A stretch of DNA of 64,000 nt. It comes from Candidatus Nanopelagicales bacterium. Lineage in GTDB: Bacteria > Actinomycetota > Actinomycetes > Nanopelagicales > Nanopelagicaceae. Numbering within the stretch: position 1 is the stretch's first letter; each line of letters starts with the position of its first letter. The notes beneath the pieces are model-generated. The model worked only from the letters and a program-made list of their open reading frames with translations. It had not been told where the DNA came from and searched no databases. The stretch spans positions 1 to 64,000 of the forward strand of contig JAURGA010000004.1 of NCBI GenBank assembly GCA_030834095.1, read 5' to 3'. This document shows, piece after piece, positions 1 to 64,000 of the stretch. The position numbers were made by a program, and so were the translations under genes.

Positions 1-783
1 AAAGATTTAGCTTGTAGTGATGTCAAGATTTATTTCACTCTACGGCCACTTTTGAAGATAATTCCCTCGGCCTATCAGCAACATTTGAAAATTGGAATAA
101 AAAGCAGTTACGAAAAGTGGTTGCATTCAATCTTAGATGAACCAGGGGTTTCAACGATAACCCCATCATTCTGGGTGCGACACATGCATGCAGATGTATT
201 GGCAAAATGGGCGAAACATTTTGGAAAAGAGAATGTGATTGTAATAGTGGTTGATGAAAAGCAGCCAGACTTTATGTATCAAGAGTTCAACCACTTGCTC
301 TCGTTGAAGCCAGGGTTCTTAAAGCCGCAATTAGATCAAGATAGCAATCGTTCGCTAACACTTGATGAAATCACCTTGCTTAATACAATAAATAAAAAGT
401 TTCCGAAAAAGCGAAGCTGGCATGATTATGAGACCTTTATTCGGAATGGGTCAATTAAGTATCTGACAAATAAAGTTGTTCCAGAGCCTGATGCTGCAAA
501 GCTCTTAACCCCACAATGGGCAGTCGATGTAGCTAAGACTGTTTCCAAGAGAAATGTCGAAGAGATTAAAGCACTGGGAGTAAAAATTATTGGAGACTTT
601 GATTCATTTGAAAGTGCACAGATTCCTATCGGTGAAAATCCAGAGATAACAATGATTCCTGTCGACTTGGCAGCCACAGCGCTAGTAGCGACGGATTTGC
701 GGGTAGTTGAGAAACTTCCCACCCGTTATGTGGCGAAGGTCCTCTGGAAAATGATTAAACGAGATATCCGAAAGAAGATTTAA
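1..783 (+). CDS. Sulfotransferase-family protein, 5' end cut by window edge
   Basis: The reading frame is open from base 1 to the TAA at 781-783, so the true start lies upstream; the TTG at 52 is only an internal codon. The visible 260 residues hold the pattern TLRPLLKIIPSAYQQ near the beginning, then a WLHSIL segment and FWVRHMHADVLAKWAKHFG, followed by a VIVVDEK beta strand and an NRSLTLDE segment. From memory this resembles the C-terminal part of an actinobacterial PAPS-dependent sulfotransferase-like family found in cell-surface gene clusters. The PAPS-binding P-loop would be in the missing N-terminus, so activity cannot be judged. It is followed 21 bases later by a convergent nucleotidyltransferase gene, which fits a surface-polymer locus. 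The family assignment is from recalled similarity; the substrate is unknown. Confidence 0.65.
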   Translation, partial: KDLACSDVKIYFTLRPLLKIIPSAYQQHLKIGIKSSYEKWLHSILDEPGVSTITPSFWVRHMHADVLAKWAKHFGKENVIVIVVDEKQPDFMYQEFNHLLSLKPGFLKPQLDQDSNRSLTLDEITLLNTINKKFPKKRSWHDYETFIRNGSIKYLTNKVVPEPDAAKLLTPQWAVDVAKTVSKRNVEEIKALGVKIIGDFDSFESAQIPIGENPEITMIPVDLAATALVATDLRVVEKLPTRYVAKVLWKMIKRDIRKKI

Positions 784-804
784 CTTAATTCCTTACTATT
801 TAAA

Positions 805-1500
805 TTATTTAAGACCTTCATTTGCTCGATCTAAATCTGCCTGAAAGTCGACCTCAACTGCAAATAAATCTGAAATATCTACTGGCTCCATTTCGATGCC
901 ATTCTTCTTTATCGCAAGTTCAAGTCCACGTTCAAAATAATCTTGATCAGCGCAGACTTCCAATTGTGAAATTACATTGGCTTTCTCACGAGCAGAAATG
1001 AAGTTAATTCCCACAGCTTCGCCAAGAGCGTTCTTGACCGTCTTTGAAAGCTCCTTGATAAATCCCTTTTCGTTGACTGTGTATTTAACTTCCTCTTCAG
1101 CGGTTGCTGATGTATTGACACAGACGAATGATTTCTCATTATTTATTCGATCAGCAACACGTTCAAGAACTTTAGAATCAAAGACAACATCTCCATTTAA
1201 CCATAGGACACCAGATTCTTGACTAGCGCGCAGCGCCTTAAGCAGACTCTTTGAAGTATTTGTCTGATCATAAACTTCGTTATAAACAAAACTTGCACTT
1301 GGATGCGCCTCGATAATCATTTCAAGTTTGAAGCCAACTACAACTGTAATTCGAGCTTTGTCACCGAAGACCTTTGAAACATTCTCCATCTGTTGTTGCA
1401 TAATCGAGCGGCCATCAGATAAAACAGTGAGTGGCTTTGGCCAAGGCTTACCTAATCGGGTTCCCATACCTGCCGCCAAAATCACAACTTGAATAGCCAT
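805..1500 (-). CDS. MobA-like NTP transferase (sugar/polyol-phosphate nucleotidyltransferase)
   Basis: A 231-residue cytosolic protein starting at ATG 1500. The N-terminus has the nucleotidyltransferase signature GMGTRLG followed by PKPL (about residues 11-24), which binds the NTP and the incoming phosphate ester. WLNGDVVF (about 100-107) carries the metal-binding Asp. The enzyme should activate a sugar- or polyol-phosphate as a CDP- or similar nucleotide derivative. It is divergent from two CDP-alcohol phosphatidyltransferase genes. By family knowledge, an adjacent cytidylyltransferase and CDP-alcohol transferase often act in sequence, as in inositol-phosphate or polyol-phosphate lipid synthesis. 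The exact substrate (inositol-phosphate, glycerol-phosphate or other) is inference. A GGAAAGA element about 5 bases before the start may serve as a weak ribosome binding site. Confidence 0.8.
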   Translation of the reverse strand: MAIQVVILAAGMGTRLGKPWPKPLTVLSDGRSIMQQQMENVSKVFGDKARITVVVGFKLEMIIEAHPSASFVYNEVYDQTNTSKSLLKALRASQESGVLWLNGDVVFDSKVLERVADRINNEKSFVCVNTSATAEEEVKYTVNEKGFIKELSKTVKNALGEAVGINFISAREKANVISQLEVCADQDYFERGLELAIKKNGIEMEPVDISDLFAVEVDFQADLDRANEGLK

Positions 1501-1549
1501 CTCTATCTTTCCAACCCGTCTATATCTAATTATTCCCTGTCAGACGCGA

Positions 1550-1555
1550 TAGATT
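1550..1555 (+). promoter_or_regulatory. -10 box TAGATT, near-leaderless promoter
   Basis: TAGATT ends 7 bases before the ATG at 1563, so transcription should begin within a base of the start codon. There is no Shine-Dalgarno sequence. Confidence 0.5.
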
Positions 1556-1562
1556 ACCGCTT

Positions 1563-3188
1563 ATGGCGGCAAATCTTCGGACTTTAGATATTGATCAGGT
1601 CACCAAGATTTCAGATGTGCTCCAGGCATTTGAATCTAGCAACCAAGATTTGCTTCTCGTCGATGTAAATTCTGTTGTAACGAAACCACACCTTGAACTA
1701 TTGACCGATTACCCAAGAACGGTCACGACGGCGTTGGTAGCAAAGTTAAAAAATGGCGAAACCCGAGTAAGTCAAGGGCGAATCTCTGGCGCCAGTTCTG
1801 GGTATCACGAGGTAGGGCGTGGCAACCATACATTTCTAGGAATCATTCGGCTTTCACAATTCCAGAGAGATGAAATAATCGAAATTCTTTCAAAAGTAAA
1901 AGATACAAATCACTCCGGAAACCCAATAGATTTAATTCTTGTTGCGCTAGTTCGAGCCGCCCTCGTCGTTGCACCAGCAGAAGTTTCAGGTGCGCCTTTC
2001 ATCAGAAGTAATGATGCGACAGAACGGGTAACAACACAGAATCAAATAGCAGCGCTCAATGATGCTCGCTTACGCCTCAAGTTGGCGAACCGTGCTAACG
2101 ATGGCTTCTACTCTGTTTTCTTCCTCCGGAAAATTTCTAAGCTATTCACCTGGCTAGCAGTGCGCTTAAAAATGACACCAAATCAAGTTACCTTGATTTC
2201 ATTTGGAATTGGGTTGCTTTCTGCCTATGAATTCAGCAAGGGCAATTTCTGGGCCATTTTTAACGGAGCCGTCTTACTTCAACTCAGCATTATTATCGAT
2301 TGTGTCGATGGCGAACTTGCCAGGTATACCCGACAATTTTCACAATTGGGTGCTTGGCTAGATGCAATCACCGATCGGATAAAAGAGTATTTGGTTTTCT
2401 TTGCTCTTGCCTATGGCGCCGCAAAAAACGGACATGACCTTTGGATCCCAGCGATGGGAATGATGTTATTTCAAACATTTAGACACTTATCTGATTACAA
2501 CTTTGCCCGGATAAATAAAATTAGAAGTTCATACTTAGCCCCACTTAATTTCAATTTAAAGAACGATGGATTCGTTTCAGCGGACTATAAAAAGAAGAGC
2601 CGCTTAGAATATTGGGCAAAGAAAGCCGTGCAATTCCCGATTGGAGAGCGTTGGCTAGTAATTAGCGTGACTTCCGTGATTGGCGGTGCCAAGCTTACTT
2701 TCTTAGTGATGCCAATCCTTTCGCTGATATCTATTGCACTTGTATTCCGTGGTCGATTCAAAAAGACTCTAACTTGGCCGAAAGAGCGAGTAAATAAAGA
2801 TTTAATTGATGATCAGATAGATTCATTCAAGAGTAAGGGCTCGACCAATCGCTTCGATTGGCTCATGCCATCTGTGCTTCGACTTCTTGAAGGCGCGATT
2901 CTCATACAAATTGCAATTACAACAGATCTGGATAAATCAGTTATTTTCTTACTATTGCTCGCAATTCTTTTCAGTCACTACGACAATATGTATCGAGCAC
3001 TTCAAGGCGAGAAGAAGCCAATCTGGATATCTATCGCAGGCGGATTTATCTTTGGTCGCTTATTCATAATTGCGCTATGGATTGGGTTGGGCTGGTCACT
3101 CACAATTCTGGTTTATTACTTCTGCATTTTGTTTTTTATTATTTCTTCAGTTCAATGGGTTCTCAGCCGTAAGACAAAGGTTGGTTAA
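1563..3188 (+). CDS. CDP-alcohol phosphatidyltransferase with extra N-terminal domain
   Basis: A 541-residue membrane enzyme. Residues 1 to about 185 form a soluble domain (LLLVDVNSVVT at 31-40 looks like a nucleotidyltransferase core strand but lacks the GxGTR loop). This is followed by a CDP-alcohol phosphatidyltransferase domain of several membrane helices. The family motif is complete: D246, D249, G250, A253, R254, G263, D267 and D271, so it should transfer a phospho-alcohol from a CDP-alcohol onto an acceptor. About four more hydrophobic helices follow at the C-terminus. The 541-residue length is well above the usual 180-250 of the family; from memory this resembles large actinobacterial members with a DUF5941-type tail. 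The next gene is a second, smaller family member 3 bases downstream, so the two are probably co-transcribed. Acceptor and product are unknown. Confidence 0.8.
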   Translation: MAANLRTLDIDQVTKISDVLQAFESSNQDLLLVDVNSVVTKPHLELLTDYPRTVTTALVAKLKNGETRVSQGRISGASSGYHEVGRGNHTFLGIIRLSQFQRDEIIEILSKVKDTNHSGNPIDLILVALVRAALVVAPAEVSGAPFIRSNDATERVTTQNQIAALNDARLRLKLANRANDGFYSVFFLRKISKLFTWLAVRLKMTPNQVTLISFGIGLLSAYEFSKGNFWAIFNGAVLLQLSIIIDCVDGELARYTRQFSQLGAWLDAITDRIKEYLVFFALAYGAAKNGHDLWIPAMGMMLFQTFRHLSDYNFARINKIRSSYLAPLNFNLKNDGFVSADYKKKSRLEYWAKKAVQFPIGERWLVISVTSVIGGAKLTFLVMPILSLISIALVFRGRFKKTLTWPKERVNKDLIDDQIDSFKSKGSTNRFDWLMPSVLRLLEGAILIQIAITTDLDKSVIFLLLLAILFSHYDNMYRALQGEKKPIWISIAGGFIFGRLFIIALWIGLGWSLTILVYYFCILFFIISSVQWVLSRKTKVG

Positions 3189-3191
3189 TTC

Positions 3192-3965
3192 ATGACCACA
3201 AGACCAAGTAGACCGACTATTGATCAGATCCGTGAAATTTCACAACCAGCTTCGGTTACAGGTAGATCTACATCAGAGCACTGGATTGCAGATCTTTATC
3301 AGAGAAAGATCTCTCCTTATCTGACTCGAATTTTTTTAAGAACTCCAATTACTGCTAATGGAGTCACTTGGCTGATGATTATTGTTGGTGCTTCGATAGG
3401 GCCCGCACTACTTATCCAAGGTTGGCAAGGAATTGCATTGGCACTATTTCTAAGTCACTTGCAGATGTTGATCGATTGCTGCGATGGTGAAGTCGCAAGG
3501 TGGCGTGAAACAAAATCACCAATGGGTATATTTCTAGACAAGCTCGGCCATTATCTAGCTGAGGGGTTGATACCTATCTGTTTTGGATTGCGCCTTGCTA
3601 ACTGGCCAAATGAGCCAATTACAAGTTCTATCTATCCATTTCTTGGTGCGCTCTTAGCCATCTTAATTATTTTGAACAAAGGGCTGAATGATGCAGTCCA
3701 TGTTGCTCGGGCGTTTTCAGGACTTCCAAAAATCCAGGACCTAGATGGAGCTAATCTGCCAGTTAAAGGGGTGCTTCGTAATATCCGCAAGGTATTCAAC
3801 TTCATTCCAGCACAACGGATATTTCACTCAATCGAATTCACTATGTATGTAGCAATTTTCGGAGCGCTCAAAGAGTCAATGGAAATTGCGCTTGCAATCT
3901 CCCTATTCGTGACCATTGGCCACATAGCGGCAATCGTGTCTTCGGCAAAACTAAGGAATAATTAA
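3192..3965 (+). CDS. CDP-alcohol phosphatidyltransferase-like protein, variant active site
   Basis: A 257-residue membrane protein starting at ATG 3192, directly after the first CDP-alcohol transferase. The signature is present at D95, D98, G99, A102, R103, G112 and D116, but the final Asp of the consensus, the expected catalytic base, is His120 (context FLDKLGHYLAEG). Hydrophobic helices run through the rest. I recall actinobacterial relatives with the same DKxGHY pattern, so this is probably a subfamily trait rather than decay, but that needs alignment. It may use a different base or carry out a different transfer, possibly acting with the upstream protein on a polyol-phosphate lipid or wall polymer. 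Only 3 bases separate it from each neighbour, indicating one operon. Confidence 0.75.
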   Translation: MTTRPSRPTIDQIREISQPASVTGRSTSEHWIADLYQRKISPYLTRIFLRTPITANGVTWLMIIVGASIGPALLIQGWQGIALALFLSHLQMLIDCCDGEVARWRETKSPMGIFLDKLGHYLAEGLIPICFGLRLANWPNEPITSSIYPFLGALLAILIILNKGLNDAVHVARAFSGLPKIQDLDGANLPVKGVLRNIRKVFNFIPAQRIFHSIEFTMYVAIFGALKESMEIALAISLFVTIGHIAAIVSSAKLRNN

Positions 3966-3968
3966 CTC

Positions 3969-4739
3969 GTGCGGACAATATTTCTACAACTCAAAGCATC
4001 TATGTTGCAACTTTTTCCAACCACGCGATTTCGTTTAATCTTAGTTGTTCTCGTCTTGACCGGTGCATTCATTTCGGTATCAGAACTAGCTGTTGCTAAA
4101 TTTTTTATGCAGATAATTTTACATGAGGACGAATTAAGTAGAAACGAAATAATTTTATTTGTAGGAGCATTCTTTCTTTTCCTAGGCGGAACTCGAGCAG
4201 GCCATTACTTTCAGCGAATTTATAGAATCAATGTTTTTGATCGCGCCTTTAAGGCCTCGGAGAAGAAAATACTTCGCAGAAATGAGAATTGGCGTTGGTC
4301 ACAAGCCTTTGAGTTAACAAGCCTATTAACGAATTTTATGCAAATGGGAGTGATCATTCTTTTCTCTACTATATTGAATTGGAAATTTGGTCTACTAAAT
4401 ATTGTCGTAGTTGCATCTGTAATACAAATAATAGGAAGAATTTTTGCAAGGCAGCTAAAATCTCAAAGAGGCTTTGTTAAAGCACGAAGGCGTAAAGAGC
4501 GGGTTTTAAGTTCAACAAAAGTTAGAACCCGCATTCGTTCTGGAGAAAATGGAATTTTAATTTCTGGCTTGGCCATGTTGATTCTTTTTGGTGCGTTGAT
4601 TGCTCTCAGCTTTACAGGAGAAATTAGCACGTCGAACACGGTAGTTCTCTTCTTTGGTCTTCGCATGCAAAATTCAGGCCTCTCGAATATTTCGAGAAGT
4701 TTGATGAAGTTCGCAAGGGCTCGCACCCACAGTGAGTAG
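3969..4739 (+). CDS. Orphan ABC-exporter-like membrane domain, no ATPase
   Basis: A 256-residue protein from GTG 3969. Hydrophobic segments lie at about residues 20-45, 62-82, 122-137, 142-158 and 195-217. The arrangement and the basic RRKERVLSSTKVRTRIRSGE stretch (about 174-193) recall the transmembrane half of an ABC exporter such as MsbA-like proteins. No Walker A or ABC signature is present and no ATPase gene is adjacent. It sits between the CDP-alcohol transferases and a glycosyltransferase, overlapping the latter by 8 bases, so it is translationally coupled to surface-polymer synthesis. It could help move a lipid-linked intermediate, or pair with an ATPase encoded elsewhere. The region is markedly AT-rich compared with genes after 20 kb. 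The function is unrecognised beyond this fold-level resemblance. Confidence 0.5.
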   Translation: MRTIFLQLKASMLQLFPTTRFRLILVVLVLTGAFISVSELAVAKFFMQIILHEDELSRNEIILFVGAFFLFLGGTRAGHYFQRIYRINVFDRAFKASEKKILRRNENWRWSQAFELTSLLTNFMQMGVIILFSTILNWKFGLLNIVVVASVIQIIGRIFARQLKSQRGFVKARRRKERVLSSTKVRTRIRSGENGILISGLAMLILFGALIALSFTGEISTSNTVVLFFGLRMQNSGLSNISRSLMKFARARTHSE

Positions 4740-5484
4740 TTTGTTACCTTTAACAATTGGCTATTCAACCTTAGCCAACCGGGCGAAGAACATAAAATTT
4801 CTAGCTTCGGTAAATAATCTAGTTATAGTTCAAAATCCAGATTCAATTTCAGTCCCAGGTTTCAGTCCTGAAGTGAAAGTATTTGAATTAAAGAATCAAG
4901 GTGTGGCAAAGAGTCGAAATACTGCAATTGCAAACGCGGAATCCGCGTATCTGCTCTTTGGCGATGACGATATTGAATTTAAAGAATCAGGAATTGCTTC
5001 AGCCATAAATTACTTAAATGCGAATCCAGATGTTTCTATCCTATTGATGCAGGCCATAGACGAAACAGGGAAACTTAGAAAGCGTTATCCAACTAAATCA
5101 CATCAACTGAAATTAACTAATTCTGCGAAAGCTGCGACATACGAAATGATGATTAGAACTTCTGACATCAAATCTGCTGGGATTAAGTTTGATGAAAACT
5201 TTGGTGCTGGTGCCCCAAACTATCTAGGAGACGAATATATTTTTATTGCAGATGCACTTAGGTCGGGGCTTAAGGGGCAGTTTGAACCTATTGTGATTGC
5301 AATTCACCCAACCGAAAGCTCAGGAAATATTAGAAATTTACATTCTGATCGCAGCGCGCGGGCCAAGGTATTTTCTCGGGTTTTTGGAATCTGGGCGCCA
5401 GTTATGCGCGCCTTGTTTCTAGCTAAACCCCCTTCTAAGAAATTTGGATTCATAAATTCGCTCTTTTTCATAATTGGCAAATGA
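4732..5484 (+). CDS. GT-A fold (family 2-like) glycosyltransferase
   Basis: A 250-residue protein from GTG 4732, overlapping the upstream gene by 8 bases. It shows GVAKSRNTAI (about residues 57-66) and LLFGDDDIEF (about 73-82), the nucleotide-sugar-binding and DxD metal-binding pattern of GT-A glycosyltransferases. The acceptor-side motif GDEYIF follows near residue 165. It lacks the canonical N-terminal VSVVIPxYN strand, starting instead with LLPLTIGYST. It should add a sugar to a lipid or wall acceptor in the cytoplasm. The next gene (a glycerophosphodiesterase) starts within its stop codon, so it belongs to the same operon. Donor and acceptor are unknown. Confidence 0.75.
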   Translation: MSSLLPLTIGYSTLANRAKNIKFLASVNNLVIVQNPDSISVPGFSPEVKVFELKNQGVAKSRNTAIANAESAYLLFGDDDIEFKESGIASAINYLNANPDVSILLMQAIDETGKLRKRYPTKSHQLKLTNSAKAATYEMMIRTSDIKSAGIKFDENFGAGAPNYLGDEYIFIADALRSGLKGQFEPIVIAIHPTESSGNIRNLHSDRSARAKVFSRVFGIWAPVMRALFLAKPPSKKFGFINSLFFIIGK

Positions 5485-6155
5485 AAATTTATGCTCACCG
5501 CGGTTCTTCCGGCAATAATCCTGAGATGACGAGATCGGCCTACGAAGTTGCAATCAAAGAAGGAGCAGATGGTTTTGAATGTGATGTCCGTTTGTCGCGA
5601 GATGGCGAAATTGTCTGCATTCACGATGCTACGACAGGACGAATTGCTGGTAAAAGAGTTTGGGTTTCTCGCACAAATCTAAAAGAACTTCAAAGCTTGC
5701 ATGAATTAATGACGCTTGACGAACTACTTAATTTAGCAATCTCTGCTAGAAAGCATCTATTAATTGAGACCAAGCATCCAAATATTCATGGCGGACGAAT
5801 CGAGCGTAGCGTTGTTGAATTGCTACAGTCGATGGCAAGCGACATAAAAGCGGCTGGAATCGAAGTTGTAGTCATGTCCTTTTCAAAATTTGCCGGAAAA
5901 AGAGTTCACCCTGATTGGGTGGCAGGTAAAATATCAAAATACTATTTACCAGCGATTTTTTCGAAGAGCAAGATCTCTGCGCTCGACATAGACCTAATAA
6001 CAAAGCATCCATCGCTCGTAAAGAAATTGCAGGAACGAGGAAGCAGAATTTTGATCTGGACTGTAAATGAAGACGTTGACTTTGAGCGTTGTAAAAAGTT
6101 AGGCATCGATGGTGTAATTACCGATTTTCCTGAGGTTGCTCGGCGCTATGGATAA
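5481..6155 (+). CDS. Glycerophosphodiester phosphodiesterase
   Basis: A 224-residue soluble enzyme starting with an ATGA overlap on the glycosyltransferase stop. It hydrolyses glycerophosphodiesters to glycerol-3-phosphate and an alcohol. The family signature is visible: AHRG (4-7) and PEMT (14-17), ECDVRLSRDGEIVCIHD (34-50) with the metal-binding Glu and Asp and the second catalytic His, then LLIETKHP, and the C-terminal TVNEDVDF and GVITDFP strands. The usual PENT is PEMT here, a small deviation. No signal peptide, so it acts in the cytosol. In this cluster it may trim or recycle glycerophospho-groups from lipid or teichoic-type polymers (inference). Confidence 0.88.
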   Translation: MKIYAHRGSSGNNPEMTRSAYEVAIKEGADGFECDVRLSRDGEIVCIHDATTGRIAGKRVWVSRTNLKELQSLHELMTLDELLNLAISARKHLLIETKHPNIHGGRIERSVVELLQSMASDIKAAGIEVVVMSFSKFAGKRVHPDWVAGKISKYYLPAIFSKSKISALDIDLITKHPSLVKKLQERGSRILIWTVNEDVDFERCKKLGIDGVITDFPEVARRYG

Positions 6156-6798
6156 GCAAACTTCAGATTTCTACTTCTGGGGAGCAGGCTATCTGCTACT
6201 GGTCTGTGCAATTCTCGCTCTGACTACCAGTAAAACTGCTGATGTTCAGATTCAAATCGCTCCCAAAATTGTTAAGCCACTTCTCTGTTTCAATATCGAG
6301 GTCAGTGAATTACGGACAAGTGACACTGAAAGCGGATGTGTAGCACCTGAAGAATCTTTAGGCACAGCACCAATCACTTATTCAGAGATTAGTCCAACTA
6401 AATTAGACCGAACCTTCGAAGTTAGATATCTGGCAGCACAGGCAGCCGCCAAAGCTATTGGATTCAATATTCAAATAACTTCAGGATTCAGGTCTCAGCA
6501 ATTGCAAGAACAGTTATTTAATAATGCGGTTAAGAAATATGGAAGTGAGAACGAAGCATCAAAATGGGTCTTACCAAAAGAAGTTTCAAATCATCCGCGG
6601 GGACTCGCAATAGATGTTAATTATCCCGGCGATCGGACTGCTGTTAGATGGTTAGAGGAGAATGGATCAACCTTTGGTTTGTGTCGCGTTTATGAAAATG
6701 AATGGTGGCATTTTGAACCGGTAATTGCACCAGGTGAGCCCTGCCCACCAATGATGGCGAACGCTTTAGAAAGCCTGCCACCTGCGAAAACTAAATAG
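6148..6798 (+). CDS. VanY-type D-alanyl-D-alanine carboxypeptidase (M15B)
   Basis: 216 residues from ATG 6148, which overlaps the upstream stop by 8 bases; an earlier TTG at 6136 is possible but less likely. An N-terminal hydrophobic helix (about residues 9-27) anchors or exports the protein. The zinc peptidase motifs are present: SGFRS, SNHPRGLAIDV (the SxHxxGxAxD ligand pattern) and EWWHFEP with the third ligand His. It should remove the terminal D-Ala from peptidoglycan stem peptides outside the membrane. It is the last gene of the surface operon and its end overlaps the convergent manA by 8 bases. Confidence 0.88.
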   Translation: MDKQTSDFYFWGAGYLLLVCAILALTTSKTADVQIQIAPKIVKPLLCFNIEVSELRTSDTESGCVAPEESLGTAPITYSEISPTKLDRTFEVRYLAAQAAAKAIGFNIQITSGFRSQQLQEQLFNNAVKKYGSENEASKWVLPKEVSNHPRGLAIDVNYPGDRTAVRWLEENGSTFGLCRVYENEWWHFEPVIAPGEPCPPMMANALESLPPAKTK

Positions 6799-7816
6799 CT
6801 AGCGAAGCGTTTTTCGCTAGTGGTGGGCGACAGACAACCCCGCTTGCACCAGTCAAAGTCCAACTTCCAGCACTGTGTGGAATCAAAATTGCATCGCCCT
6901 TAACCGCATCAATTGGTGAGTGATTTTCGAAAGCTATATTTCCATCGCCTTCTAAAACCAACATGATGCTAAACCCTGATGCGACCTTGCTGCTATTACC
7001 AGCAAGATAATCTGCACGGAAATAAGGGTCAGCGACTGCGGTAAATACTGATTGATCAGAGCCACTAAACAGGCGATTAGAGAAAACTAATTTACTAGCT
7101 TCATCTTTTTCAATTGGTGTGTATCGAAGTGCATCTAATACGGTGTCGAAACCTAAGCCAAGGTGGCCATCTTTGACACCATCAACTGCAAAATCATTCC
7201 ACTCAAGAAGTGCAGAGAGATCGGTTGGTTCTTGAAGTTCTAGAACAAAAATACCGGCGCCAATTGCATGTGGGGTTCCGGCAGGAACAAATACAGTGTC
7301 TCCAGCTTTTACTTCAAACTTCTGAAGTGAAGCGAGCAAACCATCTGAATCTCTGGCATCAACCATTTTGGAAACTTGGGACTTAGCCATCTCTTTACCA
7401 AAACCTAATCCAACACTTGCTCCTACAGGTGCCTCCAAAATAATCCAAGCTTCTGTCTTTCCATGCTTAAGCGAGAGATGCTCTTTAGCAAACTTGCGAT
7501 TTGGATGATAGTGAACTGGAAGTCTTTGATCTGGATCAAGAAGTTTCATTAGTAATTCTGTGCTTGCGCCAAAGGTATTTAAATGTTCAGCCCCAAGCCA
7601 TTGCTCGGGATTAGCGATAACTGAATCACGCAAATAACTTCCATCTGAAAGCGTCGAGAGCCCCATAGTTTTCTCGCCAAATCGGGTAGTCATTGAACCA
7701 ATCCACTCTTCAGGTCGCATAGGTCCACCTGGACCATTGCGAAGTGCTCCAATGCGGTATCCACCTTTATAGAAGTGATCAAATTGATTAGATGCGAGTT
7801 TCTGAGGAGTAATCAT
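6791..7816 (-). CDS. manA: Mannose-6-phosphate isomerase, class I
   Basis: Interconverts fructose-6-phosphate and mannose-6-phosphate, feeding GDP-mannose and glycan synthesis or mannose catabolism. I use the ATG at 7816 (341 residues); a GTG at 7852 would overlap the upstream MFS gene and add 12 unlikely residues. Cupin zinc-site features are visible: LPVHYHPNRKFAKEHL with H102 and H104, HGKTEAW with E122, and PAGTPHAIGAGIFVLELQEPTDLS. The protein is slightly shorter than the usual class I enzyme of about 390-410 residues. It lies 13 bases downstream of the MFS gene, so the two probably form an operon, hinting that the transporter handles a sugar (inference). Confidence 0.9.
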   Translation of the reverse strand: MITPQKLASNQFDHFYKGGYRIGALRNGPGGPMRPEEWIGSMTTRFGEKTMGLSTLSDGSYLRDSVIANPEQWLGAEHLNTFGASTELLMKLLDPDQRLPVHYHPNRKFAKEHLSLKHGKTEAWIILEAPVGASVGLGFGKEMAKSQVSKMVDARDSDGLLASLQKFEVKAGDTVFVPAGTPHAIGAGIFVLELQEPTDLSALLEWNDFAVDGVKDGHLGLGFDTVLDALRYTPIEKDEASKLVFSNRLFSGSDQSVFTAVADPYFRADYLAGNSSKVASGFSIMLVLEGDGNIAFENHSPIDAVKGDAILIPHSAGSWTLTGASGVVCRPPLAKNASLAI

Positions 7817-7829
7817 GGAATGCAATTTA

Positions 7830-8990
7830 CTATGACAATACTTTTTTTGCACTTAATCCAAAGATAATTGCCAATACAGCAGGAAGCAGCATGGCCCAGC
7901 GCAGCGTCACGATTTCTGAAATGAATCCAATTAGCGGTGGTCCAATTACAAAACCAAAGTATGCAACTCCAGTTACTAAGGCAACCCCTTCTGCGGCTGA
8001 AACTTGGCCCGAGTATTTCTCATTAGCAAGCGTTCCGGTTGCGCTAATCATCATTGGAATGACAGTTGAAATACCGATTCCAAATAAGAACCAGCCGATA
8101 ATTACTCCATAAATATTTCCTGCAAATAAACCTGCCGTTAATCCGATTCCTGCTATAAACCCAGACCAAGTTAGTAGTTTCACCACTCCAAATTTATGAG
8201 CAAGAAAATCTCCGGACAATCTTCCGATAACCATCGTGGCTGAGAAAAAGACATATGGCAGCGCGGACAAAAGCGGAGATGCTTCATAAGCGTCACGCGC
8301 CAAGACCCCACCCCAGTCACTCGCCGCTCCTTCACCGAGCGCCCCACAAAGTCCGAGTAAACCTAGAATCACAAATCTACGAGGAGTTTTTCGTCTCTTA
8401 TGTTTCTCAATTACATGCTGATCTGCCTCCACAGGTAAGAACCAATTACGTGTAATGAGTGCAATTAAAGTAATAAAACCACCCACAAAAAATGAATGAA
8501 TTTGGATTGAGACATCGAAGCTCGCGAGTGCACCACCAATTACGCCACCAAACAGACCACCGATCGACCACATGGCATGAAAAGTGCTCATTACTCGCTT
8601 TCCTGCCTTATTTTCCAAAGCAGCAGCATGTGCATTTATAGAGAGGTCGTGGATTGAAGAGAGAACTCCATAAATAAATAGTGAGAATAGAAACCAAGGA
8701 AGATTGAAAAGTAAACCGACTAGTGGAACCGCTAAGGCGAGGGTAAATGCAGACAATCTAACTACTGGGCCACTGCCATATTTGGCTGCAGCTTTACTCG
8801 TTGGGCGAAGGGCTGCGAGGACTCCAAGTGATGCACAGAAAAGTGCGGCTCCCAGGACCCCATTGGAAATTGCGAGTTCAGATTTGAAGTCTGGGATTCT
8901 GGAAACAAAGTTCCCAACTGAGAATCCGTTGATGAAAAATGCAATTAAGATTGCAAGTCTGGCCTTTAGAAATTCATCATTCGCAAACAT
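7830..8990 (-). CDS. Major facilitator superfamily transporter
   Basis: A 386-residue protein with about 12 hydrophobic helices and no signal peptide. The first helix region (ILIAFFINGFSVGNFVSRIP) and the HAMWSIGGLFGGVIGGAL segment near the fifth helix are like the YbjJ/fucose-permease-like branch of the superfamily as I recall it. The substrate is unknown. Co-transcription with manA suggests a sugar or sugar derivative, but this is weak inference. The start ATG at 8990 has a -10 box exactly six bases upstream, and it is divergent from an NCS1 permease only 36 bases away. Confidence 0.82.
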   Translation of the reverse strand: MFANDEFLKARLAILIAFFINGFSVGNFVSRIPDFKSELAISNGVLGAALFCASLGVLAALRPTSKAAAKYGSGPVVRLSAFTLALAVPLVGLLFNLPWFLFSLFIYGVLSSIHDLSINAHAAALENKAGKRVMSTFHAMWSIGGLFGGVIGGALASFDVSIQIHSFFVGGFITLIALITRNWFLPVEADQHVIEKHKRRKTPRRFVILGLLGLCGALGEGAASDWGGVLARDAYEASPLLSALPYVFFSATMVIGRLSGDFLAHKFGVVKLLTWSGFIAGIGLTAGLFAGNIYGVIIGWFLFGIGISTVIPMMISATGTLANEKYSGQVSAAEGVALVTGVAYFGFVIGPPLIGFISEIVTLRWAMLLPAVLAIIFGLSAKKVLS

Positions 8991-8996
8991 CTGACA

Positions 8997-9002
8997 ATCT
9001 TA
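8997..9002 (-). promoter_or_regulatory. -10 box TAAGAT, leaderless promoter of MFS gene
   Basis: On the minus strand TAAGAT lies exactly 6 bases before the ATG at 8990, placing the transcription start on the start codon. Confidence 0.6.
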
Positions 9003-9013
9003 GTGACAACCTC

Positions 9014-9019
9014 TACTCT
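9014..9019 (+). promoter_or_regulatory. -10 box TACTCT, near-leaderless promoter of NCS1 permease
   Basis: TACTCT ends 7 bases before ATG 9027. This supports ATG 9027 over the GTG at 9003 as the start. Confidence 0.5.
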
Positions 9020-9026
9020 TGGCCCC

Positions 9027-10439
9027 ATGCTAGAAATCAATGGAACCAACTTCATTGCACAAAATGAACGAAGCGGAACTGCGCGCTCACTTTTCTGGCC
9101 CTGGGCTGCAGCAAATGTATCTTTGCTGGCACTTTCATATGGATCATTTTTTCTTGGATTTGGAATTTCTTTTTGGCAGGCAACATTTGCGGCAATAATT
9201 GGAACAATCGCCTCCTTCTTTTTAGTAGGAATTAGCTCCCTTGCAGGCAAACGCGCCAGTGCACCCACCATGACAATTTCGCGTGCAGCTTTTGGTGTCA
9301 AGGGAAATGTGGTTCCGGGCTTACTTTCTTACTTAATATTTGTTGGCTGGGAAACGGTCCTAGTTGCACTTGCAACACTTGCAACTGAAACAGTTCTGAC
9401 CAGAGTTGGAAATATCGAACCAAACGTCTCGCGGATCATCGGGTTTTCGATAGCTGCAGGTTTAACTATCGTTGGCGGAGTTCTTGGTTTTAAAGTAATA
9501 ATGCGAATTCAAAAAGTTCTAACTTTGTTAACGATCACCTTAACTGCTGGCTATATTGCTTTGACTGCGCATCTGGTTAATTGGGACTCAGTATCTGCAA
9601 TTCCCAATGGCAATATTCAGGCTTTCTTTGGCGCACTTATTTTTGCAATTACCGGAATTGGGCTGGGCTGGGCCAACTGCGCTGCAGATTATTCGCGCTA
9701 TTTACCGCGTACCGTTTCAAGCAGGGGTGTAGTTGGATGGACAGTTTTTGGTGCATCAATTGTTCCTATTACTTTAGTTATCTACGGTTCAATGTTGGCA
9801 GGAAGCAGCAAAGATCTTGCTGATAAAATCGGAATGGATCCAATCGGTGCACTTACAACACTTGTTCCAACCTGGTATTTAATTCCCTTCGCAGTTGTTG
9901 CAATTCTGGGGCTAATTGGCGGTGCCATCCTTGATCTGTATTCATCTGGGCTTGCGTTGATCTCTGTCGGAGTTCCAATAAAGCGACATGTTGCGGCGTC
10001 GATAGATGCAGTAATCATGGCCCTTGGAACAATTTATATTGTCTGGATTGCTAAAGATTTCTTCGGACCATTCCAAGGTTTTCTAATTACTCTTGGAGTG
10101 CCAATCGCAGCTTGGTCTGCAATCTTTGTTGCAGATGTCTTTATGCGCAAGCGTGATTTCAAAGAGGAAGATTTGTTTAACCCTAAGGGTATTTATGGCG
10201 CATGGAATCTACGTTCACTTTCGTTAGTTGCAGTCGGAGCCATTGTTGGGTGGGGATTTGTTACGAACACCTTCGCTGGCTGGCTTTCTTGGCAGGGATA
10301 CTTCATGGAATTAATTGGCGGTAAAGATGGACCGTGGGCATATTCAAATGTTGGTGTAATTTTCGCTTTAGCAATTGGCTTCTTCGGCCACATTCTCTTA
10401 TCTAGGAAAAATATTGCACGACAAGAGAGTCAGAGTTAG
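9027..10439 (+). CDS. NCS1 nucleobase permease (purine/cytosine type)
   Basis: A 470-residue inner membrane permease with about 12 helices. ATG 9027 is chosen because of the -10 box just upstream; GTG 9003 would add 8 residues. The N-terminal ERSGTARSLFWPWAAANVS pattern is typical of NCS1 (purine, cytosine, allantoin or hydantoin) symporters, which have ERxGxxRxLFWxWxxAN before helix 1. It should import a nucleobase or related heterocycle with H+ or Na+. Its stop abuts the convergent guaB1-type GMP reductase with no gap, which fits purine salvage, though cytosine cannot be excluded. No adjacent deaminase gene is seen to settle the substrate. Confidence 0.85.
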   Translation: MLEINGTNFIAQNERSGTARSLFWPWAAANVSLLALSYGSFFLGFGISFWQATFAAIIGTIASFFLVGISSLAGKRASAPTMTISRAAFGVKGNVVPGLLSYLIFVGWETVLVALATLATETVLTRVGNIEPNVSRIIGFSIAAGLTIVGGVLGFKVIMRIQKVLTLLTITLTAGYIALTAHLVNWDSVSAIPNGNIQAFFGALIFAITGIGLGWANCAADYSRYLPRTVSSRGVVGWTVFGASIVPITLVIYGSMLAGSSKDLADKIGMDPIGALTTLVPTWYLIPFAVVAILGLIGGAILDLYSSGLALISVGVPIKRHVAASIDAVIMALGTIYIVWIAKDFFGPFQGFLITLGVPIAAWSAIFVADVFMRKRDFKEEDLFNPKGIYGAWNLRSLSLVAVGAIVGWGFVTNTFAGWLSWQGYFMELIGGKDGPWAYSNVGVIFALAIGFFGHILLSRKNIARQESQS

Positions 10440-11884
<1,445 letters not shown>

Positions 11885-11916
11885 CCCCTGCCGATGCGCA
11901 AGAGGGAAGGTATTGC

Positions 11917-11922
11917 TAGAGT
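11917..11922 (+). promoter_or_regulatory. -10 box TAGAGT with extended TGC, near-leaderless promoter of TPR gene
   Basis: TAGAGT, preceded by TGC (extended -10), ends 7 bases before ATG 11930. It supports this start over the GTG/ATG codons at or before 11894. Confidence 0.5.
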
Positions 11923-11929
11923 CATTGTC

Positions 11930-12862
11930 ATGAGTGAGGACGAGGATTCAACGGACGATATCGTCACAGAGGAGATGCTCTGGGATCGAATTCCAGAAAC
12001 CCAAGGGTTAGATCGCGCCAATACCTATTACGAGTTAAGCGCTCGAATCTATGCGCGTGGCCAATATGACGAAGCACTCGCACTTGCCGAAACTGCACGA
12101 GATATTTATGCCGAACTAGGTTCAGTTGTTCCATCTGATGGATTAGCTCAGGCGTATTCTGCAATCGGATACAACTTAAATCAATTAAAGCGAATGAATG
12201 AAGCGGCTAATGCAATGAGTAAAGCTGTTGACTTACTTCGTGAATCAAAATCTCCGTTAGCAATTGATTTGGCCTGCACTCTTGGTGAATGGTGGTTCTC
12301 TTCAAAAGAGTATGAGAAAACAATCGAGTGCATGTCCGAATGTGTTCAAGAGCATTTAGTTGACGGGAATGATAGCGGAGCAGCTAATGATTTACATCTA
12401 ATTGGGTGCGCACAACGTGAGTTAAAAGAGTATGGGCTAGCACTTGAATCATTTAGGGAAGCTCGCGATTTATTCAAGAAATTAAAGGAAGTCATAAACG
12501 TCGCAAGATGCGATCAAAAAATTGCCCACTGTCTGACAGAAATTGGTGATGGCGATGGTGCAATAATTGCAGCCCAGAAATCATTTGATGTTTTTGTAAC
12601 CGCCCATGATCACTATCGTGAGACTTATTCACTTCTGGAATTAGGGAAAGCTCAAATAGTAGCTGGGCTTGGTGAAGAAGGTTTAAATACTTTGGATCGG
12701 GTCTTAGAAATTGCAACAGATCATGACAATAAGGATTTTGAATTCATTCTAGAAATCGAGAATCGGATGGCCGATGTTCTGGAATCCTTAGGCCGAATAG
12801 ATGAAGCAGATGAGATTCGTCGCCGAATTAAAGCTGTTGAAGAGGTAGTAAAAGAAGATTAA
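11930..12862 (+). CDS. Tetratricopeptide repeat protein
   Basis: 310 residues from ATG 11930 (an in-frame start at 11894 would lie upstream of the probable promoter). The protein is acidic and almost wholly helical, with at least six TPR-like units. Recognisable units include YYELSARIYARGQYDEALALAE, the QAYSAIGYNLNQLKRMNEAA unit and EYGLALESFREARDLFKK. No signal peptide, transmembrane segment or catalytic domain is visible, so it is a cytosolic scaffold or binding protein of unknown partner. It overlaps the convergent trmH-type gene by the four bases TTAA, in which both stop codons are shared. Function is not recognised beyond the repeat class. Confidence 0.8.
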   Translation: MSEDEDSTDDIVTEEMLWDRIPETQGLDRANTYYELSARIYARGQYDEALALAETARDIYAELGSVVPSDGLAQAYSAIGYNLNQLKRMNEAANAMSKAVDLLRESKSPLAIDLACTLGEWWFSSKEYEKTIECMSECVQEHLVDGNDSGAANDLHLIGCAQRELKEYGLALESFREARDLFKKLKEVINVARCDQKIAHCLTEIGDGDGAIIAAQKSFDVFVTAHDHYRETYSLLELGKAQIVAGLGEEGLNTLDRVLEIATDHDNKDFEFILEIENRMADVLESLGRIDEADEIRRRIKAVEEVVKED

Positions 12863-13494
12863 TTGTTTAGGTGCTGCATTGCCCAGGCATACATGGCAAT
12901 TGCACCAGCAGCTGATGCATTCATTGATCTAGTAGAGCCATATTGTCTAATTGCAAGAACTGTTTCACAGATTTCAACGGCCTCATCTGACATTCCAGCC
13001 CCTTCTTGCCCAAAGAACAGGACACACTTTTTAGGCAACTTATTCGTTTCTAACTCTTTTGAAATAGGCAAGTTATCAATTCCAATTATTGGAACACTAT
13101 TTTCGTCACACCAAATTTTAAAATCAGCAACTGTTGGATGATGTAACACATGTAGGTATTTATCTGTAACCATTGCGCCCCGCTTATTCCAATCGCGTTT
13201 GCCGACGATATGAACCCTTGAAACATTAAAAGCATTTGCGGTTCGAACTACTGAACCAATATTCAAATCATGTTGCCAATTTTCTATCGCTATCTGTAAA
13301 TCATGTCGCTTAGTATCTAAATCAGCGACTATTGCTTCAACGCTCCAATATCGGTAGTGATCCAAAACATTTCTTCGATCTCCGTTTGCAAGAAGCTCTG
13401 GATCAAAATGTTCTGCCTCAGGCCACGGTTTTGGATGTGGGCCAACACCAACCACTGGATAGAATTCACCAGGTCCAATTTCAGCAGTTGTCAT
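12859..13494 (-). CDS. SPOUT (TrmH/SpoU) family RNA 2'-O-methyltransferase
   Basis: 211 residues from ATG 13494; a TTG two codons upstream is less likely given the -10 box spacing. The SpoU core is clear: NWQHDLNIGSVVRTANAFNVSRVHIVG (motif 1 with the catalytic Arg), CVLFFGQEGAGMSDEAV (motif 2) and IRQYGSTRSMNASAAGAIAMYAW (motif 3, SAM knot). It should methylate a ribose 2'-OH in tRNA or rRNA using SAM. Which nucleotide is targeted cannot be told from the sequence. An extended N-terminus of about 65 residues precedes the SPOUT fold. Confidence 0.88.
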   Translation of the reverse strand: MTTAEIGPGEFYPVVGVGPHPKPWPEAEHFDPELLANGDRRNVLDHYRYWSVEAIVADLDTKRHDLQIAIENWQHDLNIGSVVRTANAFNVSRVHIVGKRDWNKRGAMVTDKYLHVLHHPTVADFKIWCDENSVPIIGIDNLPISKELETNKLPKKCVLFFGQEGAGMSDEAVEICETVLAIRQYGSTRSMNASAAGAIAMYAWAMQHLNN

Positions 13495-13500
13495 ACCCAA

Positions 13501-13506
13501 ACATTA
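13501..13506 (-). promoter_or_regulatory. -10 box TAATGT, leaderless promoter of SPOUT methyltransferase
   Basis: On the minus strand TAATGT lies exactly 6 bases before ATG 13494. Confidence 0.6.
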
Positions 13507-13513
13507 GGGGGAG
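13507..13513 (+). promoter_or_regulatory. Shine-Dalgarno GGGGGAG deciding the EamA start
   Basis: A GGGGGAG tract 5 bases before ATG 13519 fixes the start well downstream of the long open frame that begins at 13357 inside the divergent gene. Confidence 0.6.
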
Positions 13514-13518
13514 TTTGC

Positions 13519-14409
13519 ATGAAGCAAAAATCCTGGCTCCCTATTTATTTGATTCTTGGCTTGGTTTGGGGATCCTCCTTTGTATTTATCAAGCTAGGTC
13601 TTGAATTCTTGTCTCCGGTTGGCGTTGCATTTGGCAGATGCGCTCTTGGTGCGATGGTTCTGTTATTAATTGTAAAAATTCGAGGAATCAAACTACCTAC
13701 AGAACTTAAAACTTGGTTTATTCTCTGGGTCGTCTCACTACTTCTAAATGTTTTTCCTGGATTCTTATTTGCATACGCCCAACAAGAAGTCACAACAGTT
13801 CTTGCCGGAATAATTAATTCCTTCACTCCATTAGCCACCATAGTTTTTATCTTTATCTTCTTTAGATCCGAAAAGATTCAAAACCAGCAAATTCTTGGGT
13901 TAGCGGTAGGTGGAGTTGGCGTAATAACTGTACTCGGAATTTGGAATGGAGTTGGAACCGGTTCTGGCGATGGTGTGCTAGCACTCTTTGCAGCAATAAC
14001 TTGCTATGGTCTTGCTTTCCCAATAATTAAGAAGCATCTATTACCTCTAAAACTCACTGCTGAAGCACTTGCCGCAGGACAAGTAACAGCCGGGGCACTA
14101 ACTCTTCTACCATTTTATTTAATGGATGGAGTAGCCAGCACTGAATATCGTATTGGCCCAGTTCTTGCAGTAATGGCACTCGGAATATTTGGCACTGGAT
14201 TTGCATACATCTGGAATTTCCAAATCGTAGAGCGGGCAGGAAGTTCTGTTGCAAGTTCAGTTACTTACTTAACGCCAGTCGTTGCGGTATTCATAGGTTG
14301 GATTTTTCTTAATGAGAACATCACTTGGCACGAACCGGTCGGCGGTGCAATAGTTGTTCTGGGAGCAGCAATTTCACAGGGTCGATTTAGTAAGAAAGTG
14401 GCAGAATAG
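13519..14409 (+). CDS. EamA/DMT-family transporter
   Basis: A 296-residue inner membrane protein with about ten helices in two EamA repeats. The first helix carries the family pattern LILGLVWGSSFVFIK, and the second repeat contains LALFAAITCYGLAFPI and ASSVTYLTPVVAVFIGW. EamA carriers typically export or import amino acids, nucleobases or other small metabolites; the substrate here is unknown. It is 24 bases from the divergent SPOUT methyltransferase and is followed 1 base later by the PBP4-type gene, so the latter is probably co-transcribed. Confidence 0.85.
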   Translation: MKQKSWLPIYLILGLVWGSSFVFIKLGLEFLSPVGVAFGRCALGAMVLLLIVKIRGIKLPTELKTWFILWVVSLLLNVFPGFLFAYAQQEVTTVLAGIINSFTPLATIVFIFIFFRSEKIQNQQILGLAVGGVGVITVLGIWNGVGTGSGDGVLALFAAITCYGLAFPIIKKHLLPLKLTAEALAAGQVTAGALTLLPFYLMDGVASTEYRIGPVLAVMALGIFGTGFAYIWNFQIVERAGSSVASSVTYLTPVVAVFIGWIFLNENITWHEPVGGAIVVLGAAISQGRFSKKVAE

Positions 14410-14410
14410 G

Positions 14411-15541
14411 GTGATTAAGATAAAGTTAATTTCTCTCATATCAGCCATTGTCTTGCTGGCTTCATTTAATCCGAGTGCACATGCAGTATCGGTTCCAAAA
14501 ACCTTTAAGAAACTTGCTGCTTCTTCCACCCTTGCGAAACCAGGAATCATTCTTATTGATCCAGCAACGCAGACTGAGATTTATTCAGATGCTGCGGATG
14601 AGCCTCGCGCTCCGGCTTCGGTCCTTAAAATAATTTCTGCTGCCGCTGCAATTTACGCCTTCGGACCTGGCAAAGTATTTAACACGACAATTAATTCTAC
14701 TGAAGATCCAGATGTTTATATTTTGCAGGGCGAGCGTGATCCATGGCTGACAACAAGTGCAAGCGTTGCGAAGGGGTCAAATCGCGCACTTTCTACCAAA
14801 CTTATTAATGAAGTCATCAATAGGCGTGGCGATTATGCTGGCTTGAAAATTAAGTTTTATGGCATGTTCGATGCTGACATAAAAAGCCTTAGAACTTATT
14901 ACGGTAACGAAATTAAGTTTGAGAGAATTACTAAGCCACTAGCTTCCCCAGATCAAGAGCCAACAGAGATTTCAAGAGTAACTTCTCCCAAATTGCGCAA
15001 AATTCTAAATTTTACTCTTCTATGGAGCGATAATGTTTTGGCAGATCGGGTAGCTCGAAATGCTGCTGCAAAACTGGGATATTCGCGTGATGATCTAAGT
15101 TTGAATCTAGCTTTTGAAGAAACATTAAATTCTCTTGGAGTGAATACAACGGGGCTAAAGGTTTTCGATGGCAGTGGACTTTCACGTGAAAACAGAGTCT
15201 CTGTCCGAACAGTTGCTGAGCTCTTGCTGAAGATTAGAAATGAACCACAGTACCAAGCCGTTTATGATGGTCTTCCACTTTCTGGGAAAACCGGAACACT
15301 AATGAGGAGGTTTCAGGATTCTGCTTCTAGCGCAAAGGGTCTAGTTAAAGCTAAAACTGGATGGATTAATTCTTCCGTAACTTTAGCTGGGTATATCGAA
15401 GCCGGAGATAGTGAATACGTCTTTGCGGTTATCGCAAATCGATTGACCCCAACTGAAAGTACTCGGAATCGAGCACGAAAGATAATTGACAGGATGTTGG
15501 CCACCATCGCAAAACCTATTCAAATAGCGCCAGTAGGCTAG
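14411..15541 (+). CDS. dacB: D-alanyl-D-alanine carboxypeptidase/endopeptidase, PBP4 type
   Basis: 376 residues from GTG 14411, chosen because it gives a clean signal peptide (IKIKLISLISAIVLLASF then SAHA, about residues 2-25) where an earlier frame start would not. The three penicillin-binding motifs are present: S70-V-L-K73 (catalytic Ser), S206-D-N208 and K293-T-G. Between the first two motifs lies the large insertion typical of the S13 family. It should cleave D-Ala-D-Ala or crosslinks in peptidoglycan outside the membrane. In many actinobacteria this gene lies directly upstream of tilS and hpt; here it is some 5 kb away, separated by heme and ABC genes. Confidence 0.9.
   Translation: MIKIKLISLISAIVLLASFNPSAHAVSVPKTFKKLAASSTLAKPGIILIDPATQTEIYSDAADEPRAPASVLKIISAAAAIYAFGPGKVFNTTINSTEDPDVYILQGERDPWLTTSASVAKGSNRALSTKLINEVINRRGDYAGLKIKFYGMFDADIKSLRTYYGNEIKFERITKPLASPDQEPTEISRVTSPKLRKILNFTLLWSDNVLADRVARNAAAKLGYSRDDLSLNLAFEETLNSLGVNTTGLKVFDGSGLSRENRVSVRTVAELLLKIRNEPQYQAVYDGLPLSGKTGTLMRRFQDSASSAKGLVKAKTGWINSSVTLAGYIEAGDSEYVFAVIANRLTPTESTRNRARKIIDRMLATIAKPIQIAPVG
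15534..15539 (+). promoter_or_regulatory. -10 box TAGGCT, leaderless promoter of cyoE
   Basis: TAGGCT lies exactly 6 bases before GTG 15546, inside the end of the preceding gene. Confidence 0.55.
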
Positions 15542-15545
15542 GTCT

Positions 15546-16418
15546 GTGCGTAATCTAAAAATCTCTCCGTATATCGCTCTGATGAAATTGCGAGTCGTGG
15601 AATTACTTCTGGTTACTACGTTGCCTGCGCTTTTTCTTGCAGCAAAAGACGTCCCTCCACTTGGGCTGACCATTGCAACGCTAATTGGTGGAACACTTGC
15701 CGCTGGCGCATCTAATGCATTTAATATGATTATTGAAGTCGATTCAGATCGATTAATGGAGCGTACGGCTAAACGTCCAATCGTTAGTGGCGCTGTAAGT
15801 GAAACCCAAGCATTCATCTTTGCATCAGCTTTAACTATTATTTCGCTCCTAATATTCTCAATTTTTACAACTCTCATGGCAACAGTCTTAACTGCTGCTG
15901 CAATTATTTTCTATGTCTTCGGTTATACGATCGGGCTAAAACGTCGCACATCGCAGAACATAGTATGGGGCGGAATCGCAGGATGCATGCCAGTTCTAAT
16001 AGGTTGGGCTGCAGTAACAAATTCACTTTCGTTAACTGCCTGGCTTTTCTTCTTGGTAATTTTCTTCTGGACCCCACCGCACTTCTGGGCGCTGGCAATT
16101 AAATACAAAGATGATTATGCGGCGGCCGGAATTCCAATGTTGCCAGTGGTCGCAACTATAAAATCAGTTGAAAAACAGATGTGGTTCCACACGATTGGAA
16201 TGTTCATAACATCGCTTGGAGTAAATTGGAGTGCAGGTCTTCCGTGGTGGTGCTGGGTTATTACTATTGCAATAGCGCTTGGCTTTGGACTTGAATTATT
16301 AAAGATTAATGGCCCTGATTCAAATAAGGCTGCTGCAAGATTGTTCCAATGGTCGATCACTTACTTAAGTGTCTTCTCACTTCTGCTAGTTATCGCAGCG
16401 CTTGTTGTAAATCCTTAA
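15546..16418 (+). CDS. ctaB: Protoheme IX farnesyltransferase (heme O synthase)
   Basis: A 290-residue polytopic membrane enzyme of the UbiA family that adds farnesyl to protoheme to give heme O for heme-copper oxidases. The first Asp-rich motif is seen as NAFNMIIEVDSDRLMERTAKRP (about residues 57-78), and the second region lies around IKYKDDYAAAGIPMLP. About nine hydrophobic helices are present. GTG 15546 is supported by a -10 box six bases upstream. The gene ends inside the convergent metZ with 29 bases of overlap. Other heme-copper oxidase genes are not in this window. Confidence 0.93.
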   Translation: MRNLKISPYIALMKLRVVELLLVTTLPALFLAAKDVPPLGLTIATLIGGTLAAGASNAFNMIIEVDSDRLMERTAKRPIVSGAVSETQAFIFASALTIISLLIFSIFTTLMATVLTAAAIIFYVFGYTIGLKRRTSQNIVWGGIAGCMPVLIGWAAVTNSLSLTAWLFFLVIFFWTPPHFWALAIKYKDDYAAAGIPMLPVVATIKSVEKQMWFHTIGMFITSLGVNWSAGLPWWCWVITIAIALGFGLELLKINGPDSNKAAARLFQWSITYLSVFSLLLVIAALVVNP

Positions 16419-17616
16419 TCAAATCAGAGGCATGTTCTAAGCCGACTGATAATCTTGCAAGTGAATCGGTTATTCCCATGGACTCTCGCGTTTTCTGATC
16501 TAATCTGCGATGCGTAGTAGATGCCGGATGGGTAATAAGTGATTTGCTATCGCCCAGATTGTTAGAGATATCAATTACCTTAAGCGCATCCATTACTTTA
16601 AAGAGCTCTTTTGGTCCACCAGCAATTTCAAAACTTAAAGTTGTTCCGGCGCCTGTCATCTGCTTCTGTGCAACTTCATACCCGCTATGAGTCTTTAAGC
16701 CAGGATAATTCACAGAGGAGATTTTTGGTTGCCCTGCTAAGAATTCTGCGATTTGTTGCGCGCTCTCATTCATTTTGTTGACTCGCATCGACAGAGTTTC
16801 AAGTGACTTAACGAGAACCCAGGCATTGAAAGCGCTAAGCGTTGGCCCAGTGTGCCTAATAAAAGGATTCAAATAATTTTGAATGTAATCAAAACTGCCA
16901 AGAATCGCACCACCAAGAACCCGACCCTGCCCATCAATATGTTTTGTTGCGGAGTACATGACAACATCTGCGCCATGCTGTAGTGGTTTTTGTAGTATTG
17001 GCGATGCCATTACATTGTCCACGATTACAGTGGCTCCAACGTTATGAGCCAAATCGCTAACCATCTTTAAATCAACTATTTCTAGCATTGGATTACTAGG
17101 AGTCTCAATGAATACAACCTTAGTTTTCTTACTTAAAGCTTTCTCCCAGACCTGCTTCTCAGTTCCCTTAACAAATTCAACTTCGATTCCCCACTTTGGC
17201 AGAATTTCAGAGAGCACTACGTAACAAGAACTAAACATTGAAGCGGCTGCAACAACGCAATCGCCGGCTTCCACCATGCACGCAATCGATGCAAACATTG
17301 CCGACATTCCAGAGGCCGTTGCAACGCAGAATTCGGCGCCTTCGATTGCTGCAAGGCGTTGCTCGAACATCGAAACTGTTGGATTTGCAAAGCGGCTATA
17401 TACAAAATGGTCAACTTCGTCCGTAAATGAATGAACCGCTTGTTCTGCAGTGTCATACGTATAACCACTTGTTAAATACATCGCTTCTCCAGTTTCACCG
17501 AAACCAGATCTAGATAAACCAGCGCGAACTGCAAGAGTTTCTTCGTGCAGATCCCAATCAGGCAAATTTCCATCTGCAGAATTGGAATATCCCCAAGGTC
17601 GATGCTGGTGCGTCAT
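16390..17616 (-). CDS. metZ: O-succinylhomoserine sulfhydrylase (Cys/Met metabolism PLP enzyme)
   Basis: A 408-residue PLP enzyme that makes homocysteine from an activated homoserine and sulfide, for methionine synthesis. The PLP lysine is K225 in YSATKHIDGQGR, with the cofactor region at VATASGMSAMF (about 98-108) and FIETPSNPMLEIVD (169-182). The N-terminal WDLHEETLAVRAGLSRS and GEAMYLTSGYTYDTAEQA patterns match MetZ rather than MetB in my recollection. Close relatives include cystathionine gamma-synthase and O-acetylhomoserine sulfhydrylase, so the acyl group preference is by family. It starts 29 bases from the divergent ABC gene with a leaderless promoter. Confidence 0.87.
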   Translation of the reverse strand: MTHQHRPWGYSNSADGNLPDWDLHEETLAVRAGLSRSGFGETGEAMYLTSGYTYDTAEQAVHSFTDEVDHFVYSRFANPTVSMFEQRLAAIEGAEFCVATASGMSAMFASIACMVEAGDCVVAAASMFSSCYVVLSEILPKWGIEVEFVKGTEKQVWEKALSKKTKVVFIETPSNPMLEIVDLKMVSDLAHNVGATVIVDNVMASPILQKPLQHGADVVMYSATKHIDGQGRVLGGAILGSFDYIQNYLNPFIRHTGPTLSAFNAWVLVKSLETLSMRVNKMNESAQQIAEFLAGQPKISSVNYPGLKTHSGYEVAQKQMTGAGTTLSFEIAGGPKELFKVMDALKVIDISNNLGDSKSLITHPASTTHRRLDQKTRESMGITDSLARLSVGLEHASDLIKDLQQALR

Positions 17617-17622
17617 GCAGAA

Positions 17623-17628
17623 AGTTTA
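17623..17628 (-). promoter_or_regulatory. -10 box TAAACT, leaderless promoter of metZ
   Basis: On the minus strand TAAACT lies exactly 6 bases before ATG 17616, and only 5 bases from the opposing -10 box of the ABC gene. Confidence 0.6.
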
Positions 17629-17633
17629 CTTGG

Positions 17634-17639
17634 TAGGGT
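17634..17639 (+). promoter_or_regulatory. -10 box TAGGGT, leaderless promoter of ABC transporter genes
   Basis: TAGGGT lies exactly 6 bases before ATG 17646. Confidence 0.6.
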
Positions 17640-17645
17640 GGATGC

Positions 17646-18554
17646 ATGGAAAAAACCGCGATATCAACTTCGGATTTAACGAAGATTTATGGTGAGCGAG
17701 CCGCGTTATCTCATGGAAATTTTGTAGTTCCAAATGGATCAATCTGTGGATTTGTTGGACCAAATGGTTCAGGTAAAACGACAACTATTCGAATGCTTCT
17801 GGGATTAATTGCCCCAACTAGTGGAACTGCAACTGTATTGGGCGAAAGTATTTCGCACCCCGAAAAATATCTGCCCCATGTCGGCGCAATGATTGAAGGA
17901 CCGGCGTTTTATCCCGCGCTATCTGGGCGCGAGAATTTGAAGGTATTAGCCGAACTAGGTGGATTCCCGCTCTCTCGAGTCGATCAACTATTAGAGAAAG
18001 TAGATCTAGCCGATCGTGGTGGCTCCAAATTTAAAACTTACTCCTTGGGAATGAAGCAACGCCTTGGAATTGCTGCTGCACTACTTCCCAACCCGAAACT
18101 ACTAATTCTTGATGAACCAACAAACGGTTTAGACCCATCCGGAATCCAAGAAGTTCGGGGAATAATCAAGGATTTAGCAGATAGTGGAACCACAGTTTTT
18201 GTGTCATCTCACATCCTTAGCGAACTAGAAATGATCTGCGAATACTTAATTATGTTGCGTGAAGGCAGAGTCATTTTCTCTGGCCGAACTCAAGAGTTGT
18301 TATCTGGCCAGAAACCCATAATTGTTGCAAAACCTGAGTACGATGTAGATTTAACCAATTTAGCAAAAAAACTCACCGATTCCGGGTTCAAGATCTCAAT
18401 AGTCGATGGAAGTTTACATATTGAGGCAGCACAAGAAGCAAGTGCAACCATTAATCGCATGGCATTCGAAGCCGGAATAACACTCGCCTCGATCTCAGTA
18501 GTCCTGCCAACGCTTGAAGAAACCTTTTTTGAGATGACAGGAGATAGCAAGTGA
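17646..18554 (+). CDS. ABC transporter ATP-binding protein
   Basis: A 302-residue ATPase. Walker A GPNGSGKT is at residues 38-45, the ABC signature is YSLGMKQR (132-139) and Walker B with its Glu is LLILDEPTNGLD (152-163), followed by the switch His in SSHILSELE. A C-terminal extension of about 80 residues resembles the one in drug/bacitracin-type (DrrA/BcrA-like) ATPases. The start of the permease gene overlaps its stop by four bases (ATP-binding and membrane subunits coupled). The pair probably exports a hydrophobic compound, but the substrate is unknown. Confidence 0.9.
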   Translation: MEKTAISTSDLTKIYGERAALSHGNFVVPNGSICGFVGPNGSGKTTTIRMLLGLIAPTSGTATVLGESISHPEKYLPHVGAMIEGPAFYPALSGRENLKVLAELGGFPLSRVDQLLEKVDLADRGGSKFKTYSLGMKQRLGIAAALLPNPKLLILDEPTNGLDPSGIQEVRGIIKDLADSGTTVFVSSHILSELEMICEYLIMLREGRVIFSGRTQELLSGQKPIIVAKPEYDVDLTNLAKKLTDSGFKISIVDGSLHIEAAQEASATINRMAFEAGITLASISVVLPTLEETFFEMTGDSK

Positions 18555-19342
18555 TTCGTGTCGTTATTGCAGAGCTTCGCAAGCTTCGTCGTCCAACACT
18601 TTTACTTGGAACAATTGCAACAGTTGGTGGTTTAAGCGCACTTTTTACCTCAATTATTTTCTTGATGATTGATTCTGAAGATGGAAACTCACGGCGAGGT
18701 GAAAGCATTGGTCCTGAAGAATTAAGTCAGGCCATGGGATTGGTTTACGGATTTAGATTAGTCGGAGCATTCCTTGGAATAGTCGCGCTCTGCATATTTG
18801 CTTCTCAAACAGCTCAGGAATATTCACTAGGGACTCTTCGCAATTTATTGGTTCGCCAACCATCCCGCATGAAAATTCTCGCTGGCAAATTTATCTCGAT
18901 GAAAATATTCGCATTAGTGATGGTTTTATTTGCCGGAGCTTTAAGTATTTTGATCTCCTTTGCATTGGCGGAGAGAGCCGGCGTTAATACCTCAGCTTGG
19001 ACGACCTCTGCCGCAATAGAGCTCTTATTTAGGAGCACGTTAAATATATTTATTGCGACCCTCTGCTTTGGAACTTTTGGAATGATTCTGGGGCTTCTTC
19101 TTAGATCGCCCATTAGCGCAATCGCGGTTGGGGTTCTTTGGATTCTGATTTTAGAGAACATTCTGGGAGCTTTAATAAAAAGCACAGGTAAATGGCTGCC
19201 TGGTTTTAATTTCTCTAACCTTGGAGAGGGTGGAATCCCTAGTTTGAGCTATAGACATTCAATCGCTGTCTCTCTCGCTTATCTCGTAATCGGTGGAGCC
19301 ATTGCCGCAGTATTTTTCAAGCGAAGAGATGTTGCAAATTAG
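18551..19342 (+). CDS. ABC-2-type transporter permease
   Basis: A 263-residue membrane protein from GTG 18551, coupled to the ATPase by a 4-base overlap. Six hydrophobic helices are visible, including LLLGTIATVGGLSALFTSII near the N-terminus and SLAYLVIGGAIAAVFF at the end. The segment TAQEYSLGTLRNLLVRQPSR between helices 2 and 3 is a hallmark of ABC-2 permeases. With the upstream ATPase it should form a dimeric exporter. No regulator or resistance gene is adjacent to suggest the cargo. Confidence 0.87.
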   Translation: MIRVVIAELRKLRRPTLLLGTIATVGGLSALFTSIIFLMIDSEDGNSRRGESIGPEELSQAMGLVYGFRLVGAFLGIVALCIFASQTAQEYSLGTLRNLLVRQPSRMKILAGKFISMKIFALVMVLFAGALSILISFALAERAGVNTSAWTTSAAIELLFRSTLNIFIATLCFGTFGMILGLLLRSPISAIAVGVLWILILENILGALIKSTGKWLPGFNFSNLGEGGIPSLSYRHSIAVSLAYLVIGGAIAAVFFKRRDVAN

Positions 19343-19384
19343 CGACACAGGGTTTATTTTCCGATGATTCACAGGTAAGACCCT

Positions 19385-19390
19385 TATAAT
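19385..19390 (+). promoter_or_regulatory. Consensus -10 box TATAAT upstream of NlpC/P60 gene
   Basis: A perfect TATAAT in the 84-base gap. It implies a start near 19397 and a leader of about 30 bases that includes GGAGG at 19411-19415 before ATG 19427. No clear -35 element was seen. Confidence 0.6.
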
Positions 19391-19426
19391 TTTGGGCAAA
19401 TAACTTCCCTGGAGGCACCTTCGAAA

Positions 19427-20692
19427 ATGTTTTTTAGTAAGTCACGTAATTCCCGAAAATCAACAGGTGTGCTTTTGGCGCTTTCAATCGGGCTCTCAGT
19501 TTTAAGCGCTGATTTCGCGGTTTCTAATCCTCCCAGCACTTCCAAGCCAAGCAAGCCTCCCAAGCCAACCAAAGCCCAGATTAAAGCCGCTAAGAAGGAA
19601 GAAGCGGCGAAAGCCGCCGCCGCTAAGAAAGCAGCTGCAGTATTGAGCAGTGCAACAAAAACCCTTAATCAATTGGCGGCAATTGCAAACACAGCCCAAG
19701 TTGCTTATAACAAAGCACTTGGTGAGCTAAACATCGCGAAAGCGAATGCCGATGTTGCAGCCGCTCATGCATTAAAAACCCAAAGAGAAGTTAGCAAAAC
19801 AAATGCCGTTATTGGAAGAATGGCTTCGAACGCTTACATGCTTGGTGGTGACTTTACAAATATAAATTCTTTGCTCAGCGCTAATGGTCCACAAGATTTA
19901 ATTGATCAATTAACAACTCTAGACAATATTGGAAACACGAATACCGTTGCGTTAAAGCGATTCAAGGCTGCAGAAAGTGCGGCAGAGATTGCAAAATTAG
20001 AGGCTGATCGTACTAAAGCAGCACAAGAGGCTGCGACCGTAAAAGTTGCAGAAACCAAGAAAGTTGCAGATGAAGCAAAAGCAGCCCAGCAGAAAGAAGT
20101 AGATAAACTTCGCGCTGTTCAAAGAAAGTTAGCTGCCGAACTCGCAAAGGCTAAGACTTTTAGAATAACTCTTGAAGAACAGCGACAACTTGCACTTCTT
20201 GAAGAATCTAATGCAAACACAGCGACAAAAACTCCAAACCAATTCAAAGTCTGGCCAAATAAGGGCTTTACTGGAAGATCAACAATTCGATCTAATAAAA
20301 AGATTAGAGCCAAGGCAGTTGCATATGCAAAGAAACAAGTTCTAGCGCGCAATCCAGTGAAACCATATGTCTGGGGAGCGCAAGGTCCAAATTCCTTTGA
20401 CTGTTCAGGATTGGTTTATGCTGCATATAAATCTGCAGGATTGGGCTGGCCAACTTGGGGTCGCTTAAATGCGGCGCTCTATTTTGTTGCTACAAAGCGT
20501 GTTTCATTTAATGAATTACTTCCAGGAGACCTGCTCTTTTATTCTTATGATGGATCTGTCCAAAACATCCATCACATGTCTATTTATGCGGGAAATGGCA
20601 TGATGTGGGAAGCGAATTCCACAAGAGTTGGGCTTATTTACTCAAATATGTACAGCATTAAGGGCTTAATGCCATCTGGCGGCCGGGTCTAA
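19427..20692 (+). CDS. Secreted NlpC/P60 peptidoglycan endopeptidase with coiled coil
   Basis: 421 residues. A signal peptide (RKSTGVLLALSIGLSVLSADFA, about 10-31) is followed by a Pro/Lys-rich linker. Next comes a long Ala/Lys-rich coiled coil (about 50-270) and a C40 catalytic domain (about 290-421). The catalytic Cys is C326 in FDCSGLVYAAYKSAG, and the His is in NIHHMSIYAGNG (about 382-383). This is the layout of RipA/PcsB-type cell-separation hydrolases, where the coiled coil autoinhibits or binds an FtsEX-type partner. It should cut peptide bonds in the wall during division. It has its own consensus promoter and Shine-Dalgarno sequence, in contrast to most neighbours. Confidence 0.9.
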   Translation: MFFSKSRNSRKSTGVLLALSIGLSVLSADFAVSNPPSTSKPSKPPKPTKAQIKAAKKEEAAKAAAAKKAAAVLSSATKTLNQLAAIANTAQVAYNKALGELNIAKANADVAAAHALKTQREVSKTNAVIGRMASNAYMLGGDFTNINSLLSANGPQDLIDQLTTLDNIGNTNTVALKRFKAAESAAEIAKLEADRTKAAQEAATVKVAETKKVADEAKAAQQKEVDKLRAVQRKLAAELAKAKTFRITLEEQRQLALLEESNANTATKTPNQFKVWPNKGFTGRSTIRSNKKIRAKAVAYAKKQVLARNPVKPYVWGAQGPNSFDCSGLVYAAYKSAGLGWPTWGRLNAALYFVATKRVSFNELLPGDLLFYSYDGSVQNIHHMSIYAGNGMMWEANSTRVGLIYSNMYSIKGLMPSGGRV

Positions 20693-20698
20693 TAGTTT
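20693..20698 (+). promoter_or_regulatory. -10 box TAGTTT, leaderless promoter of tilS
   Basis: TAGTTT lies exactly 6 bases before GTG 20705, favouring that start over the GTG at 20714. Confidence 0.5.
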
Positions 20699-20704
20699 TA
20701 TAGA

Positions 20705-21703
20705 GTGCCCCATGTGAGCACTAAAACCCCAGCGCTACTAGAGCTACGCAAAGCGGTTCGGATTTGGTTTGAAAAATTAGAGCCAAATTCTAAAGTGTGT
20801 ATCGGAGTCTCAGGCGGTGCAGATTCACTTGCCCTAGCAGCAGCATCAAAACTAGAAGCAAGTAATTTTCCAGTTGATTTAGCAGCCGTAATCGTTGATC
20901 ATGGTTTACAGAAAAACTCTGCCGAGATAGTACAATTTGCAAAACAGCAATTGGAAAAACTTGGATACCAGGATATTTTTGTTGGTAAAGCAAGTGTTCA
21001 AATTACTGATGGACTAGAAGCATCTGCGCGTCGTGCCCGCTACAAAGTTTTCCAGCAAGCGATTGAAACTTATGATCCAAAGTATTTCTTATTGGGCCAT
21101 ACTAAGAATGATCAGGCCGAAGGTGTGCTCTTGGGCCTAGCTCGTGGATCTGGGACAAAATCATTATCTGGCATGCAAGAAATTTCAGGAATTTTTCTTA
21201 GACCATTACTTCAAATTGATCGTGCAACCACAGAGATTGCATGCCTTGAAGCCAATATCGAGTTTTGGAATGATCCACACAATTCAAATCAAGACTTTAC
21301 AAGAGTTCGGGTGCGCGAAAATATTCTGCCGATATTAGAAAATGAAATTGGCCCAGGAATTACTGATGCGCTAGCCAGGTCGGCAAAGATTTTGCGCGAA
21401 GATGCCATGGCGCTTGATTGGTGGGCCGAGGGTGTTTTTCGCCAAGAGGATCCGCTTGATATCGAGATCTCAACCCTGGCTGACCTTCCAGTTGCGGTTA
21501 GGAGTCGAGTATTAAGGCTGGCGATTTATGCCGCAGGAGCACCTTCGGGAAGTATCAGCGCCGCACATTTAGAGCCAATTGAAGCTCTTGTGAGTGATTG
21601 GCGTGGCCAGGGCCACACCTCCCTTCCAGGTGGTGTGAAGGTTTGTCGAATTTCGGGCAGACTTTCGCTCTCGAAACCAAAACCTAACCAGCCTGAAAAG
21701 TAG
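20705..21703 (+). CDS. tilS: tRNA(Ile)-lysidine synthetase
   Basis: A 332-residue PP-loop ATPase that converts the wobble C of the CAU-anticodon isoleucine tRNA to lysidine, so that it reads AUA. The PP-loop is VSGGADS (35-41). Further family segments are VDHGLQKNSAE, ARRARYKVFQ (with the preceding EAS), LGHTKNDQAEGVLLGLARG and the RPLLQIDR loop. The short C-terminal part is typical of actinobacterial TilS, which lack the long E. coli-type tail. It is followed by hpt and ftsH in the standard actinobacterial order. This is an essential gene by family knowledge. Confidence 0.93.
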   Translation: MPHVSTKTPALLELRKAVRIWFEKLEPNSKVCIGVSGGADSLALAAASKLEASNFPVDLAAVIVDHGLQKNSAEIVQFAKQQLEKLGYQDIFVGKASVQITDGLEASARRARYKVFQQAIETYDPKYFLLGHTKNDQAEGVLLGLARGSGTKSLSGMQEISGIFLRPLLQIDRATTEIACLEANIEFWNDPHNSNQDFTRVRVRENILPILENEIGPGITDALARSAKILREDAMALDWWAEGVFRQEDPLDIEISTLADLPVAVRSRVLRLAIYAAGAPSGSISAAHLEPIEALVSDWRGQGHTSLPGGVKVCRISGRLSLSKPKPNQPEK

Positions 21704-21718
21704 AAAGAGAATCTCCTC

Positions 21719-22270
21719 GTGGATCTAGCAACAACTGGCACAGATATTGATCATGTAATTGTTACCAAAGAGCAAATTCGGCTTCGCCTTCTTGAATTAG
21801 CAAAGCAAGTTGAAAAAGATTATGAAGGTAGAGATTTACTTTTGATTGGCGTGCTCAAGGGTGCGGTTATGACAATGGCTGATTTTGCAAGATCACTACA
21901 ACGGCACATTGAGATGGATTGGATGGCTGTTTCGTCATATGGTTCTGGAACCAAATCAAGTGGCGTAGTCAGGATTCTGAAAGATTTAGATCGAGACATT
22001 ACTGGCCGCGAAGTTGTGATTGTTGAAGATATTGTTGATACCGGTTTAACACTAGGTTGGCTTAAGACAAATCTTGAATCACGCGGCGCTAAGAGCGTTG
22101 AGATTTTAACTATGTTGCGCAAACCTGAAGCGGCTAAAGTTGTAGTTGATGTTAAATATGTCGGCTTTGATATTCCTACAGAGTTTGTCGTTGGCTATGG
22201 CTTGGATTTCAATGAAAAATATCGAAATCTAGATTTTATCGGCGTTCTAGCAAAGCATATGTATTCATGA
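21719..22270 (+). CDS. hpt: Hypoxanthine(-guanine) phosphoribosyltransferase
   Basis: A 183-residue enzyme from GTG 21719 that makes IMP or GMP from hypoxanthine or guanine and PRPP. The PRPP motif VVIVEDIVDTGLT is at about residues 98-110, with LLIGVLKGAVMTMADF and the mobile loop VSSYGSGTKSSG before it. The FVVGYGLDFNEKYRNLDFIGVL C-terminal signature is intact. Its stop overlaps the ftsH start (ATGA). With the NCS1 permease and GuaB1 elsewhere in this window it supports purine salvage. Confidence 0.94.
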   Translation: MDLATTGTDIDHVIVTKEQIRLRLLELAKQVEKDYEGRDLLLIGVLKGAVMTMADFARSLQRHIEMDWMAVSSYGSGTKSSGVVRILKDLDRDITGREVVIVEDIVDTGLTLGWLKTNLESRGAKSVEILTMLRKPEAAKVVVDVKYVGFDIPTEFVVGYGLDFNEKYRNLDFIGVLAKHMYS

Positions 22271-24315
22271 CCGAGAAGAATTCGAAGAAGGCTAAGCCAA
22301 CAAGTAAGAGAAAAATAACTTTCACCAAAGCGCGTGCTCGGAAAGTTCTTCGGGGTCCACTTTTCTGGATAATTCTTGCTCTGATTCTGGTTAGCTTTTT
22401 TGGAAGACTTTCATCGAGTGGTGACAAATTTACTAAGGTAGAAACCTCAACAATTCTCGCAGCTATTTCGGCGAATAAAGTTGACTCTGTCCTTGTTATC
22501 GACCGAGATCAGAAAATTGAAGTTGTTTTAAAGCCAGGAAACTTTGTCAAAGGCTCTAAGAAAATCTATGCCTCTTATGTTTCAGGCGAAGAGCCGCAGA
22601 TTATTGAATTGCTGACCAGCAATCCACCGCCAAACAAGTGGGATGTGAAGGTTCCAACTCAATCATTTTTGGCATCTTTATTCTTAAGTCTAATTCCACT
22701 TCTGTTAATTGGATTCCTACTGATTCTCTTTATGGCAAATGCTCAAGGCGGAAACCGAGTCTTCTCATTTGGTAAATCCAAAGCAAAACTTCAGACAAAA
22801 GAGATGCCGAAAAATACCTTTGCTGATGTTGCAGGTGCAGATGAGGCAGTCGCAGAACTTACTGAAATTAAGGATTTCTTGGCAGCGCCACAGAAGTATC
22901 AAGATATTGGTGCAAAAATTCCTAAAGGTGTTCTGCTTTATGGGCCACCAGGAACCGGCAAAACGCTATTAGCCCGAGCGGTAGCAGGGGAGGCAAACGT
23001 TCCGTTCTATTCAATTTCGGGATCTGATTTTGTTGAAATGTTTGTTGGTGTCGGTGCTTCTCGAGTTCGCGATCTCTTTGCACAGGCAAAGGCAAATGCG
23101 CCTGCAATAATTTTCGTGGACGAAATAGATGCAGTAGGTCGCCAACGCGGAGCCGGTTTAGGTGGCGGACATGATGAACGTGAGCAAACCTTAAATCAAC
23201 TGTTGGTTGAGATGGATGGCTTTGAAGCAAATGGCCAAGTAATTTTAATTGCAGCAACTAACCGTCCAGATGTTTTGGATCCAGCGCTACTTCGCCCTGG
23301 AAGATTTGATCGCCAGATTCCGGTTGATCGTCCAGACTTAAAGGGTCGCACTGCTATTCTTGAAGTGCATGCCAAGAATAAGCCAGTTGCAAAATCAGTT
23401 AACTTAGAGGATTTTGCGAAACGAACACCTGGATTCACTGGTGCGGATTTAGCAAATGTATTGAATGAAGCTGCTCTGCTTACTGCTCGCGAGAATGCAA
23501 AGGTAATCACAACTGCTGCCCTTGATGAAGCTATCGACCGAGTTATGGCTGGACCACAACGCAAGACCAGATTGATGACTGAAGAAGAGCGACGCATTAC
23601 GGCTTATCACGAGGGCGGGCATGCACTTGTTGCGCATGCACTTCCACATACTGATCCGGTTCATAAAATTACGATTATGCCTCGCGGTCGCGCACTTGGC
23701 TACACAATGATCCTGCCTGATGAAGATCGTTATGCAACAACACGAAATCAAATGCTCGATCAACTTGCTTATTCATTGGGTGGCCGCGCAGCAGAAGAGT
23801 TGATTTTTCATGACCCAACCACTGGTGCCTCAAATGATATTGAGAAGGCCACAAATCTGGCTCGTGCAATGGTCACACAATATGGAATGACTGAAAAAAT
23901 AGGTGCAATCAAACTTGGCGCAAGTGAAGGTGAACCATTCCTTGGACGCAGCTACGGACACCAGAGAGATTACTCAGAGGAAATTGCTGGCATTGTTGAT
24001 GGAGAAATCCGAAACTTGATTGAAAATGCGCATCAAGAAGCTTATGAAATTCTCGTTGCCAACCGCGATATTCTTGATGATTTAGTAGAAGTTCTTCTTG
24101 AAAAAGAGACACTTCTTAAAGATGAGATCGAGATGATTTTCAAGAAGGTTAGATTAGTTTCAAGGCGACCAGCATGGACAGGTTCAGAGTCCCGCAAGCC
24201 AAGCACTCAACCGCCTGTTGCACTTTCACCTGTAAAACCACAAACACCAGTCGTTGAAGAAGAAGCGGCACCGGTTCGCAAGCCCAGAAAGAAAGTAACT
24301 CCACCAAGTGAGTGA
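22267..24315 (+). CDS. ftsH: ATP-dependent zinc metalloprotease FtsH
   Basis: A 682-residue membrane protease. Two hydrophobic helices (about residues 34-52 and 138-160) flank a periplasm-side domain. The AAA module carries Walker A GPPGTGKT (226-233), Walker [13 protein letters not shown] and the second region of homology [20 protein letters not shown]. The M41 zinc site is HEGGH (448-452). A Pro-rich basic tail closes the protein. It degrades misfolded membrane and short-lived cytosolic proteins. It is coupled to hpt upstream by a 4-base overlap and to folE downstream by an 8-base overlap, the conserved actinobacterial order. Confidence 0.96.
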
Positions 24316-24931
24316 CATAACTCCGATTTCAATGGGACCACACGATGGTGGTGCCAAACGCGAGTTTGATCATGAACGTGCCGAAAAGGCTGTTACGGAA
24401 TTACTTATTGCAATTGGCGAAGACCCTAATCGCGAAGGTTTACGCGATACCCCTGGTCGGGTTGCGCGCGCATTTAAAGAGAACTTCGTGGGCCTTTGGC
24501 AGACGCCGGAAGAAGTCTTATCAACAACATTTGATATCGGTCATCGCGAACTTGTAATTGTTCGCGACATTGAAGTTTTTTCACACTGCGAACACCACCT
24601 GACCCCCTTTCACGGAGTTGCACACATTGGTTATATTCCAGGCGAACGTGGGCAGATAACTGGCCTTTCAAAATTAGCAAGACTTGTGGATGTTTATGCC
24701 AAGCGGCCACAAGTTCAAGAACGCCTAACTTCACAGATTGCTGATGCGATGGTCGAGGTTTTAAATCCTGCTGGTGTGATTGTTGTGATTGATTGCGAAC
24801 ATTTATGCATGTCGATGCGTGGAGTCCGCAAGTCTGAAGCGAAAACTATTACGAGTGCAGTCCGGGGACAATTACGAGATCCAGCAACACGTGCTGAAGC
24901 TATGAGCCTGATAACTTCAAAAAATCGATAA
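24308..24931 (+). CDS. folE: GTP cyclohydrolase I
   Basis: 207 residues from GTG 24308, starting inside the end of ftsH. It converts GTP to 7,8-dihydroneopterin triphosphate, the first step of folate synthesis. Type IA features are clear: [10 protein letters not shown], the zinc Cys in [42 protein letters not shown] and the C-terminal zinc ligand in [13 protein letters not shown]. It heads a folE-folP-folB-folK operon with overlaps or gaps of at most 1 base between genes. Confidence 0.96.
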
Positions 24932-24932
24932 C

Positions 24933-25745
24933 ATGAAATCCGAACGCACTCTCGTGATGGGGATTCTTAATGTAACCCCAGATTCTTTTGCAGATGGCGG
25001 GCGACACTTTGATTTTGAAGCAGCAATCAATCGTGCGAAAGAGATGACCTCCGAAGGTGTAGACATAATTGATGTTGGTGGCGAATCAACTAGACCAGGT
25101 GCTGATCGAGTAACTGAAGAGATAGAACGAGATCGTGTTATTCCAGTAATTACCGAACTTGCTGAACTTGCTAAAGATGGCGTAACACTTAGCATTGACA
25201 CAACTAGGGCGAGTATTGCTCAGGCTGCAATCGGGGCTGGTGCCACAATCGTTAATGATGTGAGCGGTGGGTTGGCTGACCCAAAAATGGCAGCACTAAT
25301 CGCTAGCAATCCAGATATTCAATATGTTGTAATGCATTGGCGCGGACATTCAAAAGATATGCAGAAAGTTGCCGAGTATAAGAATGTAGTTAGTGAAGTT
25401 AAAGATGAACTTGATGATCGAGTTGTTGCTTTAACAAAGTCAGGGGTTTTACCGGAACAAATAGTTTTAGATCCAGGAATTGGTTTTGCAAAATCTTCAG
25501 CCCATAATTGGGAGCTTCTCAAGAATATTGATCGGTTAAATCTCTTGGGATTTCCAATTTTAGTCGGGGCGTCTCGTAAGCGTTTTCTTGGAGATTTACT
25601 CAGCACAGAAGTTGCCGATGATCGAGAGTCAGCGTCTATTGCAATTACAACTTACTTAGCTAAAGCTGGTATTTGGGGAGTTCGAACCCACTCGGTTAAG
25701 CCGCATCGAGATGCCATCGCTGTTGTAGAGGAGATGCGTAAATGA
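24933..25745 (+). CDS. folP: Dihydropteroate synthase
   Basis: A 270-residue TIM-barrel enzyme that joins dihydropterin pyrophosphate to p-aminobenzoate; the sulfonamide target. Signatures are MGILNVTPDSFADGG (9-23), DVGGESTRPGA (about 49-59), SIDTTRASIAQAAIGAGATIVNDVSGG, and LDPGIGFAKSSAHNWELL near residue 172, then GASRKRFLG with the pterin-phosphate lysine. The gene overlaps folB by 4 bases. Pterin, aminobenzoate and phosphate sites all look intact. Confidence 0.96.
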   Translation: MKSERTLVMGILNVTPDSFADGGRHFDFEAAINRAKEMTSEGVDIIDVGGESTRPGADRVTEEIERDRVIPVITELAELAKDGVTLSIDTTRASIAQAAIGAGATIVNDVSGGLADPKMAALIASNPDIQYVVMHWRGHSKDMQKVAEYKNVVSEVKDELDDRVVALTKSGVLPEQIVLDPGIGFAKSSAHNWELLKNIDRLNLLGFPILVGASRKRFLGDLLSTEVADDRESASIAITTYLAKAGIWGVRTHSVKPHRDAIAVVEEMRK

Positions 25746-26104
25746 GCGATCAAATTAATATCACCGGCATTTCAGCAATTGGATTTCATGGAGTCTTTCC
25801 AGAGGAGCGCAAAAATGGTCAGAGCTTCGTTGTCGATTTAAAACTCACCTTTGATTTAGCCCCAGCCGGGGAGAGTGACGATTTAACTAAGACCATAAAC
25901 TATGCAAGTGTTGCCGAAGTAACATTAGAGGAAATTACGGGCGAACCTGTCGCCTTGATTGAAACTTTAGCTACCCAGATTAGCAAGCGGTTGCTAAAAG
26001 ATTTTCCACTACTTGATTCAGTAATTGTTACGGTTCATAAACCCCAAGCACCAGTTTTGGTTAAGTTTTCAGATATTTCAGTTTCGATCGAGAGACGCAG
26101 ATGA
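25742..26104 (+). CDS. folB: Dihydroneopterin aldolase
   Basis: A 120-residue enzyme of the tunnelling fold that splits dihydroneopterin to hydroxymethyl-dihydropterin and glycolaldehyde. The N-terminal IGFHGVFPEERKNGQSFVVDL pattern with the conserved Glu is present, as is DDLTKTINYASVAEV and the catalytic-side Lys in TVHKPQAPV. It overlaps folP and folK by 4 bases each, showing translational coupling. Confidence 0.94.
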   Translation: MSDQINITGISAIGFHGVFPEERKNGQSFVVDLKLTFDLAPAGESDDLTKTINYASVAEVTLEEITGEPVALIETLATQISKRLLKDFPLLDSVIVTVHKPQAPVLVKFSDISVSIERRR

Positions 26105-26544
26105 AAGCGGTTATAGCTCTCGGATCTAATTTAGGAAATCGGGAACTGTATATTGACAGCGCAGTGGCTGAATTGGCTAAAATAATCGAAATTACACATC
26201 TCTCAACCAATCATGAAACCGATCCAGTTGGTGGGCCAGAACAACCTAAATATTTAAATGCAATCGCAATTGGCGAGACCGAATTAGATCCAAGAGAACT
26301 GTTAATTGTGATGTTGGAGATTGAGAACAAACTAGGTCGAAAACGTGAAGTTCATTGGGGTCCGAGGACCATAGATTTGGATTTAATTGTTTTCGGCGAT
26401 GAAATTATCGATTCTGAACCCCTAGTTTTGCCACATCCAAGGGCGCATGAACGTAAGTTTGTTCTAGAGCCATGGCTTGAGATTGAACCGGATGCCTACA
26501 TTCCGGGAATTGGCGAGATCGAAAATATTTTGCAACGTATCTAA
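26101..26544 (+). CDS. folK: HPPK: hydroxymethyl-dihydropterin pyrophosphokinase
   Basis: A 147-residue kinase that transfers pyrophosphate from ATP to hydroxymethyl-dihydropterin. It shows LGSNLGNRE (7-15) and the HPPK signature with metal-binding Asp residues, WGPRTIDLDLIVFGD (about 80-94), then LPHPRAHERKFVLEPWLEI. It is the last gene of the fol operon; a 52-base gap follows before panC. Confidence 0.95.
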   Translation: MKAVIALGSNLGNRELYIDSAVAELAKIIEITHLSTNHETDPVGGPEQPKYLNAIAIGETELDPRELLIVMLEIENKLGRKREVHWGPRTIDLDLIVFGDEIIDSEPLVLPHPRAHERKFVLEPWLEIEPDAYIPGIGEIENILQRI

Positions 26545-26596
26545 TTAGCCCTGTAATCTATAGACCACGAGCCCGGTACCCGGAAAGGACTGGAGC

Positions 26597-27394
26597 ATGG
26601 ATCTAGAACTAAAACACCCAGTAGCCCTGGTTCCAACCATGGGCGCGCTTCATGCTGGCCATGCCTCACTAATTGAAATTGCTCGAAAATTTAGCGCTGA
26701 AGTTGTTGTAAGTATCTTTGTAAATCCATTGCAATTTGAAAATCCAAATGATTTTTCAACTTATCCAAAGAGTGTAGATGCAGATGTTGCGCTCGCGACA
26801 GCAAGTGGAGCAACAAAAATTTGGGTGCCGACTTTCGATGAAATCTACCCAAGCGATCCAGTTCTGATCTCTTCTGGCGAAATTGGCAATCTCTTTGAAG
26901 GCGTTCATAGGTTTGGACATTTCGATGGAATGCTTACCGTTGTAAAAAGGCTCTTTGATTTGGTTACACCAAAGTATGCAATCTTTGGAGAGAAAGACTT
27001 TCAACAACTATTTTTAATTAAAAAAATGGTTGCTCAGATGAAATTACCAATTGAGATAATTTCAGCTCCAACAATCCGCGAGGCAAGCGGACTAGCGATG
27101 TCATCCCGGAATCAGAAATTATCGACCACCGAACGAGAGAGTGCTGCCGGGATTTATGCCGCTCTAAATTCAGCAAAGGCAGCTTCAGAATTAAAATCTG
27201 CTCGACTTGAATTAAGTAAAGGAGTTCAAGCGATTCCAAACTTTCTTCTGGATTATGCTGAAATAATCGATGCCGAAACCTTTGCAATCGCAGATGATTC
27301 AACCGAAAACTGCCGTGCAATTGTTGCTGGTTGGATAAATGGCATCAGATTGATAGACAATATGGCTATGTCGAAGCTAGGTAATTCCAAATGA
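26597..27394 (+). CDS. panC: Pantothenate synthetase
   Basis: A 265-residue enzyme that ligates pantoate and beta-alanine with ATP. The ATP site motif PTMGALHAGHASLIE (13-27) and SIFVNPLQF, then GEKDFQQLFLIKKMV and the KMSKS-like loop GLAMSSRNQKLS are present. The N-terminus is about 20 residues shorter than in many homologues; an in-frame stop at 26561 rules out a longer start. GGAG precedes the ATG closely. The product needs beta-alanine, but no panD (aspartate decarboxylase) follows as it does in many actinobacteria; nadB starts within the stop codon instead. Confidence 0.94.
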   Translation: MDLELKHPVALVPTMGALHAGHASLIEIARKFSAEVVVSIFVNPLQFENPNDFSTYPKSVDADVALATASGATKIWVPTFDEIYPSDPVLISSGEIGNLFEGVHRFGHFDGMLTVVKRLFDLVTPKYAIFGEKDFQQLFLIKKMVAQMKLPIEIISAPTIREASGLAMSSRNQKLSTTERESAAGIYAALNSAKAASELKSARLELSKGVQAIPNFLLDYAEIIDAETFAIADDSTENCRAIVAGWINGIRLIDNMAMSKLGNSK

Positions 27395-29001
27395 AATTAC
27401 TTGCTGGAAAACCAGGATGGACTGTAGAAGCAGATGTAATTGTGATTGGCTCTGGAGTAGCTGGATTAACTACTGCTTTGAATCTGCGATCAAGTGATTT
27501 ATCAGTTTTGCTTGTTACAAAGGCAAGAATTGATGAAGGCTCAACTAAATGGGCGCAGGGTGGAATCGCGGCCGCACTTGGGCCAGGGGATACACCCGAT
27601 CAGCACAAGAAAGATACTTTGATTGCTGGTGCCGGATTATGCGATAACGAAGCAGTAAACGTCTTAGTAACAGAGGGTCCGGAAGCTGTTCGAAAACTTA
27701 TTGCGCGTGGTGCCGTGTTTGATAAATCTGAAAGTGGTGAAATTTCTTTAACGCGCGAAGGTGGGCACTTGCGTAATCGCATCTTGCATGCCGGTGGTGA
27801 TGCAACCGGAGCCGAAGTTTCTAGAGCGCTACTTGCCGCAGTAAATGACGATAATGGAATCGAAGTAATTGAAAATGCACTCGCGATTGACGTTTTAAAG
27901 AGCGATTCTGGCGCAGTCTGCGGAGTTACTCTTCACGTAATTGGAGCCGGTAGTCGTGACGGTGTTGGCCTTGCACTTGCTCGCGCAGTTGTAATCGCAA
28001 CTGGTGGCCTAGGTCAGGTTTATGCACAAACCACTAATCCTTCAGTTTCAACTGGTGACGGAGTAGCTCTTGCACTTCGCGCTGGTGCAGAAATTTCCGA
28101 TGTTGAATTCATTCAATTCCATCCAACTGTTTTATGGCGCGACGATAGTTTAAGTGGACAGCAACCATTAATTAGTGAAGCAGTTCGTGGCGAGGGTGCT
28201 GTTCTTGTAAATGATAAAGGCGTCAGATTTATGATTGATAAGCACCCACAAGGTGATCTAGCGCCACGCGACATTGTTGCTATTGAGATTTTTAAGCAGA
28301 TGAAAGAAACAAATTCACCACACGTCTGGCTAGATACGACCAAGATAAAAGATTTTGCTGAAAGATTTCCAACAATTTTTGCATCCTGTATTGAAAATGG
28401 GATTGATCCAAGAAAACAGATGATTCCAGTTTCACCAGCTTCACATTATTCATCCGGAGGCGTGAAAGTAGATTTGGCAGGACGAACTTCTATTCCGGGG
28501 CTATATGCCTGTGGCGAGACTGCCTGCACTGGTGCACATGGTGCAAATAGATTAGCTTCAAACTCACTTCTTGAAGGCTTAGTGTTTGGCACCAGAATTT
28601 CAGCCGATATCGCAGCGAATATTGCAGACCAGGGTTCACCTAGCGAAAAAAGCTCGCCTGAATTCTTATTAGATCCAGCAATCAAAATGACTTTGCAATT
28701 AGCAATGAGTCAAGGAGCCGGTGTAATGCGTAGCGCGCAATCATTAAGCGAAACACTCACAACATTGCAGCAACTAGCCTCACACACAAGTAATAAACCA
28801 TGCATTGAAGCTTGGGAAGTTTCAAATCTTTATCTATTAGCAACCGCTATTGCGCGTGCTGCTCTGGAACGTGAAGAAACTCGTGGATCTCATTGGCGCA
28901 GTGATTTTCCAGAGAGCAATAGCAATTGGGTTAAACGAATAGTTCAGAGCTATGACAGTAATGGGAATTGGCTTTCAAAGTTTGCAGAGGTAAACAAATG
29001 A
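27391..29001 (+). CDS. nadB: L-aspartate oxidase
   Basis: A 536-residue flavoprotein that oxidises aspartate to iminoaspartate for NAD synthesis. The FAD motif is VIVIGSGVAGLTTALNL (15-31). Further features are STKWAQGGIAAALGPGD, the HPTVLW strand and SPASHYSSGGVKVDLAGRTSIPGLYACGE, then HGANRLASNSLLEGLVFG. It overlaps panC upstream and nadC downstream by 4 bases each. No quinolinate synthase (nadA) gene is adjacent, although NadB needs it; it is presumably elsewhere in the genome. Confidence 0.94.
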   Translation: MKLLAGKPGWTVEADVIVIGSGVAGLTTALNLRSSDLSVLLVTKARIDEGSTKWAQGGIAAALGPGDTPDQHKKDTLIAGAGLCDNEAVNVLVTEGPEAVRKLIARGAVFDKSESGEISLTREGGHLRNRILHAGGDATGAEVSRALLAAVNDDNGIEVIENALAIDVLKSDSGAVCGVTLHVIGAGSRDGVGLALARAVVIATGGLGQVYAQTTNPSVSTGDGVALALRAGAEISDVEFIQFHPTVLWRDDSLSGQQPLISEAVRGEGAVLVNDKGVRFMIDKHPQGDLAPRDIVAIEIFKQMKETNSPHVWLDTTKIKDFAERFPTIFASCIENGIDPRKQMIPVSPASHYSSGGVKVDLAGRTSIPGLYACGETACTGAHGANRLASNSLLEGLVFGTRISADIAANIADQGSPSEKSSPEFLLDPAIKMTLQLAMSQGAGVMRSAQSLSETLTTLQQLASHTSNKPCIEAWEVSNLYLLATAIARAALEREETRGSHWRSDFPESNSNWVKRIVQSYDSNGNWLSKFAEVNK

Positions 29002-29876
29002 CATTTAGTAGATCCTTGAGCGAACTACTTTCATCTTCTAAGCTCGACTTAAAGAACCTTGAAAATCTAATTCGTATCGCCGTCGCTGAAGATTTGGATG
29101 GTGCATCAGATGTTACTTCGGTTGCCACAATTCCTGAAGCACAGAGTGCGATAGCAGAATTCTGGAGCCGCAAACCAGGAGTAATTGCCGGAATTCCGAT
29201 TGCGTGCGCCGTTCTTGAAATTTGTGGAACCACTGATTATGAAATCAAAAAAAGTGATGGTGAAGTAGTTTCTCCGAATAATTTGCTGCTGATAGCAAGA
29301 GGCAAAACTCGTTCACTCCTACTTGCCGAAAGAACTGCTTTGAATTTTATGGGTCGCTTAAGTGGCATTGCAACACTTACAAAGAGTTGGGTTGATGAGG
29401 TTGCAGATACCGAAGTTGTAATTCGTGATACCCGAAAGACAACTCCAGGATTGCGTGAGCTAGAGAAGTATGCGGTGCGAATGGGTGGCGGAGAAAACCA
29501 TCGCTTCTCACTTTCAGATGCAGCACTTATCAAAGATAATCATGTTCTTGCTGCAGGCGGTGTCGCCGAAGCCTTTAGATTAGTAAAAGCTAAATTCCCA
29601 AATATTTCAGTTGAAGTGGAAGTTGATTCCTTACAACAACTTCGCGAAGTAGTTGAGGCTGGAGCTGATTTAGTTCTACTAGACAACATGTCCATTGAGG
29701 AATGTAGAGCTGCAGTGGAAATAGTTTCAGGACGAGCAAAGTTAGAGGCATCCGGTGGCTTAATCCTGAGCAACGCGCATGCTTATGCAAAAACTGGAGT
29801 TGATTTTCTTGCTGTTGGCGCACTTACACATTCTGTGCCAGTTCTTGATATCGGCCTAGATCTGAGAATGGAGTAA
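28998..29876 (+). CDS. nadC: Nicotinate-nucleotide pyrophosphorylase (carboxylating)
   Basis: 292 residues from ATG 28998, which overlaps the nadB stop as ATGA; the open frame upstream of it is inside nadB. The enzyme converts quinolinate and PRPP to nicotinate mononucleotide. Signatures are AEDLDGASDVTS, AERTALNFMGRLSGIATLT, IRDTRKTTPGLRELEKYAVRMGG, DAALIKDNH, VEVEVDSL and the GADLVLLDNMS strand. All expected basic quinolinate-binding residues appear present. Confidence 0.95.
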   Translation: MTFSRSLSELLSSSKLDLKNLENLIRIAVAEDLDGASDVTSVATIPEAQSAIAEFWSRKPGVIAGIPIACAVLEICGTTDYEIKKSDGEVVSPNNLLLIARGKTRSLLLAERTALNFMGRLSGIATLTKSWVDEVADTEVVIRDTRKTTPGLRELEKYAVRMGGGENHRFSLSDAALIKDNHVLAAGGVAEAFRLVKAKFPNISVEVEVDSLQQLREVVEAGADLVLLDNMSIEECRAAVEIVSGRAKLEASGGLILSNAHAYAKTGVDFLAVGALTHSVPVLDIGLDLRME

Positions 29877-29878
29877 AA

Positions 29879-30655
29879 ATGCTACTAGCAATCGATGTTG
29901 GAAACACGAATACAGTTTTAGGTGTATTCGAAGATAAGGCACTGATTCGAAGTTGGCGGGTGAAAACCGATCCTAGAGATACATCAGATGAGTTGTGGGT
30001 TCGCTATTCCGCACTCGTAGCTGGGTTTGAAATTTCTGCACTCTCAATTTGTTCAACAGTTCCCTCAACACTTCGCGAACTCAGAACCATGATTACTAAT
30101 TTTTATCCAGATCTTAAAACCACAATTGTTGAACCAGGCGTAAAGACTGGTGTCCCACTGCAAGTAGATAATCCAAAAGAAATAGGCGCAGATCGAATTG
30201 TAAATACCTTAGCTGCGCATGAGCTTTATGGTGAAAATGGACCTTGCATAGTTGTTGATTTTGGAACTTCTACCAATCTTGATGTTGTTTCTCCAAAAGG
30301 AGAATTCCTGGGTGGTGCACTTGCGGCAGGAATCGAAATTTCTGTAGATGCACTTGCTGCTCGCGCTGCACAACTACGCCGGGTTGAATTAGTTACACCA
30401 AAGAATGTGATCGGTAAAAACACCGTAGAGGCGCTTCAGTCTGGAACTATTTATGGCTTTGCCGGACAAGTTGATGGCTTAGTAAATCGCATTACAGATG
30501 AATTAATTAAACTTTACCCAGATGCTGGCGATGTTAGCGTTATTGCAACTGGTGGTCTCGCACCTTTGGTTATAGGAGTAAGTGAAACTATTGATTTCCA
30601 CGAGCCAGATTTGACCTTAATTGGGCTCCGGTTAGTTCATGAACGCAATTCTTAA
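29879..30655 (+). CDS. coaX: Type III pantothenate kinase
   Basis: A 258-residue ASKHA-fold kinase that phosphorylates pantothenate, the first step of CoA synthesis. The N-terminal phosphate loop LLAIDVGNTNTVLGVFE (2-18), the NPKEIGADRIVN segment, VVDFGTSTNLDVV with the catalytic Asp, GGALAAGIEIS and ATGGLAP are typical. The gene begins 2 bases after nadC. Its presence downstream of panC is standard in actinobacteria. Confidence 0.95.
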   Translation: MLLAIDVGNTNTVLGVFEDKALIRSWRVKTDPRDTSDELWVRYSALVAGFEISALSICSTVPSTLRELRTMITNFYPDLKTTIVEPGVKTGVPLQVDNPKEIGADRIVNTLAAHELYGENGPCIVVDFGTSTNLDVVSPKGEFLGGALAAGIEISVDALAARAAQLRRVELVTPKNVIGKNTVEALQSGTIYGFAGQVDGLVNRITDELIKLYPDAGDVSVIATGGLAPLVIGVSETIDFHEPDLTLIGLRLVHERNS

Positions 30656-30668
30656 CCCAGCTAAACGG

Positions 30669-30674
30669 TAGGCT
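30669..30674 (+). promoter_or_regulatory. -10 box TAGGCT, short-leader promoter of lysS
   Basis: TAGGCT ends 10 bases before ATG 30685, giving a predicted leader of about 4 bases. The same hexamer occurs before cyoE and proC. Confidence 0.4.
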
Positions 30675-30684
30675 TACTCACCTT

Positions 30685-32211
30685 ATGAATGAAAAAACGA
30701 ACTCTCAAAATCTACCTTTTGTGGACGATGCAGATGATCTACCGGAGCAGCTGCGGATTCGCAGGTCAAAACGGGCCGCGATTATTGAGCGCGGAGTTGA
30801 GCCATATCCAGTAGAAGTTCCGCGGACTAAAAGCATAAAAGAGATTCGTGAAACCCATAAAGATTTAGCAATAGATGTTGCAACCGGAATTATTGAAAGT
30901 ATTGCCGGACGAATAATCTTTAAGCGCGATACCGGAAAGTTATGTTTTGCGACAGTTCGTGAGGGCGATGGAACCGAAATTCAAGCCATGTTCTCGCTCG
31001 ATAAAGTAGGCGAAGAAATTTTAAATCTCTGGAAATCTGAGGTTGATCTAGGCGATATCGTAAGTGTTACTGGTGAGGTAATTACTTCAAAGCGTGGCGA
31101 ACTTTCAATTCTTGCATCAACTTGGAAGATGGCGGCGAAGTCGCTTCGCCCGCTTCCAGTCGAGCACAAGCCACTCTCTGAGGAAACTCGAGTTCGCATG
31201 CGTTATGTAGATTTGATTGTGCGCCCAGAAGCTAGAACAAATGCCAGACTTCGCCCAAATGTAATGCGCTCCCTACGAGAAACTTTTCACAATCGTGAAT
31301 TCGTCGAAGTTGAAACTCCAATGCTTCAGGTTATGCATGGTGGCGCAGCCGCAAGACCATTTAAGACTTTGAGTAATGCTTACGACATGGAACTTTTCCT
31401 GCGAATTGCACCCGAATTATTTTTAAAGCGTTGTGTTGTTGGTGGCATTGAGCGAGTCTTTGAGATAAATCGAAACTTTAGAAATGAAGGCGCAGATTCA
31501 AGTCACTCACCAGAATTTGCGATGATTGAAAGTTATGAAGCATATGGGGATTGGAATTCTGTTGCTGCGCTTACACGTCAACTAGTTCAGGATGCGGCTC
31601 TTGCAACATCTGGAAGTCATGTTGTTACACATCATGATGGAAGAGAAGTAAATCTCGGTGGAACCTGGGAAGAAGCCTCCCTCTTTTATCTGCTTTCAAA
31701 GGGCGTGGGCCAAGAAGTTACTGCCTTAACACCGCCTGCGGAACTAGTTAAAATCGCCGAAAAGTTAGGCATGAAGGTTGATCCAAAGTGGATTACTGGA
31801 AAACTTGCTGAAGAAATTTTTGAACATGTAGCGGTAGATAAATTAGTTGGTCCAATCTTTGTAAAGGGTTTCCCAATTGATACTTCACCACTAGTTCGAG
31901 CACATCGCGAAATTCCTGGAATCTCTGAGAAATGGGATTTATATATCGATGGTTTTGAACTTGCGACAGGTTATTCCGAATTAATCGATCCAGTAATTCA
32001 ACGCGAACGTTTAGTCGAACAAGCAGCTCTTGGTTCTAAGGGTGACTTGGAAGCGATGCAGATTGATGAAGATTTCTTACGTGCAATGGAATATGCAATG
32101 CCACCGATGGGGGGCATGGGAATGGGAGTTGATCGTTTACTGATGGCACTCACGGGGCTTGGAATTCGCGAGACTATTCTCTTCCCACTAGTTAAACCGG
32201 AAGAGTCTTAA
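30685..32211 (+). CDS. lysS: Lysyl-tRNA synthetase, class II
   Basis: A 508-residue synthetase that charges tRNA-Lys. The N-terminal OB-fold (about 70-170) is followed by the class II core: motif 1 around NREFVEVETPMLQ, motif 2 FRNEGADSSHSPEFAMIESYEAYGD, and motif 3 MGGMGMGVDRLLMALTGLGIRE near the end. The ELATGYSELIDP segment fits the lysine site. A short N-terminal acidic extension precedes the OB-fold. It is followed 3 bases later by an acetyltransferase gene. Confidence 0.95.
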   Translation: MNEKTNSQNLPFVDDADDLPEQLRIRRSKRAAIIERGVEPYPVEVPRTKSIKEIRETHKDLAIDVATGIIESIAGRIIFKRDTGKLCFATVREGDGTEIQAMFSLDKVGEEILNLWKSEVDLGDIVSVTGEVITSKRGELSILASTWKMAAKSLRPLPVEHKPLSEETRVRMRYVDLIVRPEARTNARLRPNVMRSLRETFHNREFVEVETPMLQVMHGGAAARPFKTLSNAYDMELFLRIAPELFLKRCVVGGIERVFEINRNFRNEGADSSHSPEFAMIESYEAYGDWNSVAALTRQLVQDAALATSGSHVVTHHDGREVNLGGTWEEASLFYLLSKGVGQEVTALTPPAELVKIAEKLGMKVDPKWITGKLAEEIFEHVAVDKLVGPIFVKGFPIDTSPLVRAHREIPGISEKWDLYIDGFELATGYSELIDPVIQRERLVEQAALGSKGDLEAMQIDEDFLRAMEYAMPPMGGMGMGVDRLLMALTGLGIRETILFPLVKPEES

Positions 32212-32214
32212 GTA

Positions 32215-32712
32215 ATGTCAATAATAATTCGCCCGGCTCGAACTTCAGATATCAAAGACATCCGTGCAATCATCGACGAATATGCTGCGAGCCGAAGACT
32301 TCTGACAAAAGAAACTGTCACACTTTATGAAAGTGTTCAGGAATTTACCGTTGCAGAAACTGCGGGGAAAATTGTGGGTTGCGGAGCAGTGCATATTTTA
32401 TGGGAGGACTTAGCTGAAGTCCGTTCGGTAGCTGTCGATGAAAGTGTTCGTGGCCAAGGCCTGGGTCATGGGATTCTTGAAGCGCTGATTAAACGAGCAT
32501 CAGAAATTGGAGTTAAGCGAATTTTTTGCCTGACCTTCGAGACTGAATTTTTTGGAAGGCACGGCTTTAAAGAGATTCAGGGGACTCCGGTCTCACCAGA
32601 TGTTTATAACGAGCTTCTACACTCCTATGACAGCGGCGTTGCAGAATTCTTGGATCTCGAGAGCGTCAAGCCAAATACCCTGGGCAATACCCGGATGCTT
32701 CTAACCCTATAA
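32215..32712 (+). CDS. argA: GNAT N-acetyltransferase, actinobacterial ArgA-like (N-acetylglutamate synthase)
   Basis: 165 residues. The acetyl-CoA-binding pyrophosphate loop is EVRSVAVDESVRGQGLGHGILEALIKRA (about residues 68-95), followed by FCLTFETEFFGRHGFKEI. From memory it matches the short actinobacterial ArgA (Rv2747-type) that acetylates glutamate for arginine synthesis, unlike the long E. coli ArgA. No other arg gene is nearby, so the specific role is by family resemblance. It lies in the slot between lysS and clpC where many actinobacteria carry lsr2. Confidence 0.75.
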   Translation: MSIIIRPARTSDIKDIRAIIDEYAASRRLLTKETVTLYESVQEFTVAETAGKIVGCGAVHILWEDLAEVRSVAVDESVRGQGLGHGILEALIKRASEIGVKRIFCLTFETEFFGRHGFKEIQGTPVSPDVYNELLHSYDSGVAEFLDLESVKPNTLGNTRMLLTL

Positions 32713-32730
32713 ATCTCTTTCAAAGCCCCA

Positions 32731-32757
32731 AATTGACCACCAAATATTGGGTCAATT
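32731..32757. repeat. Inverted repeat after argA (8-bp arms)
   Basis: AATTGACC (32731-32738) and GGTCAATT (32750-32757) are perfect complements with an 11-base spacer. A T-rich run (TTTTT) begins about 6 bases later. It may be a weak terminator for the lysS transcript or an operator for clpC; the sequence alone does not decide. Confidence 0.5.
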
Positions 32758-32811
32758 CTCAGTTTTTCGGGCATAAATAGGGGCAATATTCGGTTAGACC
32801 CATTACAGCCC

Positions 32812-32845
32812 TTCGCATTAGAGTTCGACTATTACGTAATGCGAA
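32812..32845. repeat. Inverted repeat in clpC leader (9-bp arms)
   Basis: TTCGCATTA (32812-32820) pairs perfectly with TAATGCGAA (32837-32845). The right half overlaps a 10-bp perfect palindrome ATTACGTAAT (32831-32840). A candidate -10 TAGAGT is at 32819-32824. The layout suggests a regulator site or RNA hairpin controlling clpC; the regulator is unknown. Confidence 0.55.
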
Positions 32846-32870
32846 ATTAGCAATCCGAAAGGCGGAACCG

Positions 32871-35375
32871 ATGTTCGAGCGCTTTACCGATCGAGCCCGA
32901 CGCGTTGTCGTGCTGGCTCAAGAAGAGGCACGTATGCTCAACCATAATTACATCGGTACTGAACACATACTTCTGGGGTTAATCCATGAAGGTGAAGGTG
33001 TTGCTGCCAAAGCACTCGAAGCACTTGGGATTTCGCTTGAAGCCGTTCGCTCGCAGGTTGAAGAAATAATTGGGCAAGGACAGCAAGCGCCATCTGGACA
33101 TATTCCATTTACACCACGTGCGAAGAAAGTTCTAGAGCTCTCACTCCGTGAAGCGTTGCAACTTGGCCATAATTACATTGGCACCGAACATATTCTTCTT
33201 GGCTTAATTCGCGAAGGCGAAGGCGTAGCCGCACAAGTATTGGTAAAGCTTGGCGCAGATCTAAACCGAGTTCGCACCCAAGTTATTTCACTTCTTTCAG
33301 GTTATCAGGGTAAAGAAGCTGCAACTTCCGGTGCACCTGCAGAAGGAACACCATCTACATCTTTAGTTCTTGATCAATTCGGCCGCAACCTTACACAGGC
33401 AGCACGTGAAGGAAAGCTTGACCCAGTAATTGGTCGCGATAAAGAGATCGAACGCGTCATGCAAGTTCTTTCACGTCGCACCAAGAACAATCCAGTGTTA
33501 ATTGGCGAACCAGGCGTAGGTAAGACTGCAATTGTTGAAGGATTAGCACAATCAATCATTAAAGGCGATGTTCCTGAAACTCTGAAGGATAAGCAGGTTT
33601 ATTCACTTGACCTTGGTGCGCTAGTTGCTGGCAGCCGCTATCGTGGAGATTTTGAAGAGCGCTTAAAGAAAGTTCTAAAAGAGATTCGTACGCGTGGCGA
33701 CATCGTTCTTTTCATCGACGAGATTCATACTTTAGTTGGCGCAGGCGCAGCTGAAGGCGCAATTGATGCTGCAAGCATCCTAAAACCAATGCTTGCCCGT
33801 GGTGAATTGCAGACAGTCGGTGCAACAACTCTTGATGAATATCGTAAGCATTTCGAGAAGGATGCAGCGCTAGAACGTCGCTTCCAACCTATTCAAGTTG
33901 CTGAACCAACTGTTGAACACACAATTGAAATTCTTAAAGGACTTCGTGATCGCTACGAATCCCATCACAAAGTTTCAATCACAGATGGCGCACTAGTTGG
34001 CGCTGCACAGATGGCAGATCGTTATATTTCAGATCGCTTCCTGCCAGACAAGGCAATTGATTTAATTGATGAAGCTGGTTCTAGATTACGTATTCGTCGC
34101 ATGACTGCGCCACCAGAGCTTCGCGCATTTGATGACAAGATTGCTGAAGCCCGCAAAGCTAAAGAATCTGCAATCGATTCTCAAGACTTCGAAGGCGCTG
34201 CTAGCTTCCGCGATAAGGAGAAGTCCCTAATCGCTGAGAAGAATGAGGCTGAGAAGATATGGAAAGCTGGAGATCTAGATGTAGTTTTCGAAGTTACCGA
34301 AGAGCTAATCGCTGAAGTGCTTTCAAATGCAACTGGTATTCCAGTATTCAAATTGACCGAAGCTGAAACTGCACGCCTGCTTCGCATGGAGGAAGAATTA
34401 CATCGCCGCGTGATTGGCCAGGAGCAAGCAATCAAGGCGCTATCACAAGCGATTCGCCGGACCCGAGCTGGATTGAAAGATCCAAAGCGTCCTGGTGGTT
34501 CATTTATCTTCGCTGGACCTTCTGGAGTTGGAAAGACTGAACTATCTAGAACACTTGCACAATTCTTATTCGGTGACTCAGATGCACTTATCCAGTTGGA
34601 TATGTCGGAATATTCTGAGAAGCACACAGCTTCAAGGCTATTTGGTGCACCTCCGGGTTATGTCGGATATGACGAAGGTGGCCAATTAACCGAAAAGGTT
34701 CGCCGCAAACCATTCTCAGTAGTTCTATTTGATGAGATTGAAAAGGCTCACCCAGATATCTTTAACTCACTTCTACAGGTGCTTGAAGATGGCCGTTTAA
34801 CAGATTCCCAGGGCCGAGTTGTCGATTTCAAGAACACAATAATTATTATGACTACAAACCTTGGAACTCGCGATATTTCAAAGACCTTGAACCTAGGTTT
34901 CACTAACGCATCAGATGAACAAGGAAATTACGAGCGCATGAAGGGCAAGGTAAATGATGAACTTAAGAATCATTTCCGCCCAGAATTCCTTAACCGCATC
35001 GATGATGTAATTGTCTTCCACCAGTTGACCGAGAACGAGATTGTTCAAATTGTTGATCTAATGATTGCTAGTTTGGATGAGCGACTTCGCGCTCGCGATA
35101 TGGGAATTGAATTAACAACCGAAGCTAAGGCGCTTCTTGCAAAGAAGGGTTACGACCCACTTCTAGGAGCCCGCCCACTTCGCCGTTGTATTCAACGGGA
35201 AATCGAAGATGTTCTATCAGAGAAGATTCTCTTTGGTGATTTAAAGGCGGCAGAGATAATCTTGGTTGGAACAACAGTTGAAGATGAGAAAGAAATTTTC
35301 ACCTTCAAGGGAATGCCTAAGACTGAGATGCCAGATACCCCTGGTCACTTAGCTGAAGCACCAACACCTCAGTAA
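32871..35375 (+). CDS. clpC: ATP-dependent Clp protease ATP-binding subunit ClpC
   Basis: An 834-residue Hsp100 unfoldase that feeds proteins to ClpP. Two N-terminal Clp repeats (each with [13 protein letters not shown]) span about 1-145. The first AAA domain has Walker A GEPGVGKT (212-219) and Walker [19 protein letters not shown]-type coiled segment ([18 protein letters not shown]) lies near 445-465. The second AAA domain has GPSGVGKT (549-556). It is preceded by AGGCGG about 6 bases before the ATG and a 158-base control region with two inverted repeats, so unlike most genes here it has a long leader. Heat- or stress-linked control is likely by family, for example ClgR in other actinobacteria. 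Confidence 0.96.
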
Positions 35376-35382
35376 TTAGTAA

Positions 35383-36759
35383 TTAATTAATTTTTACGCG
35401 AGCGATCGCCTGCTCTAAGCGGGCGACCTCCATAATTTCAATTCCAGGAATTTTGATATCACTGCCTGCTGGAACCATTGCCCTTTTAAAACCCAACCTT
35501 GCCGCTTCAGCAATTCTCTGTGTTGCACCTGTTACTTTTCTAATTTCGCCAGCAAGCCCAACCTCACCGATTGCAATTAAATCTGCGGGGAGTGCAAGAC
35601 CTTTAGCGGCCGAACCAACTGCAAGCGCTACTGCAAGATCTGCTGCTGGTTCGGAAATCTTCATTCCACCAACTGTTGCAACGTAAACATCTCGACCAGA
35701 TACTCGAATATTTGCCCTTAGCTCTAGGACCGCCAATGTCATTGCAGTCCGCGGATTATCGAGACCAGATGTGACTCGGCGTGAGTTTCCGAAGTCCCTG
35801 CCATCAGGAACAGCCGCACCAACTAGGGCTTGGATCTCAGCAAGCAGTGGACGTCTTCCTTCGAGGGTGACCGTTACACAAGTTCCTGGAACAGGTTCGT
35901 TGTGGCGAGTAGTAAATAATCCAGTCGGATCTGGGAGTGAAGTGATTCCATTTTCGGTCATATCAAAACATCCGACTTCATCAGATGCGCCAAAGCGATT
36001 TTTAATTGCTCGGATTAATCGCAGACGTGAATGGCGCTCGCCTTCGAAGTTCAAGACAACATCAACAATATGTTCAAGAAGTCTTGGCCCGGCAATCGAA
36101 CCATCTTTCGTGACATGACCAACCAAAACTAAAGTTATTGAACGCTCTTTTGCGATTCTGATCAGCGCAGCTGCAATTTCACGAACCTGGGTGACGCCAC
36201 CTGGTGCGCCATCTACTGCAGCACTTGCAATAGTTTGGACGGAATCAATTATTAGTAACTGTGGCTTAACAGCATCAATATGTGCAATCACTGAACTAAG
36301 TTCATTTTCGGAGGCAAGCCATAAGTTTGGATCTATCGCATTTAATCTTTCGGCACGCAGTCGAACTTGGGAAGCAGATTCTTCACCACTTATATAAAGT
36401 GAATTTATCTTTGCTCTTGCACTCTCTGCAGCAACACTTAACAGAAGTGTGGACTTTCCAACTCCAGGTTCACCAGCTAATAAAATTGCCGCACCCGGAA
36501 CTAAACCACCACCAAGAACTCGATCAAGTTCGCTGACTCCACTAGATCTTGCCTTCGCATTTTCTAAACTAACTTCACCGATTGGAAGTGCTGGCGAAGT
36601 TACTTGTCCAGCAACAAGGGAGAGCTTCTTTGGGGCCGCGACCTCTTCAACAACTCCCCAGGCCTGGCATTCACCGCACCTGCCTACCCATTTAGTGGTG
36701 CTCCAGCCACACTCCGAGCAGCGGAATGGGTCTTTGGTCGGAGCCGCTTTTTTAGCCAT
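35383..36759 (-). CDS. radA: DNA repair protein RadA/Sms
   Basis: A 458-residue RecA-like branch-migration ATPase involved in recombinational repair. The N-terminal C4 zinc finger is FRCSECGWSTTKWVGRCGECQAWG (about 12-35). The ATPase has Walker A GEPGVGKST, the RadA-specific KNRFG motif (IKNRFGASDEVG) and a C-terminal Lon-like domain with DVYVATVGGMKISEPAADLAVALA. It is convergent with clpC, leaving a 7-base AT-rich gap. The ATG at 36759 has a -10 box exactly six bases upstream. Confidence 0.95.
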   Translation of the reverse strand: MAKKAAPTKDPFRCSECGWSTTKWVGRCGECQAWGVVEEVAAPKKLSLVAGQVTSPALPIGEVSLENAKARSSGVSELDRVLGGGLVPGAAILLAGEPGVGKSTLLLSVAAESARAKINSLYISGEESASQVRLRAERLNAIDPNLWLASENELSSVIAHIDAVKPQLLIIDSVQTIASAAVDGAPGGVTQVREIAAALIRIAKERSITLVLVGHVTKDGSIAGPRLLEHIVDVVLNFEGERHSRLRLIRAIKNRFGASDEVGCFDMTENGITSLPDPTGLFTTRHNEPVPGTCVTVTLEGRRPLLAEIQALVGAAVPDGRDFGNSRRVTSGLDNPRTAMTLAVLELRANIRVSGRDVYVATVGGMKISEPAADLAVALAVGSAAKGLALPADLIAIGEVGLAGEIRKVTGATQRIAEAARLGFKRAMVPAGSDIKIPGIEIMEVARLEQAIARVKIN

Positions 36760-36765
36760 GCCAGA

Positions 36766-36771
36766 AGGCTA
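36766..36771 (-). promoter_or_regulatory. -10 box TAGCCT, leaderless promoter of radA
   Basis: On the minus strand TAGCCT lies exactly 6 bases before ATG 36759. Confidence 0.6.
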
Positions 36772-36946
36772 TATGCACTCACCCACACGCTTAAAATCAC
36801 CCAAAAAACCCAAAAAACTGTGAATTAGCCGTGTATTTCTAGTCGTACACCTTTACCCTTTTACTACGCACGACTTGTGCTCTTCATATGGGATCACAAT
36901 TTATGCGGCTGAAGTCTCGACCGAGGCCCAGAACCAAAACGCCCAC

Positions 36947-36951
36947 GGAGG
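36947..36951 (+). promoter_or_regulatory. Strong Shine-Dalgarno GGAGG of actinorhodopsin
   Basis: GGAGG lies 6 bases before ATG 36958. This is the clearest ribosome binding site among the divergent genes in the window. The 198-base gap upstream, the longest in the window, holds no certain promoter that I can assign. Confidence 0.7.
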
Positions 36952-36957
36952 CTATAA

Positions 36958-37725
36958 ATGGTAAATCTAACAGACGGCCAATGGAGCACGCTTTACAACG
37001 TGTTCTCCTTTGGCTTGATTTCGATGCTTGCTTGCACCGTTTACACATTGGTGTCACAAGCTCGTGTTCTACCTAAGTACCGCAATGCACTTGTTCTATC
37101 TTCAATGGTTACATTCATCGCTGCGTACCACTACTGGCGCATATTTAACTCATTCAACGAGTCATCAGTTGATGGTGGAGTAACAATTGGAAATGCAAAA
37201 GGTGCATTCAATGAGGGATACCGTTATGTTGACTGGATCCTGACAGTACCTCTTCTACTTGTAGAAGTTATTGCTGTTCTTGCACTAGCTAAGGCTGCAG
37301 CAAAGTCACTTATTTCTCGCCTAGTTCCTGCATCAGCAGCGATGATTGCACTTGGTTACCCAGGTGAAATCGCAACTGATACAAACTCCAAAGTAATTTG
37401 GGGCGTTCTATCAACAATTCCATTCATTTACATCCTTTACGTATTATTCGTAGAGCTAGGTAAGTCACTTGATCGCCAACCAGAAGGTGTAGCCGCAACC
37501 GTTGGTCGCCTACGTCTTCTATTGATCGCGACATGGGGCGTTTACCCAATTGCGTACCTACTACCAATTCTTACTGACACTGGTGCAACAGATCCAGGTG
37601 CATTCGTTAACCGACAAATTGGTTACACGATCGCCGACGTTCTTGCCAAGTGCGTATTCGGATTAACAATCTACAAGATTGCTCGTCTGAAGTCAGCAGC
37701 AGAAGGTATGAAGGAAGATCACTAA
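36958..37725 (+). CDS. Actinorhodopsin, light-driven proton pump
   Basis: A 255-residue seven-helix retinal protein of the xanthorhodopsin-like/actinorhodopsin group. Helix C carries the pump motif D92 (proton acceptor), T96 and E103 (cytoplasmic donor), in YRYVDWILTVPLLLVE. The retinal Schiff-base lysine is K231 in ADVLAKCVFG. His58 matches the His that partners the acceptor Asp in proteorhodopsin. The position equivalent to proteorhodopsin 105 is Leu100, which predicts green absorption. G149 in helix E (VIWGVLST) may be the fenestration glycine that lets a carotenoid antenna contact retinal (inference). It uses highly biased codons (about 14 TAC to 1 TAT for Tyr), a strong GGAGG site and a terminator, all signs of high expression. 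Genes for making its chromophore from lycopene lie just downstream. Confidence 0.96.
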   Translation: MVNLTDGQWSTLYNVFSFGLISMLACTVYTLVSQARVLPKYRNALVLSSMVTFIAAYHYWRIFNSFNESSVDGGVTIGNAKGAFNEGYRYVDWILTVPLLLVEVIAVLALAKAAAKSLISRLVPASAAMIALGYPGEIATDTNSKVIWGVLSTIPFIYILYVLFVELGKSLDRQPEGVAATVGRLRLLLIATWGVYPIAYLLPILTDTGATDPGAFVNRQIGYTIADVLAKCVFGLTIYKIARLKSAAEGMKEDH

Positions 37726-37750
37726 TCTGATCTAAAGAATCAAGAAATTT

Positions 37751-37782
37751 GGGGGCGCCAGAGATGGTGCCCCCATTTTTTT
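37751..37782 (+). terminator. Rho-independent terminator after actinorhodopsin
   Basis: GGGGGCGCC (37751-37759) pairs with GGTGCCCCC (37766-37774, one G-U pair) around a 6-base loop, followed by a run of seven T (37776-37782). It is the only strong intrinsic terminator noticed in the window. Confidence 0.9.
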
Positions 37783-37806
37783 GTTGTGAAAGGGATACCC
37801 TTAACC

Positions 37807-38043
37807 ATGACAAATTACAGGTGGGGTGGATATTTACTGGTTGCTATTGGTTTATTGAATTTGCGCTATCAAACTGGAGAGCCAGACGTTGTAAGAAATA
37901 GCGTCATAATTCTTACCCCTGGTGTAGTAATTTTGATTCTAAGCTTTATTCCAAAAACTGCAGCAGCGCTTAATACGAAGACGGCACAGAAGATTTCAAT
38001 AGTTATCGGCCTCGCTGCGATTCTCTTTGCTGCAATTAATTAA
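37807..38043 (+). CDS. Small three-helix membrane protein of unknown function
   Basis: 78 residues from ATG 37807; the open frame extends 7 codons upstream into the terminator region, but TACCCT 5 bases before the ATG fits a leaderless start there. Three hydrophobic segments (about residues 6-20, 32-50 and 62-78) separated by short charged loops (RYQTGEPDVVRN and NTKTAQK) make it an integral membrane protein. I do not recognise a family. It lies between the rhodopsin terminator and the lycopene cyclase genes, sharing a TTAA stop overlap with the convergent crtYd. A role in the rhodopsin or carotenoid system is possible only by position. Confidence 0.65.
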   Translation: MTNYRWGGYLLVAIGLLNLRYQTGEPDVVRNSVIILTPGVVILILSFIPKTAAALNTKTAQKISIVIGLAAILFAAIN

Positions 38044-38348
38044 TTTTTAGGTTGAACGCCTTTACGACCCCAGTAAACCCAGAGGCTCATAGTAGAAAGA
38101 ACTAAGGCAAAGCCAAAGAGTAAATCTTCGATCGGTGCACCAGCAACGCGTGTTCCAATAATTACTTCTGGGCTATAGGTAACAATTTCTCTTGATGTTA
38201 GCCACCAATTAGTTATTAATTGAAACGGAACAATGATTGCATATGAAGTCCAGAACACTCGTCTTGTAAGTAGCACAGTCTTCACTCCGTAAAGATCGAA
38301 GAACACCGCGAATATCACACCAACAATTGCAATGTCGCTATAGATCAT
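38040..38348 (-). CDS. crtYd: Lycopene beta-cyclase subunit, CrtYd type
   Basis: A 102-residue membrane protein with three hydrophobic helices and the motif PIEDLLFGFAL (about 71-81), matching the PxExxLF signature of heterodimeric actinobacterial lycopene cyclases. With CrtYc it forms beta-rings at the ends of lycopene to give beta-carotene, the precursor cleaved by the neighbouring Blh enzyme. It starts with ATG 38348, overlapping the crtYc stop by 4 bases. Lycopene itself must come from genes outside this window. Confidence 0.88.
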   Translation of the reverse strand: MIYSDIAIVGVIFAVFFDLYGVKTVLLTRRVFWTSYAIIVPFQLITNWWLTSREIVTYSPEVIIGTRVAGAPIEDLLFGFALVLSTMSLWVYWGRKGVQPKN

Positions 38349-38680
38349 TTCTGCTCATCTCCAACTGACCAATGCTTCTTTACGCTGCGCACACCTTCAA
38401 TCGTCATGATTGATGCCATTGGGACAATGATAAAGAAGAGATACTCTTCAAGTGGAATTCCAAATGGTCCATAGATTCCAAGAATTTGATCTGGATCAAA
38501 ATCCCAGTGTCCATTTGCAACCGCGTATACATCCCAGATAAGAAAGAGAATCGCTACCGGAATAATGCTCATGAATACCCGTTTAATTCGCTTTAAAACT
38601 CTCACCTTGAGAGCTAATTCGAGCCAGAATGAACCAACGACGGTGAAAGTAAGCATTGCTACATACCCAAATTTCAGCAC
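38345..38680 (-). CDS. crtYc: Lycopene beta-cyclase subunit, CrtYc type
   Basis: A 111-residue membrane protein with about three helices and PLEEYLFFIIVP (about 77-88), the signature of the CrtYc half of the split lycopene cyclase. It starts at GTG 38680, with GGGAG 7 bases upstream (38688-38692 on the minus strand), and couples to crtYd by a 4-base overlap. Its start is 45 bases from the divergent blh gene. Confidence 0.88.
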   Translation of the reverse strand: MLKFGYVAMLTFTVVGSFWLELALKVRVLKRIKRVFMSIIPVAILFLIWDVYAVANGHWDFDPDQILGIYGPFGIPLEEYLFFIIVPMASIMTIEGVRSVKKHWSVGDEQK

Positions 38681-38713
38681 AGTAATTCTCCCAATACTGC
38701 TTAAGGTGGTTCA

Positions 38714-38719
38714 TATACT
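38714..38719 (+). promoter_or_regulatory. -10 box TATACT, leaderless promoter of blh
   Basis: TATACT lies exactly 6 bases before GTG 38726. The overlapping minus-strand TAGTAT (38716-38721) could serve crtYc, so the element may be bidirectional. Confidence 0.65.
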
Positions 38720-38725
38720 AGTCCC

Positions 38726-39679
38726 GTGAATGGTGCAAAATCAGTTTTTAATTCAGTTCGCAGCTTCTCTACTCTTGCTGCCATTAGTGCCATCATTATT
38801 TCTGGGCTATTTATTCTCTTTAATTTTGGCGAGAGTTTAGGTTGGCAGGTTGGGTTAGCTGTTCTAGCGCTAGCAATCGGAATTCCGCATGGAGCGGTCG
38901 ATCACCTTGTAGCATTACCAGCAACTTCTAAGCCGAAATTAGCGCTCCTAATCTTCATTTATGTCGCGATTGCCGTACTTGCAGTTTTGGCCATCTTGAA
39001 CTGGAACAAGCTCGGCTTCCAATTGGTTTTAGTGATGAGCGCCTTTCATTTTGGTTTCGGAGATGCAGCATTTGTTGCAGAACATGATCGACTAACTGGT
39101 CGCCGCCGGATGAAACTAAAAACCCAGAACGCGTTCGCGATCACATCTGGAGCAATTCCAGTGTTAATCCCGCTACTAAAAGATTCAACTACGAGTGCGC
39201 TACGAGAGATTAATCCACTCCTAATTGATTGGGCATCAAATATCGCCCCCCAACTTAAATTCCTAATTGCATTCTTCTTTGTTACGACTTTAGCTCTACT
39301 AATTAATGAAAAAAGGTTTAGGGAAGTTCTTGATTTGATGGTTCTAGCAGCGCTAGCCCTGGTTGCACCACCTTTAGTAGCTTTCGCAGTTTATTTCGGT
39401 TGTTGGCATGCGATGAGACATACCGCAAGATTGACTCTGATATTGCCTAAGGCAAAGAGAGCCGCCGAAAGAAATAATCCAATGGGTTCGTTCATGTCCG
39501 CAGTTAAACCTGGTCTCCCTGCACTCTTTGGAACCATAGCCGTGGCACTAGCAATTGCGGTCATTGATACAAGCAATATTGATGCAAGCTATTTGTGGTA
39601 TTTACTCGTCGTTGTTTGGGCGCTTACAGTCCCGCACATGTTGGTGACTTCAAAGATAGATCGAAGCGCCTTAAGCTAG
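38726..39679 (+). CDS. blh: Beta-carotene 15,15'-dioxygenase, Brp/Blh family
   Basis: A 317-residue membrane enzyme that cleaves beta-carotene into two retinal molecules. Candidate iron ligands of the family are all present: GIPHGAVDHLVAL (H55 and H60), SAFHFGFGDAAF (H108) and CWHAMRHTARL (H228 and H232). About eight hydrophobic helices are seen. GTG 38726 is supported by a -10 box exactly six bases upstream. It provides the chromophore for the actinorhodopsin encoded about 1 kb away. Its stop abuts the convergent Cys-rich gene with no gap. Confidence 0.92.
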   Translation: MNGAKSVFNSVRSFSTLAAISAIIISGLFILFNFGESLGWQVGLAVLALAIGIPHGAVDHLVALPATSKPKLALLIFIYVAIAVLAVLAILNWNKLGFQLVLVMSAFHFGFGDAAFVAEHDRLTGRRRMKLKTQNAFAITSGAIPVLIPLLKDSTTSALREINPLLIDWASNIAPQLKFLIAFFFVTTLALLINEKRFREVLDLMVLAALALVAPPLVAFAVYFGCWHAMRHTARLTLILPKAKRAAERNNPMGSFMSAVKPGLPALFGTIAVALAIAVIDTSNIDASYLWYLLVVVWALTVPHMLVTSKIDRSALS

Positions 39680-40498
39680 TTACTTACGGGCCTCGACGGT
39701 GGCTGGATGGATTACAAATAGTGGTAATTCACGCTTTTTCTGCTCTTTGCGTGCGGCCAAGATTGCCTCCATTCGATTATCACAGTGGAATTTTAAAACT
39801 GAATAAGCTGGCTCACCCATAAGTGCAATCAGTTCAATTTTGTTTGAGACATAAACTGGTTCTCTACCAACATGAGCCTCGGTATTGCTTGTGCAATACC
39901 AATCAAATTCTGCGCCACCGTCTCCCCAAGCTAGGCGTTCATATTCACCAATTACATTGACAGTTATTTCTTGTTCACCAAATTCGCGTTGTTCAAAACT
40001 TCTGCGAATTGGAAGTTGCCAACAAACATCTGGCTTGGTCTCTACAAAGTGAATATCTTCTTTCTGTGCTAAGTGGTGAAGCACACAACCAAAATCACCA
40101 GTAAAGCCAGGTGCGCTATGACCTTTGCGATTTAAAAATATACATGAGTCATCAATTTTCCGAGTTTTGCGATCTTTATCTAAACCAACTTCGGAGATTT
40201 GCATCTTTCCTTTTGCCTTCTTCGGCTGAGCTTCATCGAAGTATTGCCACATATCACGGGTTAAACGCTTTGCAGCTTCAAGAGTTCTCTTCTCATCACC
40301 TTCATCTGAATAGTAAGCACCGTCAGAACAACATCCAGCATCCGGCTTATCCGCATCAATTCCACAGCAACCAGAACCGTAAATGCATGTCCAATACGAA
40401 GTTAGCCAAGTAAGGTCACATTTGTAGAGCTCTTCGGGCTTTGCGGGATCATTGAATTCGACCCAGTCACGTGCGAAATTTGGTTTTACCTCAGGCAT
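39680..40498 (-). CDS. Cysteine-rich protein, possible YkgJ/DUF3109-like
   Basis: 272 residues with no signal peptide or membrane segment. Eleven Cys occur at 27, 38, 44, 45, 56, 57, 119, 138, 159, 202 and 239, several in CC pairs (GSGCCGID and AGCCSDG). Such clusters suggest bound zinc or an iron-sulfur centre, and I recall YkgJ/DUF3109-type proteins with similar spacing, though I cannot confirm the family. Function is unknown. The -10 box TAGGCT lies 8 bases before ATG 40498. It is convergent with blh and divergent from proC. Confidence 0.55.
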   Translation of the reverse strand: MPEVKPNFARDWVEFNDPAKPEELYKCDLTWLTSYWTCIYGSGCCGIDADKPDAGCCSDGAYYSDEGDEKRTLEAAKRLTRDMWQYFDEAQPKKAKGKMQISEVGLDKDRKTRKIDDSCIFLNRKGHSAPGFTGDFGCVLHHLAQKEDIHFVETKPDVCWQLPIRRSFEQREFGEQEITVNVIGEYERLAWGDGGAEFDWYCTSNTEAHVGREPVYVSNKIELIALMGEPAYSVLKFHCDNRMEAILAARKEQKKRELPLFVIHPATVEARK

Positions 40499-40506
40499 AG
40501 TGAGAG

Positions 40507-40512
40507 AGCCTA
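40507..40512 (-). promoter_or_regulatory. -10 box TAGGCT, near-leaderless promoter of Cys-rich gene
   Basis: On the minus strand TAGGCT ends 8 bases before ATG 40498, for a leader of about 2 bases. Confidence 0.45.
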
Positions 40513-40567
40513 AGGCTTATTCGTTAAATAAGCACATCTGGTTAAGCAAGGAGAAGGTGGCTTTAGG

Positions 40568-40573
40568 TAGGCT
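40568..40573 (+). promoter_or_regulatory. -10 box TAGGCT, leaderless promoter of proC
   Basis: TAGGCT lies exactly 6 bases before ATG 40580. Confidence 0.6.
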
Positions 40574-40579
40574 TCTCTT

Positions 40580-41404
40580 ATGTCAGAGCAAGCTTCACTC
40601 TCTAAATTAAAATATCAAGTTGGTTTAATCGGAGTTGGTGTTATGGGAGAAGCGCTGATCTCTGGGCTTGTATCTTCAAGATTCCCGAAAGCTCAAATAG
40701 TCTTTACCGAGAAGCGCGCTGATAGAGCTCGAGAAATTTCTAGTAAATATGGCGCTAGAGAAGTTGATCTCACCGAATTGGCCAAAAGTAGTGATGTAAT
40801 TTTGTTAGTAGTTAAGCCACAGGATTTGGAACAATTGCTAGTATCAATCAGAGGAGACCTCAATAAGAGCGCAACGCTCGTCTCATTTGCCGCCGGGAAA
40901 ACCACAGATTTTGTGAGCAAAATAGTTGGATCGAATATTTCGATTATCCGAGTAATGCCAAACACCCCAACTTTGATTGGTCTCGGTATGGCTGCAATTT
41001 CACTAGGTAAAAGTGTGAACACTGAGCAGGGGGAATTTGTATCAGAATTTCTAGCTACCTGTGGGAAAGTTATTTCTATCCAGGAAAATTTACAAGATGC
41101 AGTTACCGCTCTCAGCGGATCAGGTCCTGCCTACTTCTTTGCATTTGTCGAAGAGATGATTAAGTCTGGTATTTCACTTGGTTTATCTGAGGGTCAGGCA
41201 ACAACGCTTGCAATTCAAACTATGGTTGGTTCGGCAGCGATGTTAGAACAATCAGGGAAAAGTGCTACGACCTTGCGCGAGAATGTAACAAGCCCAAATG
41301 GGACGACTGCAGCCGCCCTGAAGGTTTTCAGCGAAGCTAATCTCGGCGAAATTGTTACAAGAGCAATGACCGCGGCACGAGATCGGTCACAAGAACTTGC
41401 CTAA
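40580..41404 (+). CDS. proC: Pyrroline-5-carboxylate reductase
   Basis: A 274-residue NAD(P)H-dependent enzyme for the last step of proline synthesis. The Rossmann motif VGLIGVGVMGEALISGL (14-30), VKPQDLEQLL, RVMPNTPTLIGLGMAAI and the C-terminal ALSGSGPAYFFAFVEEM and LRENVTSPNGTTAAALKVF signatures are all intact. The next gene starts inside its stop with an 8-base overlap, which is unusual since that gene encodes a secreted protein of unrelated type. Confidence 0.95.
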   Translation: MSEQASLSKLKYQVGLIGVGVMGEALISGLVSSRFPKAQIVFTEKRADRAREISSKYGAREVDLTELAKSSDVILLVVKPQDLEQLLVSIRGDLNKSATLVSFAAGKTTDFVSKIVGSNISIIRVMPNTPTLIGLGMAAISLGKSVNTEQGEFVSEFLATCGKVISIQENLQDAVTALSGSGPAYFFAFVEEMIKSGISLGLSEGQATTLAIQTMVGSAAMLEQSGKSATTLRENVTSPNGTTAAALKVFSEANLGEIVTRAMTAARDRSQELA

Positions 41405-42359
41405 AGTAGCCAATAAGTTCTGGGTTTTAACCTTAGTTATTTCCTTATCCTTAATTTCACCAAACGCTTCAGCTGCAATCAAAGTCCTGCCCTCAAAGCC
41501 GGCAATAACTGCAGTTTCACCAACAGGCTCTGGTGATCAAATTTCAGATCTTGCACTTAATTCAAATTTATTAGCAGTAGTGGGAACTGTAGAAAGTGGG
41601 TTAGTAGATTTTGTTACGTCACCAACTCTGGGCGGAAGTGATGGCTTTATCTCAACTTTCGACAAGAGTAGAAAATTAATTTGGAATCTACGATTAGGTA
41701 GTGCGAGCGATGACATCGCTACCGCAATTACAAAGGATCGTGAAGGATTTTTCTGGGTAGTAGGGTCAACTTCTAGGCCAACGGATACCGCAACTGCGGC
41801 TATCGATTCTTCGGCCGTAAATTTAGATTTAGTCTCTGTTGAAAAACCGATTACACCTAAAAATACTCTGAATCGGTTAGTCCTTTGGAAAATTGGATCC
41901 AATGGTGAGGTTGCTCAAACTTTTTTTAGTGATGTAAATGGACTCATAGCGCCCGCAGCAATCACCCTGAGTGGGGCTAGCTTGAAAGTTGTCGGCAGAA
42001 TTACGGAACAGGAGCGAACCCAACAATTTTCAATTTCCGCAAGCTTGGCTGGAGTATTTTCCGAACTAATAATTGGAAAAATCCTGACTCCAAAACCTCC
42101 AGCAATCGAGCGAATAAAGGCTGGTCGAAACCGAATTACGAGTTTTATCTCAAAAACAACGATTGTTGATATCCCAAGTTGGCGAGCAAAGAAACCGACA
42201 CCAGTGATTGTGAAATATACAAATAAAGGTAAGGCGCTCGCCGCAAATTCTCTACCTGGAAAGGTAAAGAAAGTATTGTGGCAATCCGGCATTGGAGCCG
42301 CTGTTTTAGTTAAGGTTAATTCAGATAAACAAGTTCACTTACTTTCGAATATGGGTTGA
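41397..42359 (+). CDS. Secreted protein of unknown function, beta-propeller-like
   Basis: 320 residues from TTG 41397. An N-terminal signal peptide (FWVLTLVISLSLISP then NASA, about residues 8-27) predicts export. The mature part has repeated beta-rich units such as LLAVVGTVESGLVDF, FISTFDKSRKLIWNLRLG and FFWVVGSTSRPT, which read like blades of a WD40- or SBBP-like propeller. Its C-terminus converges with a secreted metalloprotease with a 1-base gap. No enzyme motif is visible and I do not recognise a family. Confidence 0.6.
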   Translation: MPKVANKFWVLTLVISLSLISPNASAAIKVLPSKPAITAVSPTGSGDQISDLALNSNLLAVVGTVESGLVDFVTSPTLGGSDGFISTFDKSRKLIWNLRLGSASDDIATAITKDREGFFWVVGSTSRPTDTATAAIDSSAVNLDLVSVEKPITPKNTLNRLVLWKIGSNGEVAQTFFSDVNGLIAPAAITLSGASLKVVGRITEQERTQQFSISASLAGVFSELIIGKILTPKPPAIERIKAGRNRITSFISKTTIVDIPSWRAKKPTPVIVKYTNKGKALAANSLPGKVKKVLWQSGIGAAVLVKVNSDKQVHLLSNMG

Positions 42360-42360
42360 T

Positions 42361-44733
42361 TTAAGGTTTTCTAAAGAGAGTTAGTTTTCCATCACTTGAT
42401 GCGAGTGCAAACTTAACCTTATTTATGGTGATCCAAGTTGCAGATTTAGCGCCCTTTACACTTGCATTTGAAATTAAATTAATTGTTTTATCATTTTTGT
42501 TATAGGCACAAAGGCGATCTTGGCACCCAAAGATTATTGCCCCATTATCTACTGCAATTGGACCACCAGGAGTTCCAAAGTAATCTGTCTTTGCAGTACT
42601 TGGTAATGCGACAGAATCCATTCTGCTCCACTGGATTTGATCTGGATTTGGTAGCGAAATTCCGGATGCGCCTAACCAGCCGGTGTAGATAACTTTAGAA
42701 ATTAAAGTTGCTGCTAAGTCATACCCTGCAACAACTGTGTTTCCACCACTTGGCAGCACAGTTTGATATCGCCAATCTTCAGCAAATGCACTATCGCGAG
42801 ATGCGATTCGGATTTCTCCGCGCTGGACACTTTTATCAACGTTGCTAACTGATAGAACCGAATCGTAGAAAACATCCACGCCATTTCCAATAGTTATTGC
42901 TTTCAAATGGAAGGCGACATCCCCCATGGTTCTGTCATTTAATTCTGAATCACCATCAACAATTTCATATCGCCAATTTTTTCCATCACGAACAGCCCCA
43001 AGTAAAATTCCTTGGCTCTCGTCCCGATAGAAAACTTGTTCCCCCGCAGAAGTGATAGCACAGGCATTTGAAACACTTACATCACTGGCGGTACGAACAC
43101 GGTCAACTTCTTTATAGTTTTGGATTACTGGCCCGTTGCCATCAATAATTTCAAAACTCCATTTTTTGCCATTGTAAGAGGCTCTTCGTAAATCCTTATC
43201 TGTTAAATCTCCATAGTAAAGATTTAAATATTCAGTTTTCCCAATTTTATTTGTGCAGACCGAGATACTCCCAGCCACACTGTTGTTAGTTCGTCCACCT
43301 CTTGAACCATTTCCGTCAACAGTCTTTATCAACCACTTCTTGCCGCTCCGAGTCGCAAGTTTAAGGGTTCCGCGCTGAGTGTCTGAATAAGCAACTACGG
43401 TTTTTCCAGCATACGTAGCAGTAGCAAAATATTTTCCATCGGCGCTTGAGTCAAGGAAGGTTTTCTTCCAAGGTGCTTGGGGTATAACGGCATTTGTTGT
43501 CGCTTCGACTGAAATGCCTACAGCATTCTTTGCTCTTACGGTAAACGAGTATGTAGATCCGTTGGCAAGACCAGTAATAATTGCTGGACTTGTTGTCACG
43601 GACTTTTCTACGCCAGTCTGATTTATCTTAATGACATAAGAAGTAATTTGAGCAGTTCGTTGATTAGTAGGTGGATCAAAGCTGATGATTGCAGATTTAT
43701 CAGCCACCAGGGCCTTAACATTTCTTGGCACGCTTGGAATTCCAAAGGGAATTCCGACCGGAGGCTTTGCCATCAAATCTTGAAACATTGCGATAAGAAG
43801 TGGACCGGGTGAGTGAAAAACTTCTCCCGTTTTAAGATTAGGTGACATAACTGCATCACGTGCACTATTTGCAAAGGTATCTTCATCTAAATGGCTAACT
43901 GAAGAACCACCTTCGTACTCTGAAGGTGTGTAGAGCAGAGGCTTAACTCCGTTATTTGCCCGAATTCCGTTTGCGCCCGACCAAACAAGTGGCTGGGTCA
44001 TAGCTTTACCTAATTCAAGAGAAGGAGAATCTAAATCCATTAATCGACGACCATCTGGAAGTTGAGCATATGCATCGAATGGTGTTGGCTGTTGAATACT
44101 TCCGTATCCATACAAATCGTCGTAATCGGCATTGGATAAAAATCCAAGACCATGTCCCATTTCATGCAGAATCATTGATACCAAATCATATTTATTACTT
44201 GGGCAGTTACCATCAGTACCGAGATACAACATCGGACCATTGGTCGAATTAATACGAATCGTTACTTCCTGAATTGTTGGTTCAATATCTTCACCAGCAA
44301 TTGCATCTGCAAGGGCTGATGCATACCAAAGGTCGCCATCAGGAATATTCTTAAAATTAGTGTGAAATTTTCCCGGAGATGCCGAAGCTAGAATTCCTGT
44401 GTTGACTTGGCGTTCCCAGAGCACTTTTACTTTTACCGGGACTTGCGAGGTAAAATTCTGAGACCATATATCAACTGCAGCGTTAATTGCTGGTTGATAA
44501 ATCGCTGGAGTTGTAGTGAAATCAACTTTGAAAGAACTCTTTACTAAGGATTTGTCCACCGCATAAGTTCGGGGGATTGGATCCTTAAATATCTGTTTGT
44601 TACTAGACCCATCAGCATAGAAATGAATCCAAGGCGCATCAATCGACCTAACCGAGCTTGGTAGCGCAGATGCCGGAGCAACTAAAACACCAGCAAATAT
44701 TGCTGCAGTTATTAAAAGGAACCTGGCGCGCAT
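42361..44733 (-). CDS. Secreted zinc metalloprotease with FnIII and propeller-like C-terminus
   Basis: 790 residues from ATG 44733, which begins a good signal peptide (MRARFLLITAAIFAGVLVAP then ASA); an upstream TTG at 44775 would spoil it. The zinc motif is HEMGHGLG (H190, E191, H194, G197), a metzincin-type HExxHxxG. The usual third ligand position is Ser200; a downstream SHLDED (about 280-285) could provide a His. A fibronectin III domain (about 335-418) is followed by about 370 residues of beta-rich repeats, several with the pattern YxIVDGNG (KWLIKTVDGNG, KWSFEIIDGNG, NWRYEIVDGD), resembling a propeller or lectin. It should degrade or bind extracellular substrates, which is striking in a streamlined genome. 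Confidence 0.75.
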   Translation of the reverse strand: MRARFLLITAAIFAGVLVAPASALPSSVRSIDAPWIHFYADGSSNKQIFKDPIPRTYAVDKSLVKSSFKVDFTTTPAIYQPAINAAVDIWSQNFTSQVPVKVKVLWERQVNTGILASASPGKFHTNFKNIPDGDLWYASALADAIAGEDIEPTIQEVTIRINSTNGPMLYLGTDGNCPSNKYDLVSMILHEMGHGLGFLSNADYDDLYGYGSIQQPTPFDAYAQLPDGRRLMDLDSPSLELGKAMTQPLVWSGANGIRANNGVKPLLYTPSEYEGGSSVSHLDEDTFANSARDAVMSPNLKTGEVFHSPGPLLIAMFQDLMAKPPVGIPFGIPSVPRNVKALVADKSAIISFDPPTNQRTAQITSYVIKINQTGVEKSVTTSPAIITGLANGSTYSFTVRAKNAVGISVEATTNAVIPQAPWKKTFLDSSADGKYFATATYAGKTVVAYSDTQRGTLKLATRSGKKWLIKTVDGNGSRGGRTNNSVAGSISVCTNKIGKTEYLNLYYGDLTDKDLRRASYNGKKWSFEIIDGNGPVIQNYKEVDRVRTASDVSVSNACAITSAGEQVFYRDESQGILLGAVRDGKNWRYEIVDGDSELNDRTMGDVAFHLKAITIGNGVDVFYDSVLSVSNVDKSVQRGEIRIASRDSAFAEDWRYQTVLPSGGNTVVAGYDLAATLISKVIYTGWLGASGISLPNPDQIQWSRMDSVALPSTAKTDYFGTPGGPIAVDNGAIIFGCQDRLCAYNKNDKTINLISNASVKGAKSATWITINKVKFALASSDGKLTLFRKP

Positions 44734-44740
44734 GGGCAAA

Positions 44741-44746
44741 ACGCTA
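44741..44746 (-). promoter_or_regulatory. -10 box TAGCGT, near-leaderless promoter of metalloprotease
   Basis: On the minus strand TAGCGT ends 7 bases before ATG 44733 and supports that start. Confidence 0.45.
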
Positions 44747-44830
44747 GCAGTAGCGCCCCTCCGATACCACCACAATTCGAATCCAGCCTGGCGATTAGTT
44801 GGAAAGTTTAGAATAGGCTGATTTTCGACC

Positions 44831-44836
44831 TAGAAT
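44831..44836 (+). promoter_or_regulatory. -10 box TAGAAT, leaderless promoter of glutaredoxin-like gene
   Basis: TAGAAT lies exactly 6 bases before ATG 44843. Confidence 0.6.
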
Positions 44837-44842
44837 TAATCG

Positions 44843-45082
44843 ATGATTGAAGTAAGTGTCTATTCGAGAAGCAACTGTCACTTATGTGAAGTGGCTCTAG
44901 AAGTTATAAGCGAAATTCAGAAAGACTTTGAATTTACAATAACTAAGATTCTGATTGATGGCGACACTGAACTTGAAACAAAATATGGTGAGCAAGTGCC
45001 AGTCATATTAATAAATAATCAACCGCATGATTTCTTTAGAGTCGACCCAGAAAGATTTAGATTAGCTATCTCTAAGCTTTAA
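44843..45082 (+). CDS. Glutaredoxin-like protein (DUF836 type)
   Basis: A 79-residue thioredoxin-fold protein. The redox motif CHLC is at residues 13-16 in VYSRSNCHLCEVALEVI, and the cis-Pro is in YGEQVPVILINN (about 49-60). This matches the short glutaredoxin-like DUF836 family common in actinobacteria, thought to act as thiol-disulfide oxidoreductases. It shares a TTAA stop overlap with the convergent XPB helicase gene. Its partner is unknown. Confidence 0.85.
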   Translation: MIEVSVYSRSNCHLCEVALEVISEIQKDFEFTITKILIDGDTELETKYGEQVPVILINNQPHDFFRVDPERFRLAISKL

Positions 45083-46731
45083 TCTGGATTAGCACTCAGA
45101 ACATCATCTGCATCAATAATTCCGTAGGCGTATCCCTGTTCGGCCAAGAATCTCTGTCGGTTCTGGGCAAAATCTTGATCAACAGTATCTCTGGCGACAA
45201 TCGAATAAAACCTTGCAGTTCTGCCATCTGACTTCGGTCTTAAAATTCGGCCAAGTCGTTGCGCCTCTTCCTGGCGCGAACCAAATGTTCCTGACACCTG
45301 AATTGCAATCGTCGCATCTGGTAGATCGATTGAGAAGTTGGCAACTTTAGAAACTACCAAGCATTTGATTTCGCCAGTTCGATATAGATTAAATAAACGC
45401 TCTCGCTCTTTTATTGGTGTGTCACCTTTAATAAGTGGAACGCCGAGTTCAGCGCTTAGTGCATCAAGTTGGTCAATATATTGTCCGATAATTAAAACTT
45501 GCTCTTCACTGTGCTGCTTTGCAAGTGCAATTGCAACCTTGCGCTTTGTTGCAGTCGTTGAACAGAAACGATATCGATCCTCTGGTTCGGCAGTTGCATA
45601 ATTTAGACGTTCATCTTCAGTTAAGTTAACTCGTACTTCAATACAATCAGCAGGAGCAATATAACCTTGGGCTTCAATCTCTTTCCAAGGAACATCAAAT
45701 CGCTTAGGTCCAATTAATGAAAATACTTCGCCCTCCATTCCATCTTCTCTGACCAGTGTTGCAGTTAAACCAAGTCTTCTCCGAGATTGGATGTCTGCGG
45801 TGAATCTAAAGATAGGTGCTGGAAGCAGATGAACTTCATCATAAATAATTAGGCCCCAGTCAATTGCATCAAAGAGATCTAAGTGGGCATAAACACCTTG
45901 CTTGCGGGTTGTCATGACTTGATAGGTAGCAATTGTTACGGGACGAATCTCTTTCTTAGACCCAGAATATTCACCGATTTCATCTTCATGCAGCGTGGTT
46001 CGCTTTAATAGTTCGTCGCGCCATTGTCTTGCCGCAATTGTGTTTGTAACAAGAATTAAAGTAGTGGCTTTCGCATGGGCCATCGCGGCTGCTCCAACAA
46101 TAGTTTTTCCGGCGCCACACGGCAGAACAACTACTCCAGAGCCACCATGCCAGAAGCCTTCAGCGGCAAGCTCTTGATACTTTCTAATGCTCCAACCGTC
46201 TTGGACCAAATCAATTTCATGATGTTCGCCATCTACATACCCCGCAAAGTCTTCCGCCGGCCAGCCAAGTTTTAATAGCGCTTGCTTAAGAAAACCACGC
46301 TGTCCAGGATGAACAACAATTGTTTCGGCATCTAACTGCAGCCCCAGCATCGGTGCGACTTTCTTGCCCCTAGTAACTTCTTTAAGAACCGCTGGATCAT
46401 GTGAAACTAAAACCAAGCCGTGGACTGGATGAGCTTCGAGTCTAAGCCGACCATAACGAGACATGGTCTCAGCAACATCTACAAGCAGTGCATGTGGAAC
46501 CGCAAACCTAGAGTATTTAAGAAGTATGTCTACAACTTGCTCTGCATCGTGTCCGGCTGCACGTGCGTTCCATAGGCCAAGCGGGGTTAAACGGTAGGTG
46601 TGAATATGTTCTGGAGATTTTTCGAGTTCTGCAAAAGAGGCAATTGCACGACGACAGTCATCACTTAGTGGATGATCAATATCTAGAAGGAGGGTTTTAT
46701 CACTTTGAACAATTAACGGGCCATCAGTCAC
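45079..46731 (-). CDS. DNA repair helicase XPB-like
   Basis: A 550-residue SF2 helicase from GTG 46731. An N-terminal damage-recognition-type domain (about 1-180) precedes Walker A CGAGKT (205-210), DEVH (298-301), the LGLTATLVREDG segment and motif VI QRLGRILRPKSDGR. The order and the KEIEAQGYIAP region match bacterial XPB proteins (mycobacterial Rv0861c type). It probably unwinds DNA at lesions or stalled transcription complexes. The start overlaps an M20 peptidase stop by 8 bases, and an XPB-partner-like gene lies one further upstream. Confidence 0.9.
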   Translation of the reverse strand: MTDGPLIVQSDKTLLLDIDHPLSDDCRRAIASFAELEKSPEHIHTYRLTPLGLWNARAAGHDAEQVVDILLKYSRFAVPHALLVDVAETMSRYGRLRLEAHPVHGLVLVSHDPAVLKEVTRGKKVAPMLGLQLDAETIVVHPGQRGFLKQALLKLGWPAEDFAGYVDGEHHEIDLVQDGWSIRKYQELAAEGFWHGGSGVVVLPCGAGKTIVGAAAMAHAKATTLILVTNTIAARQWRDELLKRTTLHEDEIGEYSGSKKEIRPVTIATYQVMTTRKQGVYAHLDLFDAIDWGLIIYDEVHLLPAPIFRFTADIQSRRRLGLTATLVREDGMEGEVFSLIGPKRFDVPWKEIEAQGYIAPADCIEVRVNLTEDERLNYATAEPEDRYRFCSTTATKRKVAIALAKQHSEEQVLIIGQYIDQLDALSAELGVPLIKGDTPIKERERLFNLYRTGEIKCLVVSKVANFSIDLPDATIAIQVSGTFGSRQEEAQRLGRILRPKSDGRTARFYSIVARDTVDQDFAQNRQRFLAEQGYAYGIIDADDVLSANPD

Positions 46732-47800
46732 GAATTAATTCCTTAATAAAAGCAGTTAGGAGTTTTACTCGCGACGGGATTGAAGAGAGCAATATTTGTT
46801 CGTGCGGGGCATGTGCACCATCTCCCACGGCACCAAGACCATCTAATACGCGAGCTCCTGCAGCCGCAGCAAAATTTCCATCGCTTGCGCCACCTACAGA
46901 TGCTTGGCCTATTGGCTCCATGCCGATTTCACATGCTACTTTCTCTAAAATTTCATAGAGCTCGGCTGTTGAAGAAGTTTCTAGTGGTGGCCGATTTATT
47001 CCACCTATCACTTCCAACTTTGCTTCTGGATGTGCAGCTGAAAGTTTTTTCATTGCCGAATCAATTCGGATTAATTCCTCGCTAGCGAATGAGCGAATAT
47101 CAACATCAAGAGTTGCAAGTGCCGGGACGGTATTTGTTGTTGTGCCAGAATGCATAACAGTTGGAACAACAGTTGTTCCAAACTCTGGGTTTGCTAGCTT
47201 CGCAACCTCAATAACTATTGCAGCTATCTCAGTTGTTGCATTTATTCCCTTTTCAGGTTCCAAGCCAGCATGTGATGCTCGGCCATGGAGCGCAATTTGA
47301 TACATCGATGTGCCTTTTCGGCCAGTTTTAACCTTGCCATTTAGCGATGCTTCCAAAACCAGAACTGCACGTGCAGATTTTGATACCCGCTCGATTAGGG
47401 CTTTAGAACTCTGGCTTCCGAGTTCTTCATCCGTAGTTGCAATTATCGCTACCTTTGAAGCTGCGTTAGGGATTTCCTTAACTGCATAAATAGCTTGCAG
47501 AAAGCCAGCTTTCATATCGAAGATTCCCGGACCCTTTGCAATATCACCAGAAACACTCCATGTTGGAAGATATGAACCTTTAGGCCAGACCGTATCTAAG
47601 TGACCCAGCACAACGATTTCGGGGCTCTTGCTTCCCCACCAAAAAACTGGACGATTATTCTCTTCAAATAACTGAGCAGCGGGCACTAAATTTTCATCTG
47701 CAATTTGAATGGCAAGTTCTACAACTCCATGACAGGCTGCAAGATCTTCACTTGGCGATTCAAATTCAACAAGCTTCTTCAAATCTTCGATGATTGCCAT
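46724..47800 (-). CDS. M20 family metallopeptidase (carboxypeptidase G2-like)
   Basis: A 358-residue cytosolic zinc peptidase. Metal ligands and catalytic residues sit in VVLGHLDTVWPKGS (H, D), GPGIFDMKAG (D), TTDEELGSQSS (the Glu pair), LVLEASL and near the end GDGAHAPHEQI (final His). The dimerisation domain with GRASHAGLEPEKGIN is intact. It likely hydrolyses C-terminal Glu-type residues or another N-acyl amino acid; the exact substrate is unknown. It is inserted between the XPB helicase and its usual partner gene, 14 bases after the latter. Confidence 0.85.
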   Translation of the reverse strand: MAIIEDLKKLVEFESPSEDLAACHGVVELAIQIADENLVPAAQLFEENNRPVFWWGSKSPEIVVLGHLDTVWPKGSYLPTWSVSGDIAKGPGIFDMKAGFLQAIYAVKEIPNAASKVAIIATTDEELGSQSSKALIERVSKSARAVLVLEASLNGKVKTGRKGTSMYQIALHGRASHAGLEPEKGINATTEIAAIVIEVAKLANPEFGTTVVPTVMHSGTTTNTVPALATLDVDIRSFASEELIRIDSAMKKLSAAHPEAKLEVIGGINRPPLETSSTAELYEILEKVACEIGMEPIGQASVGGASDGNFAAAAGARVLDGLGAVGDGAHAPHEQILLSSIPSRVKLLTAFIKELIRD

Positions 47801-47814
47801 GGGATAAGTCTGCC

Positions 47815-49971
47815 TTACTTCGCTGGACTGACGCCGGTGATTCTCGGTATCCGAAAGCTCTGCATCTCGCCAGTTGCATGATCTCTGGCGATTAAAGTGC
47901 CCAAGGAGATAGAGATTGGATCGATAAGCCTATTGGAAACCCCGCCATTTGTATCTGCGTAGCCGATTGTCAGGCTTGCTTGCTCTTCAATATATTGATG
48001 CAACAAATCCAGAGTTTCATTTGCGGTTGTTCTAGGAACTTCGCGTGGCTTATGTGAGCTTGCCTTCTCTCCAGTTCGAAGGGTACGAACTGCCGCTTTG
48101 ATAACAATTTCACTAGGAGCTGAAGTTTCGCTAATAATTCTTGGAGGCTTCGGACGTGATTTCGCTCGACGAATTGCAGGTGCTGAAATCAAAATTCCAC
48201 CAGCGTTCTCTGCAGCTGGAAGATAACTAGCTTCGCGAAGCGTCGCGATAACATCGCCAGCTTCAAAGTCACAGACCAGCACTTGTGGCGCTAACTTACG
48301 GAAGCGAAGTGATTCCAATTTTTTGTCATGCAAAATTTGTGTCAATAGACCTTCATCTTCGCAACGAATATAGGTCTGTGCCATACCGACTCGCAGTCGG
48401 CCATGACGTTTAGCAACATCATTGATTAAGTATTCAAGTGGTTGGGGGACTGGTGTTTTAGAAGTTTTCTTTAGGAAATCTTTTATCTGTTCTCCGGTTT
48501 GACCATGATCTAAACCTCTACGAATTGATCCTTCGCTGAAGCGGTAAACCGAAGCACCACCACGACTTTCGATATCTGCGATTGTTCCAATCATGTTTGC
48601 AAGTTCAACTGTTAATGGCCCAGGTGCTATTGCACTGTTATCAGCCTGAATCAAAATGTGATCAACTGGTTTTGGTAATGCGCGCTCTACACCAAGTTCA
48701 TCGGATCCATTTAGAAAAGCGATACCAAATTCGGAGAGTGCGCCCTGGCCGGTTAGTCCCAACCATTCGGCTTCGCGAAGTGTCCATTCAATATATTCTG
48801 CATTAAATCGCTGTGGCATCTGCCAAGCAATAATTTCCTGCAAGTTCTTTATTACTGGATCGGACTCTAGATTTTTCGCTAAAATGTTTAAGGTAACTTT
48901 ACGCATCGATGAAATGCCAGCACGATCAAGCTCTGGACCGAGAGGTGCAATATTTTTCTCACCAACCTTTCCGGATAAACCACTTACTCGAGAGGTTTCA
49001 AGCCACAGACTTACAAGTGAGCTCCATCGCTCTTCAAGTGATCTAGACATCCAAATATCAAAGGAATTTGTGGGCAAGATTTGGTCATCTGGATCAATAA
49101 CTATGAGTCCGCCTAAGTAAAGAACTTCAGCAACAAAGGCAACGCAATTTTCAGCAATCCCTAAGTGATCTGCACTGCGCTTTAGATCTCTAATTCCAAG
49201 TCCACCAGAACGTAGTGCGATTGGTGGCTCGTCAGACCAGTGATGTGCGAGTTCTTCACACCACCGCAGAAAGTTTGAAATATTTGCAATCGCAGCACGA
49301 TCTATATCTTTCTGCTTACGTGCAGTCCCAACGAAGCTAACCGCTTTTGGTGAATATTCCTTGAAGACTTTTCCGCCACGTAAATGCATTCCAACTTCCC
49401 GAGGCAAGACAACAGTCTTTGAATCCATTACTGCTAAATAATCGTGCTCTAGCAACCATGCAATAGATTTACCGGGCGCTTTTATATTTCCAACCTGCCC
49501 GCGAGGTGGCCCCCAAGTTAAGCGTTCGAGAACTGCGGCTGAATCAACCGGAAGATCCGCTAGCGCCTTAAAATCAAACTTTTTCATTGAACGTGGCCCG
49601 AGGCCAGCTGGTTCATCGCCTATTAATTGGCCTAAATTTCCAGGCAATCTAAATTTGGTCCCATCTTTATAAACAAGAGCAGCAGCCCAAAGCCGCAGTA
49701 ATTCTTCACCAGCTTCTGGAACGGACACTGAAAGTAACTCTGATTTAGAAAAAGGTTGCGTCAAGGTGCTAGCAGATGTCAAAACTTCTAACTGAAATTT
49801 ATTTAGTGACTCAAGTGCGCGCATCAAACTTGGAGTTGAATTTGCACGAGCCGATAGCGCTGATAAATCTGTTGGCACCGGAGAGAGCAAATCTGGGCGC
49901 ACCGCAAATAACTGTGCGATTGCATCATCGCTGCGGGCACGCAATTCATCAGCAAAAGAGTTAACAGACAT
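47815..49971 (-). CDS. XPB/Ssl2-like helicase-associated protein (Rv0862c type)
   Basis: A 718-residue protein with no helicase ATP motifs. It has a winged-helix-rich N-terminal half and a C-terminal ILIQADNSAIAPGPL region (about 430-445) followed by helicase_C-like segments (GASVYRFSEGSIRRGLDHGQ) and a WYL-like end (LTIGYADTNGGVSNRLIDPIS). In actinobacteria a gene of this kind sits beside XPB (Rv0862c next to Rv0861c), and the two probably cooperate in DNA repair. Here the M20 peptidase gene lies between them. The -10 box TAAAGT (49981-49986) precedes the ATG with 9 bases between. Confidence 0.8.
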   Translation of the reverse strand: MSVNSFADELRARSDDAIAQLFAVRPDLLSPVPTDLSALSARANSTPSLMRALESLNKFQLEVLTSASTLTQPFSKSELLSVSVPEAGEELLRLWAAALVYKDGTKFRLPGNLGQLIGDEPAGLGPRSMKKFDFKALADLPVDSAAVLERLTWGPPRGQVGNIKAPGKSIAWLLEHDYLAVMDSKTVVLPREVGMHLRGGKVFKEYSPKAVSFVGTARKQKDIDRAAIANISNFLRWCEELAHHWSDEPPIALRSGGLGIRDLKRSADHLGIAENCVAFVAEVLYLGGLIVIDPDDQILPTNSFDIWMSRSLEERWSSLVSLWLETSRVSGLSGKVGEKNIAPLGPELDRAGISSMRKVTLNILAKNLESDPVIKNLQEIIAWQMPQRFNAEYIEWTLREAEWLGLTGQGALSEFGIAFLNGSDELGVERALPKPVDHILIQADNSAIAPGPLTVELANMIGTIADIESRGGASVYRFSEGSIRRGLDHGQTGEQIKDFLKKTSKTPVPQPLEYLINDVAKRHGRLRVGMAQTYIRCEDEGLLTQILHDKKLESLRFRKLAPQVLVCDFEAGDVIATLREASYLPAAENAGGILISAPAIRRAKSRPKPPRIISETSAPSEIVIKAAVRTLRTGEKASSHKPREVPRTTANETLDLLHQYIEEQASLTIGYADTNGGVSNRLIDPISISLGTLIARDHATGEMQSFRIPRITGVSPAK

Positions 49972-49980
49972 AAGTGTCCT

Positions 49981-49986
49981 ACTTTA
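49981..49986 (-). promoter_or_regulatory. -10 box TAAAGT, short-leader promoter of the XPB operon
   Basis: On the minus strand TAAAGT ends 9 bases before ATG 49971, for a leader of about 3 bases. Confidence 0.4.
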
Positions 49987-50000
49987 CCGAGTTTTAGAAG

Positions 50001-50771
50001 CTACCTCGACCGAAATCTTCTAGGGGATAAGAAAGTTAAAACGGCGGCAAACCTCGCTAGGAGCGGTCCGAAAATGGCTTTAATTGCCCGCGCTCTGCGA
50101 AAATCATGAATTGGCCAGTTATCTCTAATTGCTCGAATTTGTAGCAAGGTATCTGGGTTAATTGCTGCTGGATTTCCAACTGCAGTTAAAAGTGGAAAAT
50201 CATTATGGCTATCTGAATACGCATAAGAATTTGCAAGATCGATTCCACTAATTTCTGCTAACTCTCGGACTGCGACTGCCTTCTGATTTCCATGTAATAA
50301 GAGGCCAATCATCTTTCCGGTGTAAACCCCATCTTTTACTTCAGCTTTAGTTCCAAGCGCTCCTGTGAAACCTAATCTCCTTGCAATCAAGACAGCCATA
50401 TCTTGTGGGGCTGCAGTTACTAACCAGACCTCTTCGTCATTTGCCAAATGTTGATTTGCAATTTCAATTGTTCCCTGCCAAAGGGCAGGTGAGACGAATT
50501 CATCATAAATTTCCGAGCCAATAGCTTCAATCTCTTTAACGCCATGTCCGCCGATGAAGTCACATGCTGCATTCTGAAATTTTGCTATTTCTTCTTGCAT
50601 CTCAGCACCCGTTAAGCGATATCTTAGATTTGCCAGAACGAAGGCTGAAATATCGCGCTTACTAAAGAATCCTCTTTGATACATCCCGCGACCGAGAAAG
50701 AAAATTGTTGAACCACGAATAATTGTGTTGTCGACATCAAAGAAGGCAACTCGTTTGCCATGATTCGTCAT
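50001..50771 (-). CDS. HAD-IB family phosphatase (SerB-like)
   Basis: A 256-residue soluble phosphatase. Motif I is FFDVDNTII (about 10-18) with the nucleophile Asp, motif II is VWLVTAAPQ, the Lys is in GNQKAVAVREL and motif III is YAYSDSHNDFPLL. These are the HAD subfamily IB (SerB1/CicA-like) signatures, seen in actinobacterial relatives such as Rv0505c. The substrate may be a phospholipid head group or phosphoserine, but is not decided by sequence. Its leaderless promoter faces that of the histidine phosphatase gene 34 bases away. Confidence 0.86.
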   Translation of the reverse strand: MTNHGKRVAFFDVDNTIIRGSTIFFLGRGMYQRGFFSKRDISAFVLANLRYRLTGAEMQEEIAKFQNAACDFIGGHGVKEIEAIGSEIYDEFVSPALWQGTIEIANQHLANDEEVWLVTAAPQDMAVLIARRLGFTGALGTKAEVKDGVYTGKMIGLLLHGNQKAVAVRELAEISGIDLANSYAYSDSHNDFPLLTAVGNPAAINPDTLLQIRAIRDNWPIHDFRRARAIKAIFGPLLARFAAVLTFLSPRRFRSR

Positions 50772-50777
50772 GACCCA

Positions 50778-50783
50778 ACCTTA
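50778..50783 (-). promoter_or_regulatory. -10 box TAAGGT, leaderless promoter of HAD phosphatase
   Basis: On the minus strand TAAGGT lies exactly 6 bases before ATG 50771. Confidence 0.6.
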
Positions 50784-50793
50784 GCGTTCAAGT

Positions 50794-50799
50794 TATGAT
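50794..50799 (+). promoter_or_regulatory. -10 box TATGAT, leaderless promoter of histidine phosphatase and ccs operon
   Basis: TATGAT lies exactly 6 bases before ATG 50806, and 10 bases from the opposing -10 box. Confidence 0.65.
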
Positions 50800-50805
50800 T
50801 GGCTC

Positions 50806-51426
50806 ATGATTCGAGCGATTCACGTCTTGCGACACGGAGAGGTTGAGAATCCAGAGAAGATTCTTTATGGACGTCAACCAGGATGGCGGTTATCTTCTCG
50901 TGGCCAAGAGATGGCGCAAGTAGTTGCAGATTGGAGTTCTAATTTAGATTTGGGAGCAATACATGCTTCGCCACTTCAACGGGCACAGGAAACTGCAGCC
51001 CCAATCGCAGCGAAACATAATTTACAGATAAAAACTGATGACAATTTAATCGAAGCTGCAAATATTTTTGAAGGCAAGAAATTCGAATTAGGAAGCGGCG
51101 TGCTTAGACACCCTTCATCATGGTGGCATCTTCGCAATCCAGCAAAACCTTCATGGGGCGAGCCCTACACCGAACAGATAGAGCGGATGCTTGCAGCAGT
51201 CTTTGCAGCGCGCGATGCAGCAAATGGCAAAGATGCGCTAGTTGTTTCTCACCAATTACCAATTTGGATTCTGCGCTCTGCCGTGGAAGGCCGGAGACTT
51301 TTACATGATCCAAGAAAACGAATCTGCACTCTCGCTTCAGTGACCTCTCTACATTTAGATGACGAAGGAATGATTGGTGGCGTTTCATACTCCGAGCCAG
51401 CTAAACATTTGTTACCTGCAAAATGA
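50806..51426 (+). CDS. Histidine phosphatase family protein (phosphoglycerate mutase-like)
   Basis: A 206-residue enzyme with the phosphohistidine motif VLRHGEVENPEKILYGRQPG (about 7-26), then SPLQRAQETAAPIA and the second catalytic His in DALVVSHQLPIW. It is a phosphatase or mutase of unknown substrate. In actinobacteria this gene heads the cytochrome c maturation cluster (Rv0525 before Rv0526-0529). Here it overlaps the TlpA gene by 4 bases. The usual upstream hemL is absent; a divergent HAD phosphatase takes its place. Confidence 0.87.
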   Translation: MIRAIHVLRHGEVENPEKILYGRQPGWRLSSRGQEMAQVVADWSSNLDLGAIHASPLQRAQETAAPIAAKHNLQIKTDDNLIEAANIFEGKKFELGSGVLRHPSSWWHLRNPAKPSWGEPYTEQIERMLAAVFAARDAANGKDALVVSHQLPIWILRSAVEGRRLLHDPRKRICTLASVTSLHLDDEGMIGGVSYSEPAKHLLPAK

Positions 51427-51971
51427 AATTAATTTTTGCGCTCGCAGCAGTTTTAGCGCTAACGTCCTGTTCAACTGGTGGGACTTCAAGCAACAGTGAG
51501 AGCGCTTATGTTTCTGGCGATGGATCTGCAATTGTTCTTAATGAATCAGAGAGAATTAAGGCACCTCAAATGTCTGGTGAAACTCTCGACGGTGGTAATT
51601 TCACCTCTACACCGGGAGTAATAACCGTAGTTAATGTCTGGGCTTCATGGTGCTCACCTTGCAGAGCAGAGGCGCCCACTTTAGAAGAATTTGCTAAGAA
51701 TAATCCTAAGATTCAGTTCGTTGGAATTTTGACTAGAGACAATTTGAGTTCAGCTCAGAGCTTTGTGGAACGATTTGGGCTCACATACCCAACTCTTATT
51801 GATGATGCAGTAATTGCTAGCTTCCGAGGATCACTTCCAGCTAATGCAATTCCAACAACAATTGTGATTGATACAGATGGTCGAGTAGCGGCAAGGATTA
51901 GTGGCCAAGTAACAGTTGCCACAATGAGAGATGTATTAGAAAAAGTATCAGGAAGTGCAGTAAATGTTTGA
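51423..51971 (+). CDS. TlpA/ResA-like thiol-disulfide oxidoreductase, lipoprotein
   Basis: 182 residues. A lipoprotein signal ends in the lipobox LTSC (about 13-16), so the protein is anchored outside the membrane. The thioredoxin fold carries WCSPC (about 76-80) in VWASWCSPCRAEAP, and a cis-Pro in ANAIPTTIVID. It should reduce the heme-binding Cys pair of apocytochrome c, taking electrons from CcdA encoded next. It overlaps ccdA by 8 bases. Confidence 0.9.
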   Translation: MKLIFALAAVLALTSCSTGGTSSNSESAYVSGDGSAIVLNESERIKAPQMSGETLDGGNFTSTPGVITVVNVWASWCSPCRAEAPTLEEFAKNNPKIQFVGILTRDNLSSAQSFVERFGLTYPTLIDDAVIASFRGSLPANAIPTTIVIDTDGRVAARISGQVTVATMRDVLEKVSGSAVNV

Positions 51972-52695
51972 TTTCTTCGTAGATATAATTTTTGATGGCA
52001 ATCTATTAATAGCATCGGCTGTTGCAATCATCGCCGGCCTAATTTCATTTGCCTCTCCTTGTGTGCTCCCGCTTGTTCCTGGTTATTTAGCTTATGCAGC
52101 AGGCATGACAGAGGTAAGAAGTAGGGGTCGGGTAGCTCTTGGATCAACTCTCTTTGTTCTAGGATTCTCTACTCTTTTCATTACCTATGGTGCAATATTT
52201 GGTTCACTTGGATCAAAGATTTCAAGCAATTCAACTGCGATTTCCATTGTTCTAGGACTACTGACTATTGCAATGGGAGTAATCTTTTTATTTAATCAGA
52301 AGTTTTATCGCTCTTTTAAACCGGTCTGGAAAGTCCGTGCCGGGCTTGCCGGTGCACCAATTCTCGGTTTCCTCTTTGGGGTCGGATGGACGCCATGTAT
52401 TGGGCCAACACTCGCCGCTGTGCAGACGCTTTCATTTCAGGAATCGAGCGCACTTCGTGGTGCGATCTTAAGTTTCGCCTACTGCAGCGGACTTGGCTTC
52501 CCATTCATTCTTGTGGGTGTATTTTTCGATAAATCTAATCGACTAAGAAAATTCATCTCCCGTCACGGAAATTATCTGACACTAATTGGCGGTATCTTCC
52601 TAATTTTGATTGGTATTTTACAAGTCACAGGTTTATGGGCGGATGCCATGAATTCAATCCGCGGTTATATTTCAGATTTTGCGCCGGTGATATAA
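51964..52695 (+). CDS. ccdA: Cytochrome c biogenesis protein CcdA
   Basis: A 243-residue membrane protein with six helices in two repeats. The two conserved Cys are in FASPCVLPLVPGYLAY (about residue 36) and GVGWTPCIGPTLAA (about 144). It carries reducing power from cytosolic thioredoxin to TlpA outside. ResB begins right after its stop. This is the standard order of actinobacterial system II. Confidence 0.93.
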   Translation: MFDFFVDIIFDGNLLIASAVAIIAGLISFASPCVLPLVPGYLAYAAGMTEVRSRGRVALGSTLFVLGFSTLFITYGAIFGSLGSKISSNSTAISIVLGLLTIAMGVIFLFNQKFYRSFKPVWKVRAGLAGAPILGFLFGVGWTPCIGPTLAAVQTLSFQESSALRGAILSFAYCSGLGFPFILVGVFFDKSNRLRKFISRHGNYLTLIGGIFLILIGILQVTGLWADAMNSIRGYISDFAPVI

Positions 52696-54153
52696 ATGAC
52701 CACAAATATTGAGCTTGATGCTCGCTCTTCGTTTCGTTGGCTGTGGCGACAGCTCACAAGCATGCGCACCGCTCTTATTCTGCTCTTATTATTAGGAGTC
52801 GCCGCAATCCCAGGCTCGCTATTTCCGCAGCGAACTCAGAATCCACTCGCGGTAAATGATTACTTCAAGAGCAGCCCTGGAACCGCTAAATTCCTTGATC
52901 AACTTCAAATGTTTGATGTGTATAGCTCGCCCTGGTTTAGTGCAATTTATATTCTGCTCTTTATTTCGCTAATTGGCTGCGTTCTACCAAGATCCTTCGA
53001 GCATCTAAAGGGAGCTCGGGCACAACCTTCACTTACCCCGAAGAATTTAAATCGTATGGAATTCCATACCGAAGCTGCTGAAGGAAGCCTTGATAGTGCC
53101 GAAGCTTGGTTACGCAAAAACCGTTTTCGAATTAGAAGAGATGAAAATTCAATTTCGGCTGAGAAAGGTTTCATGCGCGAAACTGGAAACTTGCTCTTTC
53201 ACCTATCACTTATTTTGATTTTAATCGGAGTTGCATTGGGATCCTTCTTTGGGATGCGAGGCGATGCAATCATCAATGTTGGTGAACGATTCATAAACAC
53301 CCCCACATCATATGATGTGATTTCATATGGGAAGCTGCAATCAGGAAATAATCTCACGCCATTTTCGGTCACTGCCACAGACTTTAAAGCAACTTATGAT
53401 TTAGTAACAGGAACACCAAGTGATTTCAAATTATCGGTAAATACTGCAAGCCCAGTTGGCACTAAAGAGGTATCTCGAATCGTTAGAGTTAACTCGCCAC
53501 TTACTTTTGGCACCACCAAAGTTTATTTGCAGGCAAATGGTTATTCGCCGCTTGTCACAGTTCGAGATAAGAGTGGTGACATTAAATTTCAAGGTGCGGT
53601 TATTTTCTTGCCACAAGATGGAAATTTAACTTCTATCGGCGCAATTAAAGTCCCAGATATGCAGCCACAAATTGGGTTTGTTGGATCCTTTGTACCGACT
53701 TATGAGAGGACTCCGGAGCGCGGATCATTCTCCTCATATCCTGAAGCCTTGGATCCACGGTTATTAGTTTCAATCTGGACCGGCGACCTTGGCTTGGATT
53801 CTGGTATTCCGCAATCTGTTTATCGGATAGACACAAGCGAGATGAAGCGAATCGGATTGAAAACGCTAAAGCTAAACGAGACCCATGATTTTGGTGATGG
53901 TTCAATCACATTCGAAGGTTGGACGCCATGGGTCAACCTGCAAATTGTTAAAGACCCAGGCAAGATATATGCATTGCTTGGTTCAATCTTTGCAATTCTT
54001 GGTCTATTGATGTCGCTCTTCACTAGATCTCGTCGTATTTGGATTAAAGAAGTTCAAAATAAATCAGGTGTTGAAGTTGCCGGACTTGCAAAGAATGCAG
54101 CACCAGGTCTTGAAAATGAAATTGCATCACTTGTTAAGAAGATGAAAGGATAG
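52696..54153 (+). CDS. resB: Cytochrome c biogenesis protein ResB
   Basis: A 485-residue membrane protein. Helices appear at about 24-44, 72-95 and 165-190 and near 435-455. A large extracytoplasmic domain lies between the last two. The N-terminal FRWLWRQLTSMRTALILLLLLGVAAIPGSLFPQR is the ResB family hallmark, and KGFMRETGNLLFHLSLILILIGVALG follows. With CcsB it delivers heme to apocytochrome c in system II. Loss of similarity outside these helices is normal for the family. Confidence 0.93.
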   Translation: MTTNIELDARSSFRWLWRQLTSMRTALILLLLLGVAAIPGSLFPQRTQNPLAVNDYFKSSPGTAKFLDQLQMFDVYSSPWFSAIYILLFISLIGCVLPRSFEHLKGARAQPSLTPKNLNRMEFHTEAAEGSLDSAEAWLRKNRFRIRRDENSISAEKGFMRETGNLLFHLSLILILIGVALGSFFGMRGDAIINVGERFINTPTSYDVISYGKLQSGNNLTPFSVTATDFKATYDLVTGTPSDFKLSVNTASPVGTKEVSRIVRVNSPLTFGTTKVYLQANGYSPLVTVRDKSGDIKFQGAVIFLPQDGNLTSIGAIKVPDMQPQIGFVGSFVPTYERTPERGSFSSYPEALDPRLLVSIWTGDLGLDSGIPQSVYRIDTSEMKRIGLKTLKLNETHDFGDGSITFEGWTPWVNLQIVKDPGKIYALLGSIFAILGLLMSLFTRSRRIWIKEVQNKSGVEVAGLAKNAAPGLENEIASLVKKMKG

Positions 54154-54157
54154 GCAT

Positions 54158-55048
54158 ATGAATTCTTCAGATTATGCATATCTATCTAACTATGGTGTTT
54201 ACTCCGCGATGGTGCTATTTGCTGTTGCGTTTTTAGCCCATGCGATTGATGTTGGATTTTCAGTTCGCAATATAGAAGAGAAGACCCAATTAGATTTCTC
54301 ACGAACTAAGCGAATTGGTGATATCGGGACTGTAATGATTGTTCTCGCCTTCGTTGCGCTACTTGTTGCTGTTATTTTTCGGGGAATCTCGGCCCAGCGA
54401 GTTCCTTGGGGAAATATGTATGAGTTTTCGATTACCGGTGCTCTAGCCTTTACGGGCGCCTATATTTATGCGCTCTGGAAATATAAAATTAAGTGGCTTG
54501 GTCTTCCAGTCGCAATAGCAGTTCTCTTGACATTAGGAACTGCAATTTCAATTCTTTATGTGCCAAGTGCACCACTTGTCCCAGCTCTTAAATCAGCCTG
54601 GTTAGTTATTCACGTATCTACTGCAATTATTTCTGGTGGAGTCTTTCTACTCGCAAACTGTATTTCTGCAACTTATTTAGTTTTAGATAGATATGAGAGC
54701 AGAGGCGCACGTCCAGTTTGGGCTTTAAAACTGCCGGCACTTGAAACACTTGATCAACTTGCTTATCGACTCGTTGCATTTGTTTTTCCACTCTGGACAT
54801 TTTCAGTTATTGCGGGTGCAATCTGGGCCGAGGCCGCTTGGGGTCGATATTGGGGATGGGATCCAAAAGAAACTTGGGCCTTCATCACTTGGGTTGCCTA
54901 TGCCGCTTATCTGCATGCACGTGTAACTGTTGGATGGCGTGGCCGCAAAGCTGCCTGGCTATGTTTATTCGCCGGCTCAACGTTCCTATTTAATTACATA
55001 TATATAAATATTTGGGGAACTGGCAAACATACCTATAGCGGGCTTTAG
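54158..55048 (+). CDS. ccsB: Cytochrome c biogenesis protein CcsB (ResC/CcsA family)
   Basis: A 296-residue membrane protein with about eight helices and the heme-handling WWD-type motif WGRYWGWDPKETWAFITW (about 229-246). Conserved His appear in LVIHVSTAI and in the YLHARV segment. It works with ResB as the heme export and cytochrome c synthetase complex. Its stop overlaps the convergent PLDc_N gene by 4 bases (TTAG). Confidence 0.94.
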   Translation: MNSSDYAYLSNYGVYSAMVLFAVAFLAHAIDVGFSVRNIEEKTQLDFSRTKRIGDIGTVMIVLAFVALLVAVIFRGISAQRVPWGNMYEFSITGALAFTGAYIYALWKYKIKWLGLPVAIAVLLTLGTAISILYVPSAPLVPALKSAWLVIHVSTAIISGGVFLLANCISATYLVLDRYESRGARPVWALKLPALETLDQLAYRLVAFVFPLWTFSVIAGAIWAEAAWGRYWGWDPKETWAFITWVAYAAYLHARVTVGWRGRKAAWLCLFAGSTFLFNYIYINIWGTGKHTYSGL

Positions 55049-55299
55049 AGCTTTCGCAAGAAATCGGGATCGTCATCTGGTGGAATTATCTTCCTACGGC
55101 CGCCTCGTCCAGGTCCTGGATTTCGCTTAGGTTTACCAATTACAAACCAAGAAATTGCACCTATTGAGGAGAATAAAAATATTATTAAGAGCCAAGCCCA
55201 CTTTGGTAATTTACGAACTTCCTCTTGAGGGGTTCGAGCGCAGTCAAAGAAGGCATAGAAAGTGAGAGCTAGTAAAGCGACGGTAATCAGGAGGCGCAT
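55045..55299 (-). CDS. PLD-nuclease N-terminal-like small membrane protein
   Basis: 84 residues with two hydrophobic helices (about 2-20 and 35-55). The KLPKWAWLLIIFLFSSIGAISWFVIGKPKR pattern is that of the PLDc_N domain, which here stands alone without a phospholipase D domain, as is common in actinobacteria. It has a basic, Pro-rich tail ending in acidic residues. Function is unknown. It lies 9 bases downstream of menA, suggesting co-transcription. Confidence 0.8.
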   Translation of the reverse strand: MRLLITVALLALTFYAFFDCARTPQEEVRKLPKWAWLLIIFLFSSIGAISWFVIGKPKRNPGPGRGGRRKIIPPDDDPDFLRKL

Positions 55300-55308
55300 G
55301 GGAAGAGT

Positions 55309-56178
55309 TTAAACCTTTGTAATCATTAGCGCGAGCGTTATCAACAGCGCAGTCAGCAATTGAAGCTCGCCAGCCTTACCGAGCAGTGGAATCAATCTGG
55401 CACCAAGGGCCCCACCAGTTATTCCCCGAATAAGTAGGTAATAAAAAGGTGCAGTAGCCAGAACAATTAGTGCCCAAGGCGTAATCACTGATGCTGCAAC
55501 ACTGGCAACGAAGGAGATCAATAAGAAGAGAATCAATAGAATCCGAGCGTTAGCGTCCCCCAATCTAACTGCCAAGGTTTTCTTTCCGACCATTTCATCC
55601 TTGGGCCGATCTCGCAAATTGTTTAATCCAAGAATTGTGCAAGATAAGGCGCCCATTGGAATCGCAAGCAAGAACGCCTTCCAAGAAATCTCCTGGGATT
55701 GCGCAAAGTAAGAGCCCATCGTTGCTACCAGGCCAAAGAAGATAAATACCGAAACTTCGCCAAATCCTTGATAACCGTATGGCTTCTTGCCTCCGGTATA
55801 TGTCCAACCCGCAATAATTGCTAGTGCTCCAACTAAAATTAAAAAAGGAGATGTTCGAATTGAGAGAAACAACCCACAAATTGCGGCAAACAGATAACTA
55901 AGGATTGCAGCATTCTTTACGGAAGTTGCACTCTTTAAACCACTTGCGACAAGGCGCACAGGTCCAACTCGGGCCTCATCAGTGCCTCGGATTCCGTCGG
56001 AATAATCATTTGAATAATTCACCGCTATTTGAAGCAATAAACTGACACCTAATGCAAGAAGCGCATTTACCCAGTTGATATCTCTTCCATCAGAATTGAT
56101 AAGAGAAGTTCCTATTAAAACTGGAGCTATAGCAGCTGGAAGTGTGCGCGGTCTGGCACCCGCGATCCAAGTATTCAT
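55309..56178 (-). CDS. menA: 1,4-dihydroxy-2-naphthoate polyprenyltransferase
   Basis: A 289-residue UbiA-family membrane enzyme that attaches the isoprenoid tail in menaquinone synthesis. The first Asp motif is VNYSNDYSDGIRGTDE (about 58-73), and the second region is LNNLRDRPKDEMVGKKTLAVRLGD (about 183-206). About eight helices are visible. It starts 4 bases after menE. Signature residues are intact. Confidence 0.94.
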   Translation of the reverse strand: MNTWIAGARPRTLPAAIAPVLIGTSLINSDGRDINWVNALLALGVSLLLQIAVNYSNDYSDGIRGTDEARVGPVRLVASGLKSATSVKNAAILSYLFAAICGLFLSIRTSPFLILVGALAIIAGWTYTGGKKPYGYQGFGEVSVFIFFGLVATMGSYFAQSQEISWKAFLLAIPMGALSCTILGLNNLRDRPKDEMVGKKTLAVRLGDANARILLILFLLISFVASVAASVITPWALIVLATAPFYYLLIRGITGGALGARLIPLLGKAGELQLLTALLITLALMITKV

Positions 56179-56182
56179 CTTC

Positions 56183-57196
56183 TTATCTTTGCTTATCTAT
56201 GAATATTTGGCTGGCTTTGACACGGTCTGGTTTGCCAATTCCAATTTCAGGAATTTGCGTCATAACTAAGAATTCTTTTGGAACAAATTGCTTTCCTAAT
56301 GTAGTTTTCAAAAGTTCTGAAAGGTGATCGAAATCAATCTCACTATTAGCAATCAGGCAGATTTTTTGGCCCCATTCAGCATCAGGGATTGCAGTAGCTA
56401 GAAATCTTGTGTTAGGAAAGCCAGCACTTAATTCATTTTCAATTGCAAAAAGTGAGACATTTTCGCCACCGGTAATAACTACATCATCAATTCGGCCTAT
56501 CACTTCGATTTCATTATTCTTGATTTTCCCAAGATCGCTCGTAATAAACCAACCATCCTTGAAGTGCTGCGACCAAAGTTCCTGATTATCTTCATAGCCG
56601 CTTGCAAGTATTGGCCCCTTAATTTTTAATCGGCCAGATTCATCAACCATTACTGAGACACCTGTTAGCGCTCTCTTGTTATAAACACAGCCACCAGATG
56701 TTTCAGTCATTCCATATGTGGTGACTACCGATATTCCGGCCTTCGATGCTGCCTCTAAAAGTATTTTACTTGCTGGGCTTCCACCAACTAATACCGACTT
56801 ACATCCTTGCAAGTGCGCTAATAATTTTTCATCCCCAAAAAGAGCACGGTGTAATTGAGTCGGAACAATTGCGGTGTAATCAGCTCTTTCATCTGCTCCC
56901 ACAACTTCACTTCCAAGTTTTAGCGCTCGGGTCAAGACATTTACTCCGGCAATATGGTTTATAGGTAGAAGCAACGACCAGACATCGCCAGGCATTGCGC
57001 TAACTCGTTCATTTGATAATTGAGCTGATGTCGAAACTGCATCTATAGCGAGAATGACGCGCTTTTTAATTCCTGAAGATCCAGTTGTGTTTACGATGAC
57101 TTGGGTTACTTCTCCTTGCCCCATCGCCTCGGAAAGAGCACGCGTCAGCGCGGATATCTCCCATCGGAGCCCAATATCAATTACCGAAGTTTTCAT
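56183..57196 (-). CDS. menE: o-Succinylbenzoate-CoA ligase, short form
   Basis: A 337-residue adenylating enzyme from ATG 57196. The nucleotide loop is [13 protein letters not shown] (about 35-47), then [16 protein letters not shown] and [15 protein letters not shown], the [21 protein letters not shown] hinge and the C-terminal GKPDRVK Lys region. It is shorter than the approximately 450-residue E. coli type, as is usual for actinobacterial MenE. It activates succinylbenzoate for MenB. It is divergent from menB by 39 bases. Confidence 0.9.
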
Positions 57197-57205
57197 GACC
57201 CGCGT

Positions 57206-57211
57206 AGGCTA
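57206..57211 (-). promoter_or_regulatory. -10 box TAGCCT, short-leader promoter of menE-menA
   Basis: On the minus strand TAGCCT ends 9 bases before ATG 57196, for a leader of about 3 bases. Confidence 0.4.
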
Positions 57212-57225
57212 TCTATATATTTTGT

Positions 57226-57231
57226 AGGAGG
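57226..57231 (+). promoter_or_regulatory. Shine-Dalgarno AGGAGG deciding the menB start
   Basis: AGGAGG lies 4 bases before GTG 57236, ruling out the longer open frame that begins inside menE at 57101. A TATATATTTT run just upstream could hold the -10 element. Confidence 0.65.
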
Positions 57232-57235
57232 AAAT

Positions 57236-58114
57236 GTGAGTAAACCCTTTAAGCGCGAGCCAGGCAGTCGGACCATTCCAAAATGGATTATCGGAAGTGG
57301 TGGCGAGGCTTTTTCAGACATTGTTTATGAAGTGGCCGAAGGTATTGCCAAAATTACAATCAACCGGCCAGAAGTGCGCAACGCATTTCGCCCGCAAACA
57401 CTCTTCGAATTACAAGAAGCTTTCTCATTGGCCCGCGATGATGATTCTGTTGGCGTCATTATTTTTACCGGTGCTGGCACCGAAGCGTTCTGCTCTGGTG
57501 GCGATATAAGTGTTCGTGGCGATGATGGTTATCTAGGAAATGATCCACTTGCGAAAAAAGGAATTGGCAGATTAAATGTTTTAGATTTGCAGATTCAAAT
57601 TCGTAGATTGCCAAAACCAGTTGTAGCAATGGTTGCAGGGTGGGCGGTTGGTGGGGGACATGTTCTACACGTTGTCTGCGATTTAACTATTGCTGCTGTC
57701 AATGCAAAGTTTGGCCAGACCGGTCCGATGGTTGGATCTTTCGATGGTGGTTATGGCGCAGGTTTATTGGCTGCGCACATTGGCCAGAAGAAAGCTCGTG
57801 AAATTTGGTTCTTATGTCGTCAATATGATGCGACCGAAGCACTTGAAATGGGCTTAGTAAATACTGTTGTTCCAGTCGCTGAACTTGAAGCTGAAACAGT
57901 TTCTTGGTGTCGTGAAATGTTAAGACATTCACCAATGGCGCTTCGATTACTGAAAGCTGGATTAAATGCGGCAGATGATGGACTAGCTGGTGTGCAACAA
58001 CTTGCTGGCGATGCAACACTTCTGTTTTATATGACCGAAGAGGGCCAAGAAGGCCGAGATGCATTTAAAGAGAACCGCGAACCAAATTTCAATAAATTTC
58101 CAAAGCGTCCGTAA
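57236..58114 (+). CDS. menB: 1,4-Dihydroxy-2-naphthoyl-CoA synthase
   Basis: 292 residues from GTG 57236. A crotonase-fold enzyme that cyclises succinylbenzoyl-CoA. It shows [22 protein letters not shown] (about 42-63), [36 protein letters not shown] with oxyanion glycines, and [17 protein letters not shown] with the catalytic Asp. The C-terminal domain swap segment ends in FNKFPKRP. It starts the menB-menC-menD operon; menC follows 6 bases later. Confidence 0.95.
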
Positions 58115-58120
58115 TAAATA

Positions 58121-59110
58121 ATGTGGCACTTAGATAAGGTCTTTAACGATCTAACTATTGTTGCCATACCTACTCGCACTAATTTTCGCGGCATAAATAT
58201 TCGCGAAGCAGCGCTCTTTCGTGGACCAGCGGGGTGGGGCGAATTCTCACCTTTTACTGAATATTCTGATGTGCAATCTGAACCTTGGTTAAATGCAGCG
58301 TTAGAAGGTGCCTATATTTCTTGGCCAAATTTAGAGCGAAATTCAATCGGCATAAATGCAACGCTTCCCAAAGTAGAAATAGATCGAGTCCCCGAAATAC
58401 TGAATAGATTTCCAGGTGCAAAAACCGTCAAGATAAAGATTGACGATTTTGAGAACGACAGTGAATTGGTTGAAGCAGCACTTGATTTCAATCCAGATTT
58501 TAAAGTTCGTTTAGATGTCAATGGTGGCTGGGATCTTCAAACTGCACTTCTAAATCTCTATAACTTCTATCTGCGATTTGGCAAAGTATTTGAATACATT
58601 GAGCAGCCTTGCTTGCGAATCGAAGATTTGAAGGAGCTAAAAAAAGAGATTCCAATGAAGATTGCAATTGACGAATCAATTAGGCAGGCGCTTTCAAGTG
58701 ATTTCTCAGATGCTAAAGAATTTGCCGATGTCGCAATTATTAAGTGGGCGCCGTCTGGTGGCATAAAAAGCGCCAATAAGTTAATCGAAAAGATCGGCTT
58801 ACCAGTGGTTATTTCTAGCGCTTTAGATACTGGGATTGGAATTTCACATGGACTTGCCCTAGCTGCAAGTCAGAGTGATCAATATTTTGATTGCGGGTTG
58901 GCAACAACTTCACTGCTTGAAAGCGATGTTGTAAGCCCGCCAATTGAGATAACTGCTGGCACTATATTGGTTAGTCGAACAGCACCTGACGAGAAACTCG
59001 TCGCCAAATACTTGGCTTCTGCCGACCGTAGACTTTGGTGGCAGAATCGGATTGAGAGAATTTGGGAATCTGGATTTGGCGAAAGGTGGCAGAGTGAGCA
59101 GCTCAACTGA
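58121..59110 (+). CDS. menC: o-Succinylbenzoate synthase
   Basis: A 329-residue enolase-superfamily dehydratase. The first catalytic Lys pair is in TVKIKIDD (about 106-113). Metal-binding residues appear as VRLDVNGGW, EQPC and AIDESI. The second Lys lies in AIIKWAPSGGIKSA. It removes water from SHCHC to give succinylbenzoate. The end overlaps menD by 17 bases. Confidence 0.93.
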   Translation: MWHLDKVFNDLTIVAIPTRTNFRGINIREAALFRGPAGWGEFSPFTEYSDVQSEPWLNAALEGAYISWPNLERNSIGINATLPKVEIDRVPEILNRFPGAKTVKIKIDDFENDSELVEAALDFNPDFKVRLDVNGGWDLQTALLNLYNFYLRFGKVFEYIEQPCLRIEDLKELKKEIPMKIAIDESIRQALSSDFSDAKEFADVAIIKWAPSGGIKSANKLIEKIGLPVVISSALDTGIGISHGLALAASQSDQYFDCGLATTSLLESDVVSPPIEITAGTILVSRTAPDEKLVAKYLASADRRLWWQNRIERIWESGFGERWQSEQLN

Positions 59111-60662
59111 TCTTGCCCGCCAGACCGTCCGCAAATTGATTGAATTCGGAGTAAGTGAATTCGTAATTTCTCCAGGATCTAGAAATGGGCCACTCTCGAT
59201 TGCTCTACAAGAAGCAAATTCGCGCGGGATAATCGAACTGCATATTAAATTAGATGAACGAGGTGCCGCTTTTTATGCGCTTGGGATTTCTAAAGCAACC
59301 GATAGACATGTCGCAGTAATCTGCACCAGTGGCACTGCTGCTGCCAACTTTCACCCCGCACTTCTCGAAGCGTGGCATGCAACCAATAAATTGATCGCAA
59401 TCACTGCAGATCGACCAGAACGCTTACGCAAAACTGGAGCAAATCAGACAACAGATCAAGTTGGAATGTTTCCAAATATTCCGGCATTTGATTTAGTGCC
59501 TGGGGCTAACTTCGAATTAGGTAATGGCCCGACCCATTTAAATATTCAATTTGATGAGCCCCTGCTGCCAAATGATTCAAATGATTGGTTAAGCGGGTTG
59601 CATGTTAATCCTCAAGATAAAACCAAAGAAACTGCAAAATCTTTAACAGTTACTGGAAATGGTCTGATTGTTATCGGCCATGATCGAGGAACACTTAACG
59701 CCTCTGAAATTTCTAAGTTTATTGAGACCTCAGGGCTGCCAGTGATTTCTGAGGATCCTTTGACATTCCCAAATTCAATAAGTCATGCAAGTGCATTTTT
59801 GAGCGACGAGGTCATTCGAAATTATTTAAAGCCAGATTTTGCAATTGTTATTGGTCGAACAACGCTTTCTCGAAGTATAAATAGCTTTCTGACTCTTGCT
59901 GAAAAAACTTATGTAATTGATCCCAGAATTTCCACTATTGATACGAAACGTACCGCTTCCCAGATGTTTTTTACGATTCCAAAACTTGAGATTTCAACGC
60001 TAAATCCAACTTGGATTTCAGATTGGAACGAAATCTCAAAGCTAGCAACGAAAGTTATTGATGAAGATCAAAGTTGGAGCGAGCAGAACGCTCTGCGGAC
60101 AATCGCAGCAGGTGTGCCAGCTGGTTCAGCGCTTTTTGTTGGATCCTCTCGCCCAATTAGAGATATCGAAGCTTTTGCTAAACCCCGTGATGGAATTGAT
60201 GTTTTTGCAAATCGTGGGCTCGCAGGAATCGATGGCAATCTATCTACGATTTTCGGTATTTCAAATAGTTTCGAACGCACCTATGCGGTCATCGGTGACT
60301 TAACTTTTCTACATGATCTAACAGCCTTACTTGCACCGCCAACAAATAATCTAACAATTTTTATCATTGACAATAATGGTGGTGGGATTTTCTCAACTCT
60401 GCCACAATCTGGCGTTCCTGGATTCGAGGAAATTTTCGCTACTCCACAAAATCAAGATCTTGCCAAAATCATTTCAAGCTTTCAAATAAGCGTGACCAAA
60501 GTAAAAACTGCCTCTGATTTGAATTTTACTTTTTCTCAGAATAATCCTGGATTAAATTTTGTTATTGTGGAAGTTCCAGACCGGGAATCTATGGCAACTA
60601 ATTTGGCGAAGACTTACTCTCGCATTTCAAGTGCGGTTCGCATTGGACTCAATTTAGCCTGA
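59094..60662 (+). CDS. menD: SEPHCHC synthase (ThDP enzyme)
   Basis: 522 residues from GTG 59094; the open frame before that is inside menC and MSSSTDLARQTVRKLIEFG is the normal MenD beginning. It joins 2-oxoglutarate to isochorismate with thiamine diphosphate. Signatures include FVISPGSRNGPLSIAL (about 22-37), DERGAAFYALG with the catalytic Glu, CTSGTAAANFHPALLEA and the ThDP motif VIGDLTFLHDLTALL followed by FIIDNNGGGIFSTLPQ. The last 49 bases overlap the convergent menF. Confidence 0.94.
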   Translation: MSSSTDLARQTVRKLIEFGVSEFVISPGSRNGPLSIALQEANSRGIIELHIKLDERGAAFYALGISKATDRHVAVICTSGTAAANFHPALLEAWHATNKLIAITADRPERLRKTGANQTTDQVGMFPNIPAFDLVPGANFELGNGPTHLNIQFDEPLLPNDSNDWLSGLHVNPQDKTKETAKSLTVTGNGLIVIGHDRGTLNASEISKFIETSGLPVISEDPLTFPNSISHASAFLSDEVIRNYLKPDFAIVIGRTTLSRSINSFLTLAEKTYVIDPRISTIDTKRTASQMFFTIPKLEISTLNPTWISDWNEISKLATKVIDEDQSWSEQNALRTIAAGVPAGSALFVGSSRPIRDIEAFAKPRDGIDVFANRGLAGIDGNLSTIFGISNSFERTYAVIGDLTFLHDLTALLAPPTNNLTIFIIDNNGGGIFSTLPQSGVPGFEEIFATPQNQDLAKIISSFQISVTKVKTASDLNFTFSQNNPGLNFVIVEVPDRESMATNLAKTYSRISSAVRIGLNLA

Positions 60663-61846
60663 CTCTCGGCTAATTCATCTTCCGGATTCGACCCAGCAAC
60701 AATTCCACAACCACTAAAAATGCGCATAGATTTTTGATCTTCTGATAGTTCACCAGTTCGAAGTGCAATTCCAATCTCACCATCACCTCTTGTATCTACC
60801 CAGCCAACTGGCCCGGCATATCGACCACGATTCATCTCTTCTAATTCATTGATAACAGCGGTAGCTTTTTCAGTTGGTGTTCCGCAAACAGCAGCCGATG
60901 GATGAAGCGAAGCTATCAAGGTAAAGATGTCAACCGGAGTCGTTGCATCGTTAACTACTCCAGTTACATCTGTAGCCAAGTGCATTACATTCGCTAGGTG
61001 TAGAACAAATGGTGATTCTGGAACATTTGTTGATGAACAGTAAGGCGCTAAGGCATCAGCCACTGATCGAACTGCATATTCGTGCTCCTCTAAATCCTTA
61101 GAAGATTTAGCAAGTGAGGCAGCTAGCCCTAGATCTTTTGCTTCATCGCCAGATTTTCTAATAGTTCCAGCCAAAATTCTCGAGGTAACCAATGACTTAT
61201 TTAAGCGAACCAAAAGTTCAGGTGTAGCCCCGATTAAATTAGCAACCATAAAGACCCAGGTTGAAGGGTAATTCCTACTTAGATAAGTGATTAAGTTTCG
61301 CTTTGAAATGACTTCAGTATTTCTGGCAATGAGATCTCGTGCTAAAACAACCTTTTCAAGATCGCCATTCTTAATTTTGGAAACTGCATTTGCAACACTT
61401 TCTTTCCAGGCAACATCATTGAGCGCCCCGGATTCAAAGAAAATTTCGCCAATAGATTTTGAACCTTTAAAGTCAGAAATTGTTGGCGAGCTCTTATCGC
61501 CAATCCAAGTAATCCAAGATTTATCTCCTCGTTTTCCAATGATTATCTCTGGGATGACTAATTTCGATTCTTCTGCAGAATCAAAAGAAAATGATGAGAA
61601 AAGAATTGGACCAGTTCCACTGCCATGAACGCTATTTTCTATCTTCAGAGTTGCAAGCTGTTCGTGCCACCACTTTCTGGCATCCGCAAAACGATTCTTA
61701 CCTTTGACGCTGGTGCCTCTCCATTCACCGAAACCGATTAAGCCATCGCCACCACGAATCCATGAAGTAGTGAGCTCTAATTCTGTGGCTGCTAACTCGA
61801 GCGCTGGATGCTCGCCAAGGAGTTCAGTTGTTATATTTATCGGCAC
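60614..61846 (-). CDS. menF: Isochorismate synthase
   Basis: A 410-residue chorismate-binding enzyme from GTG 61846 that makes isochorismate for MenD. The core shows KVVLARDLIARN, VFMVANLIGATPELLVRLN and SRILAGTIRKSGDEAKDLGLAASL, then the EHEYAVRSVADAL helix, LATDVTGV, LHPSAAVCGTPTEKA and YAGPVGWVDTRGDGEIGIALRT. The pattern fits MenF/EntC; the menaquinone context supports menF. It converges on menD with a 49-base overlap. Confidence 0.92.
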   Translation of the reverse strand: MPINITTELLGEHPALELAATELELTTSWIRGGDGLIGFGEWRGTSVKGKNRFADARKWWHEQLATLKIENSVHGSGTGPILFSSFSFDSAEESKLVIPEIIIGKRGDKSWITWIGDKSSPTISDFKGSKSIGEIFFESGALNDVAWKESVANAVSKIKNGDLEKVVLARDLIARNTEVISKRNLITYLSRNYPSTWVFMVANLIGATPELLVRLNKSLVTSRILAGTIRKSGDEAKDLGLAASLAKSSKDLEEHEYAVRSVADALAPYCSSTNVPESPFVLHLANVMHLATDVTGVVNDATTPVDIFTLIASLHPSAAVCGTPTEKATAVINELEEMNRGRYAGPVGWVDTRGDGEIGIALRTGELSEDQKSMRIFSGCGIVAGSNPEDELAESQAKLSPMRTALEMRE

Positions 61847-61864
61847 GATTAATCAATAACTTAA

Positions 61865-62452
61865 TTATGAACGCTTTGCAACATATTTCCATACTGCAGG
61901 AAGTGCAGTGCTGGCAATTGCAATCTTGATGATCTCACCAAATATAAAAGGTGTAAAACCTTTTTCAAAAGTCCAGAGCCAGCTTTGACCCGTATATTGA
62001 TTTAGCCAGAGAAGTCCGATTGCAAAAATAATTAAATTTCCAATAATCATTGTTGGGATTACGGTATTTATTTTCTGATCCCATTTGCGGCCAGCGAGAG
62101 CGCCAAGTACAAGTGAAGAAATCAACATTCCAACCAGGTAACCGCCAGTTGGACCCACAATTCGCTCTATTCCGCTAGTTCCAGAAGAGAAAATTGGCGC
62201 ACCAGCCATGCCCATTAAAAGATAGAAAGCAACTGTGCTAAATCCAAGTCCAGCGCCATATGCAGTTCCGAGTAACAAAACTCCGAGGGTTTGTCCGGTG
62301 AATGGAACTGGAGAGCCGGGAATTGGAAAAGCAATTTGAGCCATCACGGCGAGGAAAACGGTTCCGGTAAGAATCAAAGAAATTTGTGATGCCACTGTAG
62401 AGCGAGTGATAAACGCAGATTTAAGGGTGCTTACTTGTGAAACCTGAACCAC
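61865..62452 (-). CDS. bioY: Biotin transporter substrate-binding subunit BioY
   Basis: A 195-residue membrane protein from GTG 62452. A frame start at 62500 (211 residues) is possible, but a minus-strand TATATT at 62509-62504 would start transcription near 62497, after that codon, and a GAGG motif precedes 62452. Six helices are visible, with the family segments AFPIPGSPVPFTGQTLGVLL and GPTGGYLVGMLISSLVLG. BioY is the substrate-binding part of an ECF biotin transporter; no energising ATPase (BioM/EcfA) or EcfT gene is adjacent, so it likely shares one from elsewhere. It suggests the cell imports biotin. Confidence 0.88.
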   Translation of the reverse strand: MVQVSQVSTLKSAFITRSTVASQISLILTGTVFLAVMAQIAFPIPGSPVPFTGQTLGVLLLGTAYGAGLGFSTVAFYLLMGMAGAPIFSSGTSGIERIVGPTGGYLVGMLISSLVLGALAGRKWDQKINTVIPTMIIGNLIIFAIGLLWLNQYTGQSWLWTFEKGFTPFIFGEIIKIAIASTALPAVWKYVAKRS

Positions 62453-62503
62453 TTGACCAACCTCGATTCCTTTTAATTTGTGGTCGGAGCCTACTACCAC
62501 GAG

Positions 62504-62509
62504 AATATA
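62504..62509 (-). promoter_or_regulatory. Candidate -10 box TATATT for bioY
   Basis: TATATT on the minus strand between bioY and menG. It gives a predicted leader of about 45 bases to GTG 62452, which contains GAGG, and argues against the start at 62500. Confidence 0.4.
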
Positions 62510-62512
62510 CGC

Positions 62513-63205
62513 GTGAGTAGAGCTGATTTAGGTAAGGAACCCGAAGAGGTTTCGGCAATGTTCGATGGCGTTGCCCGTCGATATGACTTGCTTAATGACC
62601 TGCTAAGCCTTGGGCGCACCAAAGCCTGGCGCAAAGTTGCCACCTCGATAATTGCGCCAAAATCAGGAATGCGAATTTTAGATATTGCCGCTGGAACTGG
62701 ATCTTCAAGTCGACCACTAGCTGATGCCGGAGCAGAAGTAATCTCATTAGATTTTTCTAAAGGAATGTTGGAAGCTGGTCGTAAGCGCCATCCAGATTTA
62801 ACATTTATGCAAGGTGATGCGCTCGCACTTTCATTTAAGGAAAATGAATTTGATGTAACAACAATCTCTTTCGGATTACGAAATACAGCTGACACAAGTA
62901 AAGCGCTACAAGAATCTTTTCGGGTTTTAAAATCTGGTGGGCGAGTGGTGGTTGTTGAATTTTCCCAACCAACTAATCGAATTTTTCGAACAATCTATCT
63001 TCGCTATTTGATGCGCGCACTTCCGACGGTCGCAAAAAAAGTGTCATCTAATCCCGGCGCATATGTTTACTTGGCCGAATCTATTTTGGCCTGGCCCAAC
63101 CAAAATGGACTTGCAGAATTAATGAAGAGGGCAGGTTTTGGAAGCGTCCAATGGAAAAACTTAACCTTCGGTATCGTCGCTATTCATACGGGAGTAAAAC
63201 CGTGA
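62513..63205 (+). CDS. menG: Demethylmenaquinone methyltransferase
   Basis: 230 residues from GTG 62513; an earlier frame start at 62480 lies in the divergent bioY leader. The SAM-dependent UbiE/MenG family features are SAMFDGVARRYDLLNDLLSLG (about 14-34), the SAM loop ILDIAAGTGSSSRPLA, QGDALALSF, and TTISFGLRNTADTSKALQES. The C-terminal SSNPGAYVYLAESILAWPNQ segment is typical. It adds the final ring methyl of menaquinone. It is divergent from bioY. Confidence 0.94.
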   Translation: MSRADLGKEPEEVSAMFDGVARRYDLLNDLLSLGRTKAWRKVATSIIAPKSGMRILDIAAGTGSSSRPLADAGAEVISLDFSKGMLEAGRKRHPDLTFMQGDALALSFKENEFDVTTISFGLRNTADTSKALQESFRVLKSGGRVVVVEFSQPTNRIFRTIYLRYLMRALPTVAKKVSSNPGAYVYLAESILAWPNQNGLAELMKRAGFGSVQWKNLTFGIVAIHTGVKP

Positions 63206-63275
63206 TTGATGCCACAACTCCTACAAGCCCTGCGGATTCACATTTACAAATTGTGACCTATAACGCCTAAACCCG

Positions 63276-63281
63276 TAGACT
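63276..63281 (+). promoter_or_regulatory. -10 box TAGACT, near-leaderless promoter of nuo operon
   Basis: TAGACT ends 8 bases before GTG 63290. An alternative pair, TTCACA (63237-63242) and TATAAC (63259-63264) at 16-base spacing, would give a leader of about 20 bases without a Shine-Dalgarno sequence. Confidence 0.45.
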
Positions 63282-63289
63282 CTCTTACC

Positions 63290-63649
63290 GTGAACCCATA
63301 CGTACCGATCCTGGTAATTGGCGCAATTGGCTTCGGCTTCGCAATTTTCTCAATCGTTGCAGCTGCAGTTACTGGTCCAAAGCGTTATAACCGGGCAAAA
63401 GTTGAAGCTTATGAGTGCGGTATTCAACCCTCTCCACAAGCGGCTGGTGGTGGGCGTTTCCCAGTTAAATACTTCTTAACTGCAATGTTATTTATTATTT
63501 TTGATATTGAAATTGTTTTCCTTTATCCATGGGCAGTAACTTTTGATCAGCTAGGACTATTCGGCTTAGTCGAAATGGTTATTTTTATTGCAACAGTTTT
63601 TGTTGCATATATCTACGTTTGGCGCCGCGGCGGATTGGAATGGGATTAA
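63290..63649 (+). CDS. nuoA: NADH-quinone oxidoreductase subunit A
   Basis: A 119-residue membrane subunit of complex I from GTG 63290. Three helices (about 8-30, 62-82 and 90-110) flank the conserved loop [15 protein letters not shown], and [13 protein letters not shown] is the family hallmark in helix 2. It is the first gene of the nuo operon. The quinone pool served by complex I is presumably the menaquinone made by the men genes just upstream. Confidence 0.95.
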
Positions 63650-63653
63650 ATCA

Positions 63654-64000
63654 ATGGGCCTAGAAGAGAAATTACCAGCAGGCTTTGCCCTCACCTCAGT
63701 TGAAAAACTTGCAGGATATATGCGCAAGAATTCACTCTGGCCTGCAACATTTGGTCTTGCATGTTGCGCAATCGAGATGATGGCATTTGGTGGCGGTCGC
63801 TACGATGCTGCGCGATTTGGAATGGAAGTTTTTCGAGCATCACCTCGCCAAGCAGATTTAATGATTGTTGCTGGTCGAGTTTCAAATAAGATGGCGCCAG
63901 TTCTTCGCCAAATTTATGATCAAATGGCTGCACCTAAATGGGTAATTGCAATGGGTGCATGTGCATCTTCTGGTGGAATGTTTAACAATTATGCGATTGT
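63654..64000 (+). CDS. nuoB: NADH-quinone oxidoreductase subunit B, 3' end cut by window edge
   Basis: The frame starts at ATG 63654, 4 bases after nuoA, and runs off the window. The visible 115 residues include [19 protein letters not shown], the CC pair that binds cluster N2, and [20 protein letters not shown], which carries the third ligand Cys. It is the subunit nearest the quinone site of complex I. The order nuoA-nuoB is standard. Confidence 0.95.

Follow-up and report, generated by a model that had tools for sequence, protein, structure and literature searches.

The actR locus and its expression signals

The window, i.e. the whole stretch of 64,000 nucleotides that was analysed, belongs to a 1.36 Mb genome of a Candidatus Nanopelagicales bacterium and contains an actinorhodopsin gene, actR, for a presumed light-driven pump. 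A gap of 198 bases lies between this gene and the divergent upstream radA, both genes sharing the gap, and two genes with lycopene cyclase domains as well as blh are located downstream. What the initial annotation of this DNA chiefly missed is that the gap contains a structured and conserved 5' RNA leader, whose two hairpins occupy window positions 36867-36931. The following features were assigned:

36854..36859, + strand: possible -10 element TACCCT, inferred from a CATATG-anchored alignment with the TAAAAT of three relatives (L007, L009 and L010)
36863..36954, + strand: whole leader element, matched by covariance model R1 (74.2 bits, E 5.2e-18 in its own genome)
36867..36907, + strand: hairpin 1 (H1), with a basal stem, internal loops, a middle stem and a CATATG apical loop (minimum free energy fold, covariation in alignments A2 and A6, model R2)
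36885..36890, + strand: palindromic loop hexamer CATATG, present within 105 bases of the Shine-Dalgarno site in 33 of 70 dereplicated leaders
36909..36931, + strand: hairpin 2 (H2) (minimum free energy fold; covariation in Nanopelagicus-type and CTCGAG-type leaders, i.e. outside the genus of the window)
36947..36951, + strand: Shine-Dalgarno site GGAGG, with the ATG 6 bases on, inside a CACGGAGGCT box shared by many relatives (of 110 homologous loci, near-duplicates included, 100 have exactly GGAGG)
36958..37725, + strand: actR, actinorhodopsin of 255 amino acids (Pfam Bac_rhodopsin PF01036, 138.1 bits for a cut-off of 24.6)
37750..37782, + strand: intrinsic terminator found by hairpin search, an 11-pair stem (8 G-C; 37750-37775) followed by TTTTTTT

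The gap upstream of actR had been described as the longest of the region. Its length of 198 bases was confirmed, and the larger gaps of 922 and 494 bases in the greedy gene list stem from missed or doubtful ORFs; for 36 of the 63 window genes the upstream gap is at most 20 bases. The further claim that actR alone has a strong GGAGG, in a region of leaderless genes, was not confirmed. The NlpC/P60 gene at 19427 likewise has an exact GGAGG ahead of its start, which makes two such genes among the 63 of the window, and pairing with the anti-Shine-Dalgarno sequence is stronger than that of actR (-9.5 kcal/mol) at 32871 (clpC, -11.3), 26597 (-10.3) and 54158 (-9.6). Such pairing is at least as strong as -6 kcal/mol for 21 of the 63 genes, so that leaderless genes are not the general rule in the region. 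In four relatives (L021, L023, L024 and L034), actR has AGAGAGAGAG before its start and lacks GGAGG, which looks like a lineage-specific initiation signal.

At the other end of the gene, the strong hairpin with its run of seven T was recovered as announced. When at least 7 pairs, at least 5 G-C pairs and at least 6 T in 8 were demanded, it was the sole hit of its strength on both strands of about 122 kb (the window, 40 kb of contig C23 and 18 kb of contig C48), and it does single out actR among the neighbouring genes. Of 65 dereplicated loci, the window being one, 60 have a hairpin with a T-rich tail 3' of actR, while the control offsets gave 0/62, 0/61, 1/57 and 1/42. Five of the 70 loci had been left out of this count, four because the frame fell on a stop codon (L068, L069, L072 and L077) and one at a contig end (L066). 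By the same pair and T criterion, textbook intrinsic terminators are almost absent from the roughly 122 kb sampled.

The codon usage of actR was compared with that of 29 ORFs of the ribosomal cluster, including EF-G and EF-Tu, selected visually, with operon order and translations as guide. With this reference the codon adaptation index (CAI) of actR is 0.693, rank 1 of the 63 window genes, its codons thus resembling those of ribosomal proteins; the reference genes themselves gave 0.52-0.77 when left out one at a time, and two ORFs taken for the ATP synthase alpha and beta subunits gave 0.69 and 0.68. The reported codon shift is real, with 13 TAC to 1 TAT (14 to 1 had been counted) and 8 TTC to 2 TTT; the contrast in Phe codons with the neighbouring genes is mild, blh having 11 TTC to 10 TTT. 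The very high expression that had been proposed agrees with this codon usage and with published acI metatranscriptomes: in the passages of PMC5574706 on the same gene in acI / Nanopelagicales, actinorhodopsin is a top 10 expressed gene in all three acI clades, at more than 84 times the median. High actR expression in acI is therefore already published and not new. What appears to be new is the two-hairpin 5' leader in the gap upstream of actR.

A two-hairpin leader in the radA-actR gap

In most homologous loci, two hairpins were seen ahead of the CACGGAGGCT box. For folding, the 110 loci were reduced to the 100 with GGAGG (the 10 others being excluded) and then to 70 by a filter on similarity, length and N. 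The mean folding z of these leaders was -2.97, with 48 of 70 below -2; three offsets lying further upstream gave -0.13, and 150 random 80-mers of the window gave -0.11. The initial control in the coding region had given a mean z of -1.6 (44 of 140 below -2), and more controls were then added; the actR coding region also beats its shuffles at four of five offsets (z -0.95 to -1.52), which counts against the reading of the leader given below. Around window positions 37097-37427 and in the relatives, three coding offsets gave mean z values of -1.42, -1.42 and -1.52 (35 loci, dinucleotide shuffles), a folding excess that random window segments, unlike the actR coding sequence, do not show. The z of the window's own leader is modest (-1.67 and -1.61, sixth among 28 upstream regions of the genome), so that the case for the leader rests on comparison. 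The strongest folded of these 28 regions (z -4.3) lies upstream of an atpE-like gene (L119:11747-11950; contig C48 of the window genome G000, about 73746), identified by eye from the N-terminus of ATP synthase subunit c, and is perhaps another translation enhancer.

Besides the 33 leaders with CATATG, 20 of the 70 dereplicated leaders carry CTCGAGG in its place; they belong to a sister lineage with an analogous leader. Some lineages (L073, L103, L105 and L107) had no clear two-hairpin leader. An Rfam search of the window leader at E values up to 10 gave seven weak matches, none within the leader, and in six relatives searched at gathering scores tRNAs alone were found, with no described leader family.

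Covariation was followed in four alignments. A2 holds 30 of the 33 CATATG leaders (L044, L069 and L092 were omitted for longer spacing); A6, from which L030 was also omitted, holds 29 leaders in 44 gap-free columns, with rows chosen for the CATATG loop; A4 holds 12 distinct Nanopelagicus-type leaders; and A5 has 15 rows, i.e. 13 of the 20 CTCGAGG leaders (omitted: L054, L055, L059, L067, L068, L072 and L077) together with L040 and L027. On A6, 124 cells of H1 carry two-sided changes versus 52.1 in shuffles, and the covariation score is 0.631 versus 0.275, neither value being reached in 500 shuffles; versions of the structure slid along the alignment scored 0.11-0.21. The middle stem of H1 is paired in 85.6% of cells on A2, compared with 33-48% for slid versions. 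Taking H1 and H2 together, 92.9% of cells are paired on A4, with 11 pairs showing two-sided change (2/500 shuffles as high), and 85.2% on A5, with 13 such pairs (9/500).

Two of the five covariation measures do not clearly exceed shuffles on A6 or on A2. The number of pairs with two-sided change was 7 versus 6.3 in shuffles on A2 (216/500 as high) and 14 versus 13.0 on A6 (154/500); the number of further pair types was not above shuffles on A2 (270/500), A4 (53/500) or A5 (164/500) and exceeded them weakly on A6 (28/500). RNAalifold applied to A2 recovered seven pairs, all in the middle stem of H1, the gaps introduced by MAFFT being read as inconsistent beyond it.

The mismatch pattern informs on the strand. 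G-U cells outnumber A-C cells by 73:20 on A6, 63:10 on A4 and 74:12 on A5; the cells are not independent, and the direction is the same three times. As G-U lies far above A-C, H1 probably works as an RNA transcribed in the direction of actR rather than as a DNA palindrome. Compensatory base changes exceed the controls, at 0/500 for the cell-based measures, as expected if the leader is a structured RNA acting in cis, and comparison of the relatives shows an element of the actR strand that, judged from sequence, functions as RNA.

Occurrence of the leader and position of the transcript start

Within the family, an actR homolog is present in 99 of 121 genomes and absent from 22. Model R1 gave 53 matches in 52 of the 121 genomes (E up to 0.1), and 51 of the 53 are placed by their coordinates immediately upstream of actR, counting actR fragments at contig edges. 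No match was obtained in the 22 genomes without actR, and 51 of the 99 actR genomes were matched by a model that was built from CATATG leaders and detects the CTCGAG type weakly. The two off-target matches (G075:C9, E 0.0022; G100:C33, E 0.065) were taken as chance. In the window's own genome the next R1 match scores 12.8 bits (E 1.03), so that no convincing other leader-bearing gene was found there. Comparison of the searched genomes thus shows that the predicted leader occurs with actR, with two doubtful exceptions at most elsewhere. Model R2, restricted to H1, matches positions 36866-36909 with 44.8 bits, the runner-up in the genome having 17.3 bits (E 2.6); in 16 of 27 genus genomes it gave one match per genome, of which 9 could be placed against known actR coordinates and 7 could not.

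On a tree of 74 actR proteins (out of 78 rows, the rest being omitted since the frame began on a stop codon), the loop type changes 11 times; CATATG spans many deep branches on one side of the tree and CTCGAG the other. A same-genus genome contains a second, distant rhodopsin with 31% identity (G060:C75:3240-3998). Several records of close relatives (L002, L003, L046, L053 and others) are titled 'Bifidobacterium breve' MAGs and look like mislabelled lake actinobacteria.

A promoter pair TTG[AC]NN / NANNNT was recognised in 28 of the 70 leaders, compared with 11% in shuffles, at a spacing of 17 in 27 of the 28 (ties favoured 17); the window (locus L001) is among the 42 leaders in which the pattern was not recognised, and no convincing -35 element was seen in its genome. 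Among the 28 leaders whose promoter could be recognised, 25 have 7-9 bases between the -10 element and the first pair of H1, a distance that places H1 at the predicted 5' end of the transcript. The separate control of actR that had been proposed is in line with the conserved leader, with the promoter-like sequence upstream of it in these 28 of 70 relatives and with the conserved terminator.

Possible roles of the leader

One known build of long-lived bacterial mRNAs combines a hairpin at the 5' terminus with a second hairpin, a strong Shine-Dalgarno site and a hairpin at the 3' end. The 5' UTR stabiliser of Escherichia coli ompA, like the papA and Bacillus aprE leaders, starts with one or more 5'-terminal hairpins followed by a strong Shine-Dalgarno site, and the ompA product is likewise an abundant membrane protein; part of this is general background on these leaders. 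Such stabilisers appear in the reference titles of PMC3997798 and in the ompA passages of PMC7509114, the latter stating that ompA transcripts without a start codon remained stable given a strong Shine-Dalgarno site. The actR mRNA would carry hairpins at both ends, the strong ribosome site that an ompA-type stabiliser requires lies downstream of the two leader hairpins, and the gene has ribosomal-protein-like codons and a published top 10 rank; on these grounds the leader was read as a stabiliser.

Our best explanation, held with slightly more belief than doubt and built on analogy with ompA, is that hairpins, Shine-Dalgarno site and terminator together would give a long-lived, heavily translated opsin mRNA. 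The actR gene would form a single-gene transcription unit whose mRNA opens with H1 and H2, H1 lying probably at, or a few bases from, the predicted 5' end. The hairpins would be followed by a short spacer and the strong Shine-Dalgarno box, and the mRNA would close with the conserved terminator hairpin. The 5' hairpins may block decay that depends on the 5' end (of the RNase E/J or RppH type) and may keep the ribosome site usable, and the large supply of opsin that the cell needs would follow. The stabilisation, the start site and the benefit of the leader are all inferred. The mean unpaired probability of GGAGG in the 70 folded leaders is only 0.36, too low a value to show an open site. A mini-hairpin masking the Shine-Dalgarno site (xCC...GGAGGx') was also considered and rejected (mean of 2.87 pairs versus 2.84 in shuffles, 369/1000 as high). 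No sequence relation with ompA is claimed, the stabiliser role of the actR leader is a prediction, and unlike ompA the actR leader has a conserved loop hexamer. Generic mRNA stabilisers need no conserved loop sequence, which was counted against the stabiliser reading; a palindromic loop that is kept this well hints at a further contact, with a putative partner.

A regulatory element in which a protein, a small RNA or a ligand reads the CAUAUG/CUCGAG loop and tunes actR, for instance to light or retinal supply, is possible but rather unlikely. The loop hexamer stays fixed while the stems turn over (in rows chosen for that hexamer) and is kept even between deeply separated branches of the actR tree; in passages of PMC8591293, the actR mRNA level of Rhodoluna lacicola varies across the light-dark cycle, but Rhodoluna is another lineage. 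As H1 occurs singly in each of the 16 matching genomes of the genus, the partner would have to be a dedicated one, and the test for a Shine-Dalgarno mini-hairpin switch was negative. It is quite improbable that the palindromic loops let two actR mRNAs pair by loop-loop kissing into dimers or clusters. Six-base palindromes do occur in several loops (CATATG, CTCGAG, CAATTG, TACGTA and, by eye, GATATC), in 14 of 30 distinct H1 loop strings versus 5 of 41 for H2, and the lineage with the non-palindromic H1 loop GCCCCACG carries CGCGCG in H2. However, this pattern was spotted post hoc, most of the 14 are CATATG or CTCGAG, one (GAATTC, L067) derives from a misassigned hairpin, and in several lineages the loop is no palindrome (GCCCCACG, CATATCC, CAAATCC, CACTGCC and others). 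Finally, the inverted repeat could be a DNA operator for a transcription factor and not an RNA structure. A palindromic hexamer near the predicted start site would suit it, but the arms covary with little sequence conservation and G-U cells are about four to six times as frequent as A-C cells, which a double-stranded DNA site would not yield; this reading is disfavoured and highly improbable. In the lineage with the H1 loop GCCCCACG (L019, L035, L043 and L108), the palindromic H2 loop TCGCGCGA is identical in 4 of 4 loci.

Returning to the predicted ompA-like stabiliser, if this explanation is true, the leader would explain how cells of very small size and slow growth keep up one of the top acI transcripts. 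It is also a defined RNA element, open to testing and to reuse for driving expression in freshwater Actinobacteria. Should the loop be recognised by something, it would offer a way into how these bacteria, which are hard to culture, regulate their capture of light energy. That the leader represents a new class of cis RNA, its palindromic loop serving mRNA self-pairing or a dedicated factor so that opsin output is coupled to light or retinal supply, we regard as unlikely; such a class would concern very abundant freshwater bacteria. Among the matches listed, open-access titles and abstracts on such genes do not describe the leader.

Of the 29 homologs from outside the family, 28 were analysed (G162 was omitted at a contig edge); z fell below -2 for 4 of the 28 upstream regions, and three of these 4 belong to family f39. 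These three f39 leaders (L122, L129 and L130; z -2.4, -2.55 and -3.1) present two hairpins and AAGGAG or AGGAG before a related actR; a fourth f39 locus (L121) has z 0.19. Their sequences differ from that of the window's leader, and the likeness may be one of analogy. In L130 the first hairpin is tipped with CTCGAG, a possible case of convergence.
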